In this document: one piece after another, positions 1-64,000 of the stretch
Layout: every line of letters begins with the position of its first letter
Numbering within the stretch: position 1 is the first letter of the stretch
NCBI RefSeq assembly: GCF_011742555.1
Contig: NZ_JAAQQR010000004.1
Location: 372,001 to 436,000 of the forward strand
Direction of reading: 5' to 3'
Length of the DNA: 64,000 bases
Origin: Luteibacter jiangsuensis
Lineage (GTDB): Bacteria > Pseudomonadota > Gammaproteobacteria > Xanthomonadales > Rhodanobacteraceae
Made by a program: the position numbers and the translations under genes
Notes under the pieces: model-generated
What the model was told of the DNA's origin: nothing
Databases searched by the model: none
The model's input: the letters and a program-made list of their open reading frames with translations, nothing else

Positions 1-486
1 TTTTTCGTAGATCTGGTCGGCGATCTGGTGCGCCACGCCGCGGAGGTCGCCCGCGGGGGCGGTGAACGACTGCGCGAGCAGGCTCTGCTGGCGGTTCACG
101 TCCCACAGTTCGTACTCGACCTTGAGCATGCCGCCACCGGCGTCGCTGATGCGGCCGATGGTCAGGTAGTCCTGCTTGAGCAGGCGCCACGTGGCGAACT
201 TGACGTCCGAGCCCTGGGACGGGGTTTCGACGATGTCGTTCTTGTCCAGCGAGCGGAACTTGCCCGAACGGTTGAAATCCGCGCGGATGACGTCGGCGAC
301 ATCGGTCGGCAGCGGCGCGCCCCCGGCCTGGGCGAAAGGCACGACGGCGATGGGAATGGCCGTTTTCAGCCCGCCGACGATTTCCACGTTGAGCGACTGG
401 GCGGCGGCCGGACCGGCCACGAGGGCGGCCAGCGCGGCCAGGAGGAGGACGAGACGTGAAAGCGTTCTGCGCATGGGCGGATTCAT
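1..486 (-). CDS. tolB: Tol-Pal system protein TolB, N-terminal part (cut by window edge)
   Basis: This is the N-terminal 162 residues of periplasmic TolB, the beta-propeller partner of Pal and TolA in the Tol-Pal envelope machine. The reading frame is open to the left edge, so the C-terminal propeller lies outside the window. The residues seen are a signal peptide (RRTLSRLVLLL followed by an Ala-rich core ending AAAQS), then LNVEIVGG, PIAVVPFA and DFNRSGKF, typical of the TolB amino-terminal domain. Two in-frame ATG codons exist, at 486 and 474. The upstream one has an AGGT Shine-Dalgarno-like tract 4 bases before it and was preferred, but 474 also gives a good signal peptide. The gene follows tolA after about 120 bases, the usual tolQRAB order. 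Confidence 0.93.
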   Translation of the reverse strand, partial: MNPPMRRTLSRLVLLLAALAALVAGPAAAQSLNVEIVGGLKTAIPIAVVPFAQAGGAPLPTDVADVIRADFNRSGKFRSLDKNDIVETPSQGSDVKFATWRLLKQDYLTIGRISDAGGGMLKVEYELWDVNRQQSLLAQSFTAPAGDLRGVAHQIADQIYEK

Positions 487-607
487 TGCGACCTGGATAG
501 TGGGACAGCGGCGAAATGTTAACGCGACGGCCACGTGCTGAGTGACCCGAATCTGAACCGCCCTGCCCCGCCCTGGCACCTGGCCGGGGCGGGACAAGGG
601 CGCTACA

Positions 608-1549
608 TCATTGCGGCCTGAACGTGAACGTTAGGTTGCGCTGGAAGACGTCCTCGAAGCCCTGGTAAGGCAGCGGCTGGGCGCGCAGCACGGCGTTCTC
701 CACCGAGGCGCGTCCGGCGGCGTCGTACGGGCAGCTGGAGTCCACCTTGGCACTGAGCACCTGCCCACCCGGCACCTGCACGATGTGCACCACGCAGGAA
801 GTGGGCGGCATGCTGTCCGGACGGAGCCAGTTCTGCGTGACCGCGTTCTGGATGGCGGCCAGGTACTGGCCCAGCTTGCCCGTGTCACGGCCATTCGTGC
901 CCGACTGCCGCTGATCGGCCGGCGGCAGGTCCGGCAGGCCATCGTCCTTGGCGTTCTGCAGGTCCTTAAGTTGCTGCTCGGCCTGCTTCTTGGTGGTGTC
1001 GGCCTTCTTCGTCTGGGCCTTCGCCGCGTCAAGCTGCTTGAAGATGTCGTCGATTTCCTTCTGTTTCTCTTTCTTCTTCTGCTCCTGCTCGGCGTCGAGC
1101 TCGGCCTGGCGCTGGCGCTGCTTCTCTTCCTGCAGGCGCTTGGCGTCCTCAGCCTTCTGCACGGCGTCATCCACCACCTTCTCCTGGTCCTTCAGGTCGG
1201 GCTGCTTCGGCGGCGGCGGGAGGGTTTCTACCTTGGGCTTCTCCTGCGGCGGCGTCGGCGTCGGCACCACCGGGGGCGGCGGCGTGGTATCGGGCACCGG
1301 CTTGGCCTTCGTCGCCTTCGGCGGCGGGCTGCCGGTGGGGCCGACCAGGGTCGCCTCGATGATCTGGCCGGGCAGTTCGAGGGGCGCCGGGCACTTCAAC
1401 GGATTCCACTCGGCCGGCAGGCCGATCGCCTCGGCCCATTTCTCGTAATCCGAGCACGGAATGACCGCGAGGCCCAGGAAGGCCACGATGCCGATGTGCA
1501 GGAGCGCGGCGAGGACGACCGCGCGGGGCGTGCCGTTACGGTTTTCCAT
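608..1549 (-). CDS. tolA: Cell envelope integrity protein TolA
   Basis: TolA (313 aa) is the inner-membrane-anchored, periplasm-spanning arm that couples the TolQ/TolR proton motor to TolB-Pal. One transmembrane helix sits at about residues 9-30. A Pro-rich stretch follows at about 80-120, then a charged Lys/Glu/Gln/Ala coiled coil at about 125-210. The C-terminal domain (about 225-313) has two Cys, in TSCVVH and SSCPYD, as in TolA domain III. A Cys-containing insert just after the membrane helix (ending LKCPAPLELPGQ) precedes the Pro-rich part and is not typical of the E. coli protein. The start overlaps tolR by 14 bases, implying translational coupling. Confidence 0.93.
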   Translation of the reverse strand: MENRNGTPRAVVLAALLHIGIVAFLGLAVIPCSDYEKWAEAIGLPAEWNPLKCPAPLELPGQIIEATLVGPTGSPPPKATKAKPVPDTTPPPPVVPTPTPPQEKPKVETLPPPPKQPDLKDQEKVVDDAVQKAEDAKRLQEEKQRQRQAELDAEQEQKKKEKQKEIDDIFKQLDAAKAQTKKADTTKKQAEQQLKDLQNAKDDGLPDLPPADQRQSGTNGRDTGKLGQYLAAIQNAVTQNWLRPDSMPPTSCVVHIVQVPGGQVLSAKVDSSCPYDAAGRASVENAVLRAQPLPYQGFEDVFQRNLTFTFRPQ

Positions 1550-1979
1550 TCTGCGCCGACTGGGGCTGGCTCATCAGGCCGATCTTGGAGACACCGGCCT
1601 CCTGCAGGATCGGGAGGATCGAATAGACCTTGCCGTAGCCCACGCGCTGGTCGCCCGCGACCAGGACCTGGAGTTCCGGGTTGGCGTCATGGAAAGCGGT
1701 GATCTTCTTGCGGAATTCGTCCTCGCTGACCGGCTCGCGCTTCGCGCCGTTCGCCGTGAGGTAGATCTGGCCTGCCTCGTCGACGGACACCACGATCGGG
1801 TCCTTTTTGTCCTGCAGCGACTTGGCGTTGGTCTGCGGCAGCTGGATGTCCACGCCGAGGTTCATCATCGGCGTAGTGACCATGAAGATGATCAGCAGCA
1901 CGAGCATCACGTCGATGTACGGCACGACGTTGATCTCGGATTTCAGCTTCCGCTTGTGCCTGCGGTAGGTAGTGCGCAT
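1536..1979 (-). CDS. tolR: Tol-Pal motor protein TolR
   Basis: TolR (147 aa) is the ExbD-family partner of TolQ that uses the proton-motive force to energise TolA. It has a short basic cytoplasmic N-terminus (RRHKRKLKSEINVVP). One transmembrane helix follows, carrying the protonatable Asp in PYIDVMLVLL at about residue 23, then a periplasmic domain. The length is normal for the family. It lies 15 bases downstream of tolQ and overlaps tolA. Confidence 0.95.
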   Translation of the reverse strand: MRTTYRRHKRKLKSEINVVPYIDVMLVLLIIFMVTTPMMNLGVDIQLPQTNAKSLQDKKDPIVVSVDEAGQIYLTANGAKREPVSEDEFRKKITAFHDANPELQVLVAGDQRVGYGKVYSILPILQEAGVSKIGLMSQPQSAQNGKP

Positions 1980-1994
1980 GGCGTACGCTCCCGC

Positions 1995-2678
1995 TCAGGC
2001 CGCGTCGTCGGTATGGATCTGGCGCTGCAGTACGGAGGAGAACTCTTCCTGGAACACCTCGTAGCGCGACGCGATGCGCTCGACCTTGTTGGCGTAGCGG
2101 TTGTATGCCCAGACAGCCGGAATGGCGGCGAACAGGCCCATGGCGGTGGCGATCAGCGCCTCGGAAATGTGCGGCGCGACGACCGAGATGGTGACGTCCT
2201 TCATTTCGCCCAGGCCCTGGAAGGCGCCCATGATGCCCCAGACGGTGCCGAAGAGACCCACGTAGGGGCTGATCGAACCGACATTGGCCAGGAACTCCAG
2301 GTTCTGCTCCAGCTTGCCGATCTCGCGCGTGCCGGCCACGCGCATGGCGCGCTCCGAGCCCTCGATGACCCGGTTGGCGTCGGTGACGCGGCGCTGGCGC
2401 TGGCGGGCAAACTCGCGGAAGCCCGCCTCGAAGACGTTCTCGATGCCGTGCTGCCCCTCGCGATTGCCCACCTCGCGGAACAGGGCGGCAAGGTCGGCGC
2501 CGGACCAGAAGCGGTCTTCGAAGGCTTCGGCGTTATCGTGCGCCGTCTTCAGCTGGCTGTATTTACGGATGATGATCACCCAGGAGAGGAACGAGAACAC
2601 CAGCAAGAGGAGCATCACCAGTTGTACGGGCAGGCTCGCTTCCGACACCAGCTTGAAAATGTTCAGTCCACCGTTCAT
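1995..2678 (-). CDS. tolQ: Tol-Pal motor protein TolQ
   Basis: TolQ (227 aa) belongs to the MotA/TolQ/ExbB family and forms the proton-channel stator of the Tol motor with TolR. Three membrane segments are visible: LPVQLVMLLLLVFSFLSW near the N-terminus, and two in the C-terminal half around SPYVGLFGTVWGIM and IATAMGLFAAIPAV, which hold the Gly-rich family signature. An upstream in-frame extension to 2786 exists, but the ATG at 2678 (MNGGLNIFKLV) matches the family N-terminus. It lies between ybgC and tolR in a canonical tol operon. Confidence 0.95.
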   Translation of the reverse strand: MNGGLNIFKLVSEASLPVQLVMLLLLVFSFLSWVIIIRKYSQLKTAHDNAEAFEDRFWSGADLAALFREVGNREGQHGIENVFEAGFREFARQRQRRVTDANRVIEGSERAMRVAGTREIGKLEQNLEFLANVGSISPYVGLFGTVWGIMGAFQGLGEMKDVTISVVAPHISEALIATAMGLFAAIPAVWAYNRYANKVERIASRYEVFQEEFSSVLQRQIHTDDAA

Positions 2679-2710
2679 CGCTTGAGGGCTCTCCGCCGGG
2701 TATCTGGCTA

Positions 2711-3115
2711 TCAGGTAATGGGGAATTCGTTGGCAAACAGACCCGCCGGGATCTGCGCCGGGCGCATCGTGTCGAGGTTGACGCACGCCACGCGCACCTG
2801 CGCGCGTACCAGTGCCGCATCCCCCCGCACAATCTCCTGACCGAACAGCATACTGGCTGAACGGCGTTCTTTGACGCTCACCGTGACTTTAAGTTCATCA
2901 TCCAGACGGGCCGGGCGGTGGAAGTCGAGGTGCATGTCGCGGACGACGAAGCCCAGCGAGGTCGACTCACGCAGCGAAAGCTGGTCGATGCCCTGGGCGC
3001 GCAGCCATTCCGTCCGCGCCCGTTCCATGAAACGGATGTAATTCGCGTGGTAGACGACGCCACCGGCGTCGGTGTCTTCCCAGTAGATACGGACAGGCCA
3101 GCTGAAAACGCTCAT
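2711..3115 (-). CDS. ybgC: Tol-Pal-associated acyl-CoA thioesterase YbgC
   Basis: This is a 134-aa hot-dog-fold thioesterase that hydrolyses short-chain or acyl-CoA substrates in the cytoplasm and is almost always encoded ahead of tolQ. The active-site motif [16 protein letters not shown] near residues 11-26 carries the catalytic Asp of the 4-hydroxybenzoyl-CoA thioesterase family. The start at 3115 ([12 protein letters not shown]) was chosen because it matches the family. A long upstream extension in this frame is the shadow of ruvB. The ATG overlaps the ruvB stop by 4 bases, so the two are translationally coupled. Confidence 0.95.
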
Positions 3116-4152
3116 GCCCCGTCCGAAAAGAGGTCGGGCGTGGCTGCCTGGCGTGGCGGCGGGGTCAGCCCCAGGTGCCGCCAGGCCTTGGCCGAAGCCA
3201 TGCGGCCTCGCGCCGTTCGGATCAGGTAGCCCTGCTGAATCAGGTACGGCTCCACCACGTCTTCCAGGGTGCCGCGATCTTCGCTGAGCGCTGCGGCCAG
3301 CGATTCCACGCCCACCGGCCCCCCGTCGAAGTTCTCGATGATGATGCCGAGCAGGCGGCGGTCGAGGTCGTCGAAGCCTTCGGCGTCCACTTTCAGCATG
3401 TCGGTGGCCGCACGGGCCAACTCGTGCGTGATGCGGCCGTCGCCGCGCACCTCCGCGAAATCGCGAACCCGGCGCAGCAGGCGATTGGCGATGCGCGGCG
3501 TGCCGCGGGAACGGCGGGCGATTTCCACCGCGCCCTCGAATTCGCATTCGATGCCGAAGATGCGCGCCGCGCGACGGACGATCGCCGTGAGTTCCTCGAT
3601 GCTGTAGAACTCCAGGCGCTGGATGATGCCGAAGCGGTCGCGCAGCGGCCCGGTGAGCAGGCCCGCGCGTGTCGTCGCCCCGATCAGCGTGAAAGGCGGA
3701 AGATCGAGCTTGATGGAGCGCGCCGCGGGGCCTTCGCCGATCATGATGTCGATCTGGAAGTCCTCCATCGCCGGATAGAGCACTTCCTCGACCACCGGGG
3801 ACAGGCGATGGATCTCGTCCACGAAAAGGACGTCGTTGGCCTCGAGATTGGTGAGCAGCGCCGCGAGGTCGCCCGCCCGCTCCAGCACCGGTCCGGACGT
3901 GGACCGCACGCTCACCCCCAGTTCGTTCGCAATCACATGCGAAAGCGTGGTCTTGCCCAGGCCGGGCGGCCCGAAGATGAGCGTATGGTCCAGCGCCCCG
4001 CCCCGACGACGCGCCGCTTCGATATAGATGGCCATCTGCTCGCGAACCGCCTGCTGGCCGAGATACTCGGCCAGCCGCTTCGGCCGGATGCTGGCCTCCA
4101 GCGCCTCGTCGTCCATGGCGGCAGCGGAGGAAATGATGCGGTGTTCGGACAT
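3112..4152 (-). CDS. ruvB: Holliday junction DNA helicase RuvB
   Basis: RuvB (346 aa) is the hexameric AAA+ motor that drives Holliday junction branch migration with RuvA. Walker A (GPPGLGKTT), Walker B (FVDEIH), sensor 1 (GATTRAG) and the arginine-finger region (GPLRDRF) are all present. The C-terminal winged helix ends with the [12 protein letters not shown] signature. The chosen start gives [11 protein letters not shown]; an ATG three codons upstream (MRPMSEH) is also possible. ruvB is separated from ruvA by kup and a composite palindromic repeat. It may therefore have its own expression signal, or be read through from kup. Confidence 0.97.
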
Positions 4153-4169
4153 GGGCCGCATTATGCGCT

Positions 4170-4333
4170 GTGAGTCGGTCGCTGCGCGACCTGTGCGGTT
4201 CGTAAGTCGGTCGCTTGCGCGACCTGCGAGTCGGCCGCTGCGCGGCCTGTGAACCGTGAGTCGAGGCGTAAGCTTACGGTTCACAGCCGGGCGAAGCCCG
4301 CGACTTACAGGCCACGAAGTGGCCGACTCACGC
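4170..4333. repeat. Family A composite palindromic element, copy 1
   Basis: This intergenic block between the kup stop and the ruvB start is built from about 24-base units. Each has a conserved head (GTGAGTCG or GTAAGTCG), a short self-complementary stem and a tail ending CCTGT. Units run rightward at about 4170-4194, 4202-4227 and 4226-4250. A central hairpin follows (GTGAACCGT at 4249-4257 pairing with ACGGTTCAC at 4276-4284). Two units run leftward at 4285-4308 and 4309-4333. Stem sequences differ between units but stay paired: GGTCGC/GCGACC, GGCCGC/GCGGCC, CGGGC/GCCCG and GGCCAC/GTGGCC. Two related copies lie at 12517 and 20220. Confidence 0.8.
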
Positions 4334-4341
4334 ACCCCACC

Positions 4342-6237
4342 TCAAATCTCGACCTGGGCGCCCAGTTCGATCAGCCGGTTGCCCGGGATCTGGAAGAACG
4401 CCGTCGCCGGCATCGCATTACGCGCAAGGAAGGCGAACAGCTTGTCGCGCCACAGGGCCATGCCCGGGCGGCGGACGTCGGCGACGATGGTTTCGCGCGA
4501 CAGGAAGAAGGTCGTGTCCATCATGTCGAAGTCCAGGCCCAGTGCACCCGCACGCGAGAGCGAGTTCGGGATGTTTGGATCCTCGGCGAAGCCGTATCGC
4601 AGCTGCAGGCCGTAGAAGCCGCTGCCGTAATCGATCACTTCCATGCGCTCGTCGCTCTCCGCGACCGGCGTCTCCAGCATTTCCACCGTCAGCAGCACAT
4701 TGCGCTCGTGCAGCACCTTGTTGTGCTTCAGGTTGTGCAACATTGCGTGCGGCACGGCGTTCTGGTTCGCGGTGAGGAACACCGCCGTGCCCGGAACGAT
4801 GAGCGGCGGATGGTCCGCGATGTTCGCGACGAACGGTTCCAGCGCCAGGCCCGACTGCTTGATCTCGCGCACCACGAGGTCCCTGCCCCGGCGCCAGGTG
4901 GTCATCACCGTGAAGATGATCACGCCCAGGACCAGCGGGAACCAGCCGCCATGGGCGATCTTCAGTGCATTGGCGCCGAAGAACGCCAGATCGGTGATGA
5001 GGAAAATCACGCCCACGGTGATCACCGCGGACCAGTGCCAGTGCCAGCGCAGGCGAGCGACCACCAGGGCCAGCAGCGTCGTCATCGTCATGGTGCCGGT
5101 CACGGCGATGCCGTAGGCCGCGCCGAGATTGTTCGAGGAACGGAAGCCCAGCACGGCGAGGAACACCAGCACCAGCAGCAGCCTGTTCACCCACGGGACG
5201 AAGATCTGCCCTGACATTTCGTGCGAGGTGTGCACCACCGCCATGCGGGGCGAATAGCCCAGGGACATGGCCTCGCGGGTCATCGAGAACGCCCCTGAGA
5301 TGACGGCCTGCGAAGCGATGATCGCCGCCATCGTCGCCAGCGCCACCATCGGGTAGAGCCACTCTTCCGGCACCATGTGATAGAACGGATTCTCGATGGC
5401 GCTGCGGTCGTGCAGAAGCAGTGCGCCCTGGCCGAAGTAGTTGATCAGCAGGGCCGGCAGCACGAATCCGAACCAGGCCAGCCGGATCGGACGCTTTCCG
5501 AAATGGCCCATGTCCGCGTACAGCGCCTCGGCACCGGTGAGCGCCAGCACCACACCGCCCAGTGCGATGAACGACAGCTTGCCGTGCTCGCGAAAGAAGC
5601 TCACCGCATACCAGGGGTTCAAGGCAGCCAGCACCTGAGGATGCGCCACGAGCTGGCGCAGGCCGAGGAAGGCCAGCACGAGGAACCACAGGACCATCAC
5701 CGGCGCGAACGCCTTGCCGACGATGTTCGTGCCATGCCGTTGCACGGCGAACAACACGAAAATGATGACCAGACAGATCGGCAGCACGTAGGTGTCGAGT
5801 TGCGGCGCGGCAACTTCCAGACCTTCCACCGCGGAGAGGACCGAGATGGCCGGCGTGATCACGCCGTCGCCATAGAACAGCGAGGCGCCGAAGATGCCGA
5901 TCGCCGCCAGCACCCAGCGCGCCCGCGGCGAGCCGCTGACGCTGCGCTGCGCGAGCGCCATGAGCGCCATGATGCCGCCTTCACCCTTGTTGTCCGCGCG
6001 CATCACGAAGGTGACGTATTTCAACGACACCACCATGATCAGTGACCAGAAGATCAGCGACAGCACGCCCAGCACCGCCGCCGGATGCGGCGTCATGCCG
6101 TGCGTGCCCAGCGTTTCCTTCATGGTGTATAGCGGGCTCGTGCCGATATCGCCGAAGACGACGCCGATGGCGCCTAGCGCGAGCGCGCCCAGGCGACGAC
6201 CGTGCGCGTGCTGTAAGTCTTCGGCGGAGTTTTCCAT
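4342..6237 (-). CDS. kup: Low-affinity potassium uptake protein Kup
   Basis: Kup (631 aa) is a KUP/HAK/KT-family potassium:proton symporter of the inner membrane with about 12 transmembrane helices and a soluble C-terminal domain. The family signatures GVVFGDIGTSPLYT near the N-terminus and GEGGIMAL after the second helix are present, as is the FYGDGVITPAISVLSA region. The length is typical. The start at 6237 (MENSAEDLQ) was chosen over a long upstream extension that shadows ruvA. It starts 8 bases after the ruvA stop, so it is probably cotranscribed with yebC-ruvC-ruvA. Its stop lies 8 bases from a family A repeat. Confidence 0.96.
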   Translation of the reverse strand: MENSAEDLQHAHGRRLGALALGAIGVVFGDIGTSPLYTMKETLGTHGMTPHPAAVLGVLSLIFWSLIMVVSLKYVTFVMRADNKGEGGIMALMALAQRSVSGSPRARWVLAAIGIFGASLFYGDGVITPAISVLSAVEGLEVAAPQLDTYVLPICLVIIFVLFAVQRHGTNIVGKAFAPVMVLWFLVLAFLGLRQLVAHPQVLAALNPWYAVSFFREHGKLSFIALGGVVLALTGAEALYADMGHFGKRPIRLAWFGFVLPALLINYFGQGALLLHDRSAIENPFYHMVPEEWLYPMVALATMAAIIASQAVISGAFSMTREAMSLGYSPRMAVVHTSHEMSGQIFVPWVNRLLLVLVFLAVLGFRSSNNLGAAYGIAVTGTMTMTTLLALVVARLRWHWHWSAVITVGVIFLITDLAFFGANALKIAHGGWFPLVLGVIIFTVMTTWRRGRDLVVREIKQSGLALEPFVANIADHPPLIVPGTAVFLTANQNAVPHAMLHNLKHNKVLHERNVLLTVEMLETPVAESDERMEVIDYGSGFYGLQLRYGFAEDPNIPNSLSRAGALGLDFDMMDTTFFLSRETIVADVRRPGMALWRDKLFAFLARNAMPATAFFQIPGNRLIELGAQVEI

Positions 6238-6245
6238 TTTCACTT

Positions 6246-6842
6246 TCAACCTCCGAGCGCTGCGCGCAGCGCCTTGCGGATGATGGCTTCGGCGGAATCC
6301 CCTTCCGCCGCGGCCTTCTGTACCAGCCGCGAAGCTTCCACGGGCTTGTAACCGAGTTGTTGCAGGGCCACGGTGGCTTCGCTCACCGGATCCACCGGTG
6401 CCGCCTCGCCCATCGTGCCGACGGGCAGGCGTACGCCCACGGCATCCACACGATCGCGCAATTCCACCACCATGCGCTCCGCAGTCTTCTTGCCGATGCC
6501 CGGGATCTTGGTGAGCGCCACCACGTCGCCCGCGTGCACCAGCCGCGACAGTTCGTCGGTGGCGACGCCGGACAACACGGCCAGCGCGATCTTCGCGCCG
6601 ATGCCGCTCACCTTGAGCAGATTGCGGAACATCGCCCGCTCCGCCTCGCGCAGGAAGCCATAGAGGGCCACGCCGTCTTCCTTCACCGCGTAATGGGTGA
6701 GGAGGATCACTTCCTTGCCCGTGGCGGGAAGGTCGTAGATGGTCGACATGGGTGCGTCGACGTCGTATCCCACGCCGCCCACCTCGATGAGGAGCGACGG
6801 GGGCTGCTTGCTTATGAGGGTGCCACGCAGGCGGCCGATCAT
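6246..6842 (-). CDS. ruvA: Holliday junction branch-migration protein RuvA
   Basis: RuvA (198 aa) is the tetrameric junction-recognition subunit of the RuvAB complex. The N-terminal OB-fold begins [10 protein letters not shown]. The two helix-hairpin-helix motifs include [15 protein letters not shown] and [12 protein letters not shown], and the C-terminal domain ([17 protein letters not shown]) binds RuvB. The ATG overlaps the ruvC stop by 4 bases (ATGA), which supports translational coupling. Confidence 0.97.
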
Positions 6843-7360
6843 CGGCGGCGTCTCCATGCGGTGCGCGGGATACCCACGCGTTCGATGCTGGAACGGGTGT
6901 GCGCATGGGCGATCGCGATCGCCAGCGCGTCGGCGGCATCCGCCTGCAGCGGACCCTTGATACCGAGGATCATCCCGATCATGTGCTGGACCTGGGTCTT
7001 GTCGGCACGGCCGGTACCGACCACTGCCTGTTTCACCTCGGTCGCGGCGTATTCGTGCACGACGATTCCCTGACTGACCACGGCACACACGGCCGCCCCG
7101 CGCGCCTGCCCCAGTTTCAGGGCCGAGTCCGCGTTGCGTGCCATGAACACGCGCTCGATCGCGGCTTCCGCCGGACCGTGCTCGCCGATGATCCCGCACA
7201 GTTCGTCAAAGATGCGTTTCAGGCGCAGCGGAAAGCTGGCCTCGCCCGAAACGAGCAGTGCGCCGTGCCACACGTGGCTCACCGCGCCGTTGTCCGCCAC
7301 GTCGATCACACCGACGCCGGTACGCTGGCTGCCCGGATCGATACCGAGGATGCGGATCAT
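6839..7360 (-). CDS. ruvC: Crossover junction endodeoxyribonuclease RuvC
   Basis: RuvC (173 aa) is the dimeric Holliday junction resolvase. The acidic catalytic residues of the RNase H-like fold are visible: Asp in the N-terminal [10 protein letters not shown], Glu in AIERVF, and Asp in the C-terminal [10 protein letters not shown]. The length matches E. coli RuvC. It lies 14 bases downstream of yebC and overlaps ruvA. Confidence 0.97.
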
Positions 7361-7374
7361 GGTGCGACGGGGCG

Positions 7375-8118
7375 TCAGCCCTCGTCGTGGGCCGGCAGGA
7401 CGGCGTTGTGGTAGACCTCGTCCACGTCGTCGAGCGAATTCAGGCGGTCCAGCAGTTTTTCGAACTGCTCGAGCGCCTCGCCGGTGGGCGTGACCAGCGG
7501 CCCGTTCGGGCGCATGACCACGTCGGAGCCGTCGACGTCGAAGCCGGCGGCGGCCAGCGCCTTGCGCATGGCTTCCACCGCGATCGGATCGGGGGCGAGC
7601 AACACGGTGCCGACGCCGTTCTCGATCACGATGTCTTCCGCGTTGTTCTCGATGGCGGCTTCCTCGAGCTTCGCCTCCACATCGGCGTCGCCACCGGTGT
7701 GGACCACCACCTGGCCCACGCGGGTGAACTGGAAGGCCACCGAGTTGGTGGTGCCCATGTTTCCGCCGAGCTTGTTGAGCGCGGCGCGCACGTCGGCCAC
7801 CGTGCGGGTCTGGTTGTCGGTGACGCAGTCGATGATCAGCGCGGTGCCCGCCGGGCCGTAGCCTTCATAGCGGATTTCGTGCATGTCCGCGCCGCCGTCG
7901 GCACCCGAACCGCGCTTGATGGCGCGCTCGATGGTGTCCTTCGTCATATTGGCGGCCAGGGCCTTGTCGACGGCGGCGCGCAGGCGCGGGTTGCCGTTGG
8001 GGTCGGGCACGCCGCCACGGGTGGCGATGGTGATTTCGCGGATCAGCTTCGTGAACACCTTGGCGCGCTTGGCGTCTTCGGCGTTCTTGCGACCTTCGAT
8101 GGACGGGCCTCTACCCAT
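7375..8118 (-). CDS. yebC: YebC/PmpR-family (TACO1-type) regulatory protein
   Basis: This 247-aa protein starts [20 protein letters not shown], close to the family signature GHSKWANI-KHRKAAQDAKR, and contains the conserved [16 protein letters not shown] and [12 protein letters not shown] blocks. The family was described as DNA-binding regulators; later work implicates it in relieving ribosome stalling. The sequence alone does not separate these roles. It heads the ruvC-ruvA transcription unit, a widespread arrangement. Family B palindromes lie in the 200 bases upstream. Confidence 0.94.
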
Positions 8119-8178
8119 GTTCGATTCCTGGATCTACCGGACGGACAGGGGCGCGATTCTAGCGGAAGCGGGGCTACT

Positions 8179-8317
8179 GTAGGGAGCCGCCATGGCGGCG
8201 AGACATGCTGCGACCACGCGGCATCATGCCGCTGTGGGAGCCGCTTCAGCGGCGATGGACCCTTGCGGCAAGATTGCCCGCTACCGCGGAATCGCCGGCG
8301 TAGCCGGCTCCCACAGG
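8179..8317. repeat. Family B REP cluster (three GTRGGAGCC units)
   Basis: Three REP-like hairpin units occur between yebC and the hydrolase gene. A variant GTAGGGAGCCG unit with stem GCCGCC/GGCGGC is at 8179-8201. A GTGGGAGCCG unit with stem CCGCTTCAGCGG is at 8234-8256. An inverted unit with stem CCGGCGTAGCCGG is at 8291-8316. The last two form a head-to-head pair separated by a GC-rich spacer containing TTGCGGCAAG. Similar pairs lie at 37823 and 63343. The GTRG head resembles the GTAG-type REPs reported in Stenotrophomonas. Confidence 0.85.
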
Positions 8318-8320
8318 GCG

Positions 8321-8953
8321 CTAAGGAGAGGTATCAAAGCGGCCTTCGCGCAGGAAAAACGCCACCTGGCGGGCCACATCGGCCGAGACCAGCATGCCGG
8401 TGTGACTCGTTTCCAGGACGCAATGCGCCGTGAGACCCGGGAGGCGCGTTTCCTCCACGCCGACCGAGCCGTCATGCTCGCTGCCCACGTCGCCGACCAG
8501 CGATCCGAGGCCCACGGGCTGCCGTCCGGCAATCACGCCCACCTCGCGGCGGCCGTCCCAGCGGTCCAGGCCATGTTCGAGCAGTTCCTTCGAACGCCCC
8601 AGCAGCATGTCTCCGCCCCAGCGATGGGTAAGGCCGCGGGCCGCGCCGCTGCCGTTGAGCGGCGAGCCGAGACAGACGATGCGCCCGTCCGGCAGGTCGT
8701 CGTCGCGGCAGGCCAGCAGGGCCAGGATGCCGCCCAGGCTGTGTCCCACCACGTGAACCGGGCCCGGCCCCAGCGCGCGGATACGCTTGCGCAGCCGCGC
8801 GATCGCCTGTTCCGGCGGCGCGGCCACGCTCATGTACTCGAACTGGTGCACCTCGAACCCCTCCTCGCGAAGGCGTCGATGCAGCATGGCCATGGCGAAC
8901 CCGCGCATCCACAGCCCGTGCAGCAGCAGGACGTGGGCCTGGGAGGCGTTCAT
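8321..8953 (-). CDS. Alpha/beta-fold hydrolase, lipase-like
   Basis: This 210-aa cytoplasmic alpha/beta hydrolase has the nucleophile elbow GHSLGG (Ser at about residue 72) and an oxyanion-hole motif LLHGLWMRG near the N-terminus. Candidate acid and base residues are Asp in SEHDGSV and His in TSHTGML. No signal peptide is seen. It resembles small triacylglycerol-lipase or PGAP1-like esterases, but the substrate cannot be predicted. It lies 13 bases downstream of aspS and is probably cotranscribed with it. Confidence 0.85.
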   Translation of the reverse strand: MNASQAHVLLLHGLWMRGFAMAMLHRRLREEGFEVHQFEYMSVAAPPEQAIARLRKRIRALGPGPVHVVGHSLGGILALLACRDDDLPDGRIVCLGSPLNGSGAARGLTHRWGGDMLLGRSKELLEHGLDRWDGRREVGVIAGRQPVGLGSLVGDVGSEHDGSVGVEETRLPGLTAHCVLETSHTGMLVSADVARQVAFFLREGRFDTSP

Positions 8954-8966
8954 CGCGGCATCCGGA

Positions 8967-10739
8967 TCAAGCCTTCGCCGGCTCCGCGGCCGCCACGCGA
9001 ACGTGCAGCTCTTTCAGCTGCGGCTCGGAAACCTGCGACGGCGCGTCGGTCATGAGGTCCTGCGCGCTGGTGGTCTTCGGGAAGGCGATGACGTCGCGAA
9101 TGGATTCGGTGCCGGCCATCAGCGCGGCGATGCGGTCGATGCCAAAGGCCAGGCCGCCGTGCGGAGGCGCCCCGAGACGCAGCGCCTTCAACAGGAAGCC
9201 GAACTTCGCCTCGGCCTCTTCCTCGCCGATGCCGAGCAGGTCGAAGACCGCGCTCTGCATCTCGGGACGATGGATACGGATGGATCCGCCGCCGATCTCG
9301 TTACCGTTGAGCACCATGTCGTAACCGCGGCTGACGGCCACTGCAGCATTCGCGCGCAGGTCGGCAATGTCGTCGACCTTCGGCGCCGTGAACGGATGAT
9401 GCAGCGCGACGAAGCGCTTTTCTTCCTCGTCATATTCGAACATCGGGAAGTCGGTGACCCACAGCGGCTTCCAGCTGTTCTCGACCATGCCCCGGTCGCG
9501 GCCCAGCTTGATGCGCAGCGCGCCCATGAAATCGGTGACCGTTTTCCAGCCGCCCGCGCCAAAGAACACGATGTCGCCGCTGGCGGCGCCGGTGAGCTTC
9601 AACACCTGATCCAGCGCGGCGTCGTCGAGGAACTTCGCCACCGGCGAGTTGATGCCGTCGCGGCCCTTGGCCAGGTCGTCCACCTTCAGCCAGGCGAGAC
9701 CCTTGGCACCGTACTTGGCGGCGTATTCCGTAAGGCCGTCGATGTCCTTGCGGGAGAGGTCGGCGGCGCCCGGCACGCGCAAGGCGGCCACGCGCCCGGC
9801 CGGATCGTTCGCAGGACCGGAGAACACCTTGAACTCCACGTGCTTGACCGCCTCGGCGATGTCCACCAGTTCCAGCGGGATGCGCAGGTCGGGCTTGTCG
9901 GAGCCGAAGCGGCGCATGGCTTCCTCGTAGGTCATGCGCGGGAACACGGCATCCAGTTCCACCTGGCGCACTTCGCGGAACACGTGGCGGATGAGGTTTT
10001 CCACGAAGTCCTGGACGTCGCGCTCCTCGACGAAGGCAAACTCGAGGTCGAGCTGGGTGAATTCCGGCTGGCGGTCGGCGCGCAGGTCTTCGTCGCGGAA
10101 GCAGCGGGCGATCTGATAGTAGCGGTCGAAACCGGCCATCATCAGGATCTGCTTGAACAGCTGCGGCGACTGCGGCAAGGCATAGAACTGGCCCGGATGC
10201 ACGCGGCTCGGCACGAGGTAGTCGCGGGCACCCTCGGGCGTGGCCTTTGTGAGGATCGGGGTTTCGATGTCCTGGAACCCCGCGGCGTCCAGGTAGCGGC
10301 GCAGCTCGCGCACCAGCGCGGTGCGCGTGCGCATCATCTTCTGCATCTCCGGGCGGCGCAGGTCGAGGTAGCGGTAGGTCATCCGCAGGTCCTCGTTCGG
10401 CGATTCGTGCAGCGCGAACGGAAGATCGCGTGCCGCGTTGAGGATCTCCACCTTCTCCGCCAGCAGCTCGACCGTGCCGGTCTTCAGCTTGTCGTTCGCC
10501 GAGAGACGCTTGCGGATCTGCCCGGTGACGCGCACCACGAATTCATAACCGAGCTCGCCGGCAACGGCGAAAGCCGGCGCGTTTTCACGCTCGATCACCA
10601 CCTGGGCCACGCCTTCGTGGTCGCGAAGGTCGACGAAGGCCACATGGCTCTGGAGGCGAAGGGTATTGACCCACCCGCAGAGGGTGACGTCCTGGCCGAT
10701 CAGCGACTCGTCGATGAGTCCGCAAAGATGGGTGCGCAT
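8967..10739 (-). CDS. aspS: Aspartate--tRNA ligase
   Basis: AspRS (590 aa) charges tRNA-Asp and is of the bacterial class IIb form. It has an N-terminal OB anticodon-binding domain ([19 protein letters not shown]), then class II motif 2 ([23 protein letters not shown], here split for length). A bacterial GAD insertion domain sits in the middle and motif 3 ([13 protein letters not shown]) near the C-terminus. The start at 10739 (MRTHLCGLI) matches the family; a longer upstream frame overlaps the next gene region. Whether it is discriminating or also makes Asp-tRNA-Asn is not resolvable here. The position equivalent to the diagnostic His of non-discriminating enzymes appears to be Gln. Confidence 0.97.
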
Positions 10740-10813
10740 GCGCTGGAAACTCTGGGGAAAAGACCCCGGATCGTACCACGAGCCGGGGTGCCTTCCAGAG
10801 CCGGAACGGCCGC

Positions 10814-11350
10814 TCAGCGGCCGATATCGAACTTGCCGCGGCAGCCGCGATCGGCCCAGATGCCGTCCCGGGTAAAGCCGTAGCTGTAGCCTTCCTCGCA
10901 GTTGTTCCGCGAGGTCTGCTCGACCAACCGGGCGCCGCGCCCGATCGGCCAGCGGCAGAACACGCGCTTGTTGTCGTTGCTGTCGCAGGACACGATGCGC
11001 CCACCGCCGCCGGGGCCGCCGCCCCAACCCGGGCGGCCGTCATGATCGTCCCAGCCCGGCCGGCCGCCACCGCCCCAGCCCCGCGCCTCCTGGAAGATGC
11101 CGCGGCATCCGTCGTCGACCCAGAGGCCGCCGCGATCGATGTCCCAGGTGCGGCCGCGGATGCAGTCCGTCTTCGAATCCTGGCGGACCAGGCGGGCATC
11201 GCGCCAAGGGACCCGGCAATACGAGCGGCGTCCGTTGTCGCTGTAGCAATTGACCGTGTCGCCGCCGCGCTGGGCGTGCGCCACGTGCGGTGCCGCGAAA
11301 GCCGCCGCACCGAGTGCCACCGTTGCCGCCAGTCCCAGGATCGTTTTCAT
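10814..11350 (-). CDS. Exported DUF3011 protein, copy 1
   Basis: This 178-aa protein has a clear signal peptide ([19 protein letters not shown] then HVAHAQ). Two Cys-rich DUF3011-type repeats follow, at about 32-90 and 118-175. Each reads roughly C-S-N-RR-YC-W-AR-V-QDS-C then [12 protein letters not shown], giving four Cys per repeat, probably disulfide-bonded in the periplasm. The repeats are joined by a Gly/Trp-rich linker. The function of DUF3011 is unknown. A paralogue lies immediately upstream, indicating tandem duplication. The ATG at 11350 was chosen for the signal peptide. Confidence 0.85.
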
Positions 11351-11438
11351 GTCCCCGTCCCTCCGATGTGTGTGGTCGAAAGTTATCCGAGGAAAACGCA
11401 ACAATGTTTGAACGGATCGCAGGAAGTTGTCAGCGGCT

Positions 11439-12071
11439 TCAGTAACCGATGTTGAACTTCCCCCGGCACCCCTTCGCGGCCCAGATGCCATCGGCCGCGA
11501 AACCGTAGCTGTGCCCCTCGACACAATCACTGCGGGAGGTCTGCTCTACCAGCCTCGCCCCCTGCCCGATCGGCCAGCGGCAAAACACGCGCTTGTTGTC
11601 ATTGCTGTCGCAGGACACGATCCGGCCGTCGCCACCCCGAGCGGCCGCGGCCGGACGAGCAGGACGGATGGACGGCTGTGGACGGATGGGATGCGGCGGA
11701 TAGTCCGACGTCCAGCGCGGCCGGTCGTCGTAGCGACGCCAGCTTTCGTCGTGGCCGCCGTGATGGTAATGATCGACGCGATATGAGCGGTCGTCATAGC
11801 CGGCGGCATCCTCGAAGAGGCCGCGGCAGCCATCGTCCACCCAGATACCGCCACGATCGAGGCCCCATGACTGGCCACGGACGCACGGTGCGCGGGAGTC
11901 CTGCCGGGCAAGTCGTGCTTCGCGCCACGGAACCGGACAATACGAACGGCGGCCGCCGTCGCTGTAACAATTGACTGTCGACGGGCCCCAACCGGCCTGT
12001 GCCTGCGGTGACGTGAACGACAACGCCCCGCCGACAGTGACGACGAATGCGAAACCAGCGATTCCCTTCAT
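11439..12071 (-). CDS. Exported DUF3011 protein, copy 2
   Basis: This 210-aa paralogue of the downstream gene has a signal peptide (MKGIAGFAFVVTVGGALSF ending AQAG). The same two Cys-rich repeats flank a longer His/Arg/Pro-rich linker (YHHGGHDESWRRYDD and further). The second repeat is nearly identical to that of copy 1 ([19 protein letters not shown]), whereas the linkers have diverged. This suggests duplication with conservation of the Cys domains. A periplasmic location is inferred from the signal peptide; no catalytic motif is seen. It sits 87 bases upstream of copy 1 and about 100 bases downstream of the zinc-ribbon gene. Confidence 0.84.
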   Translation of the reverse strand: MKGIAGFAFVVTVGGALSFTSPQAQAGWGPSTVNCYSDGGRRSYCPVPWREARLARQDSRAPCVRGQSWGLDRGGIWVDDGCRGLFEDAAGYDDRSYRVDHYHHGGHDESWRRYDDRPRWTSDYPPHPIRPQPSIRPARPAAAARGGDGRIVSCDSNDNKRVFCRWPIGQGARLVEQTSRSDCVEGHSYGFAADGIWAAKGCRGKFNIGY

Positions 12072-12171
12072 GACGACCTCCGAGGATGACGTCAAAAGGT
12101 ACCGGGACAGCCGCCGTACGTCGCGTCGGCGTACGCCGCAGACCCTTGTAGGCCCGAGCGAGATCGCCGCC

Positions 12172-12480
12172 TTAGGTAGACGGCGACCCGGAGGACGAGG
12201 AAGGCGTTGACGTCGCGGGCGCCGGCGTCGCCGCAGGTGCCGGCGCGGGAGCCGGTGCGCCGGACGAACCCTCGGCCAGATTCCGCTTCTTGTCGCCTTC
12301 CTTCTTGAAGTCCGTCTCGTACCAGCCACTGCCGGCGAGGCGGAACTGGGGCGCGCTCAGCATCCGGCCCACGCGGGGTTCGCCACAGCTCGGGCAGGTG
12401 GTCGGATCGGGGTCGGACATCTTCTGCAGGCGGTCGAAACGGTGGCCGCAGGCCTGGCACTGGAATTCGTAGATGGGCAT
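12172..12480 (-). CDS. FmdB-family zinc ribbon protein
   Basis: This 102-aa protein begins MPIYEFQCQACGHRFD and has two CxxC knuckles (CQAC at residues 8-11 and CPSC at 29-32), the hallmark of the FmdB/CxxC_CXXC_SSSS regulatory family. The C-terminal third is a low-complexity Ala/Pro/Ser/Thr tail. The family's role is unclear, although members often neighbour aspS, as here. A family A repeat separates it from clpB upstream. Confidence 0.9.
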   Translation of the reverse strand: MPIYEFQCQACGHRFDRLQKMSDPDPTTCPSCGEPRVGRMLSAPQFRLAGSGWYETDFKKEGDKKRNLAEGSSGAPAPAPAPAATPAPATSTPSSSSGSPST

Positions 12481-12516
12481 TGGGGTACCTCAAGGTCCTA
12501 TCTGTCGCATTATCGC

Positions 12517-12641
12517 GTAAGTCGGCCGCTACGCGGCCTGTGAGTCGCGTGCCGCGCACGCTGGGAACCGTCAACCGAAGAGTGAGCTGACGGTTCCCAG
12601 GCCGCGCAGCGGCCGACTTACAGGCGGCGCAAGCCGCCGAC

Positions 12642-12646
<5 letters not shown>
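12517..12646. repeat. Family A composite palindromic element, copy 2
   Basis: This element lies between clpB and the zinc-ribbon gene. Rightward units are at 12517-12541 (stem GGCCGC/GCGGCC) and 12540-12563 (stem GCGTGC/GCACGC). A central hairpin pairs GGGAACCGTCA (12563-12573) with TGACGGTTCCC (12588-12598). Leftward units are at 12599-12621 and 12622-12646. The architecture matches the copy at 4170. The TGA in the GTGAGTCG head of the last unit is the stop codon of clpB (12644-12642). Confidence 0.82.
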
Positions 12647-15224
<2,578 letters not shown>

Positions 15225-15285
15225 CGTATTGTCTCCGAAGGTATGGCGCGCCCCGGGCCCTCCCCGCGACCGCCTCTGGCCACAC

Positions 15286-15314
15286 AAATGCGGGTTCCCC
15301 CGCGAGGCTTCAAC
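15286..15314 (-). promoter_or_regulatory. Candidate sigma-32 (heat-shock) promoter of clpB
   Basis: On the minus strand GTTGAAG (15314-15308) is followed after 13 bases by CCCGCATTT (15294-15286). This resembles the RpoH consensus CTTGAAA, N11-16, CCCCATNT. It lies about 60 bases before the clpB start, and clpB is RpoH-controlled in other gammaproteobacteria. The assignment is by eye. Confidence 0.5.
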
Positions 15315-15355
15315 GGCAACTGTGCTCGCATGCAGCGGATTTTTCACGGCCCGCG

Positions 15356-16177
15356 TTGCATCCTGAGGGGATCGCCGAACCTGGAGCCACCGTGACAGTC
15401 ACCAGCGACCATTTGCCGCGTCCGCCCGCTCATCTCGTGACACCTGGCACCGCCTTGTTCCTGGATGCCGACGGCACCCTGCTTGCCTTCGCCGACGACC
15501 CCGAAGGCGTGGTGGTGCCCGAAGGCATGCTCGACACCCTGGATGCCCTCCACGAAACGCTGGATGGCGCCCTCGCCCTGGTCAGTGGGCGAGCCATCGC
15601 AAGCCTGGACGACATTTTCGGCCGCCCCCGCTGGGCCGCCGCGGGGCAGCATGGGCTCGAACGCCGCGAGACGGACGGACGAACCGTCACGGTGCCGGTC
15701 GACGCCGCGGAACTTGCCCGCCTGCGCGACGAAGTGCACAGCGCCGCGTTGGCCATGCCGGGGGTCCGTGTCGAAGACAAGAGCTGGTCCGTCGCCCTGC
15801 ACTGCCGCGAACACCCCGAATACCTCGGCGAGCTGGAGCACCTGGCTCCCGCCATCGCCGCCCGCTTCCCCGGCTTCGAACTTCAGCCGGGCAGCTACGT
15901 CTACGAGTTCAAGCCCCGCGGCATGGACAAGGGCGTGGCGGTGGCAGCCTTCCTCGACACCCCGCCCTTTCGGGGACGGAGTCCGGTGTACCTGGGCGAC
16001 GACCTCACCGACGAACACGCCTTCTCGCTGGTGAACGATCGCGGCGGGGCATCGGTACGCGTGGGTGCAAGAACACCGTCATCGGCCGTGTTCACATTGT
16101 CTAGCCCAGGCGATGTCCATGCTTGGCTGGATTCCGTGAAAGCCGCATTGACGCAAGGAGCCGCAGGGAGACAATGA
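15356..16177 (+). CDS. otsB: Trehalose-6-phosphate phosphatase
   Basis: OtsB (273 aa) dephosphorylates trehalose-6-phosphate to trehalose, the second step of the OtsAB osmoprotection pathway. The HAD motif [10 protein letters not shown] gives the nucleophile and acid Asp at about residues 37 and 39. The C-terminal [11 protein letters not shown] carries the metal-binding Asp residues. The ATG at 15356 is followed by alternatives such as a GTG at 15392; the exact start is uncertain. The stop overlaps the otsA start by 4 bases (ATGA), so the enzymes are translationally coupled, with otsB first. Confidence 0.95.
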
Positions 16178-17592
16178 GTCGACTAGTCGTCATATCGAAC
16201 CGCGTTGCGCTGCCCAAGCAGACGCAGACCGGTGGACTGGCGTCCGCGATGAACGCGGCGCTGCAGGAAATGGGCGGCCTGTGGTTCGGATGGAGCGGCA
16301 ACATCGCCGCCGAGACCGGCAAGGAACTGCACGAGGTCCAGGAAGGAAACATCAGCTACGCCACGATCGACATGTCCAAGGCGGACCATGACGACTACTA
16401 CAGCGGCTTCGCCAATCGCGCCCTGTGGCCGCTGTTCCACTATCGCGGCGACCTCGTGGACTACCGCCGCGACCACCTGGAGGGCTACCTGCGGGTCAAT
16501 CGCGCGTTCGCGAAGCGCGTGGCGAAACTCCTCCGCAAGGACGATATCGTCTGGGTGCACGATTACCACCTGATCCCGCTCGCCGCGATGCTGCGCGAGC
16601 TGGGCGTGGAAAACCGCATCGGCTTCTTCCTGCACACGCCGCTGCCCGCGGCGGGCCTGCTGATCACGCTGCCCCGCCACCGGGAGATACTGGAGCCGCT
16701 GGCTTCGTACGACCTCGTCGGCGTGCACACCCAGCGAGACCTGCGCGCCCTCGAAGATTATTTCCTGCACGAACTGGGCGCCGCCATGCGCACCGGCGGC
16801 CGCATTCGCGCCGCGAACGGTCGCATCTTCCGTGCCGGTGTATTCCCCATCAGCATCGACACCGCAGAGGCGGTGGAACTCGCACACCGCGCGGAAGACA
16901 GCGGCGCGGTCGCGAAACTGAAGGCGTCCATTGACGACCGCGCCCTGATCATCGGCGTCGACCGCCTGGACTACTCCAAGGGCCTGCCGGAGCGCTTCGA
17001 GGGCTTCGCACGACTGCTGCGAGACCACAAGGAGATGCGCGGCCGCGTGTCGCTCCTGCAGATCGCACCGCCGTCGCGCTCCGACGTGCCGGAATACCGC
17101 TCGCTGCGCCGCGAGCTGGAACGCAGCGCGGGCCATATCAATGGCCAGTACGCGGAACCGGACTGGGTGCCCATCCGCTACGTGAACAAGTCGTTCGCGC
17201 ACAAGGTGCTGGCCGGCTATTTCCGCGTGGCAAAAGTGGGTCTGGTCACGCCGCTCCGGGACGGCATGAACCTCGTCGCCAAGGAATACGTGGCCTGCCA
17301 GGACCCACAGGATCCGGGTGTGCTGGTGCTGTCGCGCTTCGCAGGCGCGGCGCAGGAACTGGACGCGGCGCTGCTGGTGAATCCGTCCGACCTCGACGAA
17401 GTGTCGGAGGCGCTCAAGCGAGCGCTCGAGATGCCGCTGAAGGAACGCCGGATGCGCTGGCAGTCGATGATGGACGTCCTGGAACGCAACGACATCACCA
17501 CCTGGCGCAACGCATTCCTGCATGCGCTCACCGAACCGCCCAAGGTCAAACCCGAGATCTACGTGCCGTCGCCGGTGACTCTCAGCTCTTAG
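16174..17592 (+). CDS. otsA: Alpha,alpha-trehalose-phosphate synthase (UDP-forming)
   Basis: OtsA (472 aa) is a GT20 retaining glycosyltransferase making trehalose-6-phosphate from UDP-glucose and glucose-6-phosphate. The family N-terminus [14 protein letters not shown], the WVHDYHLIPL motif, the phosphate-binding RLDYSKGLPERF and the nucleotide-binding TPLRDGMNLVAKEY are all present. The start at 16174 was chosen over an upstream in-frame ATG inside otsB. The 3' end overlaps the convergent pgeF gene by 4 bases. Confidence 0.96.
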   Translation: MSRLVVISNRVALPKQTQTGGLASAMNAALQEMGGLWFGWSGNIAAETGKELHEVQEGNISYATIDMSKADHDDYYSGFANRALWPLFHYRGDLVDYRRDHLEGYLRVNRAFAKRVAKLLRKDDIVWVHDYHLIPLAAMLRELGVENRIGFFLHTPLPAAGLLITLPRHREILEPLASYDLVGVHTQRDLRALEDYFLHELGAAMRTGGRIRAANGRIFRAGVFPISIDTAEAVELAHRAEDSGAVAKLKASIDDRALIIGVDRLDYSKGLPERFEGFARLLRDHKEMRGRVSLLQIAPPSRSDVPEYRSLRRELERSAGHINGQYAEPDWVPIRYVNKSFAHKVLAGYFRVAKVGLVTPLRDGMNLVAKEYVACQDPQDPGVLVLSRFAGAAQELDAALLVNPSDLDEVSEALKRALEMPLKERRMRWQSMMDVLERNDITTWRNAFLHALTEPPKVKPEIYVPSPVTLSS

Positions 17593-18341
17593 TCTGCCCG
17601 GGTCCAGATCAGCGAGGCGAAGCGCCCGCTGGCGGCGCCCTCGCGGCGGTACGAATAGAAACGCGGGTCGCGGAAGGTATCGAACCCGCCGCCCGATATC
17701 CGCTCGACGCCCGCGGCTGCCAGCCTGCGTCGTGCCAGGGTATAGAGGTCGCAGGTCCAATGGCCCGGGCGGGTGGGGGTGAAGGCGGCCTCCGCCGCCG
17801 GGTCGCGTTCGACGAAAGCCGCGCGCACTTCGGCGCCCACCTCGTACGACGGACCGCCGATCGCCGGCCCCAACCAGGCGAACAGCGAATCGGGCGGCAC
17901 CCCCATCCGGGCCACCGTGTTCTCCAGCACGCCGGCCGCGAGGCCGCGCCATCCGGCGTGCGCCGCACCGATCGTCTGGCCGTCGTCGCTGGCGAACAGC
18001 ACCGGAAGGCAGTCGGCGGTGAGGATCGCCAGCACCCGGCCAGGGCCACGCGCGATCGCGGCATCCGCCACCGGCTCATCGTCGGAGCCTGGCACCGAGG
18101 CCGCGTCCGCGACGTCGGTGCCGTGCACCTGCCGCAACCAGAGCGGCGCGGCGGGGAGGCGCAGGCCTGTCGCCAGCGCCGCGCGGTTCTCCGTCACCCG
18201 CGCCGGATCATCGCCCGAGCGCAGTCCCAGGTTCAGGCGGTCGTAAGGCGGAAGCGACACGCCCGGACCATGGCGCGTCGACACCGCGGCGCCCACGGTG
18301 GCCGGAGCCTCCCAGTCCGGAACGATCCATGCCTGGTCCAT
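17589..18341 (-). CDS. pgeF: Peptidoglycan editing factor PgeF (laccase-domain/YfiH family)
   Basis: This 250-aa cytoplasmic protein has the metal-site motifs of the family: His in WLRQVHGTD, Cys in LTADCLPVLF and His in GAAHAGWRGL. Family members were first called polyphenol oxidases. In E. coli YfiH/PgeF removes UDP-MurNAc linked to L-Ser in place of L-Ala, keeping peptidoglycan precursors correct. It ends 2 bases before the rluD frame on the same strand, a common rluD-pgeF pairing. It converges with otsA. Confidence 0.92.
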   Translation of the reverse strand: MDQAWIVPDWEAPATVGAAVSTRHGPGVSLPPYDRLNLGLRSGDDPARVTENRAALATGLRLPAAPLWLRQVHGTDVADAASVPGSDDEPVADAAIARGPGRVLAILTADCLPVLFASDDGQTIGAAHAGWRGLAAGVLENTVARMGVPPDSLFAWLGPAIGGPSYEVGAEVRAAFVERDPAAEAAFTPTRPGHWTCDLYTLARRRLAAAGVERISGGGFDTFRDPRFYSYRREGAASGRFASLIWTRAD

Positions 18342-18343
18342 GC

Positions 18344-19318
18344 TCAGTCCTCGATCGGGTGCAACGCCGTGTCCGCCCGCAGCGCCTCGATCAGCGCTTC
18401 CTGGTCGGCCGGACGCGGGGAGTCGAATTCGAGGTACTCCCCGGTGATCGGGTGCTCAAAAGCCAGTTTCTCCGCATGCAGCGCCTGGCGGCGGAAACCG
18501 CGGAGGGCGTCGATCAGCTCCTGGCTGGCGCCGCGCGGAAGGCGCAGGCCGTTGCCGTAGAGCTGGTCGCCGACCAGGGGATGCCCCAGATGGGCCATGT
18601 GCACGCGGATCTGGTGAGTGCGGCCGGTTTCCAGGTTGCACTGGATGACGCTGTGGGCGCGGAAGCGTTCGCGCACCCGGTAATGGGTGACCGCCTCCTT
18701 GCCGCCATCCTCCACGTCGCGCACGCCCTGCTTCAGGCGGTCGTGCTGGTGGCGGCCGATCGGCTGGTCCACGGTGCCCCCGGCCACCATCGTGCCCAGG
18801 ACCACCGCCTCGTACTGCCTGTGCACGTCGTGGCGGGCCAGCATGGCCACCAGCGCCGTGTGGGCCGCCATGCTCTTGGCCACGACCATCAGGCCCGCGG
18901 TGTCCTTGTCCAGGCGGTGGACGATGCCGCCGCGGGGCAATTCGGCCAGTGCCGGGCTGTGGTGCAACAGGGCGTTCAGCAGCGTGCCCGCCGGATTGCC
19001 CGCCCCGGGGTGCACGACCAGCCCGACGGGCTTGTCGATCACCATGAGGTCGTCGTCTTCGTAGCGGATGTCCAGCGCGATGTCTTCGGGCTGGGCATCC
19101 ACCTCCGTCTCCAGCTCGGCCTCGAGGGCCACCTGCTCCCCGCCGCGGACGAGGTGCCGCGGCGCCACCCGGGCGCCGTCCAGCAGCACCTTGCCCTCCT
19201 TGATCCAGCCCGTTAAGCGGGATCGGGAGTATTCGGGGAACATCTCCGCCAGGGACTGGTCGAACCGCCGACCCGCCGCCGCCACCGGCACGGTGGCCTC
19301 GTGTCTGACCGTCGTCAT
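18344..19318 (-). CDS. rluD: 23S rRNA pseudouridine(1911/1915/1917) synthase RluD
   Basis: RluD (324 aa) makes pseudouridines in helix 69 of 23S rRNA. The N-terminal S4 RNA-binding domain includes [18 protein letters not shown]. The RluA-family catalytic motif [14 protein letters not shown] carries the catalytic Asp, and the late signature [17 protein letters not shown] is complete. It is divergent from bamD, 69 bases apart, and is followed by pgeF. This layout (bamD divergent from rluD-pgeF) is usual in gammaproteobacteria. Confidence 0.96.
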
Positions 19319-19387
19319 ACCGCCCCGCCCGGCCCAAGGCCGGTTTCGGCTATCATGCCCTTTCGCTCAAGCATCCGAACTCTCTCA

Positions 19388-20215
19388 ATGCGTGCAACCA
19401 AGATCACCATTCTGCTCGTCCTCGCCTTGTCGATGAGCGCCTGCTCGATGTTCCGCAGCAAGAAGGAGACGATCGACACGATGCCGATCGACCGGCTCTA
19501 TGCCAATGCCCACGAGTCGCTGGAGCACTCCGACTATGCGGCGGCCGAGAAGGCCTACGAGCGCCTTATCGCGCGTTTCCCGTCGGGCGAAATCAACGAA
19601 CAATCCCAGATCGAACTGGCTTACGCGCAGTACAAAGACAACAAGCCGGACGACGCGTACTCGACGATCAACCGCTTCATCAAGACGTTTCCGACCCATA
19701 AGCATGCCGATTATGCCTATTACCTGCGCGGTCTGATCAATTTCGACCGCACGGCCGGCTTCATCGAGCGCTACCTGTCCCGTAGCGACAGCGCCTCCAC
19801 GCGCCGCGACCAGGGCTTCAACCTCACGGCGTTCGACGACTTCAGCCAGCTGACGCGCCGTTATCCGAACAGCGCCTACGCTACGGACGCCCGCCAGCGC
19901 ATGATCTTCCTGCGCAACCAGCTGGCGCAGTTCGAGATCAACGTGGCGGAGTATTACCTGCGCACGAAGTCGTACATCGCCTCGGCCGATCGCGCGCAGT
20001 ACGTCATCGAACATTACCAGCAGTCGCCGCAGACGGCCGATGCGCTGGCCATCCTCACCCGCAGCTACCTTGCGCTCGACCGCAAGCCGCTGGCCGACCA
20101 GACCCGTCAGGTGCTGGCCCTGAACTACCCGGACCATCCGTATCTCACGGACCCGGAGTGGCCGCATCACCCCTCGATCTGGCGCAAGGCCATTCCGTTC
20201 TCGGGGCATCATTGA
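19388..20215 (+). CDS. bamD: Outer-membrane assembly lipoprotein BamD
   Basis: BamD (275 aa) is the essential TPR lipoprotein of the beta-barrel assembly machinery. A lipoprotein signal peptide (MRATKITILLVLALSMSAC) puts the lipidated Cys at residue 19. TPR-type repeats follow, including SDYAAAEKAYERLIARFPSG and the SQIELAYAQYK helix. The start at 19388 gives the signal peptide. A TATCAT -10-like hexamer lies at 19351-19356. The stop is followed within about 5 bases by a family A repeat array. Confidence 0.96.
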   Translation: MRATKITILLVLALSMSACSMFRSKKETIDTMPIDRLYANAHESLEHSDYAAAEKAYERLIARFPSGEINEQSQIELAYAQYKDNKPDDAYSTINRFIKTFPTHKHADYAYYLRGLINFDRTAGFIERYLSRSDSASTRRDQGFNLTAFDDFSQLTRRYPNSAYATDARQRMIFLRNQLAQFEINVAEYYLRTKSYIASADRAQYVIEHYQQSPQTADALAILTRSYLALDRKPLADQTRQVLALNYPDHPYLTDPEWPHHPSIWRKAIPFSGHH

Positions 20216-20218
20216 GTG

Positions 20219-20372
20219 CGTGAGTCGCCCCGCTTTGCGGGGCTGTGAGTCGCCCGCCTTGCGGGTGTGAGTCGCCCGCCTTGCGGGTGTGAGTCGCCCG
20301 CCTTGCGGGCTGTGAGTCGGCCGCTGCGCGGCCTGTGAACAGTAAGAAGAGCCGCTCCGGTTCACTGTTCAC
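20219..20372. repeat. Family A composite palindromic element, copy 3 (expanded)
   Basis: Five tandem rightward units follow bamD: 20220-20243 (stem CCCCGC/GCGGGG), then 20245-20266, 20267-20288 and 20289-20311 (near-identical, stem CCCGC/GCGGG), then 20312-20334 (stem GGCCGC/GCGGCC). The central hairpin arm GTGAACAGT (20335-20343) can pair with ACTGTTCAC (20364-20372). The leftward units of copies 1 and 2 are absent; a heptamer tandem array occupies that position. Confidence 0.82.
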
Positions 20373-20436
20373 TGTTCACTGTTCACTGTTCACTGTTCAC
20401 TGTTCACTGTTCACTGTTCACTGTTCACTGTTCACT
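20361..20436. repeat. Heptanucleotide tandem array (TTCACTG)10 plus 6 bases
   Basis: Ten perfect head-to-tail copies of TTCACTG, then TTCACT, occupy 20361-20436, between the convergent bamD and nadE genes and 4 bases from the nadE stop. The unit is a subsequence of the right arm of the central hairpin of the adjoining family A element, so the array probably arose by slippage or rolling amplification of that arm. Perfect short repeats of this length usually vary in copy number between isolates. Confidence 0.95.
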
Positions 20437-20440
20437 CCCA

Positions 20441-22057
20441 TCACCTCCAGCCGGAGGTGATGGGATAGCGCCGCTCGCGGCCGAAGGCCTTCGTGGTCAC
20501 CCGCGGGCCGGGGGCCGCCTGGCGGCGCTTGAACTCGTTCACGTACACCATGCGGATCACACGCCGCACCGTGGCGTCGTCGTGACCGGCCGCGATGATG
20601 TCTTCCGCCGAGGCCTCACCCTCGATGAACAGTTCGAGGATGGCGTCGAGGTCGTCGTAGGGCGGCAGGGAATCCTGATCGGTCTGTTCGTGCCGCAGTT
20701 CGGCGGACGGCGGGCGATCGATCACCGCCATGGGAATCGCGCCATCGATGGCCGCCCGCCAGCGCGACAGCGCATAGACGGTCGTCTTGTAAACGTCCTT
20801 CAGCGGCGCATAGGCGCCACACATGTCGCCGTAAAGCGTGGCGTAGCCCACGGCCATTTCGCTCTTGTTACCGGTGGAGAGCAACAGCTTGCCGGTCTTG
20901 TTCGACATGGCCATCAGCAACACGCCGCGCGTGCGCGACTGCAGGTTTTCCTCGGTGATGTCGGGCTGAGTGCCCGCGAACACGGGCGACAGCGCATCGG
21001 TGAACGCCCCGTAGATCCCCTCGATGGGCAACACGTGATACTCGACACCGAGTTGCTCGGCCTGCGCCTTCGCTTCGCGAAGGGACAGGTCGGAGGTGTA
21101 TTCGGTGGGCATCATCACCGCCGTGACCTTGTCCTTGCCCAGGGCGTCGACAGCGATGGCCAGGGTCAGCGCCGAATCGATACCGCCCGACAGACCCAGC
21201 AATACGCCTGAGAACCCGTTCTTGCCGATGTAGTCACGTACGCCGCGAACCAGGCCCGCATACATGATCGCTTCAGGCGAGCGCGTATCCGCTTCGGGCC
21301 AGTCGATGGCGGAGAGGCGACGCGTGGCCGTGTCGTATTCCACCGCGAGAAGCATCTCTTCGAACGACGGCGCGCGCGCGGCGATCTCGCCGTTGGCTTG
21401 CACCAGCAGGGAATGGCCGTCGAAGAGCAAGTCGTCCTGTCCCCCGACAAGGTTCACGTACGCGATGGGCACACCGTTCTCGGTGGCGCGGCGGCGCAGC
21501 AGTTCCTCGCGTGTGGCGGCCTGTCGCCGGTCGTACGGCGAGGCGTTGATCACGAGGATCAGTTCGGCCCCCGCTTCCGCGGCACGGGCAGCCGGCTCGG
21601 CTTCCCAGATGTCTTCGCAGATGAGCATGCCCACGCGAACACCCTCGATGACGAAGACACGCGTCGACTCGCCATGCTGGAAGTAGCGCTTCTCGTCGAA
21701 CACGGTGTAATTGGGCAGGGCCTGCTTGTGATACGTCCACTCCACCCTGCCCTCGCGAATGAGCGTCGCGGCATTGAACACTTCGCCGCGGGTATCCGGA
21801 TGTCCCACCACCGCCGAGATGCCCTCGATGCGCGGTGCCAGGGCCGCGAGCTCCTTTGCGCATGCCTCCAGGAAACTGGGCCGCTGCAACAGGTCTTCGG
21901 GCGGATAGCCCGACAGCGTGAGTTCGGGAAAGGCAATAAGCGAGGCGCCGAGGCGGTCGCGCGCTTCCTCGGCCAGCGCCTGCACCCGCCGGGCATTGGC
22001 GGCGGCGGCACCCACGGGGAAGTCGAACTGGGCCAGGGCGAAGCGGAACGTGGACAT
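20441..22057 (-). CDS. nadE: Glutamine-dependent NAD(+) synthetase
   Basis: This 538-aa two-domain enzyme converts deamido-NAD to NAD. The N-terminal nitrilase-type glutaminase has the triad Glu45 (AFPELTLSG), Lys111 (YHKQALPN) and Cys147 (MLICEDIWE). The C-terminal synthetase has the ATP-pyrophosphatase loop SGGIDS at 290-295 and the SNKTGKLLLSTGNKSE block. The start MSTFRFALAQ at 22057 fits the family better than a TTG extension to 22099. A single family B REP lies upstream. Confidence 0.96.
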   Translation of the reverse strand: MSTFRFALAQFDFPVGAAAANARRVQALAEEARDRLGASLIAFPELTLSGYPPEDLLQRPSFLEACAKELAALAPRIEGISAVVGHPDTRGEVFNAATLIREGRVEWTYHKQALPNYTVFDEKRYFQHGESTRVFVIEGVRVGMLICEDIWEAEPAARAAEAGAELILVINASPYDRRQAATREELLRRRATENGVPIAYVNLVGGQDDLLFDGHSLLVQANGEIAARAPSFEEMLLAVEYDTATRRLSAIDWPEADTRSPEAIMYAGLVRGVRDYIGKNGFSGVLLGLSGGIDSALTLAIAVDALGKDKVTAVMMPTEYTSDLSLREAKAQAEQLGVEYHVLPIEGIYGAFTDALSPVFAGTQPDITEENLQSRTRGVLLMAMSNKTGKLLLSTGNKSEMAVGYATLYGDMCGAYAPLKDVYKTTVYALSRWRAAIDGAIPMAVIDRPPSAELRHEQTDQDSLPPYDDLDAILELFIEGEASAEDIIAAGHDDATVRRVIRMVYVNEFKRRQAAPGPRVTTKAFGRERRYPITSGWR

Positions 22058-22117
22058 GGGGGATCCGTGCGGTCGCGGGGAACGTCCATGATAAAGCAAC
22101 GTGGGGCGAAGCTCGCT

Positions 22118-22139
22118 GTGGGAGCCGGCTATGCCGGCG
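22118..22139 (+). repeat. Single family B REP unit
   Basis: One GTGGGAGCC unit with stem GCCGGCTATGCCGGC sits in the 87-base gap between the nadE start and the ddpX stop. It is unpaired, unlike the other family B sites. Confidence 0.75.
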
Positions 22140-22144
22140 CATGC

Positions 22145-22843
22145 TCATTCCACGGGCACGTCGAAAAGGGTATCGGCAGCCGCGGAAGGCAGCGAGTAGT
22201 GCCACCATTCCTGCGGGTAATTCACGAACCCTTCCTTTGCCATGGCACGCAGCAGGCGCTGGCGATTCGCACGTTGGGTCGCGTCGATCCCCGGAAAGTC
22301 GGTGTGGGCGCGAGGATCGAAGAAATCGAACGCCGTACCCATGTCGAGCGCCGTACAGCCCTTGTCGTCGCAACGCATGAGCGTCAGATCGACGGTCGCC
22401 CCGCGGCTGTGACCGGACACGGGCGCGATGTATTCACCCAGCAGTTTATCTTTCCCCAGGTTCGGATAGTGCGCGGCCTTCGTTCGCGTGTCCGCGAGAT
22501 CGCCGGCCCAGCGCACGAAGTTCGCGACGGCCCGCGCCGGCCGGTAACAATCCCAGATCTTCAGCCTGTAACCCTCGCTGCGCAGGCCATGCTCCACCCG
22601 GGCCAGGGCTTCGGCGGCCGCCGTGCGCAGGAAGCACTTCGGGGCCCGATAGCCGTCCACCGGCGCGCCGGTGAAATTGTCGCTCCCGGCATAGTGGATG
22701 GATTCGGCGATATCAGGCACGAGTGTGCGGATGTCGGTCAGACCCGCCTGTGCGGGCGTGCGGGCCGGCGAAATACGCGGCGGTGCATCGGCCGCGGCGG
22801 CATCAAGGACAAGCACGAACGCGAGCGAAATCCAGATCTTCAT
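22145..22843 (-). CDS. ddpX: Exported D-alanyl-D-alanine dipeptidase (VanX/DdpX-like)
   Basis: This 232-aa M15D zinc peptidase would hydrolyse free D-Ala-D-Ala (and related D-dipeptides) to D-alanine. Zinc and catalytic residues are in place: His145 and Asp152 in SGHSRGATVDL, and Glu212 and His215 in EWWHYSL. The substrate-orienting Arg is in CYRPARA. A signal peptide (MKIWISLAFVLVLDAAAADA) indicates a periplasmic enzyme, which argues for nutrient scavenging rather than VanX-type cytoplasmic resistance. The ATG at 22843 is preferred; 22864 adds seven residues. Its 5' end overlaps the preceding dipeptidase fusion gene by 41 bases, so it is the last gene of the leftward operon. Confidence 0.88.
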   Translation of the reverse strand: MKIWISLAFVLVLDAAAADAPPRISPARTPAQAGLTDIRTLVPDIAESIHYAGSDNFTGAPVDGYRAPKCFLRTAAAEALARVEHGLRSEGYRLKIWDCYRPARAVANFVRWAGDLADTRTKAAHYPNLGKDKLLGEYIAPVSGHSRGATVDLTLMRCDDKGCTALDMGTAFDFFDPRAHTDFPGIDATQRANRQRLLRAMAKEGFVNYPQEWWHYSLPSAAADTLFDVPVE

Positions 22844-25448
22844 AGTCGTTGCTGAAATCGGCATCGGGATCGACCTTGCTCAGACGGAGACGGTCCGGGG
22901 CGTCCATGTCGAGCCAGGGCTCGGCGTCCATGCGCTCGTCGTTCCATTGGACAAGGTAACGGCCCCCCACGCGTTCCAGCTTACCGCTCATCGCCGGAGA
23001 ACGCGCCGCCTTGAAAGCGACACCGCCCTTTGCGGGACAGATGCTCACCTCGCCGAACCATGGATCGCGCCATACGCCGAGGAAGCCTTTCGCCTCGGTC
23101 GCCGATGCGGTGGTGCGCGAGGAGGTATCCGGTGCCCGAGAGGCGCCGGGGGCCGCCGCTTCCGCCGCGATGCGATCGGCATATTCGCCCACGGTGTGCT
23201 TCTCTCCGGGCGTCGTGAACCGCTTCAGGATCGCTTCGGCGAGCGTGTCGCGCGCGTCCTCGCCGCCACCGTTCATCATGATGACGAAGCCGCTCCGTGC
23301 CTCCGGAAGGAGGCTCACCGTGGAATACATGCCCGACAAGGTCCCGGTATGCGTCACGCTCCAGTGGCCGTCCACGTCCGCGAGGCGCCAGCCATAGCCG
23401 TATCCGTAAAGGTGCGTATCGTTCCACGCCTTGCGGCGCTGCCCGACCGGCATCGGGTTCTGGATCGACCACAACGGCTCGCGCTGCTTCGCATCCAGCC
23501 ACGCGACTTGGGACGCATCCGGCGCGAGCCAGTTGGACACCCAGCGCAACATGTCGTCGAGGTCGCAGCGTACGCCACCGGCCGCCGCGGATGTGATATC
23601 CGGAATCGTCGCGGGGTCGGCATTTGTCACGACATTGCCCCGATCGCCATGACGATGCGGCTGGGCCACGTTGCCCACGCCGTCGCGCGACCATGTGCCG
23701 ATCTGGCAACGGCCGAGGCCCAGTGGCACGAAGACCTCGCGGCGGAGCAGTGTTTCGTAGGGCGCTCCGCCGGCCGCGGCAGCCACCTCGCCCGCCACCA
23801 CGTACAGGAGGTTGTCGTACGCATAGCGCGAGCGGAAGCTGTGCGCCGGTTTCAGGTAAGCGAGCCCCGCCAGGATGTCCTTGCGCGTGAAGCGGTTCGG
23901 TTCGGGCCAGAGCATCAGATCGCCCGCACCTTCGCGCAAGCCACTGTTGTGTATCAGGAGATCGCGCACCTGCATCTCCCGCGTGACCCACGGATCGTTC
24001 ATGCGGAAGTCCGGCAGGTAGCGCGTGACCGGATCGTCCCAGTGCAACTTTCCCTCGGCGACGAGGCGCGCGAGCAGCGCCGTCGTCATGGCCTTGCTGT
24101 TCGAGGCGATCTTGAACAGCGTGCGGCTGTCGACCTTGCGCCCCGACCCTGCCGCCAGCTCGCCGGCCGTTCGCGTATACGCCACCTTTCCGTCCGCGAT
24201 CACACCCACCGCGATACCGGGGATGTCGTAACGCGCGATGGCCTCGTCCACCAGCGAGTCGAGCGACGCTGTGGCCGCAGCCTCGTCGGCGGCCCATACG
24301 CGCAGCAGGTTGCCGCCCCAGATCTTGGCAATGTCGGCGTCGGAGAACCCGCGGCCTTTCAGACCGGCCGTGACGTTGCGCGTCTCGGACGCGTCCATCC
24401 ATCCGGTGATCTCGCCGCCACCGTCGAAGTCGGAAGCGATGCCGACGTGATCGACGCCGGCCACTTTCACCATGTGCTGTATATGGTCGAGGAAGTCGTC
24501 CAGCGTTGCGAGGGGATGCTCGCGCTGGATGGCCTTCATGCCCTCGACGTAGGCCGGAAGATAATCGTGTTTCTCGCTGTCGTACGCCTTGTCGCCCGCG
24601 TCTCGCGCGACGCGCACCTGCAATGCTTTCTCAGCGGCTTCGCGTGCCTGGTCCTTCTTCAGGAACTCCTTGTACGCCACGGCCTGGATCACGCCGCCCT
24701 TCGCCGCGATAGCCCGCAACAGGTCGTCCGGCAGATTGCGCGGGTGGTCGGTGACGGCCCGCGCCGACGAGTGAGAGGCGATGATCGGGGCCGTGGACAG
24801 CGCCAGCACGTCGCGCACGCACGCGTCCGACGCGTGCGATACATCCACCATCATGCCCAGTGCGTTCGCCCGGCGGACCACCTGCCGGCCGAACTCGCTC
24901 AGGCCGAGGTTGCTGTCCGGCTTGTCGCCCAGATCCTTACTGGGTAGCGAGCTACCGCAGAGATCGTTGTTGCCAACGTGCGCCAGACCCACGTAGCGGG
25001 CACCTCGCGCATAAGCGGCATCCAGACGCTTGAGGTCGTGCCCGAGGGAATAGCTGTTCTCGATGCCGATCATCGCGGAAAGGCGGCCCGCCGCCTTGTT
25101 CGCCGTCACGTCGTCTGGCGTGAGGGCCAACCGGATCTGGTCCGGGTAACGCTTCAGCATCAGGTCGATGGCGTCGTACTTCCGCGCCGCCTGCGCCACT
25201 GCCTTCGCATATCCCGCGGGCGTCAGCGCCGCCTGTTCCACGTAGATCACGAAGAAGGCCGCATCGAGCCCGCCGCGGCGCATCTTGGGAAGGTCGACCT
25301 TGAGTGGCCCGTCCTTGCCCGCATCGAACTTCGGATCCTGCATGTACGACAGCGGGATATCCACATGCGTGTCGAGGGTGAGGAGATGGTCCTGCCCCTG
25401 CGCCGTGGCGCAGAAGAGCAGGACCGCGGCCAACGCGTGCTTCCTCAT
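22803..25448 (-). CDS. Exported M19 membrane-type dipeptidase fused to a beta-lactamase-family serine hydrolase
   Basis: This 881-aa fusion has a signal peptide (residues 1-19). Residues 20-390 form an M19 (renal-type) dipeptidase with all binuclear zinc ligands: His28 and Asp30 (TLDTHVD), Glu130 (GIENS), His157, His205 (DVSHASD), His226 (ASHSSAR) and Asp340 (GIASDFDG). Residues about 393-750 form a class C beta-lactamase/DD-peptidase fold with the SxxK nucleophile motif at 449-452 (SNSK), Tyr544-x-Asn546 and HTG at 700-702. A C-terminal beta-rich domain follows. M19 enzymes cleave dipeptides, often L-D or L-L; S12-type hydrolases include D-aminopeptidases and D,D-carboxypeptidases. The start overlaps the TonB receptor stop by one base (TGATG). 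Substrates are inferred. Confidence 0.87.
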   Translation of the reverse strand: MRKHALAAVLLFCATAQGQDHLLTLDTHVDIPLSYMQDPKFDAGKDGPLKVDLPKMRRGGLDAAFFVIYVEQAALTPAGYAKAVAQAARKYDAIDLMLKRYPDQIRLALTPDDVTANKAAGRLSAMIGIENSYSLGHDLKRLDAAYARGARYVGLAHVGNNDLCGSSLPSKDLGDKPDSNLGLSEFGRQVVRRANALGMMVDVSHASDACVRDVLALSTAPIIASHSSARAVTDHPRNLPDDLLRAIAAKGGVIQAVAYKEFLKKDQAREAAEKALQVRVARDAGDKAYDSEKHDYLPAYVEGMKAIQREHPLATLDDFLDHIQHMVKVAGVDHVGIASDFDGGGEITGWMDASETRNVTAGLKGRGFSDADIAKIWGGNLLRVWAADEAAATASLDSLVDEAIARYDIPGIAVGVIADGKVAYTRTAGELAAGSGRKVDSRTLFKIASNSKAMTTALLARLVAEGKLHWDDPVTRYLPDFRMNDPWVTREMQVRDLLIHNSGLREGAGDLMLWPEPNRFTRKDILAGLAYLKPAHSFRSRYAYDNLLYVVAGEVAAAAGGAPYETLLRREVFVPLGLGRCQIGTWSRDGVGNVAQPHRHGDRGNVVTNADPATIPDITSAAAGGVRCDLDDMLRWVSNWLAPDASQVAWLDAKQREPLWSIQNPMPVGQRRKAWNDTHLYGYGYGWRLADVDGHWSVTHTGTLSGMYSTVSLLPEARSGFVIMMNGGGEDARDTLAEAILKRFTTPGEKHTVGEYADRIAAEAAAPGASRAPDTSSRTTASATEAKGFLGVWRDPWFGEVSICPAKGGVAFKAARSPAMSGKLERVGGRYLVQWNDERMDAEPWLDMDAPDRLRLSKVDPDADFSNDYEDLDFARVRACP

Positions 25449-28444
25449 CAGAAATCGATGGACACGGTCAACTGCCCGAAACGCGGCGGCTGGAAGCGGA
25501 TCGGTTGCAGGTAGGTGTTGCTGTAGCTGCCGATGGATGTCTGCAGGTCCTGGTCCACGCCGGTGGTGCGCTGCTGGTTAAGCAGGTTGTAAATAGCGAA
25601 CTTCACGCGCAGATTGTTCTTCTCGTCCAGGGGCAGCAGGTAGGTGATGCTGGCATTGAGGTTGAAGGTCCACGGCGTGCGCTTCGCGCCGCGCGACGAT
25701 TCGACGTATACGCGGTTCTCGGACACCGGATCGGCGCAGTTCTCCACGCAGATGAAATAGCTGTGGTACGAGGTCTTGTCGAACGGGTTGCCCACGCCAT
25801 AGGCGGTGATGGGGCTGCCCGAGAGCGCGGTCACGTCCGCACCCACCTGCCACTGGCTGTTGATCGCATAGGTGCCGCGCAGTTTGAACTGGTGGCGGTG
25901 ATCGTTGGGCAGGTAACCGCCCGACAGGTTCACCCACGGATCGTCGAAGTTCTCCGTGCGGCCGGTATCGTCGAAGTTCGTATCCGAGTTGACCGGGCCT
26001 TCCGCGTTGCCGCGGCTCCACGAGAGCACGTACGAGGCGTTGAACATCCACTTCTCGTCCCACGCGCGGTCCACCTGGAATTCCAGCGACCCGAAGGTGC
26101 GGCGCGGCTTCTTCCAGCCGCGCTGGCCGAGGTAGTTGCCCGAGGCGTCGTAGAGCGCCCAGCCTTGTTTGGCGGTGTCGATGGTGATGTAACCGTCGGG
26201 TGTCCCGTCGCAGTTGGTGTCGCCGTACACCGTGACGTTGCGGCCGGGGTTGCCCATGACGTAACCGATGTAGCCGTCGCCGCCGCACTGCGGCGTGGCG
26301 CTGATCTCCATGTCGTCGATGGCATCGTGCAGCTTGCGGTAGGTGCCGCTGACGCCCCACGACCACTTGTCGTCGATCATCTGCTGGAAGCCGAGGATGG
26401 CCTCGTCCTGGTAGACGGGATCCATGTGCTTGTCCACTTCGGCCCGCAGATCGCCCACGGTGCCGTTGCCCTGCGAGGTGTCCACCGCCCCGATCTGCTG
26501 GCCCAGGATGGGCACCGCGTATTGCGACCCGTTGCGCTCCAGGTACTGGTAGCCCTCGAAGGTATAGAAGGTGCGCTCGTCCAGCAGGCCGCCAGCCTGC
26601 TTGATGTTGATCACGTTGGCGACCGGCAGGTAGTAGCGGCCCAGGTTGCCGAAGATCTTCGTCCTGCCGTCGCCGTTCAGGTCCCAGGAGAACCCGAGCC
26701 GCGGCGCGATCATGTTGTCCACCTTGATGTAGCTCTTGCCCTCGGCCGTCTTGTTGTCGAAGGAGTCGCTGCGCAGACCGACATTCAGCAGGAAGTCCGG
26801 CGTGATGTTCCAGTTGTCCTCGACGTAATAGGCGTTGTTCGAAGTTTCGAACGTGCCCCCGATGTTGTAGCGCCGCTGGCGCACGTACATGTCGTAACCG
26901 GGCGGAATGACGCCGTCGTTCTCGATGGTCGAACCCGCGGCCGCGTGCCGGATGTTGTAGTAATACTCACCGGGGCCGGGATAATGCCGGTCGTATTCCG
27001 AGGTATCCACCTCGTGGTCGTAGCCGAAGCGCACGAGGTGGTCGCCGAGCGTCCACTCGAAATCCGCGCGGCCTTGCTTGCGAGTGTCGTTGCGTTTTTC
27101 CACCATGGTGCTGGAGCTGCAACCCAGCGGCACATCCGGGGCGTCGGAGTTGTCGTCGATGCGCACAGGATTGCACTCGGCGTCGGCAAGGCCACGCGTA
27201 TAGGCCTCGCGCTCGTTGCGGCCATACATCAGCTTCATCGACAGGTTGTCGACAAGGTAGCTGGTGAACGTGCCGTTCCAGTTCCTGCCGCCGGTATCGC
27301 TGGTGATGACGTCGCTCTTCTGCCCCTTCGTGTGCGTGGCGTAGTCGTACGGATAGACAGAGGCCTCGTTCTTGTCCTTGTCCGAAAACGCCATGAACTC
27401 CAGCAGGTTCTTGTCGTTGATGTGCCAGTCGATCTTCGTGCCCCAGAAACCCGAATCCGTGTCGTTCTGGGTGAGGATCGTGCCCTGGTTGTCCGTGTTC
27501 TGCGGCGTGTACCCGCGCGCTTCGTACATGGCGAAGAAGAAGAGCTTGTCCTTCACGATCGGACCGGACGCGTACACGTTCATCTTCGTGCGCGAGTAAT
27601 GGTCCTCGGACGAGGTGATGTAACGTTCGCCGTCCCAGTAGCGGTTCTTCGTGGTGGCCTGCCAGGCGCTGGGCTCGAAGGTCATCTCCGCGCCGGCCTT
27701 GAACTCGTTGGTACCCGAACGGGTGACGGCGTTGACCACGCCACCGGTGGTGCGGCCGAACTCCACCGAGTATCCGCCGGTCTTCACCTGGAATTCCTGG
27801 TAGAAGGCAAACGGTGCTTCGGAGAAACCGTTGCGGTTGTAGAAGTCGGTCACGTTGAGGCCGTTCACGTAGAACGAGTTCTCGGCCACGGACGAGCCGC
27901 CGAAGGAGATGCCGCCGAACCCCGCGTTGCCCTTGTTCACGCCCGGCGCCAGCAGCGCCACGGCCTGCACGTTCTGGTCCACGGGCAACCGGCGGATCTC
28001 CTCGCGGCTGACGTTCGTCGCGATTTCCGTGGAGCTGACGTCCACCGCGTTGATCACCACCGGGGCGCTCACCTGCACGCCCTCGAGCTGAGTGGTGCCG
28101 GTGTCGCCACGCTCCACCAGATTCACCGTGGTGGCGTTGCCGAGGCTGACGTTCACCTCCGTCGTGGTGCTCACCGGCTTGCCGTCCACGCTGCTGTCGA
28201 GCCGATAGCGGCCCACCGGCAGGAATGGAAAGCGGAAGTTGCCGTCCGCGTCGGCCGTGACCGTGCGGGTCAGGCCGGTGCCGGGATCGCGCACCGTAAC
28301 GACGGCGCCCGCCTTGGTCCGGCCGACGATCGAACCGTCGGTGTTCGCAGCGAAGGCCGCGCCGGAAACGGCAAGGCCGAGGCCGATCGCCATGCACAAG
28401 GCGCCGTGGCGCAACACGCGCCGGTTCGTCTTGATATCCCCCAT
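25448..28444 (-). CDS. Oar-type TonB-dependent outer-membrane receptor 1
   Basis: This 998-aa TonB-dependent receptor has a signal peptide ending AAFAANTDG. A carboxypeptidase-regulatory-like beta domain follows at about 35-110 (GAVVTVRDPGTGLTRTV), then a plug domain at about 140-260 (SREEIRRLPVDQNVQAVALLAPG) and a large beta barrel ending LTVSIDF with the C-terminal Phe that BamA recognises. The Oar family includes receptors implicated in peptide or protein uptake. The position, translationally coupled to a dipeptidase and 42 bases after a transglutaminase-like gene, suggests import of peptides, possibly cell-wall derived. The start at 28444 (MGDIKTNRR) was chosen for the signal peptide. Confidence 0.9.
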   Translation of the reverse strand: MGDIKTNRRVLRHGALCMAIGLGLAVSGAAFAANTDGSIVGRTKAGAVVTVRDPGTGLTRTVTADADGNFRFPFLPVGRYRLDSSVDGKPVSTTTEVNVSLGNATTVNLVERGDTGTTQLEGVQVSAPVVINAVDVSSTEIATNVSREEIRRLPVDQNVQAVALLAPGVNKGNAGFGGISFGGSSVAENSFYVNGLNVTDFYNRNGFSEAPFAFYQEFQVKTGGYSVEFGRTTGGVVNAVTRSGTNEFKAGAEMTFEPSAWQATTKNRYWDGERYITSSEDHYSRTKMNVYASGPIVKDKLFFFAMYEARGYTPQNTDNQGTILTQNDTDSGFWGTKIDWHINDKNLLEFMAFSDKDKNEASVYPYDYATHTKGQKSDVITSDTGGRNWNGTFTSYLVDNLSMKLMYGRNEREAYTRGLADAECNPVRIDDNSDAPDVPLGCSSSTMVEKRNDTRKQGRADFEWTLGDHLVRFGYDHEVDTSEYDRHYPGPGEYYYNIRHAAAGSTIENDGVIPPGYDMYVRQRRYNIGGTFETSNNAYYVEDNWNITPDFLLNVGLRSDSFDNKTAEGKSYIKVDNMIAPRLGFSWDLNGDGRTKIFGNLGRYYLPVANVINIKQAGGLLDERTFYTFEGYQYLERNGSQYAVPILGQQIGAVDTSQGNGTVGDLRAEVDKHMDPVYQDEAILGFQQMIDDKWSWGVSGTYRKLHDAIDDMEISATPQCGGDGYIGYVMGNPGRNVTVYGDTNCDGTPDGYITIDTAKQGWALYDASGNYLGQRGWKKPRRTFGSLEFQVDRAWDEKWMFNASYVLSWSRGNAEGPVNSDTNFDDTGRTENFDDPWVNLSGGYLPNDHRHQFKLRGTYAINSQWQVGADVTALSGSPITAYGVGNPFDKTSYHSYFICVENCADPVSENRVYVESSRGAKRTPWTFNLNASITYLLPLDEKNNLRVKFAIYNLLNQQRTTGVDQDLQTSIGSYSNTYLQPIRFQPPRFGQLTVSIDF

Positions 28445-28486
28445 CTCCCCACTCCCATAAGATGACACTCGGGTTGTAGTAAGCCG

Positions 28487-30001
28487 TCAGCGCGTCGTGT
28501 CGGCGGCCCCTTCCGCCTTTTCGACACGATGCCAACGGAAGTCGTAGTCCCACTGATCGAAATACAGGTTGCCGCCCTTCCATTCGACTTCGCCGCGCTG
28601 CGAATCGACCGTTTCCGAGCGGAAGAAGGTCTTCGCCGGTACGAACGGCTGCGAGAAATCGTCGTTGAAGGCGATGCGATAGGCGTCCAGGCCGCCGAGG
28701 TAGAACCACTCGAGCTTGTCGTCGCCCGGCATTGCGTTCGCACCGGCCGCGAGTCGGCCGAAGGTCACGTCCATCGGTACCCACCCATAAGGGGCGAGGT
28801 AGACCTGGCCCCAGTCGTGGATGTTGTTGTATTTGCCATCGGAGAAGATCCAGCCCGACTGCCAGCGTGCCGGAATGCCGTTGAGGCGGAGAAGGGTGAT
28901 CAGCAGCAAGGTCTGCTCGCCACAGTCGCCGTGACCGGCGTGTAGCGTGTAATCGCCGATGTTGGAGATCGTGGAATATTCGCGCGCGCCCGCCCACGGA
29001 ATGGTATCGACGGCGGCGAACAGCTTCTGAGCGATACGGTAGGGGTTGGTCTCATCGCCCACCGCGCGCTTCGAATACGCACGCATCGCATCGGTGAACA
29101 CGATGTGCGGAGGCCGTTCCGTCACGAAGGGCGCGAGCTCCGGCGTGAGCGGAGCACGCACGACCTTCGCCGGATCGATGTCGACATAACGGGCGTAGAG
29201 CGTCAGCTCGTAGGTAATCGAAAACTCGGTAGGCTTGCCAGCCACGGCCTTTTTTTCGAGGTAGGCGGTGCGCTGCATGGCGGACTCCGGCGCGATCCTG
29301 GCGCCGGCGGGATCGCTCGATACGAGCCGGATGTCTTCCTGCTGCCCCTTGATCGCGCGCGGATAGGGAATCCAGGCCCGAACGATTTCGCCCGCGGGCA
29401 CCGCGTCCGCCTTGACGGTGAGTATCTGCGTCACGCTCTCGCGCCGCGGCAGCACGCTGCTGGAACGTTCGGCCAGCGCGGCCTGACGCACCGCACGGTG
29501 GTGGTCGTTCAACACTTCGTTGGGACCGTCGTCGAACGGCGTCTGCTCTTTTCTCCGTGCACGAGCCTCGGCGCTGAGGCGGAAAAGATTGCCCGGCGAC
29601 CGCTTGAAGTAGAGCGTGCGTCCGTCGATCACCTGCTTTTCGAGCAGCCCCGCGTGATCCCACTTCGCAAACTCCGCATCGGTGAGGTCCGGAATCTGCT
29701 TGCGCAGGCGCGCCTTGACGGCGTCGGCGTCCAGCGTGAAGTCGAGGAGGATGCGGCGCATGCGCTCTCGCTGGAATGCGAGGGCGTCGCGCTGTTCCGT
29801 CGTGATGTCCGGACGGGACAGCACCTTCGCGATGGCGGCTTCCGCCTCCCTGAAGTGGCCGGCGTCGATCGCCGCCACGATCTCGCTGGCGGCCGTCGAC
29901 GTCGTGGACGGATCGCTACGCGACGCCGCCCCCACCGACGGCAAGAGGAACACGGCCCCCAGGGCAGCGCATAGCATCGCGTTTCGTAGAGCCGCTTTCA
30001 C
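28487..30001 (-). CDS. Exported transglutaminase-like superfamily protein
   Basis: This 504-aa protein has a hydrophobic signal segment (LCAALGAVFLLPSVGAA). A helical N-terminal region (about 35-130) follows, then a beta-sandwich-like middle and a transglutaminase-core domain. The catalytic triad is Cys360 (GHGDCGEQ), His395 (NNIHDWGQ) and Asp411 (PMDVTF), counted from the GTG at 30001. That GTG was preferred to a TTG at 30067 because it places the signal peptide at the N-terminus. Bacterial members are usually cysteine peptidases or amidases rather than crosslinkers. It is first in the leftward operon, ahead of the Oar receptor, so a peptide- or peptidoglycan-trimming role is inferred. Confidence 0.85.
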   Translation of the reverse strand: MKAALRNAMLCAALGAVFLLPSVGAASRSDPSTTSTAASEIVAAIDAGHFREAEAAIAKVLSRPDITTEQRDALAFQRERMRRILLDFTLDADAVKARLRKQIPDLTDAEFAKWDHAGLLEKQVIDGRTLYFKRSPGNLFRLSAEARARRKEQTPFDDGPNEVLNDHHRAVRQAALAERSSSVLPRRESVTQILTVKADAVPAGEIVRAWIPYPRAIKGQQEDIRLVSSDPAGARIAPESAMQRTAYLEKKAVAGKPTEFSITYELTLYARYVDIDPAKVVRAPLTPELAPFVTERPPHIVFTDAMRAYSKRAVGDETNPYRIAQKLFAAVDTIPWAGAREYSTISNIGDYTLHAGHGDCGEQTLLLITLLRLNGIPARWQSGWIFSDGKYNNIHDWGQVYLAPYGWVPMDVTFGRLAAGANAMPGDDKLEWFYLGGLDAYRIAFNDDFSQPFVPAKTFFRSETVDSQRGEVEWKGGNLYFDQWDYDFRWHRVEKAEGAADTTR

Positions 30002-30061
30002 CGTTCGGTATCCCCGATGCAACCGTGGTGGATGGACGTGCTTCACCGCTGTGTAACATGC

Positions 30062-30089
30062 TTGCAAAGCGTGGTCAATAATTTATGCT
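30062..30089 (+). promoter_or_regulatory. Candidate sigma-70 promoter of the rightward muropeptide operon
   Basis: TTGCAA (30062-30067) and TATGCT (30084-30089) are separated by 16 bases and lie about 65 bases before the DUF819 GTG start. A leftward candidate, TTGACC on the minus strand (30078-30073), overlaps it. The inverted repeat at 30105 lies just downstream, in a position where a bound repressor could block transcription. Identified by eye. Confidence 0.4.
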
Positions 30090-30104
30090 TCAGGCTAACT
30101 CGTT

Positions 30105-30120
30105 AGGAATAGATATTCCT
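30105..30120. promoter_or_regulatory. Inverted repeat, candidate operator for the RpiR-type regulator
   Basis: AGGAATAGATATTCCT is a perfect 7-base inverted repeat around a 2-base centre. Outer flanks GT and AC extend it with one mismatch each side. It sits between the divergent transglutaminase and DUF819 genes. Its core, GGAA-N6-TTCC, matches from memory the motif reported for the RpiR-family regulator IolR. The local RpiR/MurR-like protein (33836-34684) is the obvious candidate binder. Confidence 0.55.
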
Positions 30121-30154
30121 GACGACCGTCGCGACACCACCCGGGGAGGGACGA

Positions 30155-31303
30155 GTGATCCAGTCGGTTTGGCCTTATCTGGCCGTGATGCTGCTTGCGG
30201 CGGGGTTCTGGCCGGCGATCGAACGACGCTACGGCTGGAAGGTCTTCGACATCCTTCCGCCCATCGTCCTCACCTACCTCATGGTTACGGCGCTTTCGGT
30301 GGCTGGGCTGTGGACGGCCACGCCGGAGATTCACGAGGCGCAGCAGACGCTGGTCGCGCGGATGGTGCCCGCCCTGCTCTTCCTGTTGATGATCAATTGC
30401 GACCTGCGCGCGATCCTGGCGCTTGGGCCGCGCGTGCTGGGGGTGTTCGTCTGCACCTCGATCAGCCTGTTCACGGCCTTCGTCCTCACCTTCCTTCTCT
30501 ACCGTCACTGGATGCCCGGTAACGAATGGATGCCGCTCGCATCACTGTCGGGCAGCTGGATGGGCGGCACGGCGAACATGATCGCCGTGAAACAGGCCAT
30601 TGGCATGTCGGACACGTCGTTGGCGACGACACTGCTCACCGATGCCCTCTGCTATTCCATGTGGGTGGTGGTGCTGTTCGCGGTCGCGCGGCTCGCCCCT
30701 GCCTTCAACCGGTGGACCCGGGCCACGTCAAGTGCCGACATGAGCGTGGCCGAGACCGCTCCCCGTGCGCCCGCCACGGGCGACAGCGTGCTGTTGTGGC
30801 TCGGCCTCGCGGTACTGGTGTCGACGATGTCGGCACTCGCCGGTGCCCATCTGCCTACCGGCAGCATGGTGTCGGGCACGACTTGGACCATCCTGATCGC
30901 CACGGTGGCCGGCCTCGTCGCGGCGCATACACAGCTCGCCCGCCTGCCCGGCGCGCAGTCCGTGTCGAGCGCCCTGTTGATCTCCGTGGTGGCGGTGCTC
31001 GCTTCGCAGAGCAGCTTTGCCGGCATCGCCGCCGCGCCCGTCTATCTCCTCGCGGGGGTCACCGTCATCGCGTTGCACGCGGCATTGCTCTGTATCGCGG
31101 CGCGCATCTTCCACTTCGATCTCTATCTGTGTGGCATTTCCTCGCTCGCGCACATCGGCGGCGTGGCCGCCACGCCGGTGCTGGCCGCTACCTATTCGAG
31201 GTCGCTGGTGCCGGTGGGCATCCTGCTCGCCCTGCTCGGTTATATCCTCGGGACCGGATTCGGTCTCGTCGTCGCCGCGGTGCTTTCGGCGTTGGCCTCC
31301 TGA
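30155..31303 (+). CDS. DUF819 family integral membrane protein (putative muropeptide/dipeptide transporter)
   Basis: This 382-aa protein has about ten to twelve hydrophobic segments spread over its length and matches the DUF819 (YjcL-like) family by its SGSWMGGTANM block and the mirrored late motif SLAHIGGVAATPVLAATY. The two similar blocks suggest an inverted-repeat transporter fold. The start is GTG at 30155, preceded by a strong GGGGAGGG Shine-Dalgarno. It is the first gene of a rightward operon encoding stem-peptide-processing enzymes. Transport of a murein-derived peptide or amino acid is inferred from context only; no family member of known substrate is recalled with confidence. Confidence 0.82.
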   Translation: MIQSVWPYLAVMLLAAGFWPAIERRYGWKVFDILPPIVLTYLMVTALSVAGLWTATPEIHEAQQTLVARMVPALLFLLMINCDLRAILALGPRVLGVFVCTSISLFTAFVLTFLLYRHWMPGNEWMPLASLSGSWMGGTANMIAVKQAIGMSDTSLATTLLTDALCYSMWVVVLFAVARLAPAFNRWTRATSSADMSVAETAPRAPATGDSVLLWLGLAVLVSTMSALAGAHLPTGSMVSGTTWTILIATVAGLVAAHTQLARLPGAQSVSSALLISVVAVLASQSSFAGIAAAPVYLLAGVTVIALHAALLCIAARIFHFDLYLCGISSLAHIGGVAATPVLAATYSRSLVPVGILLALLGYILGTGFGLVVAAVLSALAS

Positions 31304-31316
31304 CAAGGAACTCGCT

Positions 31317-32711
31317 ATGAAAATGCTTCGCCCCGCCCTGCTCGCAACGCTGCTCGCGCTCTCGCTCGGCGGCGCGCCGGTCGCGGCAGCCGACATGCTC
31401 GTGCCGCCCTCCGGCGTCATGGGCGTCACCGATGCGCAGCTCACGCCCGATTTCTGGGTGGCTCGCCTTGCTGACGCCGACAAGCCGCTGCTCGATCGCG
31501 CCGCCATCGCGGCACTGAACGAACGTGTCGCCCGGCTCGATCCATCGATGCACGATATCCGCCACCTTCCGGCCGCGTTGCCGCGTGACCAGGTGAAGGC
31601 CTGGATCGAGAAACTGACCAGCAGACCGAGCAAGCCGTTGTTCGACGTGAAGGGCGCACCGGTGGCCGCCGCCGCCATCGACAGCGTGCTGGCCAACGCG
31701 GCGATCGATACGATCCCGGCGCAGGTCGAGCCACGCTACGGCATGGCGGTCCGGCGCACCGCGCTGCGTGGCTACCCCACCGATCTGCGCGTGTTCCGTG
31801 ACGCCGACGACAAAGACATCGACCGCTTCCAGGAAAGCACGCTCTTCCCGGGCGATCCGCTGGTGTCCGTGCACACCAGCAAGGACGGCAACTGGGTATT
31901 CGTGGTGAGCCCGCGCTATGCCGCCTGGGTGAACGCCGCCGACGTGGCCTATGGCGACGCCGCCGCGGTATTCGCCCACGCCGATGCAACGCCCTATCGC
32001 GTGATCACCGGCGCCAAGCCGCTCACCGTGTACACGCCCGAGGCACCCGCTGTTTCCGAGTTGCAACTGGACATGGGCACTCGCGTACCGCTGGATACAT
32101 CGCTGCCCGCCGACCAGCCCGTGAACGGCCAGAGCCCGTATGCCTCCTGGGTGCTCAGCCTGCCGGTACGCGACGCCAGGGGCGCCTTGTCGTTCCATCC
32201 GGCCCTGCTCCAGCGAAACCAGGATTCCTCGCCGGACTACCTTCCGCTCACGCGTGCCAACATCGTACGCCAGGCGTTCAAGTTCCTCGGCGAGCGTTAC
32301 GGTTGGGGACACGCCTACAACGGCCGCGACTGCAGCGGTTTCGTATCGGACGTATATCGCAGCATGGGCGTGCAGATGCCGCGCAACACGCGCGACCAGA
32401 GCATCAGCCCCGGCCTCACGCACACGCTCTACACCGACAAGGACGGCCACGACGCACGACTGAAGGCGGCGATGGCGCTGGAAGTGGGCGACCTCGTCTA
32501 CATTCCCGGCCACGTGATGATGGTCATCGGCAAGATCGACGGCCAGCCCTACGTCATCCACGACGTGGGCGGCATGAGCTACCGCCAGGCCGACGGCAGC
32601 CTCCGGCACGTGAAGCTCAACGAAGTGTCGGTCACGCCGCTCCTGCCGATGATGTCGAGCCATGACAAGACATTCGTCGACATCATGACCAGCATCGTCC
32701 GCATCCGCTGA
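31317..32711 (+). CDS. Exported NlpC/P60 (C40) cell-wall endopeptidase with SH3-like domains
   Basis: This 464-aa protein has a signal peptide (MKMLRPALLATLLALSLGG ending VAAAD). N-terminal helical and SH3b-like domains follow (about 75-300, including GNWVFVVSPRYAAWV), then a C40 peptidase domain at about 312-464. The catalytic residues are Cys339 (GRDCSGFV), His399 (IPGHVMMV) and His415 (VIHDVGG). The layout resembles YkfC-type gamma-D-glutamyl-L-diamino acid endopeptidases, which cut murein tripeptide to release L-Ala-D-Glu. The next gene encodes an epimerase for exactly that product. The start at 31317 lies 13 bases after the DUF819 stop. Confidence 0.9.
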   Translation: MKMLRPALLATLLALSLGGAPVAAADMLVPPSGVMGVTDAQLTPDFWVARLADADKPLLDRAAIAALNERVARLDPSMHDIRHLPAALPRDQVKAWIEKLTSRPSKPLFDVKGAPVAAAAIDSVLANAAIDTIPAQVEPRYGMAVRRTALRGYPTDLRVFRDADDKDIDRFQESTLFPGDPLVSVHTSKDGNWVFVVSPRYAAWVNAADVAYGDAAAVFAHADATPYRVITGAKPLTVYTPEAPAVSELQLDMGTRVPLDTSLPADQPVNGQSPYASWVLSLPVRDARGALSFHPALLQRNQDSSPDYLPLTRANIVRQAFKFLGERYGWGHAYNGRDCSGFVSDVYRSMGVQMPRNTRDQSISPGLTHTLYTDKDGHDARLKAAMALEVGDLVYIPGHVMMVIGKIDGQPYVIHDVGGMSYRQADGSLRHVKLNEVSVTPLLPMMSSHDKTFVDIMTSIVRIR

Positions 32712-32733
32712 TTACCTTGCCCAACGAGGCTCC

Positions 32734-33825
32734 ATGAAAATCACCGATATCCGCTTCGGCATGCTGCGCGTACCGCTGAAGACCCCGTTCAAGACGGCGC
32801 TGCGCACCGTGGACAAGGTCGAAGACATCGTGGTGATGGTTCACACCGACGATGGGCGCGTGGGTTACGGCGAGGCCCCGGCCACGGCGGTCATCACCGG
32901 CGACACCCATGGTTCCATCGTGGATGCCATCCGCCACTACATCGCGCCGCGCCTCATCGGCCAGGACATCGCCGATCTGAACCGCATCACCAAGCTGGTG
33001 CAAGGGGCCATGGAGAAGAACACGAGCGCCAAGGCGGCGGTGGAAATCGCGATCTACGACCTCTGGGGCCAGCTTTACGATGCACCGCTGTACAAGCTGC
33101 TCGGTGGCGGCGACCCGGTCATCACCACCGACATCACCATCAGCGTGGATTACATCGACAAGATGGTGGCCGATTCGGTGGCGGCGGTGGAACGCGGTTT
33201 CGAGTCGCTCAAGATCAAGGTGGGCAAGGACATCGGCGTGGACATCGAGCGTGTGCGCGCCATCTACGCCGCAGTGGAAGACCGCGCCCTGCTTCGCCTG
33301 GACGCCAACCAGGGCTGGACGGCGAAGGAAGCCGTCTATGCGCTGCATGCGCTGGAAGACGCGGGCGTCCGCCTGGAACTGGTGGAACAGCCGGTGAAGG
33401 CGCGCGATCTGGAAGGCATGCGCTACGTCACCGAGCGCGTGCACACGCCGATCATGGCGGACGAAAGCGTGTTCGGCCCGGCCGAGGTGATGGATCTCAT
33501 CCGCATGCGCGCCGCCGACATCATCAATATCAAGCTGATGAAAACCGGCGGCATCTCCAATGCCATCCGCATCGCCGACATCGCCGGGCTGTACGGCGTG
33601 GAATGCATGATCGGCTGCATGCTCGAATCCAGTATCAGCGTGGCTGCCGCGGTGCACGTGGCGGTGGCCAAATCCGACGTGATCACCAAGGTGGACCTGG
33701 ATGGCCCTTCGCTCTGTGCTTACGACCCGGTGGACGGCGGCGTGAACTTCAACGAATCCGAGATTTCCATCAGCGAGGCCCCGGGCCTCGGCATCCGCGA
33801 AATCCGCGGTCTCGAACCTCTTTGA
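32734..33825 (+). CDS. L-Ala-D/L-Glu epimerase (dipeptide epimerase, enolase superfamily)
   Basis: This 363-aa enolase-superfamily enzyme of the muconate-lactonising subgroup would convert L-Ala-D-Glu from peptidoglycan to L-Ala-L-Glu. The catalytic Lys pair is KIK at 160-162 plus Lys267. Metal ligands are Asp190, Glu218 and Asp243. The DLD motif at 321-323 matches the DxD that binds the dipeptide amino group in characterised L-Ala-D/L-Glu epimerases, which supports the dipeptide assignment. It lies 22 bases after the endopeptidase gene, the same functional pair as ykfB-ykfC in Bacillus. Confidence 0.93.
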   Translation: MKITDIRFGMLRVPLKTPFKTALRTVDKVEDIVVMVHTDDGRVGYGEAPATAVITGDTHGSIVDAIRHYIAPRLIGQDIADLNRITKLVQGAMEKNTSAKAAVEIAIYDLWGQLYDAPLYKLLGGGDPVITTDITISVDYIDKMVADSVAAVERGFESLKIKVGKDIGVDIERVRAIYAAVEDRALLRLDANQGWTAKEAVYALHALEDAGVRLELVEQPVKARDLEGMRYVTERVHTPIMADESVFGPAEVMDLIRMRAADIINIKLMKTGGISNAIRIADIAGLYGVECMIGCMLESSISVAAAVHVAVAKSDVITKVDLDGPSLCAYDPVDGGVNFNESEISISEAPGLGIREIRGLEPL

Positions 33826-33835
33826 AGGAGCCGCC

Positions 33836-34684
33836 ATGTCGCCGCTGGTGAAGATCCGTTCCGAGCGCGACCGCATGTCGGCGGTGGAGCGGCGCATCGC
33901 CGATTTCATCCTCGAGAATGCCCAGTTGCTCCGCGACTATTCCTCGCAGCAACTGGCGAGCGCGCTGGGCATCAGCCAGTCCAGCGTCGTGAAGTTCACG
34001 CAGAAGCTAGGGTTCCGCGGCTATCCCGACCTCAAGTACTCCGTGGGCGAGGCCATCGGCCGCACTGAGGAAACGGGCGACGGCACCCCGGCGCGTGAGG
34101 AACGCGAGGGTGGCGACGCGCTGGGTGCCACGCTCTGGCAGCGCAAGTCCCGGGCGGAAGAAGCCACACGCCTCATCAACGATCCCGCCACCCTGCGCGA
34201 ACTGGTCGCGGCGCTGGACGCGGCGGGCAAGGTGTTCCTCATCGGCGTCGGCGAAGACGAACTGCACGCCCGCGGATTCGCGGCACGCCTGTCGCTGCTC
34301 GGCATCGTCGCCATCCGTCACGTGGACGTCGGGCGCATGGCCGCACAGGTGGCCATGTCCGCGCCGGGCGACCTGCTCATCGTATTCTCCGAGCACGGCA
34401 AGCATCCGGCGCTCGTGAAGCTGGCCCGCTATTTCCGTGAGCATCGCGGCCGTGTGGCCACGGTGACGCGGCACACGTCCAACCCGCTGCGTGCGCTGTC
34501 CGACGTCTCGCTGGCCGTGGCCGCGCACGACGACGCATCCTATGTGCAATCCCTGATCTACCAGTCCACCGTGCAGCAGTTGCTCGACACCGTGTTCGTG
34601 CATCTGTGCGAGGGAGACGAAGCCCGTCATGCCCGCCTGGTGGAGAACCTCGATCGTATCCACCAGATGTTAGGGGCAACCTGA
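33836..34684 (+). CDS. RpiR/MurR-family transcriptional regulator (HTH plus SIS domain)
   Basis: This 282-aa protein has an N-terminal HTH_6 domain (about 1-77, with SSQQLASALGISQSSVVKFTQKLGF). A C-terminal SIS sugar-isomerase-like effector domain follows (about 115-260, GKVFLIGVGEDELHARGFAARL). Family members such as MurR bind phosphosugars like MurNAc-6-P. The ligand here is unknown but plausibly cell-wall derived. It is embedded in the operon, 10 bases after the epimerase, so autoregulation through the inverted repeat at 30105 is likely. A variable acidic linker (about 78-105) separates the domains. Confidence 0.9.
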   Translation: MSPLVKIRSERDRMSAVERRIADFILENAQLLRDYSSQQLASALGISQSSVVKFTQKLGFRGYPDLKYSVGEAIGRTEETGDGTPAREEREGGDALGATLWQRKSRAEEATRLINDPATLRELVAALDAAGKVFLIGVGEDELHARGFAARLSLLGIVAIRHVDVGRMAAQVAMSAPGDLLIVFSEHGKHPALVKLARYFREHRGRVATVTRHTSNPLRALSDVSLAVAAHDDASYVQSLIYQSTVQQLLDTVFVHLCEGDEARHARLVENLDRIHQMLGAT

Positions 34685-34703
34685 ATCCTTGCCGGAGCGC
34701 ACC

Positions 34704-35465
34704 ATGCCATTGCCTAGTCGCCTTCCCCGTGTCCTCGGACTGCTGGCATTCGTCGCCACCATGCCATCGGGGGCATTCGAAACGCCCGCGGCCTGGTCCG
34801 TGTCGCGGCAGATGATCGTGGTGACCACGGACGGATGGAACGCGGACCACGGTACCTTGCGCACGTACGTGCGCGAGGGCACTCACTGGAAACAGGAAGG
34901 CTCTGCCGCCGACGTGACGATCGGCAAACGCGGCAGCGCGTGGGGCATAGGCCTCAATCCTCCCGAACAGGACGGTCCCGTGAAGAAGGAAGGCGACGGC
35001 CGCAGCCCGGCGGGCGTGTTCCGAGTGGGGCCCGCGTTCGGCTACGCGGAAAGCAACCCCACCGCCATGCCTTATCGCGGCCTCACGGCAACGGATTACT
35101 GCGTGGATGTGGATCGTTCCCCCTACTACAACCGCATCGTGGACGCGGACAAGGTGGGCAGGAATGCGGTGGCCGGCGCCACCGAAGCGATGCGTCGCGA
35201 TCTCCATTTCGACGGCGACCGGGCCTACCGCATCGGCTTCGTCATCGAACACAACCCCGAGGGGCGCAAGGGCGCGGGCAGCTGCATCTTCGCCCATCTG
35301 TGGAAGTCGCCCACCTCGCCCACCGTGGGCTGCACCGCCATGACCGACGGCACCATGGAGCGCCTGCTCGCATGGCTGGACCCGAGCAAGAAACCCGTCT
35401 TCGTGCTGCTTCCCAAGACCGAATACGCGCGCCTGCGCGAAGCCTGGAACCTGCCGGCCCCATGA
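34704..35465 (+). CDS. Exported YkuD-type L,D-transpeptidase family protein
   Basis: This 253-aa protein has a signal peptide (LPRVLGLLAFVATMPSGAF). Its YkuD domain carries the catalytic His198 (FAHLWKS) and Cys210 in SPTVGCTAM, the S-x-GC signature. Such enzymes act on the L,D bond next to meso-diaminopimelate; some act as L,D-carboxypeptidases or amidases rather than crosslinkers. Within a stem-peptide catabolic operon a trimming role is inferred. The ATG at 34704 was preferred over a TTG at 34689. The stop overlaps the symporter start by 4 bases. Confidence 0.87.
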   Translation: MPLPSRLPRVLGLLAFVATMPSGAFETPAAWSVSRQMIVVTTDGWNADHGTLRTYVREGTHWKQEGSAADVTIGKRGSAWGIGLNPPEQDGPVKKEGDGRSPAGVFRVGPAFGYAESNPTAMPYRGLTATDYCVDVDRSPYYNRIVDADKVGRNAVAGATEAMRRDLHFDGDRAYRIGFVIEHNPEGRKGAGSCIFAHLWKSPTSPTVGCTAMTDGTMERLLAWLDPSKKPVFVLLPKTEYARLREAWNLPAP

Positions 35466-36697
35466 CCGCCACCCAACGCATCCTCCTCGGCCTGGCACTC
35501 GGTGCCGCCGCCGGTATCGCCCTGGCCCACTGGGCGCCCGACGCCGCCGTGCGCGTGGCCGACGTGGTGCAACCGCTCGGCAAGCTCTGGCTGGGCGCAT
35601 TGCAGATGACCGTGGTACCCCTCGTGCTTTCGCTCGTGGTCGTCGGCGCGAACACCGCGACCGATGCGGCGGCGTCCGGACGCATCGCCCGCCGCGCCAT
35701 CGTGGTCTTCCTCCTGTTGCTCGCGCTCGGTGCCGCCGTGGCAGCCTTGGCCGCACCGGAACTCTTCATGCTGTTCCCGCGCAGCGAGTCGCTGCGCACG
35801 GCCCTCGGCACGGCTACCGGTCATCTGGCCACCACCGCGCCCATCGGGTGGAGCGACTGGCTCGCCGGTATCGTTCCGACCAACGCGATCATGGCTGCGG
35901 CACAAAGCGCCATGCTGCCGCTGGTGGTGTTCGCGATGTTCCTCGGCTTCGCGCTCACTCGCATCGCTCCGGAGCGGCGCGCGCTCGCCGTCGAACTCTT
36001 CGGCGCCATCGCCGACGCCATGATCGTCGTCGTGCGCTGGGTGCTTCTGCTCGCCCCGTTCGGCGTCTTCGCCCTCATCTTTTCCGTGTGCGCACGCGCA
36101 GGATTGCAGATGCTCGGCGCGCTTGGCGCCTATGTATTGGTGGAGTGCATCGTGTACCTCATGGTCACCGTGCTGATGCTTGTGGTGGCGCGCCTCTGGG
36201 GCGGCGAACCCTTCGTGCGCTTCGCCACCGCGATCGCGCCGGCGCAAGTTGTCGCGGCGAGCACACAGTCCTCGCTCGCATCGCTGCCGGCGATGATCGA
36301 GAGCGCGGACAGGCGGCTGGGCTACCCCACCGCGGTCACCTCGCTGGTGCTGCCGATGGCCGTATCCCTGTTCCGGCTGACCAGCCCGGTGCAGTACATC
36401 GTGTCGTCGTGCTTCATCGCATGGGCGCTCGGCATCGACCTCGGCCCGGCGCAGCTTGCCGCGGGTGCCGCGCTGGCGGTGGTGATCAGCCTCGGATCGG
36501 TGGGCCTGCCGGGCCAGGTGACATTCATCGCGACCAACGTGCCCGTGGCGCAGGCGATGGGGCTGCCTGTCGGGCCGCTGGGTCTGATGCTGGCGGTGGA
36601 CACGCTTCCCGACACCCTCGCCACGCTGGGCAACGTCACCGCCGACCTCGCCGCCACCAGCGTGGTCGCGGCCCAATCGTCCAGGGACAAGGCATGA
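35462..36697 (+). CDS. Dicarboxylate/amino acid:cation symporter (DctA/GltP-like, DAACS family)
   Basis: This 411-aa inner-membrane protein has about eight transmembrane helices and re-entrant loops. The family motifs include the early VVPLVLSLVVVGAN stretch and the Ser-rich STQSSLASLP hairpin 1. The substrate-binding late segment around SVGLPGQVTFIATNVP precedes VDTLPDTLATLGNVTAD, where the usual NxxxD motif is recognisable. Family substrates are glutamate, aspartate, Ser/Thr or C4-dicarboxylates; glutamate or alanine released from stem peptides would fit the operon. It is coupled by 4-base overlaps to both neighbours. Confidence 0.9.
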   Translation: MTATQRILLGLALGAAAGIALAHWAPDAAVRVADVVQPLGKLWLGALQMTVVPLVLSLVVVGANTATDAAASGRIARRAIVVFLLLLALGAAVAALAAPELFMLFPRSESLRTALGTATGHLATTAPIGWSDWLAGIVPTNAIMAAAQSAMLPLVVFAMFLGFALTRIAPERRALAVELFGAIADAMIVVVRWVLLLAPFGVFALIFSVCARAGLQMLGALGAYVLVECIVYLMVTVLMLVVARLWGGEPFVRFATAIAPAQVVAASTQSSLASLPAMIESADRRLGYPTAVTSLVLPMAVSLFRLTSPVQYIVSSCFIAWALGIDLGPAQLAAGAALAVVISLGSVGLPGQVTFIATNVPVAQAMGLPVGPLGLMLAVDTLPDTLATLGNVTADLAATSVVAAQSSRDKA

Positions 36698-37818
36698 GCA
36701 TGAAGCAACTGGATGTCATCGTGGTCGGCGGCGGTATCGCCGGTGCATCGGTGGCGTGGTTCCTTGCGCCGCATGCGCGCGTGGCCGTGCTGGAACGGGA
36801 GTCGTTCGCGGGCTTCCATACCACCGGCCGCTCCGCGGCTCATTTCAGCGAGAGCTATGGCTCCCCGCAGGTGCGCGCCCTCAGCCGCGCCACGCGCCCT
36901 TTCCTGGAACGGCCGCCGGCGGGTTTCGCCACCCATCCGATCCTGCAGCCACGCGGCGCCCTGGTCATCGGCGGTGCCGGTCAGGCCGAACGCGTGAAAG
37001 CGGAATACGAAGCGGTGCGGCAGCACACGCCGTCGCTTTCCCTCCTGAGCGGTTCGGCCGTTCGCGACCGCGTGCCCGTCCTTCGTCCGGAAGCGGCGGA
37101 GATCGCGTTCTTCGAGCCGGACTCCGCCGACATCGACGTGAACGAACTGCACCAGGGTTTCCTGCGCGGCGCGAAGGCCAACGGCGTGACGCTGCATGTC
37201 GACACCGACGTGCAGTCGATCCGCCGCGAAGGCGACCATTGGATACTGAACGAGGCATGGCGCGCACCCGTGTTGGTGAATGCTGCCGGTGCCTGGGCGG
37301 ATGTCCTCGCAGTACTGGCCTGCGTGAAACCCATCGGCCTGGAGCCGAGGCGACGTTCGGCGTTCACCTTTGCGGCACCGAAAGGCGTTGCCGTCGACGC
37401 ATGGCCATTCGTCGTGGATATCGACGAAACCTTCTACTTCAAACCGGACGCCGGCCTGCTGCTGGGCTCGGCAGCCAATGCCGACCCGACGCATCCGCAC
37501 GACGTGCAACCGGAGGAATACGACATCGCGCTCGGCATCCATCGCATCGAGGAAGCCACGACGATGACGATCCACCGCCCGGCACGTACATGGGCGGGCC
37601 TGCGCAGCTTCGTCGCCGACGGCGACCTCGTGGGCGGCTTCGCGCCCGATGCCGAAGGTTTCTTCTGGTTGGCGGCGCAGGGCGGCTATGGCATCCAGAC
37701 CAGCGCGGCGATGGCCGAAGCCTGCGCAGCGCTAATCCTGGGACGGCCGATGCCCTGGCATCTGGTGGACCAGGGCATCACACCGGAGTTGCTTGGCCCG
37801 GCACGACTCCGCCAATGA
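36694..37818 (+). CDS. FAD-dependent amino-acid oxidoreductase (DadA/DAO family)
   Basis: This 374-aa DAO-family flavoenzyme has the Rossmann dinucleotide motif VVGGGIAGASVAW at about residues 9-21. The RSAAHFSESYG and VNAAGAWAD blocks follow, with a C-terminal FAD-contacting AQGGYGIQTSAAM. The family includes D-amino acid dehydrogenases and oxidases and glycine/sarcosine oxidases. As the last gene of a peptidoglycan-peptide operon, deamination of D-alanine or D-glutamate is inferred. The ATG at 36694 overlaps the symporter stop; MKQL two codons later is an alternative. Confidence 0.88.
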   Translation: MSMKQLDVIVVGGGIAGASVAWFLAPHARVAVLERESFAGFHTTGRSAAHFSESYGSPQVRALSRATRPFLERPPAGFATHPILQPRGALVIGGAGQAERVKAEYEAVRQHTPSLSLLSGSAVRDRVPVLRPEAAEIAFFEPDSADIDVNELHQGFLRGAKANGVTLHVDTDVQSIRREGDHWILNEAWRAPVLVNAAGAWADVLAVLACVKPIGLEPRRRSAFTFAAPKGVAVDAWPFVVDIDETFYFKPDAGLLLGSAANADPTHPHDVQPEEYDIALGIHRIEEATTMTIHRPARTWAGLRSFVADGDLVGGFAPDAEGFFWLAAQGGYGIQTSAAMAEACAALILGRPMPWHLVDQGITPELLGPARLRQ

Positions 37819-37822
37819 ACCT

Positions 37823-37903
37823 GTGGGAGCCGCTTCAGCGGCGATCCCGCGGCAGCGGGCCAGTGTGCAGCAAGCACCCATCGCCGCTGAAGCGGCTCCC
37901 ACA
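37823..37903. repeat. Family B REP inverted pair
   Basis: A GTGGGAGCC unit (37823-37845) and its inverted partner (37880-37903), both with stem CCGCTTCAGCGG, are separated by a spacer beginning CCCGCGGCAGCGGG. The spacer start matches that of the pair at 63343. The pair lies between the convergent oxidase and Oar receptor 2 genes and could form a large hairpin ending both transcripts. Confidence 0.88.
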
Positions 37904-37921
37904 CAAAGCGATCGCCTGTCG

Positions 37922-40900
37922 TCAGAAATCGTACGAAACGCTCAAGCGCCCATACCTCGGCTCCTGCCGTGCCGTGATCACGCCATACGCCGGCTCGGGC
38001 AGCCCCGGACCCGCTTCGGAATATGGATACTTCTGCAATGCGCGCCGCTCGTTGAGCAGGTTGAACACATTCGCGTTGAAGGCCAGCTTCCCGTCGCCGA
38101 ACGACGGCCGCCAGGTCACGCCGAGGTCGATCTGGCGTATCCACGGCAGGCGGCCCTGTTCGCCCGGCGGCGACGGCAGGCCGTTGCAATAGTGGTAATT
38201 GCCCGAATAGCCCGCCGGGTCGGAGCGATCCGGTCCGTAATAGCCCAGGCAATGCCGCGGCGTACCCGACACCAGGCTGACATTCGCGGATGCCAACCAT
38301 TCCGGCGCGATCTGCCAGTAACCGAACACCTTGAGCTGGTGCGTGTGATCGTTGCTCTGCGGACCGTTGGTGTGCTCCATGATTTCCGCGTTATCCCAGT
38401 CCTCGCTGGTGGATGCGGCCGTCTGGTTGAGATCGGAGCGTAGCTGGCCTTCCGTATTGCCGTAGCTCCGCGAAAAGACATAGGTGGCACGCGCGTACCA
38501 GGTGCCGTCGAACGGATGCTCCAGCAGCAGCTCGAGGCTGTAATACTTGCGCTTCAGCCCCTGGAAACCCAGCTCCTTGTTGCTCACCGGCACTTCCACG
38601 TGATTACCCGCGGTGTCCAGCAGCGTGAAGGTATTCGCCTGCCCCGGGTTGAACAGGTAGCAGCTGTTCACCTGGTTGGTGTCGATATCCAGGCCGAGGG
38701 CCTGCCCCTGCGCGACGATGCGATCGATGTCGCAATAGTCGTCGATGGCGTTGCGCAGCTTCCGGTACGTCAGCTTGGCGCCGTAAACCCAGTCGCTGCC
38801 GAAGGTCTTCGTGAAGCCAAGGATGTACTCGTCCTGGTTTTCCGCCTTCATGCCCTTGGCGGCCACGGTCTTCGGGTCCGGAAGCTGGCCGAAGTAATTG
38901 TTCGACGACACGGGCACACCGGGCGCGATCGCCGTCAGCCCGGTCGGCTGACCATCGGCAGCGATACCGGTGTACGTGAAGTATTGCGACGTGGATAACG
39001 CCCCGCCCGCCGCATTGAGCGCGGGATTGAGTGGCAAGCCCAGGTAATACCGGCCGGCGTTGCCATACACCTTGAAGGTGGAGTCGCCATTCACGTCCCA
39101 GCTGAAGCCGAGGCGCGGCGCCCACTGCGGCGACGTCTGCTTGATGTACACCTCGCTGTCGGCGTTGTAGTTGGTGAACTGGTCGTTGCGCAGGCCCAGC
39201 GTGACGAGCCAGCGGTCCGTGATCTGCCACGCGTCTTCGATGTACTGCGCGCGCTGGCTCGAACGCACCGTGGCAAGGCTCGACGACACCCCGCGTATCA
39301 CGTAGTAGCCCTGCTCGCCACCGGGATAGTTCCCCGGCGCATCCACGCCCAACCCCGTGGAAATGGGAAGATTGGGTGCGCCCTGCCCGTAGGTCCAGAT
39401 ATAGCCGGGACCGGAACTGGACGTGCCCTGATCGCGCGCACGCGCCTGCTGGTTGTCGATGCCCGCGGTGATCGTGTGGTCGCCCAGGGTGTAGTGAATG
39501 TCGAATCGCGTGTTCGTCGTTTCGTTGCCGCGGTTCGGATTCGCCAACGACAAGACCGTCTGCCCGTTGTCGCGCGCTACACCGCCGGTGTAGGCGGGAT
39601 TCTGGAAATCCTGCCCAGCGATATACACAGCATCGGGGTTGTATCCCGAAGGCACCACATAGTTCGTCGTGCGCATCTTTCCGTACTGCGCGCTGATGGT
39701 GAGATTGTCGGTCAGGTAACCCGTGTATTTCGCCGTGTAGACGTCGCCACCGAACTTCTCGTTATTGGCGCCGGACAGGCGCTCTCCGCGCTGGCGGTTG
39801 GCGTAGTCGTAATCGTAGACGGTACCCGAGCGCTCGGACTTGTCGGATGCACCGGTCACTTCCAGGATGTTGGCGTCGTCGATGTTCCAGTCCAGCTTCG
39901 CGTACCAGCGTGGCAGCTGATAACGGTACGAGCGGTCGGGCGACTGCGGCAAGGTCACGTTGCTTATCGTGTCGCCCGTTTGCCTTTCCACCTCGGCCGC
40001 CGCGAAGAGGAACAGCTTGTCCTTGATCAGGGGACCGCCGGCATAGAGGCTCGCCGTGGTGGAGGTGACGGTATTGGCGCTGTTGGGAGCATAGAGACGC
40101 CCTGCCTTCGGCTGCGGAGGAAGGCCGTTCGTGTAATAGCTGTCCTTCTCGTGCGCGCGCAGACCGTTCGGCTCCCAGATCAGCTGTGCTCCGCCGTGCC
40201 ACTCGTTCGTTCCGCGCTTACCCACCACGTTGATGACGCCACCGTCGGAGCGACCGTACTGCGCGCTGTAGCCGCCGGTGTACACCTCCTGCTGCTCGAT
40301 GGCGCCGTAAGGCAGCGAGATGCCACCGAACCCGCGCAGCGGATCGGTCGTGTTGAAGCCGTTGACGTAATAGGCATTCTCGCTTGCGGCGGAACCGCCG
40401 AACGACACCAGGGAGTTTCCGGTGGCACCGGTATAGCTTCCGCTGTTGTTGACGGCGCCCGGCGCCAACAACGCAATGGCCTCGGAATTCCGCGCCAAGG
40501 GGAGCCTGGCAAGCTGCTGCGACGTGACCACGGTACGCGAATCCACCGTGGACACATCGATGGCGGGCAAGGCATTCGCCGACACTTTCACGCCGCCCAG
40601 GTCCTGCACGCCCTGCTCCGCGAACGACACCTCCACACCGGCGCCGACGCGCAGGGCCACGTTCTCGCGGCTCTGCACGGGCGCGCCGGCATGGATCACC
40701 GACACCGTATACGTACCCAGGGGCAGCTGTGCCACGGAGTAACGACCGCGCGCGTCGATCGGTACCTCGCGCGTGAGACCCGTGTCGTTCACCACACGAA
40801 CGACATCACCCTCGCTCGCCTGCACCTGCCCATAGATGGAACCCGTGGTGGATTGCGCCAGCACGGCCCCTGAAAACGCGGAGAACACCGCGACGGCCAG

Positions 40901-40930
40901 CAGCGACCGTTGCAACGAAAACATGCTCAT
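37922..40930 (-). CDS. Oar-type TonB-dependent outer-membrane receptor 2
   Basis: This 1002-aa receptor has a signal peptide (LLAVAVFSAFSGAVLAQ). A carboxypeptidase-regulatory-like domain (about 30-105) and a plug domain (about 115-240, TSQQLARLPLARNSEAIALLAPG) precede a barrel ending LSVSYDF. It shares architecture and many blocks (SFGGS-A-EN-YYVNGFN, TGGYS-EYGR-GGV-N) with receptor 1 at 25448 but is clearly diverged, so the two probably take different ligands. The start at 40930 (MSMFSLQRS) was chosen for the signal peptide. It is convergent with the FAD oxidase operon. Confidence 0.9.
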   Translation of the reverse strand: MSMFSLQRSLLAVAVFSAFSGAVLAQSTTGSIYGQVQASEGDVVRVVNDTGLTREVPIDARGRYSVAQLPLGTYTVSVIHAGAPVQSRENVALRVGAGVEVSFAEQGVQDLGGVKVSANALPAIDVSTVDSRTVVTSQQLARLPLARNSEAIALLAPGAVNNSGSYTGATGNSLVSFGGSAASENAYYVNGFNTTDPLRGFGGISLPYGAIEQQEVYTGGYSAQYGRSDGGVINVVGKRGTNEWHGGAQLIWEPNGLRAHEKDSYYTNGLPPQPKAGRLYAPNSANTVTSTTASLYAGGPLIKDKLFLFAAAEVERQTGDTISNVTLPQSPDRSYRYQLPRWYAKLDWNIDDANILEVTGASDKSERSGTVYDYDYANRQRGERLSGANNEKFGGDVYTAKYTGYLTDNLTISAQYGKMRTTNYVVPSGYNPDAVYIAGQDFQNPAYTGGVARDNGQTVLSLANPNRGNETTNTRFDIHYTLGDHTITAGIDNQQARARDQGTSSSGPGYIWTYGQGAPNLPISTGLGVDAPGNYPGGEQGYYVIRGVSSSLATVRSSQRAQYIEDAWQITDRWLVTLGLRNDQFTNYNADSEVYIKQTSPQWAPRLGFSWDVNGDSTFKVYGNAGRYYLGLPLNPALNAAGGALSTSQYFTYTGIAADGQPTGLTAIAPGVPVSSNNYFGQLPDPKTVAAKGMKAENQDEYILGFTKTFGSDWVYGAKLTYRKLRNAIDDYCDIDRIVAQGQALGLDIDTNQVNSCYLFNPGQANTFTLLDTAGNHVEVPVSNKELGFQGLKRKYYSLELLLEHPFDGTWYARATYVFSRSYGNTEGQLRSDLNQTAASTSEDWDNAEIMEHTNGPQSNDHTHQLKVFGYWQIAPEWLASANVSLVSGTPRHCLGYYGPDRSDPAGYSGNYHYCNGLPSPPGEQGRLPWIRQIDLGVTWRPSFGDGKLAFNANVFNLLNERRALQKYPYSEAGPGLPEPAYGVITARQEPRYGRLSVSYDF

Positions 40931-41425
40931 GAAAACCCTTGATCGTGGAGTTAGGCAAGCCGTAACCGCATCGCCTTCCCCTTGCGAGGGCGATGGATCG
41001 ATCGCAGCGGCTTGCCGGTGCACGGACGCGAACGCCCGTTACGCCTGCGAGGCGTTGATGGATCGGAACGAAATCAGGAAGGCGCGCCGTGCCCGGCGCA
41101 GCCGAACAGCGCTAGCGCCGCTGGATCAGCGGCAACAACAACATCGCACCGCGGCGAGACGCACGCGCATGGGATGGAAAGCAACGAGTTCAGGGTGACG
41201 CATGACGACCCCTCGTTTTTTGCTGCGGTGCGCAACCGTAACACGGTTCGATATGGCCGTGTCAAGCATTTGGACGTCTAGATGGCCCGCGGCTCGAACT
41301 GGGATAGAAGTGCGAATGCCGCAGCCATATCCCGCGGCATTCGTTCCAAAGGCCATAAGGGCAGAGGAGCCGGACCCCGCCCCAGGTCCGGGCCGTGGGA
41401 TGAAGGACTTACGAGCGATTGGACG
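40931..41425. other. Intergenic region, no gene seen
   Basis: This 495-base stretch lies upstream of Oar receptor 2 and downstream of the amidase gene. Short open frames here show no family motif or convincing ribosome-binding site. A TTGACA hexamer on the minus strand (41265-41260) could be the -35 of an Oar receptor 2 promoter, but no good -10 follows, so the 5' untranslated region would be long. The GGAA-N6-TTCC motif at 30105 was not seen here. Confidence 0.6.
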
Positions 41426-42979
41426 TCAACGCCTTCCTGCCTGGCTCTGATTCTTCTTTGGGCAGGCTACGCGATAAAGGGCTGGCTTGGCGTACACACG
41501 GTCGGATTCGCGGGCCTTGACCTGCAGTTCGATCACGGCGCCCTCGTCGTTTGGTACCCGGCTCGACTGTATACTGCGACACATATATCTGATCCGCAGC
41601 CGCCCGATATCTTCCTGTCGTGATAGCTCGTATTCGTGCTCTTGGCAGCCGATTCCACTGCAATCGAGCCGAGTCGACCAGACCCTTACCGGAAATCGAG
41701 GGTTTCCTTTGAAACTGAAAGGCATCTGGGTGTCGCGATTTATCTGCCCCTCAACCTGTTCGGTTGGATTGATCGCGAATTCCTCGCACGGCAGCTTGTT
41801 CCGATAGAGCCGATAACCCTTTGCGACACCACGCATCGCGAGCACCTGAAAGTCTCGTTTCTTGAGGAACTCGGCGTCTTTGGGATTGGTGTGGAATCCA
41901 ACCTCAACGATGACCGATGGCATCCGGGCTAATTTATTTTCTGCGTGCCAAGAAGCCACGTGCGGCACTGAACTAACAGAAAAGTCCTTGAAATCGTCGT
42001 CCGTACGAATCAGTTCTCGCGCGCTGCATAGAATCTTCGACGCAAGCTCGTGATCTGCAGGCCGGCCATGGATGTATGTGCGCAACCCATTGACCTCACT
42101 GCTCGTATCCGCATTGGTATGGATATGAATCAGTGCATCTGCCTTCATGTGATTGGCGAAGAGAGGGCGGCTACGAATGTCTTCGTTGCGCTCTTTCAGG
42201 GAGTTATCCTTGCCCTGTGATTGCCATACATCCCTTAGTTCGGGATCTGACCTTTCAAGATGGTACCGTGCGGCGAGGCGCCACCATGATTCCCCGCTGG
42301 GTTTGTGGGAAAACCTATCGCCGTGGTAGCGAAGGGTCTTAACTTCGGCATTGTCGCGTTGTAATTCCCAGAGGAGGTGCCCGGAAAGCACCGGCGTGAT
42401 GTCATCCTCGAGGATGCCGTTGGCCGACTCTCGCTGCGCACGCCAATCCTTATACTTGTGGTGAAAGTAAAGCCCGTGCCCCGGCGATACGACCACGAGG
42501 GGTTTGCGGTCGACATTGCGCCGACGCCTCTGACTCCTCTCGGAAGCTTCAGGACGGCGATTGATCGGCCAGTGATCGGCATCGAAGCCGCCGAACCTGA
42601 AGTCTATGCCGGTAACGCCGTCGATCCTCTCCATCGGCCCCCACAGTGCGCTGCTAAGATGCGCGGCGAAATCGTTGAACTCGCTCGTCAACGCATCGGG
42701 CCCAAGTCGCTCATCGACATTGAGAAGCACGAGATTGGTCATCGGGTCGACGCTGACCTCGACGTGGATCGGTAACGGGTCTTCGCTGAAAAAGTGCGCC
42801 CCGATGATGGCATTGTCGACGGTGCGCTGCATTTCCCTGACGAGGTTTACTTGCTCATCTTCCGTCATTTCGACGATTGTCTTTTTCGGAACCTCCTGTG
42901 CGATCGCTTGAGGCACGCACGTGCAGGCCGCGGTGAGCATCAAACATAGGAATATCCTCCGGCTTAGTGATTGCGACAT
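41426..42979 (-). CDS. Exported N-acetylmuramoyl-L-alanine amidase (Amidase_3)
   Basis: This 517-aa protein has a signal peptide (SRRIFLCLMLTAACTCVPQAIAQ). An unassigned N-terminal domain (about 30-130) resembles small periplasmic alpha/beta modules, followed by an Arg-rich linker. The zinc amidase catalytic domain (about 160-400) has ligands His168 (VVSPGHG), Glu191 (GILEDD) and His287 (IHIHTNA) and catalytic Glu359 (VIVEVGFH). A roughly 110-residue C-terminal extension has four Cys. The enzyme would free stem peptides from glycan. The coding sequence is visibly less GC-rich than its neighbours, suggesting acquisition. ATG 42979 was chosen over a longer frame to 43033. Confidence 0.87.
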   Translation of the reverse strand: MSQSLSRRIFLCLMLTAACTCVPQAIAQEVPKKTIVEMTEDEQVNLVREMQRTVDNAIIGAHFFSEDPLPIHVEVSVDPMTNLVLLNVDERLGPDALTSEFNDFAAHLSSALWGPMERIDGVTGIDFRFGGFDADHWPINRRPEASERSQRRRRNVDRKPLVVVSPGHGLYFHHKYKDWRAQRESANGILEDDITPVLSGHLLWELQRDNAEVKTLRYHGDRFSHKPSGESWWRLAARYHLERSDPELRDVWQSQGKDNSLKERNEDIRSRPLFANHMKADALIHIHTNADTSSEVNGLRTYIHGRPADHELASKILCSARELIRTDDDFKDFSVSSVPHVASWHAENKLARMPSVIVEVGFHTNPKDAEFLKKRDFQVLAMRGVAKGYRLYRNKLPCEEFAINPTEQVEGQINRDTQMPFSFKGNPRFPVRVWSTRLDCSGIGCQEHEYELSRQEDIGRLRIRYMCRSIQSSRVPNDEGAVIELQVKARESDRVYAKPALYRVACPKKNQSQAGRR

Positions 42980-43230
42980 GGTCAATCCGAGTGGCGCCGC
43001 GGAGCGCGGCGTCTCCATCGTCCTTGTCGGCACGGACTTGGATGAGTCGCCACTTCCCGCGCACTTGCGTCAATCGATCACTTGCCCGTCCCGGGAAAGG
43101 ACTCACAGCGCGCGCCGGCTCTCCCGACAAGCCGCCTCAAGCATGGGGATCGTCTTCGGTGTCCACCTCGAGGCGAAGCCTCTGGCCTCACCTTCCGAGC
43201 CGACGGCGGCTTCGGCCATGCAATGAGGCG

Positions 43231-43257
43231 CTGGATTCCTGCTTTCGCAGGAATGAC
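43231..43257. repeat. Family C (dRS3-like) palindrome, single copy
   Basis: CTGGATTCCTGC followed by TTTC and GCAGGAATGAC makes a hairpin with stem ATTCCTGC/GCAGGAAT. Related units occur at 61294-61418. The ATTCC...GGAAT form resembles the dRS3-type repeats known in Neisseria and many other proteobacteria. Confidence 0.8.
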
Positions 43258-43340
43258 GAGCGGGAAATTGGTTGGTTCACCGCACTTCGTCCCTGCGAAC
43301 GCCAGACCTGTGTCACGCGAACATGCTGAACCGCACCAAC

Positions 43341-43370
43341 AAAAAAAGCCGCGACCCGAAGGCCGCGGCT
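43341..43370 (-). terminator. Intrinsic terminator of sucCD
   Basis: Read on the minus strand, a stem AGCCGCGGCC/GGTCGCGGCT with loop TTCG is followed by seven T residues (43347-43341), 28 bases after the sucD stop. This is a textbook rho-independent terminator. Confidence 0.9.
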
Positions 43371-43398
43371 CTTATACGCACAGCAAAGTGCGCGAGGC

Positions 43399-44271
43399 TT
43401 ACTTCATCAGACCCGCGAGGGTCTTGCCGAGGTCGGCCGGGGACTTGACCGTGGTCACGCCCGCCTTTTCCAGCGCGGCGAACTTCGCCGCCGCCGTGCC
43501 CTTGCCGCCGGAGATGATCGCGCCGGCGTGGCCCATGCGCTTGCCCGGAGGAGCCGAGGCGCCGGCGATGAACGACACCACGGGCTTCTTGACGTACTGG
43601 CCGATGAACTCGGCCGCGTCTTCCTCGGCGCTGCCGCCGATTTCGCCGACCATGATGATGCCTTCGGTCTGCGGATCGTCCTGGAAGAGCTTCAGGCAGT
43701 CGATGAAGTTCAGACCGTTGATCGGGTCGCCACCGATGCCGATGCAGGTGGACTGGCCCAGGCCTTCGTTCGTGGTCTGGAACACTGCCTCATACGTGAG
43801 CGTGCCCGAACGCGAGACGATGCCGACCTTGCCCGGCTTGTGGATGTGACCCGGCATGATGCCGATCTTGCACTCGCCCGGGGTGATGACGCCGGGGCAG
43901 TTCGGACCGACGAGCACCACGTCCGGATGCGACTTCAGCACGTTCTTCACGCGCATCATGTCGAGCACCGGGATGCCCTCGGTGATGGCCACGATGACCT
44001 TGATGCCGCCGGCGATGGCTTCGAGGATCGAGTCGGCCGCGAACGGCGGCGGCACGAAGATCACCGATGCGTCGGCGCCCGTCTGGTCGACGGCGTCGCG
44101 CACGGTGTTGAAGACCGGCAGGCCGATGTGCTCGGAACCGCCCTTGCCCGGGGTGACGCCACCGACGATCTTGGTGCCGTAGTCGATCGCCTGTTCGGCG
44201 TGGAAGGTACCCTGCTGTCCGGTGAAGCCCTGGACGAGGACCTTGGTGTTCTTGTTGATCAGGACGCTCAT
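43399..44271 (-). CDS. sucD: Succinate--CoA ligase, alpha subunit
   Basis: SucD (290 aa) is the nucleotide- and CoA-binding alpha subunit of the TCA-cycle enzyme that converts succinyl-CoA to succinate with substrate-level phosphorylation. The N-terminal CoA-binding Rossmann region ([19 protein letters not shown]), [13 protein letters not shown], and the phosphohistidine segment [15 protein letters not shown] are present. The start [10 protein letters not shown] is at 44271, 14 bases after the sucC stop, and a strong intrinsic terminator follows. Confidence 0.97.
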
Positions 44272-44285
44272 GTTGCTTTCGCTCC

Positions 44286-45446
44286 TCAGGCCGCGGCGGC
44301 CACGGCCTTCTGGGCCGCATCGTTGAGATCGTCGGCCGGCGTGATCGCCAGGCCCGAGTTGGCCAGCAGTTCGCGGCCCTTCTCGACATTGGTGCCCTGC
44401 AGGCGCACGACCACCGGAATCTTCAGGCCCACTTCCTTCACGGCGGCGATGATGCCTTCGGCGATCAGGTCGCAGCGCACGATGCCGCCGAAGATGTTGA
44501 CCAGGATGGCCTTCACCTTGTCGGACGAGAGGATGAGCTTGAACGCCTCGGTGACGCGCTCCTTGGTGGCGCCGCCGCCGACGTCGAGGAAGTTGGCCGG
44601 CTCGCCGCCCGCCAGCTTGATCACGTCCATCGTGGCCATCGCGAGGCCGGCGCCGTTGACCATGCAGCCGATCGTGCCGTCCATGGTGACGTAGTTGAGA
44701 TTGTGCTGGACGGCGGCCGCTTCGGCGGCGTCTTCCTGCGTGAGGTCGCGCATGGCGGCGAGGTCCGGATGACGGAACTCGGCGTTGTCGTCGGAGTTCA
44801 CCTTGCCGTCGAGGGCGGCGAGGTTGCCGTCGGCGAGGATCGCCAGCGGGTTCAGCTCGACCAGCGAGAGGTCTTTCTCGTTGAAGAGCTTGTACAGGCC
44901 CAGCATGATCTTGACGAGCTGGTTCACCTGCTTCGGGTTCAGGTCCATCTTGAACCCGAGCTCGCGGCACTGGTACGGCTGCAGGCCTTCCACGTAATCC
45001 ACCACGATGGTGTGGATGTCTTCCGGCGTGTCGTGCGCCACCTGCTCGATGTCGACGCCGCCGTGCTTGGAGGCGATGAACGAAATCGACTTGGTGTCGC
45101 GATCGGTGAGGATCGACAGGTAGAGTTCCTTCGCGATGTCGGTCGCGTCGGTGACCAGCACCAGGTTCACCGGCAGCGCACGGCCGGCGGACTGGTAAGT
45201 TTCCATGTTCGTGCCGAGCATGCCCTTGGCAGCGGCGCGGACATCGTCCAGGCTACGGCAGAACTTGACGCCGCCGGCCTTGCCGCGGCCGCCTGCGTGG
45301 ATCTGGGCCTTCACCATCCACTGCGTGCCGCCAAGGTGCTTGGCGGCGTCGACGGCGGCGTCGGGAGAGTTGGCAGTCTTGCCCGGCGGCACGGCGATGC
45401 CGTACTTGGCGAACAGTTCTTTAGCCTGGTACTCGTGGAAATTCAT
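44286..45446 (-). CDS. sucC: Succinate--CoA ligase, beta subunit
   Basis: SucC (386 aa) is the ATP-grasp beta subunit that binds nucleotide and succinate. The N-terminus [17 protein letters not shown] and the ATP-grasp signatures ([25 protein letters not shown]) are typical, as is the late [19 protein letters not shown] Shine-Dalgarno precedes the ATG at 45446. It is divergent from pilS, and the 254-base gap between them holds both promoters. Confidence 0.97.
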
Positions 45447-45626
45447 TCGATACCTCGAGCGAACGGGAGAAAACGTGTGAACGCGCGCCGGCCGTGAGGC
45501 CTGCACGGGGAGGGGGGAGCGATTGCGAGCTGTTTCACGCAATACGGCCGCGTATTTTCCCGCAAGGCGCCCCGGATGGAAAGGGGCGCCCGCCCATCCG
45601 CCCACGCACGGTGCGACGCAGTCGGC

Positions 45627-45654
45627 TTGCTGCAACGGCCGGCACCCCTATACT
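45627..45654 (+). promoter_or_regulatory. Candidate sigma-70 promoter of pilS
   Basis: TTGCTG (45627-45632) and TATACT (45649-45654) are separated by 16 bases and lie about 45 bases upstream of the pilS GTG start. Both hexamers are close to consensus. Identified by eye. Confidence 0.5.
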
Positions 45655-45700
45655 GGAACCTTATCCGGGCCCCGGGGGGCCCCGGCGGAGAAGCATCCAG

Positions 45701-47341
45701 GTGTCCACGCCCGCGTCGACCATCGCCGCCCGAACCCGCGCGAACCAGAGCACCGCGCGCCACGAACTCTTCTTTTTCAACTACTTCCGGCTGGGCCAGG
45801 CCGCCGTTTACACCGCCCTGGCGTTCCGCCCGGAGCACATGAACTGGCCGGCGCTGCCCGAGCCCGTGATCGCCCGGGTGTTCGCCCTTGCCTACCTGCT
45901 GGCCGCCCTGGTGATGGTCGCCCGCACCCGCCCGAGCCTTCAGCGGCCCGTGCTGATCGTGTCGATCGGGCTCACCCTCGACGTGGCGGCCGCGCTGATG
46001 GCCCTCGTGCTCATGCACGACGTGCGCATGGGCGTGGCCATGATGCTGGCCGTGAACATCGCCACCGGCGCGCTCCTGCTGCCCTTCCGGCTGTCCATGT
46101 TCTTCGCCGCGCTGGCCACCCTGGGCATGCTGGGCCACTCGGTGTTCGACCTGACCACCGATCCTTCCGACAGGGAGCTCGCGGAATACGGCCTGTTCGG
46201 CGCCGCCTATTTCGCCTGCGCCTCGCTGTGTTACGTGCTGGGGCGCAATATCCGCGCGTCCGAGGCCCTGGCCGAGCAGCGTGGCATCGATCTCGCCAAC
46301 CTGTCGCAGGTGAACGAGCTGATCATCCGGCGCATGAAGACGGGCGTGCTGCTGGTGGACGAAGGCAATCGCATCCATCAGCTCAACGAGTCGGCCTGGA
46401 TGTTGATGGGCAACCCTTCAGCGGACCAGCGCGATCTGGGCAGCCTGGCGCCCGAGTTGTCGCGACGCCTCTATCACTGGCGCGCCTCGGGCAAGCTGGA
46501 CGAGAGCGCCACCATGCTTGCCGACGGCACGCCCGAAGTGGTGCCCCGCTTCACCCGCCTCGCGCCCAACGACGATTCGCACGTGCTGATCTTCCTCGAC
46601 GACACCTCGCTGGTGTCGCGCCGGGCGGAAGAACTGACCCTGAGTTCGCTGGGCAGGCTCTCGGCCTCCATTGCCCACGAGATTCGCAATCCGCTCGCCG
46701 CGATCCACTACTCGGCGCAGCTGCTGGCCGAATCCACCGACATGAACGACACCGACCTGCGCATGGTGGAGATCATCAACAACCACTGTTCGCGGCTCAA
46801 CGAGATCATCGAGAACATCCTGCAGCTCTCCCGCCGGGAGCGCTCGCGCCCCGAGACCCTGGACCTGGGCCAGTGGGTGCATCACTTCGTGACCGAGTAT
46901 CGCCAGGGTAACGACCTGGGCTCGGACATCCTCCGCGCCGTTTCCGGCAGCGAACCCGTGGCCGCGGTGGCGGACCCCCAGCACCTGCAGCAGGTGATCT
47001 GGAACCTCGTGCAGAACGCCCTTCGTTACGGCCGCCTGCCCGGCGAGCCTGCACGCGTGATGCTCGTGGCCAGGCATTCGGAGGCCGGCATCCCCATTCT
47101 CGAGGTGATCGACCGCGGCCCCGGCATCCCGCCGAAAGTGGCCGCGCAGATCTTCGAACCGTTCTTCACCACGCACGAATACGGCACGGGCCTGGGACTT
47201 TATCTCGCCCGCCAGATGGCGGAGGCCAACCAGGCCGCCCTCGAATACGTGCGCGTGGCGGGCGGCGGCAGCTGCTTCCGCATCAGCCTCACGCCGCCCG
47301 CGCGCACCGCCGCCGCGGCCCCCGTGGCGGCACACGCGTGA
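45701..47341 (+). CDS. pilS: Two-component sensor histidine kinase PilS
   Basis: This 546-aa kinase has about six N-terminal transmembrane helices (25-185). A PAS-like domain (about 200-305) follows, then HisKA with the phosphoacceptor His326 (SIAHEIRNPLAA) and a HATPase_c domain with NALRYG and GTGLGLYLARQM motifs. The architecture and pairing with a sigma-54-dependent regulator match PilS, which controls type IV pilin transcription. The GTG at 45701 was chosen because upstream in-frame sequence is Pro/Arg-rich and lacks a ribosome-binding site. Confidence 0.92.
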   Translation: MSTPASTIAARTRANQSTARHELFFFNYFRLGQAAVYTALAFRPEHMNWPALPEPVIARVFALAYLLAALVMVARTRPSLQRPVLIVSIGLTLDVAAALMALVLMHDVRMGVAMMLAVNIATGALLLPFRLSMFFAALATLGMLGHSVFDLTTDPSDRELAEYGLFGAAYFACASLCYVLGRNIRASEALAEQRGIDLANLSQVNELIIRRMKTGVLLVDEGNRIHQLNESAWMLMGNPSADQRDLGSLAPELSRRLYHWRASGKLDESATMLADGTPEVVPRFTRLAPNDDSHVLIFLDDTSLVSRRAEELTLSSLGRLSASIAHEIRNPLAAIHYSAQLLAESTDMNDTDLRMVEIINNHCSRLNEIIENILQLSRRERSRPETLDLGQWVHHFVTEYRQGNDLGSDILRAVSGSEPVAAVADPQHLQQVIWNLVQNALRYGRLPGEPARVMLVARHSEAGIPILEVIDRGPGIPPKVAAQIFEPFFTTHEYGTGLGLYLARQMAEANQAALEYVRVAGGGSCFRISLTPPARTAAAAPVAAHA

Positions 47342-47408
47342 AGGCCAGCCTTTGCGTATCCCGCCCGGGCGGTTACATTTGGACCATTAACCGAAGCTTT
47401 CGGACCCA

Positions 47409-48812
47409 ATGAGCAAGCAGACCGTACTGGTCATCGACGACGAGCGGGACATCCGCGAGTTGCTGACCATCACTCTTGGTCGAATGGAACTCGACGTCGA
47501 CGCGGTGGGGAGCGTTAGCGAGGCGCGGAGCGTGCTGGCCTCGCGGCACTACGACCTGTGCTTCACCGACATGCGCCTGCCGGACGGCAGTGGCCAGCAA
47601 ATCATCGAACTCATCGCCGCTCAGTATCCGGACATGCCGGTGGCGATGATCACGGCCTATGGCAATGTCGACGCCGCCGTGACCGCCTTGAAGGCCGGCG
47701 CCTTCGACTTCGTGTCCAAGCCGGTGGACATCCACCTGCTCCGCCGCCTCGTGCGCACGGCATTGCGCCTGTCGGAAGAACGCAAGCCCGATACCGGCAA
47801 CAAGTCGGCTTCCGGCGCGGATCGCCTCATCGGCGACTCCCCCGCCATGACCGAGGTACGCGGCAAGATCGCCAAGCTGGCCCGCAACCAGGCACCGGTC
47901 TACATCGCTGGCGAATCCGGCGTGGGCAAGGAGCTGGTCGCGCGTCTCATCCACGAGATGGGCCCGCGTTCCGCCGGCGCCTTCGTACCGGTGAACTGCG
48001 GTGCCATTCCGTCCGAACTGATGGAAAGCGAGTTCTTCGGACACCGCAAGGGCAGCTTCACCGGCGCGCATGCCGACAAGGAAGGCCTCTTCCAGGCGGC
48101 GCAAGGCGGCACCCTGTTCCTCGACGAAGTGGCCGAACTGCCCCTGCACATGCAGGTGAAGCTGTTGCGCGCCATCCAGGAAAAGGCGGTGCGCCCGATC
48201 GGCGGCCGCGACGAGATTCCCGTGGACGTGCGCATCCTGTCCGCCACGCACAAGAACCTTGCCGCGCTGGTCGAACAAGGCCTGTTCCGCCAGGACCTGT
48301 TCTACCGCATCAACGTGATCGAACTGCGCGTGCCGCCGCTGCGCGAGCGCCGCGGCGACGTGCCCCGCCTGGCCGATTTCATCCTGCGGCAGCTGGCGGC
48401 CGAGTCCGGCGGTGCGCCCGGGAAGCTCAAGCCGGAAGCGCTGGCGGCGCTGGAGGCTTATCACTTCCCCGGTAACGTGCGCGAACTGGAGAACATCCTC
48501 GAACGCGCCATGGCCATGTGCGAAGGCGACACGATCGAGGCCGACGACCTCATGCTTCCCCAGCGCACCGCGATGCCACCGACCGCGGCCGCGACGGAAG
48601 CCGTACTCGCCGCGGCGGCGGTCGCACAACCCGCACCGCGTGCCGCACCGGCCGCGGACGGCTCGCTCGAGGACTACATCTCGAATATCGAGCGCGACAC
48701 GATCATCAAGGCGCTGGAAGAGTCGCGCTACAACAAGACGGCGACGGCGAAGAAGTTGGGGATTACGTTCCGGGCGTTGCGGTATAAGTTGAAGAAGTTG
48801 GGGATTGACTGA
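47409..48812 (+). CDS. pilR: Sigma-54-dependent response regulator PilR
   Basis: This 467-aa NtrC-family regulator has a receiver domain with phosphoacceptor Asp54 (CFTDMRLPDG). An AAA+ sigma-54 interaction domain follows (Walker A GESGVGKE and the GAFTGA-loop variant GSFTGA). A Fis-type HTH (TATAKKLGITFRALRYKLKKL) ends the protein at its last residues. With PilS it activates pilA and related genes from RpoN promoters. It begins 67 bases after pilS. The Ser in GSFTGA is an allowed variation. Confidence 0.94.
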   Translation: MSKQTVLVIDDERDIRELLTITLGRMELDVDAVGSVSEARSVLASRHYDLCFTDMRLPDGSGQQIIELIAAQYPDMPVAMITAYGNVDAAVTALKAGAFDFVSKPVDIHLLRRLVRTALRLSEERKPDTGNKSASGADRLIGDSPAMTEVRGKIAKLARNQAPVYIAGESGVGKELVARLIHEMGPRSAGAFVPVNCGAIPSELMESEFFGHRKGSFTGAHADKEGLFQAAQGGTLFLDEVAELPLHMQVKLLRAIQEKAVRPIGGRDEIPVDVRILSATHKNLAALVEQGLFRQDLFYRINVIELRVPPLRERRGDVPRLADFILRQLAAESGGAPGKLKPEALAALEAYHFPGNVRELENILERAMAMCEGDTIEADDLMLPQRTAMPPTAAATEAVLAAAAVAQPAPRAAPAADGSLEDYISNIERDTIIKALEESRYNKTATAKKLGITFRALRYKLKKLGID

Positions 48813-48904
48813 GGTTTCATGGCCTCGGTCACGTCACGTTCGGCATGACGCGTCGTCCGCGAACTCAGGTATCGAGACGAGCGTTGAGAATCTCAGCAGG
48901 ACTC

Positions 48905-49399
48905 TCATGTGGAGCCTTGCAGGCTTTCAGCAAACACTATCGCCTCCTCCAAAAGGGGCTGCAGTTCGCTACCTTCGACATGGAAGTACGCATTGCCAGA
49001 GCCCACGTGCACCTGCAGGAACTCTGGTGCACGCGCGTGATCGACTCTCACGCTGACGACGGCGCCAGCTCGCGCGAAAGAGTTCAGCCCCTCAAGTAGG
49101 TCAGCAATCACCCCCGGACCAGTACCGTCCGCCGAGTTCGACTCGACGGACAACGAAATCCCACTCAAGGCCCTTTCCAGCGCAGGGCAGAGTTCCGCGG
49201 AGTCCTCCCGGAACGCCGGCTCCGAGTCGGGACCACCGTCGATAAGCACGGTGTACATTCCCCGGCGCACTCGCAGTCCATCCATTTTCACGAGAGACGA
49301 TTGCCCGGAATGGCCTGATTCGACCAGTCTCAAAACAAGGCTGGCGACACGTAGCCACGATTGCGTATCGCATGTCGCGATGCTGTCGTTGATGCTCAT
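48905..49399 (-). CDS. Hypothetical protein, about 164 aa
   Basis: I do not recognise this protein. It is acidic, without signal peptide or membrane segment. It has a Val/Gly-rich stretch ending GGPDSEP, and its C-terminal half (RAGAVVSVRVDHARAPEFLQV then VHVGSG) looks beta-rich. ATG 49399 (MSINDSIAT) is preferred; a TTG at 49423 would extend it by eight residues. It starts about 30 bases after the stop of the exported hypothetical upstream, so they may be a pair. A paired secreted/partner arrangement is possible but unproven. It is convergent with pilR. Confidence 0.55.
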   Translation of the reverse strand: MSINDSIATCDTQSWLRVASLVLRLVESGHSGQSSLVKMDGLRVRRGMYTVLIDGGPDSEPAFREDSAELCPALERALSGISLSVESNSADGTGPGVIADLLEGLNSFARAGAVVSVRVDHARAPEFLQVHVGSGNAYFHVEGSELQPLLEEAIVFAESLQGST

Positions 49400-49426
49400 C
49401 TCGTCGAAATCACCGTACCGCAACGG

Positions 49427-50035
49427 TCACTCATCGGGCGGCGTCCCAAGTGCTTCCGCAGCCAACATCGCCTTCAGGACCGGAACGCCCGACAGGTCGA
49501 ATGTTCCGGACCGGCCGACGCCTGTAACCAGCAGGCGTCCTCCGCCTTCAATCCGATTCTTGAGGCGCACTTCATCCGAAGCTCTTGCAGGTGTAAATGC
49601 GATCATTCCATCCATGCAGTGACCCTTGAAGAGCGCCGAACGGCCTCCGACGGAAAATAAGCGTAGTTCCGCCATTGCTCCGACACAAAACGGACCTGGC
49701 GAACCGTCGCCAATAGCAAACCTGGCATCCCCCGGCCCATCCTGGTGGAAGACAAGCAAGTGCATGGAGCTGACGCCTTCCGCACGCAACCAGTATCCCC
49801 GTGCCGGCCAAGGCCGCCACCAAGAAGCACGCGGATCGTTCTTGTGCGCAGCACGCTCCGCCTGATATCGGTCGAGAGCATCTATCAACGCGTTCGCATA
49901 GGCCTGCACCTCGGGCGATCCCTTGCGCGGTCTCTGCAAAGCTTCGGGACCGGGAGCGAACAGGTCGAAAGCGTTGGTGTCGCCGCAGGCGAGCATCGCC
50001 GCGAACGCAAGTGCCAATGCAGTCCTGGTCCTCAC
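49427..50035 (-). CDS. Exported hypothetical protein, 202 aa
   Basis: An N-terminal signal peptide (MRTRTALALAFAAMLACGDTNA) is followed by a mature region without a recognised domain. Two Cys (GPFCVGAM and KGHCMDGM) could form a disulfide in the periplasm, and a Trp/Arg-rich patch (SWWRPWPARGYWLR) is present. No catalytic motif is apparent. It lies 32 bases downstream of the hybrid kinase gene's stop and may be cotranscribed with that cluster or with the following hypothetical gene. Confidence 0.65.
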   Translation of the reverse strand: MRTRTALALAFAAMLACGDTNAFDLFAPGPEALQRPRKGSPEVQAYANALIDALDRYQAERAAHKNDPRASWWRPWPARGYWLRAEGVSSMHLLVFHQDGPGDARFAIGDGSPGPFCVGAMAELRLFSVGGRSALFKGHCMDGMIAFTPARASDEVRLKNRIEGGGRLLVTGVGRSGTFDLSGVPVLKAMLAAEALGTPPDE

Positions 50036-50067
50036 GCGTGAGTGCCTGCTCCCAGCAAGCCGCGGAA

Positions 50068-51633
50068 TCAGCGCTTCGCCTCGCTAGCATCCAACGCCTC
50101 ACGCACCTTCCGCAGCAGCGCCCTCGACTGCACCGGCTTTTCGATCACATACAGATGATCGAGCTGCGGCAGTTCGTCGAGGTTCGGTGGCGCATCCGGT
50201 CGCGCCAGCAAGAGCACCGCGCCGGTGTAACCGTGGTCGAGCAGTGCGGCCAGGGTGCGCACGCCGGTGAACAGGTTCATGTCGGCGTCCATCACCACGA
50301 GGTCGGGCACGCCGTGCGCTTCGATCCATTGGAGCGCGGCGGTGCCGCTCTGGCTTGCACCGGCCTGGTAGCCGTAGGTGTCCAGGGTGTCGACCAGCAG
50401 CGACAGCTGCACTGCTTCCTCCACCACCACCAGTACTCGCTCGGCCTCGCCTTGCAGGCTGGCGTCGAGTACCTGCGCATCCATGTGATCGGCGTCTTCC
50501 GCGTTGAGCGGCAGATAAAGATGGAACTCGGTGCCCTCGCCCACCTGGCTGCGCACACGCATGAAGCCGCCATGGCTGGCGACGATGCGCTTGCACGAAA
50601 GCAGGCCCAGTCCGGTACCCGCCGCTTTGGTGGTGAAGAATGGCTCGAACAGTCGTTGCAGCACCTCGGGGGACATGCCCTCACCCGTGTCTTTCACCGA
50701 GAGGCGCAGATAACGGCCGGGCAGCGGCTGCTCGACCTCGGTGAAGAAGTCTTCGGGAAGGCTCACGAGGTCGGTTTCGATGACCAGTTCGCCGCCGTTG
50801 GGCATGGCCTGAATGGCGTTGAGGCACAGGTTCAGCAGACACTGCTGCAACTCCGTGTGGTTGCCTTCGAAGGCCACATCGGGATCGAAGACGTCCACGC
50901 GCATCTTCACCGTGCGCGGCACACTTCCTTGCAACAGCAGCTTCAGCGCTTCGAGCAAAGCACCCAGCTTCACCTGTTCCGCGCGTCGCGCACCGCGGGC
51001 GAACGAAAGCATGGACGAAACCATTTCCAGGCCGCGGCGTCCGCAGTCGCGCACCAGCGCGCCAAGTCGGGCCAGCCGCGGGTCGTCCGCGTAGTCTTCC
51101 AATGTGTCGCCCGCCAGCAGCAGCGGCTGCAGCAGGTTGCGCAGATCGTGGCTCAGGCCGCCGGCGAGCAGCGCCAGACTTTCGAAGCGCTGCGCGCGAA
51201 TCAGTTCCTGCTCGGCACGCACGCGCGCACGCTGTTCGTCGGCTTCGCGCAGCGCACGCCGCACCGCGCTGGCGAGGCGGGCGGTGTTGTGCTTCAGGAT
51301 GTAATCGGTGGCGCCGTTGCGCAGCGCCTCGATGGCAGCTTCCTCGCCGATCGTGGCGGAGATGAAGATGAACGGGATATCCGACGAGCGCTCGCGCAGG
51401 ATGTGCAACGCGCGCTCGCCACTGAATGCCGGCAGACTGAGGTCGGACAGCACGATGTCGGGGCGGAACCCTTCCAGGGCGGCGACGTACGCCTCTTCCT
51501 GGTCGACGAGCTTCACCTCGAATTCGAGGCCGTCCTGCTCGAGCTCGCCAAGGACGAGCTCGGCGTCGAACTCGTTGTCCTCCACCTGGAGGATCCTTAC
51601 TTTCCCGACCTGTTGCCCGCCTATGTCAGTCAT
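50068..51633 (-). CDS. Hybrid histidine kinase, receiver-kinase-receiver
   Basis: This 521-aa cytoplasmic protein begins with a receiver domain (about 12-130, phosphoacceptor Asp in DIVLSDLSLP). A HisKA with His in GLSHDLRNLLQPL and a HATPase_c (LCLNAIQAMPNGG, GTGLGLLSCKRIV) follow, then a C-terminal receiver (Asp in DLVVMDADMN). No membrane segment is present, so it is probably driven by phosphate from another kinase. The C-terminal receiver has Glu-Glu in place of the usual acidic Asp pair. ATG 51633 is preferred to GTG 51642 because GGTGGA precedes it. It is the last of a three-gene signalling set. Confidence 0.88.
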   Translation of the reverse strand: MTDIGGQQVGKVRILQVEDNEFDAELVLGELEQDGLEFEVKLVDQEEAYVAALEGFRPDIVLSDLSLPAFSGERALHILRERSSDIPFIFISATIGEEAAIEALRNGATDYILKHNTARLASAVRRALREADEQRARVRAEQELIRAQRFESLALLAGGLSHDLRNLLQPLLLAGDTLEDYADDPRLARLGALVRDCGRRGLEMVSSMLSFARGARRAEQVKLGALLEALKLLLQGSVPRTVKMRVDVFDPDVAFEGNHTELQQCLLNLCLNAIQAMPNGGELVIETDLVSLPEDFFTEVEQPLPGRYLRLSVKDTGEGMSPEVLQRLFEPFFTTKAAGTGLGLLSCKRIVASHGGFMRVRSQVGEGTEFHLYLPLNAEDADHMDAQVLDASLQGEAERVLVVVEEAVQLSLLVDTLDTYGYQAGASQSGTAALQWIEAHGVPDLVVMDADMNLFTGVRTLAALLDHGYTGAVLLLARPDAPPNLDELPQLDHLYVIEKPVQSRALLRKVREALDASEAKR

Positions 51634-51649
51634 GGGTTCCACCCGTGCC

Positions 51650-52096
51650 TCAGTCGCCTTCAGGACGCTGGTTGAGCACGGCCCAGAAATGGCCGAGCGT
51701 CTGCACCGCGGTGAAGAACTGCTGCACGTCCACGGGCTTCAGCACGTAGGCGTTCACACCCAGGTCCCAACTGCGGGCCAGGTCGCTCTCTTCGCGCGAG
51801 GAGGAAAGGATCACCACGGGCAGGCGCTTCCAGCGTTCCTCGGAGCGCAACTGCTTCAGTACCTCCAGACCGTCCATGCGAGGCATCTTGATGTCGAGCA
51901 GGATCACGGCCGGATCGCCCTCGGCGCGGTCGGCGAAGGGCCCACGACGGTACAGCCAGTCGAGGCAGTCCACACCGTCCTCCAGGTGGACGATGGGATT
52001 GGCGAGCTTGGCCTCGCGGAGGGCGTCGATGGCCATCTCGGCATCGGCCATGGAATCTTCGACGAGGAGGATCGTACGCAGGTCACGCTTGTTCAT
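51650..52096 (-). CDS. Single-domain response regulator (Rcp1-like)
   Basis: This 148-aa stand-alone receiver domain has the acidic pocket LLVEDSMAD, phosphoacceptor Asp in VILLDIKMPRMDG, the Ser/Thr switch in VVILSSSREE and the Lys in YVLKPVD. The -LPVVILSSSREESDL- and Trp-rich features are like the Rcp1/CphP regulators that partner phytochrome-type kinases. Its start overlaps the kinase stop by 4 bases and it is followed 16 bases later by the hybrid kinase, consistent with phosphotransfer between the three. Confidence 0.92.
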   Translation of the reverse strand: MNKRDLRTILLVEDSMADAEMAIDALREAKLANPIVHLEDGVDCLDWLYRRGPFADRAEGDPAVILLDIKMPRMDGLEVLKQLRSEERWKRLPVVILSSSREESDLARSWDLGVNAYVLKPVDVQQFFTAVQTLGHFWAVLNQRPEGD

Positions 52097-53889
52097 GTGT
52101 CACCCGTTGTGGCGCCGGGAACGTCCGATGCCGGTAATGAAAAATGGAAGGTGGCGCCGACGCCGGTTTCGCCTTCGGCCCAGGTACGCCCTCCATGGCG
52201 CGCGATGATGCGTCTCACATTGGCGAGGCCGATCCCGTTGCCCGGGAATTCCGATGCGCGATGCAAGCGCTGGAACACGCCGAACAGCTTGCCCGCGTAC
52301 TGCATGTCGAAACCGGCACCATTGTCGCGCACGCTGAATTCGTAGTCGCCCACCGGCAGGCGGTTCACGCCGACCTCGATGGTGGCCACCTCGCGGTTGC
52401 TCGTGTACTTCACCGCGTTGCCCAACAGGTTCTGCCAGACCGTGCGAAGCATGTTCTCGTCGCCGACCACGATGGGCATGGGAGCGATCTTCCACTCGAT
52501 ATGGCGGTTGCGGGCGTCCGTTTCCACCAGCGCGCGGGCCTCGTCCACCAGCGACTGCATGTCCACCGGCTGCAGGCGCAGCGCGCCGCGACCGAGCCGC
52601 GAGAACACGAGCAGGTCGTCGATCAGCTGGGCCATGCGCCGCGACGAACTGCTGATCACGTCGATATAGTGGCGCACGCGGTCATCCGCCTTGTCGCCGA
52701 GCTGCGCCTCCAGCTTGGCCGCGAAACCGGAGATGTGCCGCAGTGGCGCGCGCAGGTCGTGCGACACGGAGTAACTGAAGGCTTCCAGCTCCCGATTCAC
52801 GTCGGACACCTGCTCCACCTTGCCTTCCAACTGGCGGTTCAGCTCGCTCACCTTCTGCTCGACCAGCGCTCGCGCGGTGATGTCGCTCACCGTCAGCAAG
52901 AGGGCCGGGTCTGCGTTGTCCGGCTGTTCGATACGTCGGGCGTTGATCACCACGAAGCGATCGATACCGTCCACCGTGCGCTGGGTGAGCTCGTAATCCC
53001 AGAGTTCGCGGTCGCGCGTGATGACATCGCCGAGGCGCTGCAACAGCGCGGTGTCGGTCCACGCGCCGTCGCCGATCTGGTCCAGCGGCAGCTTCTGGTC
53101 CCGCTCCGGGTCGAAGCCGTAGAGTTCCGCGAAGGCGGTGTTCACCAGCAACGTGCGGAGCTGCCGGTCGAGCATCGCGATGGGCTCGCGCACCGCCTGC
53201 ACAATCAGCTGCGAACGGCTGACGGCGCTGGCCACGCGGGATTCGGCGGCCAGCCGGATGGCGATCTGCCGTTCCGATACCACCACCACGATGCCTAGCA
53301 AGGCCACCTGGGCCAACGCCGCCACCAGGAGAACAAGCCGGTTGTCGGCGGCCAACTCGGCGGCTTCCTTCCTGCGGGTGTCGAGCAGTTTCGTCTCCTC
53401 CGCCAGCACCGCCTCGATCTGCTTGCGGAGGGGAAAGAGCTCGCGGGCGTCTTCCATCGAGGCAAGCGCCCCAGGACGATCGCCGGCCTGCAGGCGCTGC
53501 AGCGCCTGCTCGGCCAGCGCCATGCGTCCGCTGGCGATGGTTTCGAGCGCGCCCAGACGGCCCACCTGCTCCGGGTTGTCGCGGGTCATTTCGCGAAGGC
53601 CGGCGAGAATACCGGGTACCACCTTTCGTGGCGCACGTGCTCTCTCTTCCAGCGCCGCGCTGGCCGGCGCCCCCGCCAGCCTCGCATAGATGGCGGCTTC
53701 GCTGGCGCGCAGGTACTCGGCCATCTCGTAGACGCTGGCCTTCACCTCGGAGGTATGGGCGACCCAGTCGCGCGAGTTCAGTGCTTCTTCGGAGCTCGAG
53801 CGCGTGACGACATACGGCAGCGCGACGATCACGAGCACGGCAGCAAGCAGGCCCACCAGGCGCCAGCGCGGTCCGATACGTACCATCAT
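52093..53889 (-). CDS. Membrane sensor histidine kinase with CHASE3-like and PAS domains
   Basis: This 598-aa kinase has a transmembrane helix at about 11-30. A helical CHASE3-like periplasmic domain (about 35-185) and a second helix (about 187-208) follow, then a PAS domain (about 230-345). HisKA carries the phosphoacceptor His in YSVSHDLRAPLRH, and the HATPase_c has NAVKYTSN, DNGAGFD and NGIGLANVRRI. The kinase core is of the bacteriophytochrome type, although no chromophore domain is present. It heads an operon with the single receiver and the hybrid kinase. The signal is unknown. MM at the start gives two adjacent ATG options. Confidence 0.9.
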   Translation of the reverse strand: MMVRIGPRWRLVGLLAAVLVIVALPYVVTRSSSEEALNSRDWVAHTSEVKASVYEMAEYLRASEAAIYARLAGAPASAALEERARAPRKVVPGILAGLREMTRDNPEQVGRLGALETIASGRMALAEQALQRLQAGDRPGALASMEDARELFPLRKQIEAVLAEETKLLDTRRKEAAELAADNRLVLLVAALAQVALLGIVVVVSERQIAIRLAAESRVASAVSRSQLIVQAVREPIAMLDRQLRTLLVNTAFAELYGFDPERDQKLPLDQIGDGAWTDTALLQRLGDVITRDRELWDYELTQRTVDGIDRFVVINARRIEQPDNADPALLLTVSDITARALVEQKVSELNRQLEGKVEQVSDVNRELEAFSYSVSHDLRAPLRHISGFAAKLEAQLGDKADDRVRHYIDVISSSSRRMAQLIDDLLVFSRLGRGALRLQPVDMQSLVDEARALVETDARNRHIEWKIAPMPIVVGDENMLRTVWQNLLGNAVKYTSNREVATIEVGVNRLPVGDYEFSVRDNGAGFDMQYAGKLFGVFQRLHRASEFPGNGIGLANVRRIIARHGGRTWAEGETGVGATFHFSLPASDVPGATTGDT

Positions 53890-54078
53890 GCCTTCGTCAT
53901 CCCCGCGACGACTCCTGTCAATGAATGCCTCATTCTAAACGAGGACGGGCACGCCCTCCTCCCCGCAAGGTGGTGGAGAGAGGCGTACCCGTCCGGATGG
54001 AGGCGAGCTTAATGCCGAAAGGACGGTGAATTCCCCGTGACGGGGAACCCGCGCCAACCGGCAGGCGGCATTTGCGGC

Positions 54079-56433
54079 TCAGTCGTGTTGCGCGGCCCCG
54101 CTCATGGAGTACGGCTGGCTGCCCGGGGCGGTGCCCCAGTCCTTCGCCGGCGTCTCCTGCATCGAGAAATGCAACTCGCCGCCAGCCACGATCTCTTCGT
54201 GCCGGATATACGTGCGGTCGAGCGCCTTGCCGTTGAGCGTCACCTTGCCCACATACGGGTGCTTCGCGTCCAGATGGTCGGCCGACACGGTGAACTTCTT
54301 GCCGCCGGCGAGGTTGAGCGTGGCCTTCTCCACGAAGGGGCGGCCGATCACGTACTGATTGCTGCCGGGCGCCACCGGATAGAAGCCCAGCGACGTGAAG
54401 ATGTACCACGCCGACATCTGGCCCAGGTCGTCGTTACCCACGAGGCCCGTCGGTGTGGGGGAGTATTGCGTCTGCATGATCTTGACCAGCCGCTCCTGGG
54501 TCTTCCAGGGCTGGCCGGCATAGTCGTACAGGTAAGCCACCTGGTGGCTGGGCTCGTTGCCATGCGCGTACCAGCCGATGAGGCCGGTGATGTCTTCCAC
54601 GTGGGCAAACGACTTGGGGTCCACCTTCGCGTCGAACACCTGGTCGAGCTTCTTCACGAACGCGTCCTTGCCGCCCAGGGCCTCCATGAGACCCGCCACG
54701 TCCTGCGGCACGTACCAGGAGTACTGCCAGGCGTTGCCTTCGGTGTAGTCGGTGCCGTAGCCGGCCGACGACGGGTCGAACGGTTCGCGGTAACTGCCAT
54801 CGCTCTTGCGGGCGCGGAGGAAGCCGGTCTTCGTATCGAAGCTGTTCTTCCAGTTGCCGGCGCGCTTCATGAAGGTGGCAGCGATGTCCTCCTTGCCCAT
54901 GGCCTTGGCCATCTGCGCGAGCGACCAGTCGTCGAAGGCGTACTCCACGGTCTTGGAGGCCGCTTCCGGCTGGCGATCGATCGGCACGTAGCCAAGCTTC
55001 ATGTAGTCGTCGATACCGCCATAGGGCCCATAGGTGGCGCTGGCCACCATGGCGTCGAGCGCCGCCTTGGTGTCGTAGCCGCGAATGCCCTTCATGTAGG
55101 CGTCGGCGATGACCGGCACCGCGTGGTAGCCGATCATGCACCAGGTTTCCATGCCCTGGTATGCCCACACCGGAAGAATGCCGAAGGGGCTGGCCTGCTG
55201 TGCGGCGATGAGCGAACTGACGAAATCATTGCTGCGAGCGGGCTCGAGCAGGGTCATCAGGGGCTGCTGGGCGCGATAGACGTCCCACAGCGACCACGTG
55301 GAATAGAAATCGAAGCCCTTCGCCTTGTGCACCTGGTTGTCGGGGCCGCGGTATTCGCCGTTCACGTCCATCGACAGGCCCGGCGCGATCATGGCGTGGT
55401 AAAGCGCCGTATAGAATGTCTTGCGGGTTTCCGCGGGCGCCTGCACGTCCACGGTGGAAAGTGCCTTCTCCCACGCCTGGCGGGCTTCGGCGCGGCGGGC
55501 GTCGAAGTCGAACCCGGCACCGTCCTTGTCGAGGTTGGCCACCGCGTTGTCCTCGCTCACCGACGACACGGCCACTTTCACGATCAGGGGCTTACCGAGG
55601 TCGCCGAAGTCGAACACGCCCTCCAGGGCCCGGCCGCTGATCGCGTCAACGTCCTCGGCGCGGTTGCCCGGCCCGGAGAAGCCCCGGTACGGCACGTCCT
55701 TTTCGCGGTTCTTGAGGCTGCGCGAGGTCATCGGCTGGTTGAAGCGCATGGCGAAGTACAGCTGGCGGCCGGGCGCCCACCCGCGGGTGGTGCGGCCGCC
55801 GGTCACCGTGCCGTCAGCACGGACGCGCACCGACGACCAGAGCACCTTGCCGTCGTAATCGTAGATGCTGGGGCGCAGGTCGAGCAGAAGGTGGGCCGGC
55901 TTGCCCTTCGGGAAGGTGTAGCGGTGCCAGCCCACGCGGGCACCGGCGGTCAATTCGGCCCGTACGCCGTAGTCGGCCAGCGTGACGGCGTAGTACCCTG
56001 CCTCGGCCTTTTCGCTCTTGTGGTCGAACCGCGAGCGATAGCCGCTACCGGGCTGGTCGGGGGAACCGGGGTCCAGCTTCACATCGCCGGCAATGGGCAT
56101 GACGAGCACGTCGCCCAGGTCGGAATGGCCGCTGCCGGAGAAGTGCGTATGGGAGAACCCCTGGATGCTGGAATCGCCGTACTGGTAGCCCGCGGCCCAC
56201 TTGTAGGCGTGCTTGAAGTCCGGCATGGCCGTGTCCGGCGAGAGCTGCACCATGCCGAACGGCACCGTCGCGCCGGGGAAGGTGTGCCCATCGCCGCCCG
56301 TCCCGATCATGGGGTCCACGGCCGCGAACGCGCCTTCGGCCTTGCCGCTGGAGGCTGCGGCGGCCAGGGCCGGCAGCGCGAGGGACAGGGCTGCGGCCAG
56401 CAGGCCGCGGCTGAGGCGGGTGGTTTTCGACAT
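54079..56433 (-). CDS. Exported GH92 alpha-mannosidase
   Basis: This 784-aa protein has a signal peptide (LLAAALSLALPALAAA) and the GH92 family N-terminal signature (DPMIGTGGDGHTFPGATVPFG split across 40-60). HTHFSGSGHSDLGD is also present. The C-terminal (alpha/alpha)6 domain contains TYGPYGGIDDYMKLG and the catalytic-base region GLVGNDDLGQMSAWY. GH92 enzymes are calcium-dependent exo-alpha-mannosidases that cleave alpha-1,2/1,3/1,4/1,6-mannosides of N-glycans or yeast mannan with inversion. It is divergent from a LacI regulator and a mannose-to-fructose pathway. ATG 56433 was chosen over a long antisense-like upstream frame. Confidence 0.93.
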   Translation of the reverse strand: MSKTTRLSRGLLAAALSLALPALAAAASSGKAEGAFAAVDPMIGTGGDGHTFPGATVPFGMVQLSPDTAMPDFKHAYKWAAGYQYGDSSIQGFSHTHFSGSGHSDLGDVLVMPIAGDVKLDPGSPDQPGSGYRSRFDHKSEKAEAGYYAVTLADYGVRAELTAGARVGWHRYTFPKGKPAHLLLDLRPSIYDYDGKVLWSSVRVRADGTVTGGRTTRGWAPGRQLYFAMRFNQPMTSRSLKNREKDVPYRGFSGPGNRAEDVDAISGRALEGVFDFGDLGKPLIVKVAVSSVSEDNAVANLDKDGAGFDFDARRAEARQAWEKALSTVDVQAPAETRKTFYTALYHAMIAPGLSMDVNGEYRGPDNQVHKAKGFDFYSTWSLWDVYRAQQPLMTLLEPARSNDFVSSLIAAQQASPFGILPVWAYQGMETWCMIGYHAVPVIADAYMKGIRGYDTKAALDAMVASATYGPYGGIDDYMKLGYVPIDRQPEAASKTVEYAFDDWSLAQMAKAMGKEDIAATFMKRAGNWKNSFDTKTGFLRARKSDGSYREPFDPSSAGYGTDYTEGNAWQYSWYVPQDVAGLMEALGGKDAFVKKLDQVFDAKVDPKSFAHVEDITGLIGWYAHGNEPSHQVAYLYDYAGQPWKTQERLVKIMQTQYSPTPTGLVGNDDLGQMSAWYIFTSLGFYPVAPGSNQYVIGRPFVEKATLNLAGGKKFTVSADHLDAKHPYVGKVTLNGKALDRTYIRHEEIVAGGELHFSMQETPAKDWGTAPGSQPYSMSGAAQHD

Positions 56434-56468
56434 CGGTGGCTCCCCTTCGGTAGGCAAATCGCGGGTCC

Positions 56469-56483
56469 CGATCATTTGGATCG
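56469..56483. promoter_or_regulatory. Weak inverted repeat, candidate LacI-family operator
   Basis: CGATC and GATCG flank ATTTG in the gap between the divergent GH92 and lacI-family genes. A related GATCG-containing stretch, TTTAGATCGTTTGAA, precedes the regulator start. The arms are short and lack the central CG typical of LacI operators, so this is tentative. Confidence 0.25.
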
Positions 56484-56599
56484 TGACAAACGCGTCGAAC
56501 GTAGCAAAGATAGCGCAGTCGCGCATGTTGCAGTGCGTGATGCATCCCTGGCCACCCCGCGCGATGATCGCCGGGTTTAGATCGTTTGAAGGAGTTCCG

Positions 56600-57649
56600 A
56601 TGTCGAGGAATACCCCGCAGCGCCGCAAGGTGACGCTCGCCGATATCGCACAGGGCTGCGACGTCTCCCGGGCCACCGTCTCGCTGGTGCTGCGTGGCAG
56701 CCCGCTGGTGAACTCCGCCACCCGGGCCCGGGTGGAAGCCGAGCTCAAGCGCCAGGGCTACGTGTACAACCGTGCCGCGGCCAACCTGCGCCGGCGTACC
56801 TCCTCCAGCATCGGCCTGGTCATCAACGACCTGGGCAACCCCTTCTTCGCGGAATTCGCGGCCGGCGCCGACGAGGCGTTGGCCAGGGCGGGGTACGTCA
56901 CCCTGCTGGGCAATACCGGCGAATCGCCCATCCGCCAGCAGGCGGTCCTGAACTCGCTGATCGAGCACGGCCCGGCCGGGATCATCCTCTCCCCGGCCGA
57001 AGGCAGCGAGGGCGAACAGGTGTTGGCCGCCGTGGGCATGCATACGCCCCTGCTCGTATTCAACCGCGAGTTGCCCGACGACAACGGCGCCCATCGCTGG
57101 GACACGCTCGAGATGGATAACGAGCACGGCGCGCGCCTCGCCACGGAACATCTCATCCATCTCGGCCACCAGCGCATCGCTTTCTTCGGTGGCCACCGCG
57201 ATTCCAGTTCGGTGGAGCAGCGCCGCCGGGGCTACGCGGGAGCGATGCGCGATGCCGGCCTGAAGGTCGATCCAGCCTGGCTCATCGAGAGTGCGCCCAC
57301 CCGCCTGGAAGCGGCCCGGCAGACGGGCGCGCTGTTCGCGCGCGACCCGGCGCCCACGGCAGCAGTTTGCTACAACGACGCCGTCGCTCTGGGGCTTATG
57401 CTTGGCCTGACGAAGCGGGGCCGGCGCCCGGGCGAGGATTTCGCCCTGACCGGCTTCGACGACGTCGCAGAAGCGTCGGTCTGCGTGCCGCCCCTCACCA
57501 CCATCGCGGTCGATCCGCGTGGCCTGGGGCGTCGCAGCGCCGAACTCATCCTCGAGAGACTTGGCAAACCCGAGACGGAAGCAGCCTATACGATCGCGCC
57601 GGTACGGCTCGTCGTACGCGAAAGCAGCTGCCCGCCCTCCTCCCCCTGA
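56600..57649 (+). CDS. LacI-family transcriptional regulator of mannoside use
   Basis: This 349-aa regulator has an N-terminal LacI HTH (VTLADIAQGCDVSRATVSLVL) with hinge helix, and a periplasmic-binding-like effector domain from about residue 65 (SSIGLVINDLGNPFF, AVCYNDAVALGLM, LTGFDDVAEAS). GGAG 5 bases upstream supports the ATG at 56600. It is divergent from the GH92 gene and directly upstream of the sugar permease. Repression relieved by mannose, or a derivative, is inferred from position. Confidence 0.93.
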   Translation: MSRNTPQRRKVTLADIAQGCDVSRATVSLVLRGSPLVNSATRARVEAELKRQGYVYNRAAANLRRRTSSSIGLVINDLGNPFFAEFAAGADEALARAGYVTLLGNTGESPIRQQAVLNSLIEHGPAGIILSPAEGSEGEQVLAAVGMHTPLLVFNRELPDDNGAHRWDTLEMDNEHGARLATEHLIHLGHQRIAFFGGHRDSSSVEQRRRGYAGAMRDAGLKVDPAWLIESAPTRLEAARQTGALFARDPAPTAAVCYNDAVALGLMLGLTKRGRRPGEDFALTGFDDVAEASVCVPPLTTIAVDPRGLGRRSAELILERLGKPETEAAYTIAPVRLVVRESSCPPSSP

Positions 57650-57669
57650 ACCCCTTAATGGAGCGCCCC

Positions 57670-58989
57670 ATGGCCACCGGATATACGCCATCGCCCAACA
57701 CGCCGTCCGCAGCAACACCGGGCGACAACCGCTACACCTACTTCCCGCTCGCGCTCGGCGTGATGACGACGATCTTCTTCATGTGGGGTTTCCTCACCTG
57801 TTTGAACGACATCCTCATCCCGCATCTGAAGGCGGTGTTCGAGCTCAACTATTTCCGCGCGTCGCTGATCCAGTTCACGTTCTTCGGCACCTACTTCATC
57901 ATGTCCCTTCCGGCCGGTGTCCTGGTAAAGGGGCTCGGTTACAAGAAGAGCATCGTTGCCGGACTCGCCGTGGCAGGCGTGGGCGCCCTGGGTTTCTGGC
58001 CCGCCGCCGCGTCGCATAATTACTACGCGTTTTTGGGCGCTCTCTTCGTCCTCGCGACGGGTATTACCATCCTGCAAGTGGCAGCAAATCCCTACGTGGC
58101 GCTGCTGGGGCCGGAGCGCACTTCGTCGAGCCGACTGACCCTGGCTCAGGCGCTCAATTCGGCCGGCACAGCCATCGCTCCCATCTTCGGCGGCCTGCTC
58201 ATCCTCGCCGATACCCCGAAGACCGGCGACGAGGTCGCCAAGCTCTCCGCCGCCGAGCAGATTGCTTACCGGGCTCACGAAGCCAGCGTGGTTCAGGGCC
58301 CCTACCTCTTCCTGGCCGGCGTGCTCTTCGTACTGGCGATCCTCGTGTTCCTTTTCCGCATGCCCGCGCTTGACGAAAGCACGGAAAAGGGTGACCCCGC
58401 CCACCACACACTGCGCGAAGCGCTGCGCTATGCGCATGTCTTCTTCGGTGTGCTCGCCATCTTTTTCTATGTCGGCTCCGAGGTAACGATCGGGAGCTTC
58501 CTGATCAATTTCCTGCAGCTGCCCAACATCGGAAACATGTCCCAGCAGGATGCATCCCATTACGTGACGGCCTACTGGACCTGCGCGATGGTGGGGCGTT
58601 TTGTCGGATCGTTCCTGCTGACCAAGTTCCCGCCCCGCAAACTGCTCGCGGTTTTTGCCACGATCAACCTCGTGTTGCTGTTGATCACCATCCTCGGTAG
58701 CGGCTCTCTCGCCATGTACAGTGTTGTCGCTATCGGCCTCTTCAACTCGATCATGTTCCCGACGATCTTCTCGCTGGGCATCGAGCGCATGGGCCCGCTG
58801 ACCGGCAAGGCGTCGAGCCTGCTCATCATGGCCATCGTCGGTGGCGCCTTGTTCCCGCCGATCCAGGGTTACTTTGCCGACCATATCGGCCTTCAGGTCG
58901 CTTTCTTCGTCCCGTTGATCGGTTACGCCTACATCGTGTTCTACGGCCTTTCCGGCTCGAAGATCCGAAGCGCGCCGGTTACTCGTTGA
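57670..58989 (+). CDS. Sugar MFS transporter (FucP/GluP family)
   Basis: This 439-aa major-facilitator sugar:proton symporter has about 12 transmembrane helices. The FHS-family signatures are present: FFMWGFLTCLNDILIPHLK in helix 1, the GYKKSIV loop, and ILQVAANPYVALLGPE, which is diagnostic of fucose/glucose/galactose/mannose permeases. The start at 57670 is chosen because GGAG lies 6 bases upstream; an ATG at 57658 would add four residues. It lies 20 bases after the regulator. Mannose or manno-oligosaccharide uptake is inferred. Confidence 0.93.
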   Translation: MATGYTPSPNTPSAATPGDNRYTYFPLALGVMTTIFFMWGFLTCLNDILIPHLKAVFELNYFRASLIQFTFFGTYFIMSLPAGVLVKGLGYKKSIVAGLAVAGVGALGFWPAAASHNYYAFLGALFVLATGITILQVAANPYVALLGPERTSSSRLTLAQALNSAGTAIAPIFGGLLILADTPKTGDEVAKLSAAEQIAYRAHEASVVQGPYLFLAGVLFVLAILVFLFRMPALDESTEKGDPAHHTLREALRYAHVFFGVLAIFFYVGSEVTIGSFLINFLQLPNIGNMSQQDASHYVTAYWTCAMVGRFVGSFLLTKFPPRKLLAVFATINLVLLLITILGSGSLAMYSVVAIGLFNSIMFPTIFSLGIERMGPLTGKASSLLIMAIVGGALFPPIQGYFADHIGLQVAFFVPLIGYAYIVFYGLSGSKIRSAPVTR

Positions 58990-58999
58990 GAACCTCGAT

Positions 59000-59028
59000 G
59001 ACGACCGGCATTCGCCGGTCGTCTTTTT
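59000..59028 (+). terminator. Intrinsic terminator/attenuator between permease and fructokinase genes
   Basis: A perfect 10-base stem GACGACCGGC/GCCGGTCGTC with loop ATTC is followed by TTTTT, 10 bases after the permease stop. The fructokinase start is 30 bases further on, with no obvious promoter in that gap. Partial read-through or a hidden promoter is implied. Confidence 0.85.
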
Positions 59029-59058
59029 CCTCTTTCCGCCCCAAGGACAGGCCGTAGC

Positions 59059-60039
59059 ATGTCTTCCATCCTCTGCTTCGGCGAGGCGCTGATCGATTTC
59101 CACGCACAGCCCCAGGGCGGCGCCGGTCAGCCTCCCGCCTTCGTTCCCTTTGCCGGCGGTGCGCCGGCCAATGTCGCCGTTGCCGCGGCGCGCCTGGGCG
59201 GCAAAGCCCGTTTCGCAGGCATGCTTTCACGCGACATGTTCGGCGATTTCCTGCTCAAGAGCCTCACCGAACTCGGGGTCGGCACGGAAGACATCGCGCG
59301 CACCGACGAGGCCCGCACCGCGCTGGCCTTCGTGGCGCACGACGAAAAGGGCGACCGCAGCTTCAGCTTCTATCGTCCGCCGGCCGCCGATCTCCTGTTT
59401 CGCCCCGAGCATTTCCGCCCCGGCGCGTTCGACGACCTGGCCGTTTTCCACGTCTGCTCCAATTCGCTGACCGAGGCCGCGATTGCCGCGACCACCGTCG
59501 AAGGCATGCGCCGGGCGCGTGCCGCCGGCGCGCTGGTCAGCTTCGACATGAACCTGCGTCCGGCTCTCTGGCCGAAGGACGAAGCGCCCCTGCCGCGCCT
59601 GTGGGAAACCCTGAACGAAGCCGACGTGATCAAGCTGAGCGCGGAAGAATTCGCATTCATCCACGCCGGTGCGGGTTCCGACGACGCGGTGCTGGAGCGG
59701 CTGTGGCGCGGCAAGGCGCGCCTCCTGCTGGTCACCGACGGCCCGGAACCGATGCGCTGGTTCACCCGTAGCGCCCGCGGCACGCTGCAGGGCTACACGG
59801 TGGACGCCGTGGACACCACCGCCGCCGGCGACGCCTTCGTGGGTGGCCTGCTCGCGCGGCTGGCCATGGAAGAAGTCACGCCGGCACGCTTCGACGCGCT
59901 TATCGCCGACGAAGCCCGTCTCGTGGGCCTGATCCGCTTTGCCGCGGCAGCCGGCGCGATCACCGCGACGCACAAGGGCTCGTTCACCGCCATCCCCGAC
60001 CAGGCCGAAGTGATGGCCTTCATGGAGAAGCACGCATGA
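59059..60039 (+). CDS. PfkB-family fructokinase
   Basis: This 326-aa carbohydrate kinase has the PfkB N-terminal signature (PFAGGAPANVAVAAARLGG) and the C-terminal catalytic motif DTTAAGDAFVGGLL, with Ala where most members have Gly (TGAGD). The N-terminus MSSILCFGEALIDF is typical of fructokinases. It would phosphorylate fructose to fructose-6-phosphate. It overlaps the downstream isomerase by 4 bases (ATGA), tying the kinase to the isomerase that supplies fructose. Confidence 0.92.
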   Translation: MSSILCFGEALIDFHAQPQGGAGQPPAFVPFAGGAPANVAVAAARLGGKARFAGMLSRDMFGDFLLKSLTELGVGTEDIARTDEARTALAFVAHDEKGDRSFSFYRPPAADLLFRPEHFRPGAFDDLAVFHVCSNSLTEAAIAATTVEGMRRARAAGALVSFDMNLRPALWPKDEAPLPRLWETLNEADVIKLSAEEFAFIHAGAGSDDAVLERLWRGKARLLLVTDGPEPMRWFTRSARGTLQGYTVDAVDTTAAGDAFVGGLLARLAMEEVTPARFDALIADEARLVGLIRFAAAAGAITATHKGSFTAIPDQAEVMAFMEKHA

Positions 60040-61256
60040 CGACCGTCCCCCTCCCCGATTTCCACTCCGTCGATGTGCTGCGCGACCACGTCGCGAAGAC
60101 GATGGCGTTCTACAAGCCGAACGAAGTCGATCCCGCCGGCGGTTTTTTCCAGTACTACAAGGACGACGGCACGGTTTACGACCGCAGCCATCGCCACCTC
60201 GTTTCCAGCACGCGCTTCGTGTTCAATCACGCGATGGCCTACCTCGAGTTCGGCAAGCCCGAGGACAAGAACCTGGTGATGCACGGCCTGAAGTATCTGC
60301 GCGAGGTGCACCGCAATCCCGAAACGGGCGGTTACGCCTGGACCATCGCCGACGGCAAGCGCGACGACCAGATGAACCACTGCTACGGCCTGGCGTTCAT
60401 GCTGCTGGCCTATTCCTGCGGTGTGAAAGCAGGCTTCGACGAGGCGCGCGGCTGGCAGGACGAGATTTGGAACCTGCTCGAACAGCGCTACTGGGAGCCC
60501 GCGCACGGTCTCTACCGCGATGAGGCCGACAAGGACTGGAACTTCACGGGCTATCGCGGCCAGAACGCGAACATGCACATGACCGAGGCCATGATCGCCG
60601 CGTGGGAAGCCACGAAGGACGATCGCTACCTCGACCGCGCCATGTTGCTCGCGAACAACATGACCCAGCGCCAGGCTGCGCTCACCCCGCAAAAGCTGAT
60701 CTGGGAGCACTACCACGAGGACTGGTCGATCGACTGGGAATACAACCTCGACAATCCCAAGCACCTGTTCCGCCCGTGGGGTTTCCAGCCCGGTCACCAG
60801 ACCGAGTGGGCAAAGCTCCTGATGATGCTCGAGCGCTACACCAAGGGCACCTCGCGTCATAAGGACTGGCTCGTTCCCACCGCAAAGCATCTCTTCGACG
60901 AGGCGCTCGACAAGGCCTGGGACAAGGAATACGGCGGCATCGCCTATGGCTTCGCTCCGGAGGGCGAGGTGTGCGACGACGATAAGTATTTCTGGGTGCA
61001 GGCCGAATCGCTCGCCGCGGCGCAGTTGCTGTTCGAGACCACCGGCGAGCGGAAATACGACGAGTGGTACGAGAAGATCTGGGCCTACAGCTGGCAGCAC
61101 CTCGTCGATCACACGTACGGCGCGTGGTTTCGCATCCTGAAGCGGAACAACGAAAAGTACGACGACGAGAAGAGCCCGGCCGGCAAGACGGATTACCACA
61201 CCATGGGCGCGTGCTACGAGGTGATGGCGTCGCTGCGGCGCATGCAGGGCGACTGA
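60036..61256 (+). CDS. AGE-family D-mannose isomerase (or mannobiose 2-epimerase)
   Basis: This 406-aa (alpha/alpha)6-barrel protein of the N-acylglucosamine 2-epimerase family shows typical blocks: HRHLVSSTRFVFNHAMAY, RGQNANMHMTEAMIAAWEAT, WGFQPGHQTEWAKLL and GACYEVMASL. The conserved His residues in these blocks serve in proton transfer. With GH92 upstream and fructokinase coupled, D-mannose to D-fructose isomerisation (YihS/ManI-type) is the best reading. N-acylglucosamine or mannobiose epimerase is less likely because no matching pathway genes are present. Confidence 0.9.
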   Translation: MTTVPLPDFHSVDVLRDHVAKTMAFYKPNEVDPAGGFFQYYKDDGTVYDRSHRHLVSSTRFVFNHAMAYLEFGKPEDKNLVMHGLKYLREVHRNPETGGYAWTIADGKRDDQMNHCYGLAFMLLAYSCGVKAGFDEARGWQDEIWNLLEQRYWEPAHGLYRDEADKDWNFTGYRGQNANMHMTEAMIAAWEATKDDRYLDRAMLLANNMTQRQAALTPQKLIWEHYHEDWSIDWEYNLDNPKHLFRPWGFQPGHQTEWAKLLMMLERYTKGTSRHKDWLVPTAKHLFDEALDKAWDKEYGGIAYGFAPEGEVCDDDKYFWVQAESLAAAQLLFETTGERKYDEWYEKIWAYSWQHLVDHTYGAWFRILKRNNEKYDDEKSPAGKTDYHTMGACYEVMASLRRMQGD

Positions 61257-61293
61257 ATCGACATCCTGGCACTCACCGCAGCCCAGCTTGGTC

Positions 61294-61418
61294 GTCATCC
61301 CTGCGAAAGCAGGGATCCAGGGCCCAGCTCGGTCGTCATCCCTGCGGAAGCAGGGATCCAGGGCCTCGGTACTCATTCGTGCGGTAAGGCTCTGGATTCC
61401 TGCTTTCGCAGGAATGAC
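61294..61418. repeat. Family C (dRS3-like) repeat cluster, three units
   Basis: Two direct units, GTCATCCCTGC...GCAGGGATCCAG at 61294-61320 and 61335-61361 (one with GAAA, one with GGAA before the second arm), are followed by an inverted unit with CCTGC stems at 61392-61418. They fill the gap between the convergent isomerase and LigD polymerase genes and could act as bidirectional terminators. Confidence 0.88.
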
Positions 61419-61428
61419 GGGGGGGGTG

Positions 61429-62301
61429 TCAGGGTAGGGACTGCTTGAGTGTGGCGATCCCTTCCCAAGGATCCGCCTCCAACGTCTTCGCCCGCTTCAT
61501 TGCCTTCTTCATGTCGAAGGCTCCACCGGTCTTCAGGCGGGCGATCTCTTCCCAGCGCAGCGGCATCGCCACGGGTGCGCCCGGACGGGCGCGCAGCGAC
61601 CAGCCGGTCACGCTCGTCGCCCCGCGGGTGTTGCGCAGCCAGTCGATGAAGATCAGCCCCTCGCGCTTGGCCTTGCTGGCCTCGGCGATGTAGAGCGCCG
61701 GCTTTTCCGCCACGAGAGCATCGGCCACGCATTCGCAGAAGGCCTTCACCTTCTCCCATGACGGGCCGCGGCGTATCGGCACCACCACGTGCAGGCCTTT
61801 CCCGCCGGAAGTGCGCACGAAGCTTTCCAGCCCCGCGGCGGCGAGGCGCTCGCGAATCATGCGCGCCCCCGCGACCACCGCCTTCCACTCCACGCCTTTC
61901 GCCGGGTCGAGGTCGAAGATCATCCGGTCGGGCTTGTCGGGGTCGTCGACGCGGGAACCCCAGGGATGGAACTCCAGGGTGTTCATCTGCACGAGTTCGA
62001 GCACGCCGCGAACGTCGTCCACGTAGATGTATTCGGCAGCGCCTCCGTCCTTCTCTTCCAGCGTGACCGAACGCACGTGCTCGCCCAAGGTGTCGGCATG
62101 GTGTTTCTGGAAGAAGCACGGGCCCGTGGCGCCCTGCGGACAACGCACGAGCGACAGCGGGCGCTGACGCAGTTCCGGCAGCATCCAGTGCCCCACGGCG
62201 TCGTAGTAAGCCGCGACCTCGCCCTTGCTCGGCCCACCCTCCCCGAAAACCGGACGCTCCGGATGGGTGATGGTGACACCGCCGACAACGAGACCCGCCA
62301 T
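61429..62301 (-). CDS. Stand-alone LigD-type polymerase/primase (NHEJ)
   Basis: This 290-aa archaeo-eukaryotic primase-fold polymerase corresponds to the POL domain of LigD. It has the metal-binding pair in MIFDLDPA, the SGGKGLHVVVP nucleotide-binding motif and a downstream Asp in LIFIDWLRN. It fills or extends ends with a preference for ribonucleotides during non-homologous end joining. No ligase or 3'-phosphoesterase domain is present in this frame, and none is seen elsewhere in the window. It starts 3 bases after the ku stop, so they form one operon. Confidence 0.92.
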   Translation of the reverse strand: MAGLVVGGVTITHPERPVFGEGGPSKGEVAAYYDAVGHWMLPELRQRPLSLVRCPQGATGPCFFQKHHADTLGEHVRSVTLEEKDGGAAEYIYVDDVRGVLELVQMNTLEFHPWGSRVDDPDKPDRMIFDLDPAKGVEWKAVVAGARMIRERLAAAGLESFVRTSGGKGLHVVVPIRRGPSWEKVKAFCECVADALVAEKPALYIAEASKAKREGLIFIDWLRNTRGATSVTGWSLRARPGAPVAMPLRWEEIARLKTGGAFDMKKAMKRAKTLEADPWEGIATLKQSLP

Positions 62302-62304
62302 GGC

Positions 62305-63267
62305 TCAGCCCGCCCGGCGCCGCGCCGGCGCCTTGCGGCTGGCGGTCTTCTTGGTGGCCTTTTTCGCGGCCGTCTTCTTCGTTGCGCTCTTCTTCGCGGC
62401 GGATTTCTTCGCAGCGGCCTTCTTCCCGCCACCCTCGCTCGCCGAGGTGCTTTTCGCCGCCGGCGTGCGCGTCTTCGCACCGATGCTCTTCTTCAGCAAC
62501 GCCATGAAGTCCACCACGTTGGTGGCGGCGTTCTCCGGCGTACGCTCCTCTTCCTCCACGGTGGCCGTCACGCCCTTGCTCTTGAGGCGCTTCTCGATGG
62601 CAGTGCGCAGCTTGGCGCGGAATTCGTCGTGGTAATCCTCGGGCTTCCACTTGCCCGACATCGACTTGATGAGGTCCGTCGCCATCTCGATCTCCCGTGG
62701 GGAGATGCGGTAGTCCGAGGCGGACTTGCTGGGGAGTTCGTAATCCTCCGCGTCCACCACCTCGGACTTGTAGCGGAGGAGGTTCATGACCAGCGCGTCG
62801 CCCTGCGGCATCACGGCGGCCAGGTATTCCTTCGTGCGGATCACTACGCGCCCGATGCCGACCTTGCCGGTCTTCTTCAGCGTCTCGCGCAGCAGCACGT
62901 AGCCTTTCTCCGCCTTCTTCGCCGGCAGCAGTACGTAGGGCTTCTCATAGTACGCCGGGGAAATGTCCGTGGCGTCGACGAAGGTGTCGATCTCGACCGT
63001 CTCGTGCGCGTCGCTCGCGGCGTTGCGGATGTCCTCTTCCTCCAGCACCACGTAATTGCCCTTCTGGTACTCGAAGGCTTTCACGATCTCCTTCCACGGC
63101 ACCTCTTCGCCCGTCTCGGCGTTCACCCGCTCGTAGCGCACCGGGGTGTTGTCGCGCTGGTCGAGCATGCGGAAATGCAGGTCGTTGCGACGCTCGCCCG
63201 ACATCAGCCGGATGGGGATGTTGAGCAGACCGAACGAGAGCGTTCCGGTCCAGATGGGGCGGGCCAT
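62305..63267 (-). CDS. ku: Non-homologous end-joining protein Ku
   Basis: Ku (320 aa) is the homodimeric ring that binds DNA ends and recruits LigD. The N-terminus MARPIWTGTLSFGLLNIPI and the core block YVLLRETLKKTGKVGIGRVV match bacterial Ku. The C-terminal tail (about 255-320) is Lys/Ala-rich with repeated AAKK and TKKT patterns, an extended DNA-binding tail seen in many bacterial Ku proteins. ATG 63267 was chosen over a longer repeat-containing frame to 63423. Confidence 0.96.
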   Translation of the reverse strand: MARPIWTGTLSFGLLNIPIRLMSGERRNDLHFRMLDQRDNTPVRYERVNAETGEEVPWKEIVKAFEYQKGNYVVLEEEDIRNAASDAHETVEIDTFVDATDISPAYYEKPYVLLPAKKAEKGYVLLRETLKKTGKVGIGRVVIRTKEYLAAVMPQGDALVMNLLRYKSEVVDAEDYELPSKSASDYRISPREIEMATDLIKSMSGKWKPEDYHDEFRAKLRTAIEKRLKSKGVTATVEEEERTPENAATNVVDFMALLKKSIGAKTRTPAAKSTSASEGGGKKAAAKKSAAKKSATKKTAAKKATKKTASRKAPARRRAG

Positions 63268-63342
63268 GGTGCGATCCTCGGCGCGTAGGTGCGGCGAGGA
63301 TACGGGTGTGGGCGTGCAAGGTTTGCAAAATCGCAGCGAACT

Positions 63343-63424
63343 GTGGGAGCCGGCTATGCCAGCGATCCCGCGGCAACGGGCGAGCCTGCCGCGGGCACCC
63401 ATCGCCGCTGAAGCGGCTCCCACA
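63343..63424. repeat. Family B REP inverted pair
   Basis: A GTGGGAGCCGGC unit (63343-63366, with one stem mismatch in TATGCCAGC) faces an inverted unit (63411-63424 and flank). The spacer holds its own inverted repeat CCCGCGGCA...TGCCGCGGG. Located between the CocE-type gene stop and ku. Confidence 0.85.
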
Positions 63425-63441
63425 GGGTTATCGGGCCATGG

Positions 63442-64000
63442 TCACTTCGCCTCCACCACCGGCAACTCGATGGCGCTGGCCGTGCCGGGTGTGTGCCATA
63501 CCTGCTGCGTGGCCTTCCGGTAGTCGGAGGGCTTGGCGAAGAAGATGTTGGGCACGAAGGTCTGTGGGTTCCGGTCGTACAGCGGGAACCACGACGACTG
63601 CACCTGCACCATCACCCGGTGGCCCGGCTGGAAGGTGTGGTTCACGGTGGGCAGGCCGAAACGGTATTCGAGCGGGGTGTTCGGCGTGAGCGGTTTTCCT
63701 TCACCGAAGCCCTCGCGATAGCGGCCACGGAAGATGTCCATGGACACCGAAAGCTCGTAGCCGCCCATGGCCGGGTTGCTGGCGTTCGCGGACGGATAGA
63801 CGTCGATCAGCTTCACCACCCAGTCGCTGTCGGTGCCGCTGGTGGAGGCATAGAGGTTTACCTGGGGCGCGCCGGCCACCCGCAACGGCGCCGTGAGGGG
63901 GTCGGTCACGTACGTGAGCACGTCGGGGCGGCCGTCCACGAAGCGCTGGTCCTGCACCAGCCACGTGGTCCAGGACTGGCGGTCGTTGAAGTGCACGGGG
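63442..64000 (-). CDS. CocE/NonD-family hydrolase, C-terminal part (cut by window edge)
   Basis: The frame is open to the right edge and shows the last 185 residues of a CocE/NonD or X-Pro dipeptidyl-peptidase-like serine hydrolase. The C-terminal jelly-roll is recognisable from LTYVTDPLTAPLRVAG, TDSDWVVKLIDVYP, RYREGFGEGKPLTPNTP, FQPGHRVMVQV and the FPLYDRNPQT region. The catalytic alpha/beta domain lies outside the window. The internal GTG at 63996 is not a real start. Substrates in the family include acyl esters and Pro-containing peptides. Confidence 0.88.
   Translation of the reverse strand, partial: PVHFNDRQSWTTWLVQDQRFVDGRPDVLTYVTDPLTAPLRVAGAPQVNLYASTSGTDSDWVVKLIDVYPSANASNPAMGGYELSVSMDIFRGRYREGFGEGKPLTPNTPLEYRFGLPTVNHTFQPGHRVMVQVQSSWFPLYDRNPQTFVPNIFFAKPSDYRKATQQVWHTPGTASAIELPVVEAK

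Follow-up and report, generated by a model that had tools for sequence, protein, structure and literature searches.

Composite intergenic arrays of REP-like hairpins and heptad repeats in Luteibacter, dynamic between species and without RAYT linkage

Two described kinds of bacterial repeat come closest to the elements reported here. According to excerpts of Di Nocera et al. 2013 (PMC3733652), GTAG REPs often lie close to RAYT genes and predominantly 3' of coding regions, carry a short conserved 5' tag followed by a 5–13-bp stem with a short loop, occur as inverted dimers and clusters, and form subfamilies with alternative complementary stem bases; the same excerpts describe CGTC REPs as REP-like hairpins that lack an associated transposase gene. 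The inverted GGGAATC heptads of Xanthomonas, as far as excerpts of PMC4692102 describe them, form mostly intergenic arrays that lie nearer the upstream gene, are often convergent pairs, and in two species mostly occupy matching gene intervals, their length and sequence having changed. A third body of work concerns a process and not a family. Template switching homogenizes the arms of inverted repeats and inverts their spacers (excerpts of PMC8604942), and it can create and maintain hairpins (excerpts of PMC8794818).

We analyzed a window of 64,000 nucleotides (G000:C15:372001-436000) from the 4.33-Mb, 20-contig assembly of Luteibacter jiangsuensis (G000); the relative with the most elements in common is Luteibacter sp. 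SG786 (G022). The original prediction had proposed three intergenic copies of one architecture in this window, with conserved heads and stems GGTCGC, GGCCGC, GCGTGC, CCCGC, and GGCCAC. Direct reading of 4170-4331, 12517-12645, and 20220-20435 bears this out, and each named stem is present with its complement. The parts are as follows.

4170..4331, no strand assigned: copy 1, whole composite, by direct reading
4170..4192, plus strand: copy 1 unit, stem GGTCGC, loop TGC
4202..4225, plus strand: copy 1 unit, stem GGTCGC, loop TTGC
4226..4248, plus strand: copy 1 unit, head GCGAGTC, stem GGCCGC
4249..4284, no strand assigned: copy 1 core hairpin GTGAACCGT..ACGGTTCAC; in Luteibacter sp. SG786 the interior is inverted
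4285..4308, minus strand: copy 1 inverted unit, head GTAAGTC, stem CGGGC shifted one base past the usual start (scored as stem GCGGGC with one mismatch)
4309..4331, minus strand: copy 1 inverted unit, stem GGCCAC, loop TTC
12517..12645, no strand assigned: copy 2, whole, with orthologues in G022 and G008
12517..12539, plus strand: copy 2 unit, stem GGCCGC; G022 has GGCTGC/GCAGCC, a two-sided change
12540..12562, plus strand: copy 2 unit, stem GCGTGC
12563..12598, no strand assigned: copy 2 core hairpin GGGAACCGTCA..TGACGGTTCCC
12599..12621, minus strand: copy 2 inverted unit, stem GGCCGC
12622..12645, minus strand: copy 2 inverted unit, stem GGCGGC, loop TTGC
20220..20435, no strand assigned: copy 3, whole, five units, core, and heptad arm, flanked by two convergent genes
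20220..20334, plus strand: copy 3, five tandem units, with stems GCCCCGC, three of the GCCCGC type (two of them ending GCGGGT), and GGCCGC
20335..20358, no strand assigned: copy 3 core (GTGAACAGTAAG...)
20359..20435, minus strand: copy 3 heptad arm, GGTTCAC and ten TGTTCAC; G022 has fewer, more varied heptads

Copy 1 is flanked by the end of what we take to be a kup-like gene and by the start of a presumed ruvB, both on the minus strand, and copy 2 lies between the end of a presumed clpB and a short gene that we take to be zinc-ribbon-like (names suggested by the reading frames).

A hairpin unit consists of the head GTRAGTC, a stem of 5–8 bp that begins at the base right after the head, a loop of mostly 3–4 nt, the second arm, and a T, and the following unit often abuts directly. 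Units are assembled as [units]n, a core (GTGAACC..GGTTCAC) whose inside differs locus by locus, and [inverted units or GTGAANN heptads]m. The right arm is made of inverted units in copies 1 and 2 and of bare heptads in copy 3. All arrays thus have a seven-base theme in common, GTRANNN, either as the hairpin-carrying GTRAGTC (the REP-like unit) or as bare stacked GTGAANN, and these intergenic inverted repeat arrays consist of two arms of opposite orientation on either side of a core. By eye, GC often lies 5' of the left end and 3' of the right end of arrays. Two details of the predicted layout had to be corrected. Copy 1 does carry hairpin units, but they number five (one with the head GCGAGTC), and GTGAGTCG at 4256 belongs to the core; the right side of copy 3, thought to be replaced, does differ, but it is a run of heptads, an arm form that recurs elsewhere. 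A genome-wide search extended the set to the 16 hairpin-bearing loci examined in G000.

The prediction had also stated that no described family has this layout. Compared with the excerpted accounts, the layout instead combines tagged REP hairpins (PMC3733652) with inverted heptad repeats of the Xanthomonas kind (PMC4692102). Like the GTAG REPs of those excerpts, the Luteibacter units have a short conserved 5' tag, a perfect or near-perfect short stem and a loop within 2–20 nt, inverted dimers and clusters, a mostly downstream position, and alternative complementary stem bases. Unlike them, their head is the seven-base GTRAGTC and not GTAG, the stem starts after the C, and the arrays have heptad arms and lack RAYT linkage (PMC3733652); neither a flanking RAYT of the same genome nor a large set of near-identical units was found. 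With the excerpted Xanthomonas arrays they have in common tandem seven-base intergenic units, a position nearer the upstream gene, convergent pairing, and retention between the same genes with altered length and sequence, whereas the Luteibacter heptad is GTRANNN (GTGAANN in the bare arrays) and not the G-rich GGGAATC with its quadruplex potential, some heptads carry perfectly paired mini-hairpins, and inversions between species can be demonstrated (PMC4692102). CGTC REPs, as excerpted, resemble the Luteibacter units in having no associated transposase gene but differ in tag and layout (PMC3733652). Like the products of template switching described in excerpts of PMC8604942 and PMC8794818, the elements display arm homogenization, spacer inversion, and compensatory multi-base changes; unlike those products, which come from inverted repeats within coding DNA of yeast and from RNA-gene stems, they are arrays with nested inverted units. 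We found no account of a GTRAGTC element in Luteibacter in the open-licence literature of PubMed Central, and PMC12306157 contained neither the genus names nor the head string.

The elements are not a product of chance. The window holds 15 GTRAGTCG sites where 4.24 are expected, a number reached by none of 100 shuffles, and 14 of the 15 fall inside the three copies. When head pairs 6–30 bases apart were collected across G000 with stems ignored, 18 were found against one for the reversed pattern, and in 16 of these 18 head-to-head spacers the head is followed immediately by a perfect stem of 5 bp or longer; when the spacer interiors were shuffled 500 times, such spacers averaged 0.37 and never exceeded 3. 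The 18 spacers are not all independent, because copy 3 supplies two near-identical ones. The head counts and this head-only spacer test rule out chance in GC-rich DNA, and the head-only selection also rules out an artefact of the hairpin filter. No Rfam family matched the window at its gathering score, which excludes a known Rfam RNA. Bare heptads were equally distinct from their control, with 32 overlapping matches to four consecutive GTGAANN in G000 and 37 in G022 versus none for the reversed pattern in either genome. Seven GTGAANN loci of G000 are devoid of hairpin units, and six of these have facing heptad arms by eye, L226 being the exception.

An alignment of paralogous units confirmed that, as predicted, stem sequences change in both arms jointly from one unit to another. 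It comprised 22 units (20 distinct) from G000, G022, G008, and G013, all with a 6-bp stem and a 3-nt loop, other sizes being excluded. Because these units had been preselected as hairpins, the variety of their stems counts as evidence and their 100% pairing does not. Both-sided changes occur at five of the six stem pairs, and covariation was 0.70 compared with 0.166 ± 0.038 for shuffles and at most 0.14 when the partner was slid. Further pair types within this alignment did not rise above shuffles (179 of 500 reached the observed value).

Orthologous units tell a different story from the reading that shape and not sequence is selected or copied. We aligned same-site elements between species in 22 pairs, in which one G000 unit may meet up to three relatives; 64 unit comparisons resulted, 9 with gaps were dropped, and 55 were used, the pairs c1/L013, L007/L078, and L008/L080 being excluded from the stem count as too diverged. 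Among 314 orthologous stem pairs, 307 are unchanged, 2 changed on both sides and still pair, and 5 changed on one side and are unpaired. Changed positions number 47 of 180 (26%) in loops, 21 of 383 in heads, and 295 of 4548 (6.5%) in the flanks, which look largely coding. Stems are therefore protected between orthologues in sequence as well as in shape, and "shape, not sequence" fails on this time scale.

At the flank rate, ∼38 one-sided stem changes would be expected in place of the 5 observed. If arms were copied at that rate without selection, ∼20 of the 314 pairs would have changed on both sides, in place of 2, and template switching that corrects arms consequently needs added selection or biased correction. 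Loop changes between orthologues often span several bases at once. In the L003 element, one 3-nt loop reads TGC in G000 and is flipped to GCA in G022 (L065). In the L056 element, the outer units on the two sides have identical loops in three of four species (GTT/GTT, TTC/TTC, and TTT/TTT), the fourth, G022, having TTC/GTT, and this common loop suggests exchange between inverted units.

Three loci have an inner segment inverted between species while the flanks are unchanged, which is the configuration expected of template switching. We tried every possible inverted segment and scored the gain in alignment; the comparison simulations used a divergence chosen by hand and moved in steps of two bases, versus base by base for the real pairs. 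At copy 1, the interior of the G022 core resembles the reverse complement of its G000 counterpart (gain of 18 versus a maximum of 6.4 in 60 simulations). In the L002 element, a 105-bp block that runs from the inner left unit through the core to the inner right unit has opposite orientations in G008 (L071) and G000, while the outer units keep their order (gain of 22.8 versus a maximum of 7.2 in 60 simulations); the same block gave 25.4 between G008 and G022, a comparison without its own simulation. The core of the heptad-only locus L227 is inverted relative to L237 of G022 (gain of 17.8 versus a maximum of 7.4 in 60 simulations).

An inverted core was found in 2 of 17 orthologous G000-G022 pairs (14 hairpin elements and 3 heptad-only loci), and as 15 pairs have none, flipping is not frequent. 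Pairs with poor orthology or bad cropping were not counted (L230/L233, 31.2; L225/L235, 11.6; L225/L234; L226/L238; L068/L080, 12.6; L008/L080, 12.8), and L231/L242 (gain of 14.0) was likewise left outside the inversion count. Gains of 12.8–14.2 at L007/L073, L060/L073, and L073/L081 arise in sequence adjacent to the element and were excluded too. In the left flank of L007, compared with L073 of G008, the stretch GGGGCTTACGGAGCATCGCCCC beside the element also looks inverted (gain of ∼14).

Unit number varies between G000 and G022: five versus six at copy 1, four versus five at copy 2, and five versus four at copy 3. Occupancy of the sites also varies. Among 20 relatives (the 22 minus G006 and G020), the site of copy 1 was recovered in 20, that of copy 2 in 19, and that of copy 3 in 12. 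The copy 1 site carries the element in G022 and a related array with GTCAGTC heads and heptads in G013, and a unit cluster was not found in the other 18 of the 20 relatives. The copy 2 site is filled in G022 and G008, most other relatives carrying ∼2.9 kb of other DNA, and the copy 3 site is filled in G022. Between the same genes at the copy 1 and copy 2 sites, several relatives hold 1–4 kb of other DNA or GTAGGAGC repeat pairs.

At the copy 3 site, 10 of the 11 unfilled relatives show, by eye, a GC-rich hairpin with a T-run that resembles a terminator, the T-run being weak in G008. The L004 element is present in one of six genomes compared, being absent from the same site in all five relatives searched, and all five carry, by eye, an A-run and a hairpin near the position of the element's end, which is the terminator pattern of the opposite gene. 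Filled and empty sites are clearly distinguished between species; at the two sites that were read closely, L004 included, sequence was replaced and not cleanly inserted.

We determined the gene context of 16 elements from reading frames scored by base composition. Eleven were called between genes of the same direction, three between convergent genes, and two between divergent genes, although the convergent call for copy 2 was mistaken, its left neighbor being a short minus-strand gene. In 11 of the 16 (c1, c2, c3, L002, L004, L005, L007, L009, L055, L058, and L059), a called gene has its stop codon at most 20 bp away from the element or just inside it. Folded as minus-strand RNA, copy 1 reaches −103.2 kcal/mol (z = −5.88; z = −3.65 as DNA). 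A terminator scan listed none at the three copies, and no T-run follows the units; the three copies are therefore not ordinary intrinsic terminators. By analogy with REPs, we think that the elements may act as transcribed 3'-end hairpins, possibly in concert with Rho or as a barrier to exonucleases.

Template switching at inverted repeats combined with selection for paired stems covers most of these data. We put the chances at about even that the elements, which mostly stand just after genes, are hybrids of REP hairpins with heptad repeats, independent of a RAYT and remodeled in place by slippage and inverted-repeat template switching. No dedicated transposase would move the arrays, and DNA replication would remodel them where they stand. 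Slippage would alter the number of units and heptads, whereas polymerase template switching between inverted repeats would mend mismatched arms, rewrite or flip loops, and invert the core or an inner block. Selection would preserve stem pairing, the most likely reason being that the arrays are transcribed just 3' of genes as strong hairpins that end or protect transcripts.

The three inversions relative to their flanks (copy 1, L002, and L227), the flipped loop and the multi-base loop changes, the common loops of L056, and the varying unit number all speak for this remodeling. The conservation of orthologous stems, the position at stop codons, and the fold of copy 1 are consistent with the selective part, as is the location of copy 3 and L004 where relatives have terminator-like hairpins. 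Several observations sit less easily with it. Unbiased arm correction alone predicts far more two-sided changes than were found, a terminator-like T-run is missing after the units, two elements were called between divergent genes, and flipping is infrequent. Reciprocal recombination between inverted repeats yields identical inversions, and neither the origin of a first copy at a new site nor the gain or loss at the L004 site is accounted for.

The elements might instead be purely selected RNA structures, namely 3' UTR hairpins or attenuators, in which selection on pairing produces the covariation and mutation is ordinary. The deficit of one-sided stem changes, the strong fold of copy 1, and the position after stop codons agree with such structures as well. 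What they leave unexplained are the inversions of cores and inner blocks, the flipped loop, the multi-base loop changes, and the loops common to left and right units, and we consider this account doubtful.

The original prediction named copying by a hairpin-recognizing enzyme as one possibility, and the REP-like anatomy of the units (a short conserved 5' tag, a 5–8-bp stem, a short loop, inverted partners, and an intergenic position) would fit a REP- or REPIN-type miniature element mobilized by a RAYT, an HUH tyrosine transposase, that reads head and hairpin. Such a gene is available: the single Y1 transposase gene found in G000 is a RAYT (131.9 bits; cut-off of 80), and RAYTs above the cut-off occur in 22 of the 23 genomes of the genus. 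The occurrence of the L004 element in G000 and its lack at the same site in five relatives would also suit a mobile element. The repeats beside the RAYT genes point elsewhere. The REP family that flanks the G000 RAYT (GTGGGAGC...GCTCCCAC) differs from the GTRAGTC units, and across the genus GTRGGAGC repeats accompany 24 of 25 RAYT loci, as judged from flanks of 1.5 kb or as much as the contig provided. At the same 25 loci, a pair of GTRAGTCG heads was never found, and a single GTRAGTCG occurred at three, no more than chance for eight letters.

A lipoamide dehydrogenase gene precedes the G000 RAYT (L003:11396-12450, G000:C4); beyond the RAYT, a 150-bp segment containing GTGGGAGC..GCTCCCAC pairs is repeated in about four near-identical copies. 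Extra RAYT matches were seen in G013 (L040, L053, and L054) and G012 (L033 and L052), several of them at the very ends of contigs.

Genomes outside the genus bear on the same question. G060 and G302 both have the layout and gave no RAYT match at E ≤ 0.001, and GTRAGTC was absent from the two RAYT loci of G045 and from one sub-threshold match of G087. The copies are few and diverged, and the closely read L004 site shows replaced sequence and not a clean insertion. RAYT linkage is accordingly ruled out by the flanking repeats and the genomes that have the layout but gave no RAYT match, and copying by an enzyme of the RAYT kind, the enzyme search having covered Y1/RAYT proteins, is unlikely.

The spread of the arrays among genomes was followed with a unit model, for which 150 candidates were scored per genome (in G000, 150 of 11,439 first-look candidates). 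Matches at E ≤ 1 numbered 43 in G000, 40 in G022, 18 each in G008 and G003, 19 in G013, 13 in G001, 11 in G014, and 9 in G016, and the best match in the other 15 Luteibacter genomes had E = 0.0049; the 43 of G000 carry many different stems. With stricter filters, 8 of 299 genomes of the order had a match at E ≤ 1e-4: six Luteibacter (G000 included), G060, and G302. G302, G060, G045, and G087, which belong to other genera, have similar layouts with sequences of their own, namely GTRAGTC-type hairpins and facing arms with other heptads or octads (GTAAAGA, AGTAAGC, and GTGAGACG), and the G060 layout has a single unit per side. In G302, a 2.4-Mb genome of another family, the units of L244 and L245 match the Luteibacter unit model strongly.

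Simple patterns are less discriminating. Four GTGAANN in a row were matched by 12 of 119 genomes, one of which, G097, has many matches to the reversed control as well; G045, G048, and G054 match nothing but that control. The tandem-head pattern occurred in 16 genomes; in eight of them (G001, G009, G010, G041, G053, G064, G101, and G116) no hairpin was seen by eye between the heads, and these were taken as chance. Among 80 of the 115 stretches from a pattern scan of public genomes, one was from Luteibacter sp. SG786 and the rest were from other groups.

A site-specific recombinase acting on a small invertible switch is suggested by three inversions bounded by inverted repeats but, after a recombinase search that covered the Y1 family, is highly improbable: the inverted stretches are of different kinds (the core alone, the core with inner units, and a heptad core), and at the three copies the analysis listed no promoter-like site.

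The elements are real and dynamic composites in which REP-like hairpins are joined with heptad repeats, with no link to the RAYT, and they unite two kinds of repeat that had been described separately. More tentatively than the remodeling itself, one may picture transposase-free, self-templating palindromic arrays in which heptad microsatellites would gain hairpins and come to face each other as inverted arms, template switching would keep the stems and flip inner blocks, and REP-like elements would be born and kept without a RAYT and eventually stand in for terminators. Stem covariation is often read as proof of a selected structure or of a hairpin-reading enzyme. Here orthologues separate the parts, with stems kept, loops scrambled, and inner blocks sometimes flipped. 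The elements are thus natural inversion markers with which template switching can be measured in a bacterium, and they permit testing how REP-like repeats without a transposase arise.
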